A stretch of DNA of 8,401 nucleotides from Candidatus Latescibacterota bacterium (lineage in GTDB: Bacteria; JAAXHH01; JABIQT01). Made by a program: the position numbers and the translations under genes. Positions 1 through 8,401 of the stretch are shown here, piece by piece (position 1 is the first letter of the stretch; each line of letters begins with the position of its first letter). The notes beneath the pieces were generated by a model. The model was not told the DNA's origin. It saw only the letters and a program-made list of their open reading frames with translations, and did not search any database. The stretch lies in assembly GCA_018667995.1 (NCBI GenBank), contig JABIQT010000984.1, forward strand, positions 1-8,401, in the 5' to 3' direction.

Positions 1-558
1 GCCCGTTAACAGTCGCCACCGTCCGCGGTCTTGAGGTGGTTCGACCACGAGTAGCCCAGCTAGGCCACCCGTGAGGAACATGTATGGAGCGAGCCATGTC
101 TGTGCCCATCCGGCGAAGGAATGGAATGGTGGTAGAAGCACCATTGAAATTGCCGCCAGCACACTGAAGGGGGTAGACAAACCCCACTTCCGTAGAAGGT
201 GTTGAGTCGCGACAGCAAACAGGACTATTCCGGCGACGCCCAAGCAGCGGAGGAGTCTGAGAGAACTGATGTCGTCAACAAACGAGAAGGCGATCCTGTA
301 GATGACTCCGGAAACCGGTCGTAGATCAGCAAAAGCCTTGTTTCCTGCATCTACTGCCAGTGACGGAAAGTCGTCGCTCCAGGCGGATCTGAACAAAGCG
401 AGGGGGAGATATAGCGCGCCTGCGGGCAGGCCAGTGAGAAGTGCAGAAAGAATGTGTGCTCCGGCAGAGTTGCCGGAGGCCACAATGCCACTCTCCCCAG
501 AGACTTCCGCTGCGTTCTCTCCAGGGTCATCCCTGAAGCGGTTGTTCACGATAGACAT
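1..558 (-). CDS. Polytopic membrane protein, possible GtrII/GT-C-like glycosyltransferase (partial)
   Basis: The minus-strand frame is open from ATG at 558 to the window edge, giving 186 residues with the C-terminus missing. An in-frame TAG at 580-582 just upstream means no longer start exists. About 35 polar residues come first, then hydrophobic segments near residues 36-57, 104-122, 130-149 and 154-172. Between the first two lie Asp62-Asp63 (in AWSDDF), Arg80-Pro81 (in DLRPVSG) and a VDDISSLRLLR stretch. An early acidic pair, an RP motif and a D-(I/L)-S-x-L segment before the next helix recall GtrII-type O-antigen glucosyltransferases, which take sugar from a polyprenyl-phosphate donor on the outer face of the membrane. 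This likeness is by eye. The gene is last in a minus-strand series, 30 bp after a methyltransferase, and the same series encodes a GtrB-like donor synthase. The frame is secure; the function could also be another polytopic membrane protein. Confidence 0.7.
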   Translation of the reverse strand, partial: MSIVNNRFRDDPGENAAEVSGESGIVASGNSAGAHILSALLTGLPAGALYLPLALFRSAWSDDFPSLAVDAGNKAFADLRPVSGVIYRIAFSFVDDISSLRLLRCLGVAGIVLFAVATQHLLRKWGLSTPFSVLAAISMVLLPPFHSFAGWAQTWLAPYMFLTGGLAGLLVVEPPQDRGRWRLLTG

Positions 559-588
559 GGAGTTGGTGAAGGCGAGTTCCTAAACACC

Positions 589-1212
589 TCAGACTTTCTC
601 TGCGCAAATTGTGAACTCATAGAGTCCGTAATCTTGTCGAATGCGCAACCTTCGGCTCATGGCGTTCGCGAGCAAATCTGCAACTCGGCCGATCGAATCG
701 TAGTGGAGTCTCTCGTCTCGAAGCTGTTGGTCTGAGTGGGTACTGAGGAAGTTCAGAGCAAGCCGGGACTCAGCTAGAGACGCCAACTGGACAATCGTTG
801 CGTCAACATAGTCGGTCCAGATGTCAAGGTCGGTACCAGCACGGACGTTAAACAGGCCACTCGCTACGACGATACTTGATGTCGGAGCACTACTCAGATC
901 GGCAGTCACAACGAACGCATCTGCATCTTCTGGAAACAGTTGTATTGCTGTTTCTATCATGTTTTGTGATATGTCGATACCTGAGTAGGCGCCTCGGTGG
1001 TTGTTGTCTCGAAGGAATCCAAGGAATGATCCGAATCCGCATCCAACATCGAGTACCGATTCAGTTGGACGAAGTTTCGTGATCTCATGGAGGATACTGA
1101 ATCGTAGAAGTTGAGACTCTGCACTATTCCAGTCCACACCGCGTGCTGTCGGCCCGTGGGATAGGAGACAATCGTCGTAGTAGCTCCGCACGCTTTCGAA
1201 ATGATCGTTCAT
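589..1212 (-). CDS. Class I SAM-dependent methyltransferase (HGxTxRGVDWNS subfamily)
   Basis: This is a 207-residue soluble enzyme predicted to transfer a methyl group from S-adenosylmethionine, probably to a sugar or glycan, in the cytoplasm. An N-terminal cap carries HGPTARGVDWNS at residues 19-30, a signature I recognise from small methyltransferases in surface-polysaccharide loci. The SAM-binding glycine motif VLDVGCGFGS is at 53-62 and the acidic ribose-binding residue is probably Asp80 (SGIDIS). The C-terminal strand DYGLYEFTI at 194-202 is typical of the Rossmann fold. ATG at 1212 is preferred over an in-frame ATG at 1248 because GGGGAGGA (1221-1228) sits 8 nt upstream and the extra 12 residues do not look conserved. 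It lies between another methyltransferase upstream (207 bp gap) and the membrane protein downstream (30 bp). The acceptor is unknown. Confidence 0.9.
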   Translation of the reverse strand: MNDHFESVRSYYDDCLLSHGPTARGVDWNSAESQLLRFSILHEITKLRPTESVLDVGCGFGSFLGFLRDNNHRGAYSGIDISQNMIETAIQLFPEDADAFVVTADLSSAPTSSIVVASGLFNVRAGTDLDIWTDYVDATIVQLASLAESRLALNFLSTHSDQQLRDERLHYDSIGRVADLLANAMSRRLRIRQDYGLYEFTICAEKV

Positions 1213-1419
1213 GCAACTCTTCCTCCCCTCTCCATCGAAATGAAGCATCCACAGATCTGAGCTTGTCGCAAGGCGGTAGTGATGTCTCTAGCGGACCAGA
1301 GCACTGGTTGGTGTGTCTGCAGACGGTGGGCAAATCGTGAAGGCATCCTGTGCTCCATTCCAGTGGGTCGCTAAAGATCTGGGCTGAATTGACTCAAGAG
1401 CAAACTCGAACTTGGATAC
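1213..1419 (-). other. 207-bp gap between the two methyltransferase genes
   Basis: I see no convincing gene here. Frames through it are short and lack recognisable motifs. It contains a 10-bp palindrome GTCTGCAGAC at 1315-1324 and, at its left end, the ribosome site of the downstream methyltransferase. The gap is long compared with the 25-30 bp spacings elsewhere in this minus-strand series, so it may hold an internal promoter or a decayed remnant. No clear -10/-35 pair was found. Confidence 0.4.
1221..1228 (-). promoter_or_regulatory. Shine-Dalgarno site deciding the start of the 589-1212 methyltransferase
   Basis: Read on the minus strand the site is GGGGAGGA, 8 nt before ATG at 1212. It favours this start over the in-frame ATG at 1248, since the site would otherwise lie inside the coding sequence. 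Confidence 0.6.
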
Positions 1420-2208
1420 TCAGTCCCCCAGACTTCCCAGAGCTATCAACTCTAGGCATCGACTCTGTACCTGAATCGGCCGGATGCCGAGTTCGAGCAA
1501 TCCGAAGACCCTGTCGTTTAATAGAAACCGAAAGAGGCTCGGAAACTCTGTCTTCCACCGCACCTTGCGATTGCCTGATTGGAGTGTCCTGTCGTCTGGT
1601 GACCACTCAAGCCGCTCAGTTTCTGAGCGAGACACGATCCTGTTGCCAAACGAGAAGGTGAGATTTGTTACCGGGAACCCACTTCCGTGGATCGTGATGT
1701 GCTTTAGTCCGCAACTCTTGAGTAGATCACGAAGCGACTCGGGACTGTAACGGCGGAAATGACCGTGTGCTTCGTCTTCGATAGACCACTTGTCCATTCG
1801 CGCGGGAACCGCAATGCAGAGCCGTCCGCCTGGACTGCGCAAGGCCGAGCAGAGGCTTCGGACAAACTCATGGTCGTCGTCGATGTGTTCAACGACCATC
1901 GCGGCTACGACCAAGTCGAAGTCGCAGAACTGCTCAGCCGTTCCAAGATTCCACTCTACGTCTGCAAATCTAATAGAGCAGTCGTGCACGCGCGATACAG
2001 AATCGAGAGCTCGCCATGCATCGGCTAGTGATGCTCCGTTAGCGTCGATCGCTGTGACTTCGTGTCCGTCAAGTGCCAGACGAATCGCCAACTGGCCTGA
2101 ACCACATGCCACTTCAAGGATTCGCTGCTCGGTCCCACGTCCAACTAGTGATCGCAACCTCGCGTAGTGCAGGAGTGAACCCGGCGGATCCAGGGCTGTC
2201 CAGATCAT
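1420..2208 (-). CDS. Class I SAM-dependent methyltransferase (Methyltransf_11/23-like)
   Basis: This is a 262-residue predicted soluble methyltransferase. Motif I is ILEVACGSGQ at residues 30-39, the acidic end of strand beta-2 is Asp55 (VTAIDANG), and motif II with its following EH pair is FDLVVAAMVVEHIDD at 97-111. The stretch DEAHGHFRRYSPESLRDLL at 145-163, with the HGHxRRYS pattern, is common in small-molecule and glycan methyltransferases of the UbiG/UbiE-like group. About 90 further residues contain a basic, Trp-rich patch that could shape the acceptor site. ATG at 2208 is the only reasonable start: an in-frame TAG lies at 2212-2214, although the ribosome site is weak. It follows the GtrB-like gene by 25 bp, so the two are probably co-transcribed. 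It differs clearly from the neighbouring methyltransferase, so the two probably act at different positions or on different acceptors. The substrate is unknown. Confidence 0.9.
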   Translation of the reverse strand: MIWTALDPPGSLLHYARLRSLVGRGTEQRILEVACGSGQLAIRLALDGHEVTAIDANGASLADAWRALDSVSRVHDCSIRFADVEWNLGTAEQFCDFDLVVAAMVVEHIDDDHEFVRSLCSALRSPGGRLCIAVPARMDKWSIEDEAHGHFRRYSPESLRDLLKSCGLKHITIHGSGFPVTNLTFSFGNRIVSRSETERLEWSPDDRTLQSGNRKVRWKTEFPSLFRFLLNDRVFGLLELGIRPIQVQSRCLELIALGSLGD

Positions 2209-2233
2209 GGTCTACTTGGAGAGATAGGGCCAA

Positions 2234-3208
2234 TCAATGGAGATTGCCCCCAGGATCGCGCTCCGGCCGGTCCTCGCCATTCAGGCATCCGACCTGCTCT
2301 GCAATGACATAGCGCGGCCGCCGCTTCACCTCCACGAACATGTTGCTCACGTAGACTCCGATGACCCCTTGGATGGTAATGATTGAACCGGCGAACATGG
2401 CGAAGATCGTGACAAGGCTGGTCCAGCCGGCGACAACCTGTCCCGTAGCCTTCTGGTAAATAGCGAAGCTGGCGAAAGCGACGCCGACTAGGGCAATCAT
2501 GAACCCGAAAGCAACGACTAGATTCAGGACCCTAGTGCTATGAAACATCATGCCGTCAAGACCATGTCGCAATTGCCGGCGTAGCGAATAACTGCTCACC
2601 GAACCTTTACGCCTGGATCGCAGGTATGACACGCTGATCTGTGAGAAACCGAGCCACCGGAGGACCATCAGGTAGTGGCCGTTCCTCTCCTTGAGCATGA
2701 GGAATGCATCCACGACCTTTCTGTCCAGCACACTGAAACTGCCTTCAGCGGGATCCACGGGTATTCCGCTGAACAACTGAAACACTCTGGCATAGACCCG
2801 CGCCACCAGGCGCCGCGACAGATGCTGGTAGTTGCCAAGTCGACGAGCAGTGACGACATCGTGGTTGTTCGCGTGCTCCAGGAGTTCGGGAATCACTTCG
2901 GGAGGGTCCTGGAGGTCGCAGTCCATGACAATCACCTTCTGTCCTCTCGCCTGTTCAAGGCCTGCCGCGATCGCTGCATGCTGCCCGAAGTTCCTTGAGA
3001 GGCGTAGGCCCACGAGGTGGGAGTTGATCTGTGCCAGTTCTTCGATTCTGGTCCAAGTGTCATCGGGTGATCGGTCATCAACGAGAATCACTTCATACGA
3101 GCGTTCGCTCTCCGAGAATGTGGAAGCCAACCTAGACAGCAGCTCTGAGAGCGTAGAACAGCACCCGTAGACGGGTACGACAACGCTAATGTCTGGATCC
3201 GGAGTCAT
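2234..3208 (-). CDS. GtrB/DPM-like family 2 glycosyltransferase (polyprenyl-phosphate sugar synthase)
   Basis: This 324-residue protein is predicted to transfer a sugar from a nucleotide sugar to polyprenyl phosphate on the inner face of the membrane. The GT-A domain begins with SVVVPVYG at residues 8-15. It continues with the nucleotide-binding VDDRSPDDTW at 43-52, RNFGQHAAIAAGL at 72-84 and the metal-binding DCDLQDPPE at 96-104. A basic, serine-rich segment RKGSVSSYSLRR at 200-211 precedes two transmembrane helices near 228-252 and 262-290, then VEVKRRPRYVI at 292-302. This order and length match bactoprenol glucosyltransferase GtrB and bacterial dolichol-phosphate-mannose-synthase-like enzymes. 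ATG at 3208 fits the family N-terminus; an in-frame ATG at 3235 would add nine residues and has no good ribosome site. It is the first gene of a minus-strand series that ends in a GT-C-like membrane protein, a plausible user of its product. The sugar cannot be read from sequence. Confidence 0.92.
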   Translation of the reverse strand: MTPDPDISVVVPVYGCCSTLSELLSRLASTFSESERSYEVILVDDRSPDDTWTRIEELAQINSHLVGLRLSRNFGQHAAIAAGLEQARGQKVIVMDCDLQDPPEVIPELLEHANNHDVVTARRLGNYQHLSRRLVARVYARVFQLFSGIPVDPAEGSFSVLDRKVVDAFLMLKERNGHYLMVLRWLGFSQISVSYLRSRRKGSVSSYSLRRQLRHGLDGMMFHSTRVLNLVVAFGFMIALVGVAFASFAIYQKATGQVVAGWTSLVTIFAMFAGSIITIQGVIGVYVSNMFVEVKRRPRYVIAEQVGCLNGEDRPERDPGGNLH

Positions 3209-3479
3209 TCGACTGGCCCCGCCGTCCTTGAGCATCTGGCCACGGCCATGTTTCCGGTAGTTCGCGACAACGCGGATCGAAGGTATGTGCTCCCATGATT
3301 GGCCACGATTAACCGTGCAGGCTCCGACAGAATTTCACTTTGGCCTTGATGACACATGGGACTCCGTCTCAAATCCGGTCGACGAGAATGGCTTGGTCCG
3401 GCCCAAGCGCGACAATGTGAGTAACGGTAGTGGCTGACCGGGGCAATCGGCCGTACCAGAATGGAACCCGTTGTGTCCT

Positions 3480-3509
3480 CTGCGACATGTACAGTCTGCC
3501 ACATATGGT
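3480..3509 (+). promoter_or_regulatory. Tentative promoter for the acyltransferase/propeller pair
   Basis: TATGGT at 3504-3509 fits a TAnnnT -10 hexamer and CTGCGA at 3480-3485 is a weak -35 at 18-bp spacing. Transcription would begin near 3516, giving a very short leader. Nearly the same ten bases, ACRTATGGTA, recur at 7376-7385 upstream of the other plus-strand gene, which is mild support. Confidence 0.2.
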
Positions 3510-3516
3510 AGTCAGT

Positions 3517-3528
3517 GGAGGAAAGGGG
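3517..3528 (+). promoter_or_regulatory. Shine-Dalgarno region deciding the start of the acyltransferase
   Basis: A purine-rich run GGAGGAAAGGGG lies upstream of ATG at 3539, its AAAGGGG end leaving a 10-nt spacer. An in-frame GTG at 3515 overlaps this run and so cannot use it, making ATG at 3539 the likely start. Confidence 0.6.
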
Positions 3529-3538
3529 TGACCGGACG

Positions 3539-4201
3539 ATGTCGAAACCTCTAGTGGTGTTCGGCACAGGAGCGATCGCTGAACTGGTGGCATACATGTT
3601 CACGACCGAAAGCAGTCGTGTCATTGCTGCGTTTACCGTAGATGAGCCATTTGTCGAGTCTCATTCGGCGTTCGGATACCCTCTAGTTTCTTCAAGCGAA
3701 GTCTGCGACAAATACCCACCTGATAAGTACGACATGTTCGTCGCGGTCAGCTACACACAACTCAATAGACTTCGTATTGAAAAATACTCCTGGGCGAAGG
3801 AATCTGGATACCATCTACCAAGTTATATTAGCCCAAGAGCTACGCTGTTTCCAGATTTCTCTTGTGGCGACAACTGTTTGATATTTGAGGATAACACTAT
3901 TCAGCCATTCGTGACGATCGGGTCGAACGTGACTCTGTGGAGCGGCAACCATATTGGTCATCATACGATCGTTGAGGACGATGTGTTCATCGCATCACAC
4001 GTGGTTATCTCCGGTGGAGTAAAGGTCGGCAGGGGTACGTTTATGGGTGTGAATGCGACGATCAGGGACCACATCACCATCGGTGAGAACTGCGTAATCG
4101 GGGCAGGGACACTCATTCTGGATGATGCTGAACCCGGGACGCTATTTCGAGGGGAGCCTTCAGTCGGCCAAGATGCCCGACTGGCACGTCGGGGACGCTG
4201 A
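3539..4201 (+). CDS. NeuD/PglD-like sugar acyltransferase (left-handed beta-helix)
   Basis: This is a 220-residue soluble enzyme predicted to transfer an acyl group, usually acetyl from acetyl-CoA, to an amino or hydroxyl group of a sugar or nucleotide sugar. Residues 1-90 form a Rossmann-like nucleotide-sugar-binding domain starting KPLVVFGTGAIAEL, with YPPDKYDMFVAVSYTQLN at 59-76. From about residue 95 the hexapeptide repeats of a left-handed beta-helix begin. A histidine cluster in GNHIGHHTIVEDD (His138, His141, His142) and His154 in IASHVVISGG sits where PglD-type enzymes keep the catalytic histidine. FMGVNATIRDHITIGENCVIGAG at 168-190 continues the helix. The protein begins at ATG 3539, behind a strong ribosome site. 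The next gene starts 3 bp after its stop. Base composition is AT-rich in places (about 40% GC at 3781-3900 by hand count), unlike that next gene. N- versus O-acylation and the acyl group are undetermined. Confidence 0.9.
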   Translation: MSKPLVVFGTGAIAELVAYMFTTESSRVIAAFTVDEPFVESHSAFGYPLVSSSEVCDKYPPDKYDMFVAVSYTQLNRLRIEKYSWAKESGYHLPSYISPRATLFPDFSCGDNCLIFEDNTIQPFVTIGSNVTLWSGNHIGHHTIVEDDVFIASHVVISGGVKVGRGTFMGVNATIRDHITIGENCVIGAGTLILDDAEPGTLFRGEPSVGQDARLARRGR

Positions 4202-4204
4202 CCA

Positions 4205-5107
4205 ATGGCTTGGAGGAGACATGGTTGGGTGGATCCACCATGTGATCGGCCATGGCGAGCGACCCATGCAATGTTGCCGTGCGCCATTCCGGTTGGCGAC
4301 GACCACTTTCGGGTCTACTTCAGCGGTCGTGATGAATCTGGTCGCTCGTCCATCTCGGCAGGTCTACTGTCCGTACTCCCAGAGCCTGTGTGGCTGGAAC
4401 TCGACGGGGCCCCCCTACTCCTTCCCGGTGAGACAGCGGCCTTTGACGGCGCTGGAGTATCGGTTTCCTTCGTAACCGGCGGGGAACAGGAAACCGAGGT
4501 CTGGTATCACGGCTGGTCGCTTGGACGTGACGTACCATGGTGGAACAGCATTGGGTTGGCAGTCGGTCCTGCAGGACGTGAACTTCGGCGTGTAAGTCGG
4601 GCACCGGTGTTCGACAGGTCCGAGGAGGATCCGTTTTCTCTGGCCTACCCGTTCATAGTGGATATAGGTGGAGTCGAGCAACTCTGGTACTCGAGTTACC
4701 GGAGATGGGCGAGAGTCGGCGACATACCTCCGATGGAGTACGTGGTCAAGCGTGCGACACGGTCGGAATCAGGGTGGATCTCCGACGGTGAGGTGCTTTC
4801 CCCGAATCCACCTGAGATCGCATTGAGCCGCCCCTGTGTCATTCAGGAGCCTGATTTGGTGAAGGCCTGGTTCGCAGTGAAGGAGGCATCAGACGACCTG
4901 TATCGGATTGGTTACGCGGAGTCGACGGACGGTAATGATTGGGACCGCTTCGACGACGTCGGAGGCCTAGTCGCTGCTGGAGAGGGAGGTGAGGTAGGCG
5001 AGGTGACCTATCCCTGGGTCGTGGACTCGGGCGGAAGACGATGGTTGTTCTACAACGGGGATGGGTACGGACGGACCGGCTTTGGGATAGCGGTCTGGCA
5101 CGACTAA
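4205..5107 (+). CDS. Five-bladed beta-propeller, glycosidase-like protein of polysaccharide loci
   Basis: This 300-residue protein lacks a signal peptide or membrane segment, so it is probably cytoplasmic. Repeated blade motifs suggest the five-bladed propeller fold shared by GH32, GH43, GH68 and GH130 enzymes. These are THAMLPCAIP with VYFSGRDESGRSSI (20-50), the WWNSIGLAV segment (112-120), PVFDRSEEDPFSLAYPFIVD (134-153), IALSRPCVI (205-213), YRIGYAESTDGNDWDRFDD (233-251) and VTYPWVVDSGGRRWLFYNGDGYGRTGFGIAV (267-297). Similar predicted glycosyl hydrolases recur beside glycosyltransferases in O-antigen and capsule loci, but to my knowledge their reaction is not settled. It may trim, bind or phosphorolyse an oligosaccharide or a sugar intermediate. 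Its ATG is 3 bp after the acyltransferase stop, and GGGGA at 4191-4195 inside that gene is the likely ribosome site, so translation is probably coupled. GC content is visibly higher than in the acyltransferase gene. Membership of the fold is firmer than any enzyme assignment. Confidence 0.85.
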   Translation: MAWRRHGWVDPPCDRPWRATHAMLPCAIPVGDDHFRVYFSGRDESGRSSISAGLLSVLPEPVWLELDGAPLLLPGETAAFDGAGVSVSFVTGGEQETEVWYHGWSLGRDVPWWNSIGLAVGPAGRELRRVSRAPVFDRSEEDPFSLAYPFIVDIGGVEQLWYSSYRRWARVGDIPPMEYVVKRATRSESGWISDGEVLSPNPPEIALSRPCVIQEPDLVKAWFAVKEASDDLYRIGYAESTDGNDWDRFDDVGGLVAAGEGGEVGEVTYPWVVDSGGRRWLFYNGDGYGRTGFGIAVWHD

Positions 5108-5130
5108 GGGTCGCCACGCTTGGAGGCCGG
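5108..5130. other. 23-bp gap between convergent genes
   Basis: The propeller gene and the dioxygenase gene end tail to tail with only 23 bp between their stop codons. I see no strong hairpin or U-tract here, so no intrinsic terminator is called. Transcripts from both strands would overlap unless termination is factor-dependent or lies inside a gene. Confidence 0.6.
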
Positions 5131-6000
5131 TTAGCCCTGCCCGGAACGGTAAAGGCGGTCCTCACCTGATTGGTAGTACTCGTCGACTGATGTCACAACT
5201 CTCGTATACCACCCAAGCAGTTGCTGGGTCCGAGGAGGAAGTGCTCGAACTGCCTCCTCGCCCAGGGCGCGCACATAGTCGATTTGTTGCTTGAAGAAGG
5301 ACTTAGTCCATTGATGGTTGATTGCGTATCGGGAGTTCCCAGATGTGTTGTTGCCAGCGGCATGCCACAGGGTGGAGTCGAACACGATGATCGATCCCGG
5401 CTCGCAACATGCCTGTACTGCGTGCTTGGCGAACTCTGAGGCTAGTTCTGGATCAGTAGGTGTGCGATCAAGCTGGTGGCTCCCAACGAGCGCCCAGGTA
5501 GCTCCTGACTCCATGGAGAACTCGGAGATGACAACGAGAGTGTTGAGCGATGCAACGTACCCGTTCATGTAGCGGGGGAAGTCCGGATGCGGCCGGACCT
5601 GAAATATCTCCTCGGATTTCAGTGGCAACTGGGTCGAAGGTAGGACGAACGCGTTCTGCAGGTGGCATATTGCCGTAGGGCCGATCACCCTATCGATGAT
5701 AGCTAGCAACTCTGGAATCTCAAAATATGTGAAAAAATGCCTACTAAATTTCATTGGAATTCTGGCTACACCAGCCTCGCCGGCTGCCATAAGTCTGTCA
5801 TTGCCGATTTCCGTTGTAACTGCATCTAATGCCACATCCATCTCATGACGAGCGTCTGAAATAAGATCAGCTGATAGAACATCTGTGACAATAACAATTC
5901 CGTCTTCAGAAACACGGTGTACAACCGCGTCAAGCCAGTTACTGTCAGTAGATGAGACCTGATGTACTGTTGACAAATACTGATTAGGCGGCTCATGCAT
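5131..6000 (-). CDS. Phytanoyl-CoA dioxygenase (PhyH)-family Fe(II)/2-oxoglutarate oxygenase
   Basis: This is a 289-residue soluble protein of the usual length for bacterial PhyH-family oxygenases, which couple 2-oxoglutarate decarboxylation to hydroxylation of a substrate. The iron-binding triad is visible: His138 and Asp140 in RPHPDFPRYMNGY, and the distal His213 in VFDSTLWHAAGNN. Arg224 in GNSRYAINHQW is placed to bind 2-oxoglutarate. The N-terminal DGIVIVTDVLSADLI (33-47) is the typical opening of the family. ATG at 6000 lies 8 bp after the aminotransferase stop and an AGAAGAGG ribosome site overlaps the last codons of that gene, so the two are almost certainly one operon. The 5' half is AT-rich (about 44% GC over 5701-6000) and the 3' half is not (about 55% over 5161-5460), by hand count. 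Likely roles are hydroxylating an acyl donor or a sugar intermediate; the substrate is unknown. Confidence 0.92.
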   Translation of the reverse strand: MHEPPNQYLSTVHQVSSTDSNWLDAVVHRVSEDGIVIVTDVLSADLISDARHEMDVALDAVTTEIGNDRLMAAGEAGVARIPMKFSRHFFTYFEIPELLAIIDRVIGPTAICHLQNAFVLPSTQLPLKSEEIFQVRPHPDFPRYMNGYVASLNTLVVISEFSMESGATWALVGSHQLDRTPTDPELASEFAKHAVQACCEPGSIIVFDSTLWHAAGNNTSGNSRYAINHQWTKSFFKQQIDYVRALGEEAVRALPPRTQQLLGWYTRVVTSVDEYYQSGEDRLYRSGQG

Positions 6001-6008
6001 TGTTACAG

Positions 6009-7163
6009 TTAACCTCTTCTAATTGGAGTTTCAGATGCAATTGTTGCTTCAACTACTCGTTCCACTTCATCACATTGAATGCCTGAATAGAGTGGAAGCC
6101 GTACCAGACATTCAGCAACGCTAGTCGATACTGAGCAGTCCTCCCGATTGGCACCAGTTAGTCTACCCATGCGAGAAGCATGGAGTGGTTGATAATGGAA
6201 TACCGCTGTTATTCCATGCCGATCCAAATGATCTATGAACCTGTCCCGGTCGTGAGGTGAGGGAAAGAGTAGGGGGAATGCGTGGCAGGCTGAGGATACG
6301 TATTCGGGAACTGACTGAAAGCGTACGCCGCGCTGTAGGCCCCATTGTTCCAACCGATTCCGGTAGGTGCTCCAAGCATGTCGCCTGTTGGCTTGGATAA
6401 GAAGGAAATCCTCAAGTTGTGCAAGCAGGATTGCTGCTGATACCTCCGACAGAACATAACTTGAACCAGTATCTACCCACGTATATTTGTCCGCTAAGCC
6501 GCGCCGGAATAGCGATCGGTTGGTTCCCTTCTCTCTGAGAATCTCTGCGCGGTCCTTGTATGAATCGTCGTTTATTAGCAGAGCTCCGCCTTCACCACAG
6601 GAGATGTTTTTCGTTTCGTGAAAGCTCTGGGTTGCGAGATTGCCAAAGGTACCCAGGGGTGCGTCGTTCCATGTGCCACCCAACCCATGAGCATTATCCT
6701 CAATCAGGATTAGGTCGTGATCATCGCATAGGGAGCGAAACGCCTCCATGTCGCAGGCGACACCTCCATAATGCATTACGACGATCGCAACGGTTCTACT
6801 GGAAACGCAACTACGTGCCGATTCCGGTGAGATGTTCAGTGTGGCGGGGTCGATGTCGGCAAACACCGGGCGGTAGCCCAACATAGCGAAGGCGTTAGCC
6901 GTGGAGGGAAACGTGAAGTCGGGAACGATGATTTCTGATCCAGAAGGGGCGTCCAGAAGCATCGCGCACATCTCGAGGGCGTGGGTACAAGAGGAGGTGA
7001 CCAATGCTGAGTGGGCACCCGTCAACTCACCGAGCAGCGACTCCGCTCTTGCACAGAATACGCCGTCCCCGGCCAGCCTGCCGGACTCTAGGACCGTGGT
7101 TACGTAATCAAGCTCATTCATCGAGCGGTATGGCCTGTTAAAGGGGATTCTCTGAATTGTCAC
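6009..7163 (-). CDS. rffA: dTDP-4-amino-4,6-dideoxygalactose transaminase (WecE/RffA-type, DegT/DnrJ/EryC1/StrS family)
   Basis: This is a 384-residue PLP enzyme predicted to convert dTDP-4-dehydro-6-deoxyglucose plus glutamate to dTDP-4-amino-4,6-dideoxygalactose in the cytoplasm. Visible signatures are IPFNRPY (6-12), ELDYVTTVLESGRLAGDG (17-34) and SSCTHALEMCAMLLD (57-71). PDFTFPSTANAF (81-92) and HYGGVACDME (131-140) follow. The PLP-contacting Asp156 is in LIEDNAHG. Lys185, the Schiff-base lysine, is in SFHETKNISCGEGGA, followed by REKGTNRSLFRRG (210-222), DKYTWVDTGSSY (225-236) and AVFHYQPLH (320-328). These match the order and wording of E. coli WecE closely, more than generic aminotransferases of the family. 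The start is GTG at 7163, the only start that includes the conserved IPFN segment; its ribosome site is weak. The dioxygenase gene follows after 8 bp. RmlA/RmlB-type genes for its substrate are outside the window. Fuc4N specificity is inferred from sequence likeness. Confidence 0.95.
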   Translation of the reverse strand: MTIQRIPFNRPYRSMNELDYVTTVLESGRLAGDGVFCARAESLLGELTGAHSALVTSSCTHALEMCAMLLDAPSGSEIIVPDFTFPSTANAFAMLGYRPVFADIDPATLNISPESARSCVSSRTVAIVVMHYGGVACDMEAFRSLCDDHDLILIEDNAHGLGGTWNDAPLGTFGNLATQSFHETKNISCGEGGALLINDDSYKDRAEILREKGTNRSLFRRGLADKYTWVDTGSSYVLSEVSAAILLAQLEDFLLIQANRRHAWSTYRNRLEQWGLQRGVRFQSVPEYVSSACHAFPLLFPSPHDRDRFIDHLDRHGITAVFHYQPLHASRMGRLTGANREDCSVSTSVAECLVRLPLYSGIQCDEVERVVEATIASETPIRRG

Positions 7164-7194
7164 CGCTGGTGCACCATGTCCAGAAACTAGTTGT

Positions 7195-7208
7195 TGTCCC
7201 CAGGGACA
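7195..7208. promoter_or_regulatory. 14-bp dyad upstream of the aminotransferase gene, possible operator
   Basis: TGTCCC, a central CA and GGGACA form a near-perfect dyad, 31-44 nt upstream of the GTG start of the aminotransferase. Position and symmetry would suit a dimeric regulator or a small leader hairpin. No known binding-site consensus is recognised. Confidence 0.3.
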
Positions 7209-7394
7209 TTGTTGAAATCCATGCGTGGATGCCCGTACTTTGGTGAGGCATCTGCAAAGTTCTGCGCAGATCGGCTGGGCGAGGGTGACCGACTCATGCC
7301 ATTTCCTCGTTCATTGGGCAACTTCGGGTAAGGGTACTGGGCGGCCACTGTTTCACTCTAGTTCGGTGATATATGACGTATGGTATCTGACGAC

Positions 7395-7426
7395 ACCTTC
7401 CCCCTAGTTCTGTCGAGGGGGAAGGT
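7395..7426 (+). other. Perfect 11-bp inverted repeat (hairpin) in the leader of the GT87-like gene
   Basis: ACCTTCCCCCT at 7395-7405 and its exact complement AGGGGGAAGGT at 7416-7426 enclose a 10-nt loop. The RNA stem would be very stable. No U-tract follows on either strand, so it does not look like a standard intrinsic terminator. It lies 52 nt upstream of the GTG start at 7479, and so in the leader if transcription starts further left. It could be a leader structure, an attenuator, an RNA-stability element or a protein site. Confidence 0.6.
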
Positions 7427-7466
7427 AGGATCCCACTCGCCAGATCGCGTCTACCCGGGGGTAGTC

Positions 7467-7473
7467 GGAGGAG
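7467..7473 (+). promoter_or_regulatory. Shine-Dalgarno site deciding the start of the GT87-like gene
   Basis: GGAGGAG at 7467-7473 is 5 nt before an in-frame GTG at 7479. A second purine run, GAGGAGG at 7481-7487, is only 3 nt before ATG at 7491, which is too close to be ideal. The first arrangement favours GTG at 7479; the choice changes the protein by four residues. Confidence 0.5.
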
Positions 7474-7478
7474 TAGGG

Positions 7479-8401
7479 GTGAGGAGGCACATGCCGGCTG
7501 TCGCACCTTCAGAGCTGAGAACAAGACCAGACGGAGTGGCATCCGGGTTCGGTCGCGTGATATCTGGTCTCAACAGTCGCATTTCCCTTGGATTGGTTGT
7601 GACCCTTTCCGCAGCACGGTTTGTCTACAACATCGCCCGATACTCAGTTGACAACGACCGTAGCGACACACTTCTTACCTTCCCAGTAGCCACTATCGCG
7701 CGATGGGTAGGTCGGTACCAAGATCTCTTTGTCGGTTCCCTGGCTCACGGATTTTACGGCCAGTTCCCACAGGACCTGTTGGACCTTGAGCGACATTGGA
7801 CCTACGGCCCCGTCTTTCACGTGTTGACATCGCCAATGCTTCTATTTCCAGACATCCAGTCCGGGTACTTGGCGTTCTTGGGTTTCACTATGGTGGTCTT
7901 TCTAGTGGCCGTGGCCGCCATGCTCCGAACAACGGGAATATCGCCTAGATTCGATGTTTCAACCGCAATTCTCGCTCTAGTGGTGTTGAATAACTACGCT
8001 GTCTTCAACGCGCTTACCCTTCGTTCGATTGAGGTTTACGAGTTGCTCTTCCTCGCCCTGAGTGCACGCGCGTTCTCACTCGGACGGCACCGAACTACTG
8101 GTATCCTGATTGGACTGGGCGCTCTTACAAAGTTCATCCCGGGTGTGGTGATCCCGTATTTCCTTATCCGCCGACAGTGGCGTGCCGCTCTCTATGCAGT
8201 AGGTACCGTCGCAGTTGGAATGGCAGCAGCGGAGTACCTTCTCGGTCTCGAATACAACCCGATGTTCTCAGGGTTGCTCTTTGGCGGTGATTCCATATAC
8301 CTGAACGAGTGCATGACTGAGGACATCTGCGCCTACTCCCGTCATCCTCACAATCAGGCACTTTCAGGAGTCGTCTTCCGGATCGGCTCTGCTCTCGGGT
8401 A
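7479..8401 (+). CDS. GT87-like (PimE/DUF2029-type) membrane glycosyltransferase (partial)
   Basis: The frame is open from GTG 7479 (or ATG 7491) to the window edge, giving about 307 residues with the C-terminus missing. After a basic, polar N-terminus come several hydrophobic segments, the first around residues 36-50. An aspartate-containing loop (SVDNDRSD) follows, then ERHWTYGPVFHVLTSPMLLF at about 104-123, which resembles the yPPvf...aPl signature of GT87. The stretch GILIGLGALTKFIPGVVIPYFLIRRQWRAAL at about 208-238 is highly characteristic of that family. A later loop contains two cysteines (NECMTEDIC) and the HPHNQALSG segment, comparable to the N-Q-S/A-x-x-G motif of the family. GT87 members such as PimE transfer mannose or related sugars from polyprenyl-phosphate donors outside the cytoplasm; the GtrB-like enzyme of this window could supply such a donor. 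Exact sugar and acceptor are unknown. It stands alone on the plus strand, divergent from the aminotransferase. Confidence 0.85.
   Translation, partial: MRRHMPAVAPSELRTRPDGVASGFGRVISGLNSRISLGLVVTLSAARFVYNIARYSVDNDRSDTLLTFPVATIARWVGRYQDLFVGSLAHGFYGQFPQDLLDLERHWTYGPVFHVLTSPMLLFPDIQSGYLAFLGFTMVVFLVAVAAMLRTTGISPRFDVSTAILALVVLNNYAVFNALTLRSIEVYELLFLALSARAFSLGRHRTTGILIGLGALTKFIPGVVIPYFLIRRQWRAALYAVGTVAVGMAAAEYLLGLEYNPMFSGLLFGGDSIYLNECMTEDICAYSRHPHNQALSGVVFRIGSALG

Follow-up and report, generated by a model that had tools for sequence, protein, structure and literature searches.

A WecE-type aminotransferase and a PhyH-family oxygenase of Candidatus Latescibacterota belong to a conserved gene cassette with a probable role in glycan modification

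Introduction

In a draft genome of Candidatus Latescibacterota, the gene for a WecE-type sugar aminotransferase is followed almost immediately by a gene for a PhyH-family oxygenase, which raises the question of whether this oxygenase takes part in amino-sugar biosynthesis and, if so, on what it would act. An earlier note on this DNA had taken the two genes as a coupled pair that may yield a hydroxylated product, and had set them against WecE loci that carry an acetyltransferase. The window, by which we mean the whole stretch of 8,401 nucleotides that was analyzed, is an entire 8.4 kb contig of the 6.06 Mb draft genome. Our analysis suggests that WecE and PhyH probably help to build an unusual amino sugar for the cell surface.

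Results

Gene content of the window

The two open reading frames were found where the earlier note had placed them, on the minus strand and separated by 8 bp (AGAAGAGGTTAACTGTAACAATG). The sequence AGAGG within the 3' end of WecE, 12 nt ahead of the PhyH ATG, could serve as a ribosome site for PhyH at a slightly long spacing. Since close homologues of both proteins occur in the same cassette in other genomes (see below), WecE and PhyH are not chance open reading frames. The same window also encodes a NeuD-family acyltransferase, a GH130-like propeller protein, a GtrB/ArnC-like glycosyltransferase and two methyltransferases, which were absent from the earlier note. The features are as follows:

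1..558, minus strand: multi-transmembrane membrane protein, an open-ended reading frame cut by the contig start, with about three transmembrane segments
589..1248, minus strand: SAM methyltransferase MT1 (GPTARGVDWN motif family; PF08242, E 2.9e-8)
1420..2208, minus strand: SAM methyltransferase MT2 (PF13489, E 3.1e-16), of a family often neighbouring PhyH in relatives
2234..3235, minus strand: GtrB/ArnC/PgfS-like polyprenyl-phosphate glycosyltransferase (GT2; PF00535, E 3.8e-26)
3539..4201, plus strand: NeuD/PglD-family left-handed beta-helix acyltransferase, likely an N-acyltransferase of an amino sugar
4205..5107, plus strand: GH130-like protein of 300 aa, predicted to be a five-bladed propeller, starting 3 bp after NeuD
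5131..6000, minus strand: PhyH-family Fe(II)/2-oxoglutarate oxygenase (ATG start, 289 aa)
6009..7163, minus strand: WecE/RffA-type dTDP-4-keto-6-deoxyglucose C4 aminotransferase of the DegT family (GTG start, 384 aa)
7380..8399, plus strand: GT87 (GT-C) membrane glycosyltransferase with transmembrane segments, cut by the contig end (PF09594, E 3.8e-22)

The NeuD reading frame is open from a GTG at 3515, with the ATG at 3539, preceded by GGAGGAAAGG, being the preferred start. The protein scored 175.2 bits against TIGR03570 (cut-off 160.8), contains four hexapeptide stretches and shares 46-54% identity with the NeuD proteins of the cassette elsewhere. Because this acyltransferase gene lies in the same locus, about 1 kb from the WecE-PhyH pair, the supposed contrast with acetyltransferase-paired WecE loci is not supported. 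The neighbouring 300-aa protein matched no Pfam or NCBIfam family in profile searches, and its AlphaFold2 model (pLDDT 91) predicts a propeller nearest to GH130-type enzymes, with BT_0996 as the top PDB match (E 2.7e-10) and the mannoside phosphorylase Teth514_1788 also among the matches. Such a fold would not be expected in a biosynthetic protein.

The GT2 protein has about two C-terminal transmembrane helices according to a hydropathy count, and its best NCBIfam matches, PgfS and ArnC, both remained below the cut-off. The truncated GT87 protein is a candidate polyprenyl-phosphate-sugar transferase that may belong to the cassette, and the membrane protein at the opposite end, which had no Pfam match, is possibly a GT-C enzyme as well. 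No GtrA-like flippase gene was seen within the window, whose contig is cut at both ends, and no WbqC gene is present on this contig. The source genome encodes RmlB. Its sole WbqC gene lies on another contig (C553), directly followed by a gene for a PIG-L/LmbE-like deacetylase and, beyond it, a partial DegT gene, an arrangement (L115, 432-1738) that looks like a separate amino-sugar locus. We had considered this contig as the missing end of the window's cassette and dropped it, as it is a complete short contig with the PIG-L-like protein and the partial DegT.

The aminotransferase and the oxygenase

WecE matched Pfam PF01041 with an E value of 4.8e-88 and scored 450.8 bits against the NCBIfam equivalog model PRK11706 (cut-off 375). 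Since its score of 400.3 bits against TIGR02379, the ECA_wecE subfamily model, fell below the cut-off of 434.85, the protein is designated WecE-type and not a strict enterobacterial common antigen (ECA) WecE. The nearest solved structures are 6blg and 4piw. Identity to cassette homologues elsewhere reaches 46%, and the PLP residues are kept, with the catalytic Lys185 (within FHETKN) and Asp156 both conserved in 64 other cassette WecE proteins. Residues 155-160, which adjoin the PLP-binding aspartate, read EDNAHG, while nearly all cassette WecE proteins have EDAAQG; N157 is unique among 65 proteins and H159 occurs in 4 of the 65.

PhyH matched Pfam PF05721 far above the gathering score of 22 (84.6 bits, E 1.5e-23). 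As the earlier note had read from the sequence, the metal triad His138/Asp140/His213 is complete and accompanied by the 2-oxoglutarate-binding Arg224, and all four residues proved invariant in 46 aligned PhyH proteins. The AlphaFold2 model (pLDDT 91) shows a double-stranded beta-helix oxygenase fold that matched FtmOx1 with a Z score of 27.5 (rmsd 2.5 over 253 residues). KanJ (6s0w) aligned with Z 22.7 and 20% identity, more than 40 other solved entries scoring higher, and EvdO1 was also among the matches. The fold searches with this model picked out no single substrate. The best-scoring solved relatives are TlxI, DhiD, SptF and FtmOx1, enzymes whose substrates are small natural products.

The closest cassette homologues of the window PhyH come from two other phyla, Bdellovibrionota (L029, 54% identity) and Cyanobacteriota (L060, 48%). 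These three proteins form one clade with a support of 100/99, distant from the single clade of 34 in which most other cassette PhyHs are found; identity between the clades is about 27%. Because at least two distant clades are represented, the cassette PhyHs need not share one reaction. The clade of the window PhyH is rare: at E 1e-40, it was detected in 2 of 338 genomes of the Leptolyngbya class, one being the seed and the other a weaker match, in 4 of 290 genomes of the phylum Bdellovibrionota (the seed and three weaker matches, two of which adjoin GT2) and in none of 385 genomes of the Bradyrhizobium class. Likewise, no close relatives were found in 16 related genomes or in phages, nor when this PhyH sequence alone was used in a pattern scan covering about 85,000 species genomes. 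Paralogues in the source genome share at most 39% identity with the window PhyH, over short stretches. This draft genome contains at least 22 PhyH-related places, an unusually large set.

A conserved cassette in at least eight phyla

A scan with a NeuD alignment returned at least 571 relatives of the NeuD subfamily, and 80 species-level loci among the matches listed were compared, with flanks of up to 10 kb. Within these listed loci NeuD is accompanied by the propeller in 79 cases, by WbqC in 73, by GT2 in 70, by WecE in 62 and by MT2 in 42, and MT1 (74 of 80) is a near-constant cassette member. The listed loci span eight named phyla: Pseudomonadota accounts for 65 of the 80, one locus is unassigned, and the others belong to Nitrospirota, Thermodesulfobacteriota, Cyanobacteriota, Myxococcota, Bdellovibrionota, Chloroflexota and Bacteroidota. 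The cassette was first seen on rhizobial and Azospirillum plasmids, which carry WbqC, GT2, a methyltransferase, NeuD, the propeller, GtrA or EamA, and rffA/WecE together with rfbA/rfbB. A clean example on a single strand is found in Leptolyngbya (L060), where the gene order is DegT, WbqC, GT2, MT1, NeuD, propeller, PhyH, methyltransferase, EamA, two methyltransferases, WecE and a 12-TM protein. The WecE-PhyH pair is part of this conserved cassette, which probably serves glycan modification, and not a stand-alone operon. We found no account of the cassette in the open-licence literature searched on WbqC, PhyH, O-antigen and the hydroxylation of sugars; it is widespread and, as it appears, undescribed. 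A weak sulfotransferase match within one cassette (L044, 11603-12205) hints at further variation of the product.

PhyH as an optional cassette member

PhyH is present in 36 of the 80 listed loci, compared to about 0.7 expected by chance, as calculated from the size and PhyH gene number of 30 cassette genomes. Since these 30 genomes were a non-random draw, with 16 picked because their cassette contains a PhyH, and since kinship makes the genomes non-independent, the ratio weighs more than a p value. In 11 of the 16 PhyH-positive genomes checked, there is no PhyH gene besides that of the cassette. The link between oxygenase and amino-sugar or glycan synthesis that had been suggested for the window is supported by PhyH lying within WecE-containing cassettes of many genomes and by one further case of direct contact between the two genes. 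A dedicated two-gene unit is not supported: besides the window, direct same-strand WecE-PhyH adjacency occurs in a single one of the 80 listed loci (L068, a Rickettsiales metagenome-assembled genome, where the two genes overlap by 4 bp), the commoner position of PhyH being after GT2.

PhyH is an optional part of the cassette. Since 44 of the 80 listed loci lack it, the core product does not require it, and on a NeuD tree that is itself weakly supported, PhyH switches between presence and absence about 21 times. MT2 was found in 28 of 36 PhyH-positive loci, seven of which are from Bradyrhizobium, but in 14 of 44 PhyH-negative loci (Fisher p 5e-5, kinship ignored), and other methyltransferases directly follow PhyH in L034, L063 and L082. 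The frequent presence of a methyltransferase beside PhyH points to hydroxylation followed by O-methylation, a link that stays suggestive, since a phylogeny-aware test of PhyH and MT2 had only two usable independent pairs and was underpowered. In the window, MT2 does not adjoin PhyH.

Other combinations of PhyH with aminotransferase genes were also encountered. In Cupriavidus metallidurans CH34 (L010, ~4.4-13.3 kb) and Methylobacterium bullatum (L011, ~5.4-12.6 kb), a second arrangement comprises a TPR/OGT-like protein, a DegT aminotransferase, WbqC, a distinct PhyH (~39% identity to the window PhyH over its C-terminal half) and a methyltransferase, followed in L010 by an ATP-grasp protein and a TylF methyltransferase. 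DegT-WbqC-PhyH occurs in the Leptolyngbya class, too (L113). On a plasmid of Roseibium aggregatum (L014, 2.7-8.8 kb), one run of genes includes three for PhyH, one for a radical SAM protein and one for a DegT aminotransferase, the last of which shares 4 bp with the third PhyH gene.

Discussion

A proposed pathway

The gene content of the cassette, its intact active sites and its conservation, together with the enrichment of PhyH and its frequent methyltransferase neighbours, lead us to favour, as rather probable, a reading in which the cassette would encode a self-contained pathway of the Gtr/Arn type for the synthesis and transfer of an N-acylated 4-amino-4,6-dideoxy sugar, with PhyH as its optional hydroxylase. 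Systems of this type attach a sugar to undecaprenyl phosphate, flip the product and transfer the sugar on the periplasmic side. RmlA and RmlB, encoded elsewhere, would supply dTDP-4-keto-6-deoxyglucose, which WecE would convert to dTDP-4-amino-4,6-dideoxygalactose and NeuD would N-acylate to dTDP-4-acylamido-4,6-dideoxygalactose. MT1 and WbqC may then tailor the acylated sugar. Once complete, the sugar would be joined to undecaprenyl phosphate by the GtrB-like GT2 and flipped by a small protein of the GtrA/EamA type, and a GT-C membrane enzyme would link it to an acceptor in the periplasm. Candidates for the membrane steps are found in relatives, which encode GtrA (PF04138; L063) or EamA (L024, L060, L018) and, in addition, proteins of ~500-545 aa with 7-12 transmembrane segments, mostly without a Pfam match. 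PhyH would add a hydroxyl to the sugar, or to the acyl group on it, when this is either a cytoplasmic nucleotide sugar or a polyprenyl-phosphate sugar, and in many genomes the adjoining methyltransferase might methylate the new hydroxyl. The appearance of KanJ, an oxygenase of amino sugars, among the fold matches of PhyH speaks for this role, as does the recurrence of the window's PhyH clade in cassettes of two other phyla. The order of the reactions, the substrates, the product and the acceptor are all inferred.

A more specific version, which we put forward tentatively, is that the cassette PhyH may be a nucleotide-sugar or polyprenyl-phosphate-sugar hydroxylase that opens an O-methylation site on a modified 4-amino-4,6-dideoxygalactose, within a widespread and undescribed Gtr-type cassette whose hydroxylation-methylation module would have been gained and lost many times.

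Alternative roles of the oxygenase

Relatives of PhyH catalyze varied oxidations, and the enzyme might instead oxidize the amino sugar without hydroxylating it, either by oxidative deamination as in KanJ or by ring or orthoester formation as in EvdO1. Its fold matches to these two enzymes, which act on amino-sugar or oligosaccharide antibiotics, would be in line with such a role; however, deamination would undo the WecE step, and the likeness to KanJ (Z 22.7) is no higher than that to many natural-product oxygenases, which leaves this reading improbable. More weight can be given to a hydroxylation of the acyl donor (acyl-CoA or acyl-ACP) or of the N-acyl chain, the latter being a sub-branch of our preferred explanation, that would lead to a hydroxyacyl-amido-4,6-dideoxy sugar, the product which the earlier note had named first. 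Human phytanoyl-CoA dioxygenase (2a1x), a weak relative of the window PhyH (E 2.8e-5), acts on acyl-CoA, although the best-scoring solved relatives act on small natural products, and no acyl-CoA or ACP gene was found in the window or among the annotated and HMM-scanned cassette genes. Glycans of this type do exist, as exemplified by the 4-(3-hydroxybutanamido)-2-O-methyl-viosamine of Pseudomonas syringae flagellin, but in this characterized case the genes indicate that the hydroxyl of the 3-hydroxybutanoyl group stems from the synthesis and reduction of a 3-oxoacyl chain (VioS, VioR, ACP) and not from an oxygenase (PMC3927599). On balance, acyl hydroxylation appears rather unlikely.

Finally, PhyH could serve an unrelated pathway, its position next to WecE being a coincidence in a genome that has more than 20 PhyH genes. 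The 22 matching PhyH places and the rarity of direct WecE-PhyH adjacency would fit such a placement, but not the presence of PhyH in 36 of the 80 listed loci, nor its being the sole PhyH in most PhyH-positive genomes checked. Moreover, the window PhyH is closer to cassette PhyHs of two other phyla than to its own paralogues. A chance placement is therefore already disfavoured and very improbable, and the favoured reading remains that of an optional hydroxylase within the cassette.

WbqC, which was termed functionally uncharacterized in 2017 (PMC5532660), the GH130-like propeller and the cassette PhyH are all components without a known or assigned function. Given these three components and its conservation over at least eight phyla, the cassette should define a common but unrecognized bacterial surface sugar. 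Hydroxylation of a sugar by an oxygenase before export would be an unusual route to glycan diversity, and since cassettes that are otherwise alike differ in whether they carry PhyH, the effect of this gene should be directly readable by strain comparison or deletion.

Comparison with known systems

The kanamycin B dioxygenase KanJ resembles PhyH in its PhyH-like oxygenase fold and amino-sugar substrate, but shares only 20% of its residues and acts on an antibiotic. A candidate comparison within a lipopolysaccharide cluster is XAC3597, a PhyH homologue of Xanthomonas citri without an assigned biochemical function, for which a transposon insertion mutant was biofilm-defective (PMC3130047). The viosamine island of P. 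syringae (vioA/vioB/vioM/vioS/vioR) likewise uses a C4 aminotransferase, an N-acyltransferase and an O-methyltransferase, VioM, which adds the methyl group, to make a decorated 4-amino-4,6-dideoxy sugar; however, its hydroxyl arises via ketoacyl reduction and not from an oxygenase, and no GtrB/GtrA, WbqC or propeller gene is named among its seven ORFs (PMC3927599). In the enterobacterial common antigen pathway (WecE/WecD), a WecE-type aminotransferase for the Fuc4N nucleotide sugar is similarly followed by N-acylation, whereas the cassette has a NeuD-family acyltransferase instead of WecD, extra methyltransferases and an oxygenase, and a WecE below the cut-off of the strict ECA model. Further parallels are the three-component Gtr system (GtrA/GtrB/GtrC) of O-antigen modification and the ArnB/C/E/F/T system for aminoarabinose, which combine a polyprenyl-phosphate GT2, a small multi-transmembrane GtrA/EamA-type protein and a large GT-C-like membrane protein. 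The cassette shares the GT2, has candidate counterparts of the two membrane proteins in some relatives and, for the GT-C enzyme, in the window, and includes a C4 aminotransferase related to ArnB. In contrast to these systems, the cassette has a WecE-type dTDP-sugar aminotransferase, with no ArnA-type gene among the annotated loci, and carries its own tailoring set, consisting of NeuD, WbqC, MT1 and the GH130-like propeller, together with the optional PhyH and MT2.
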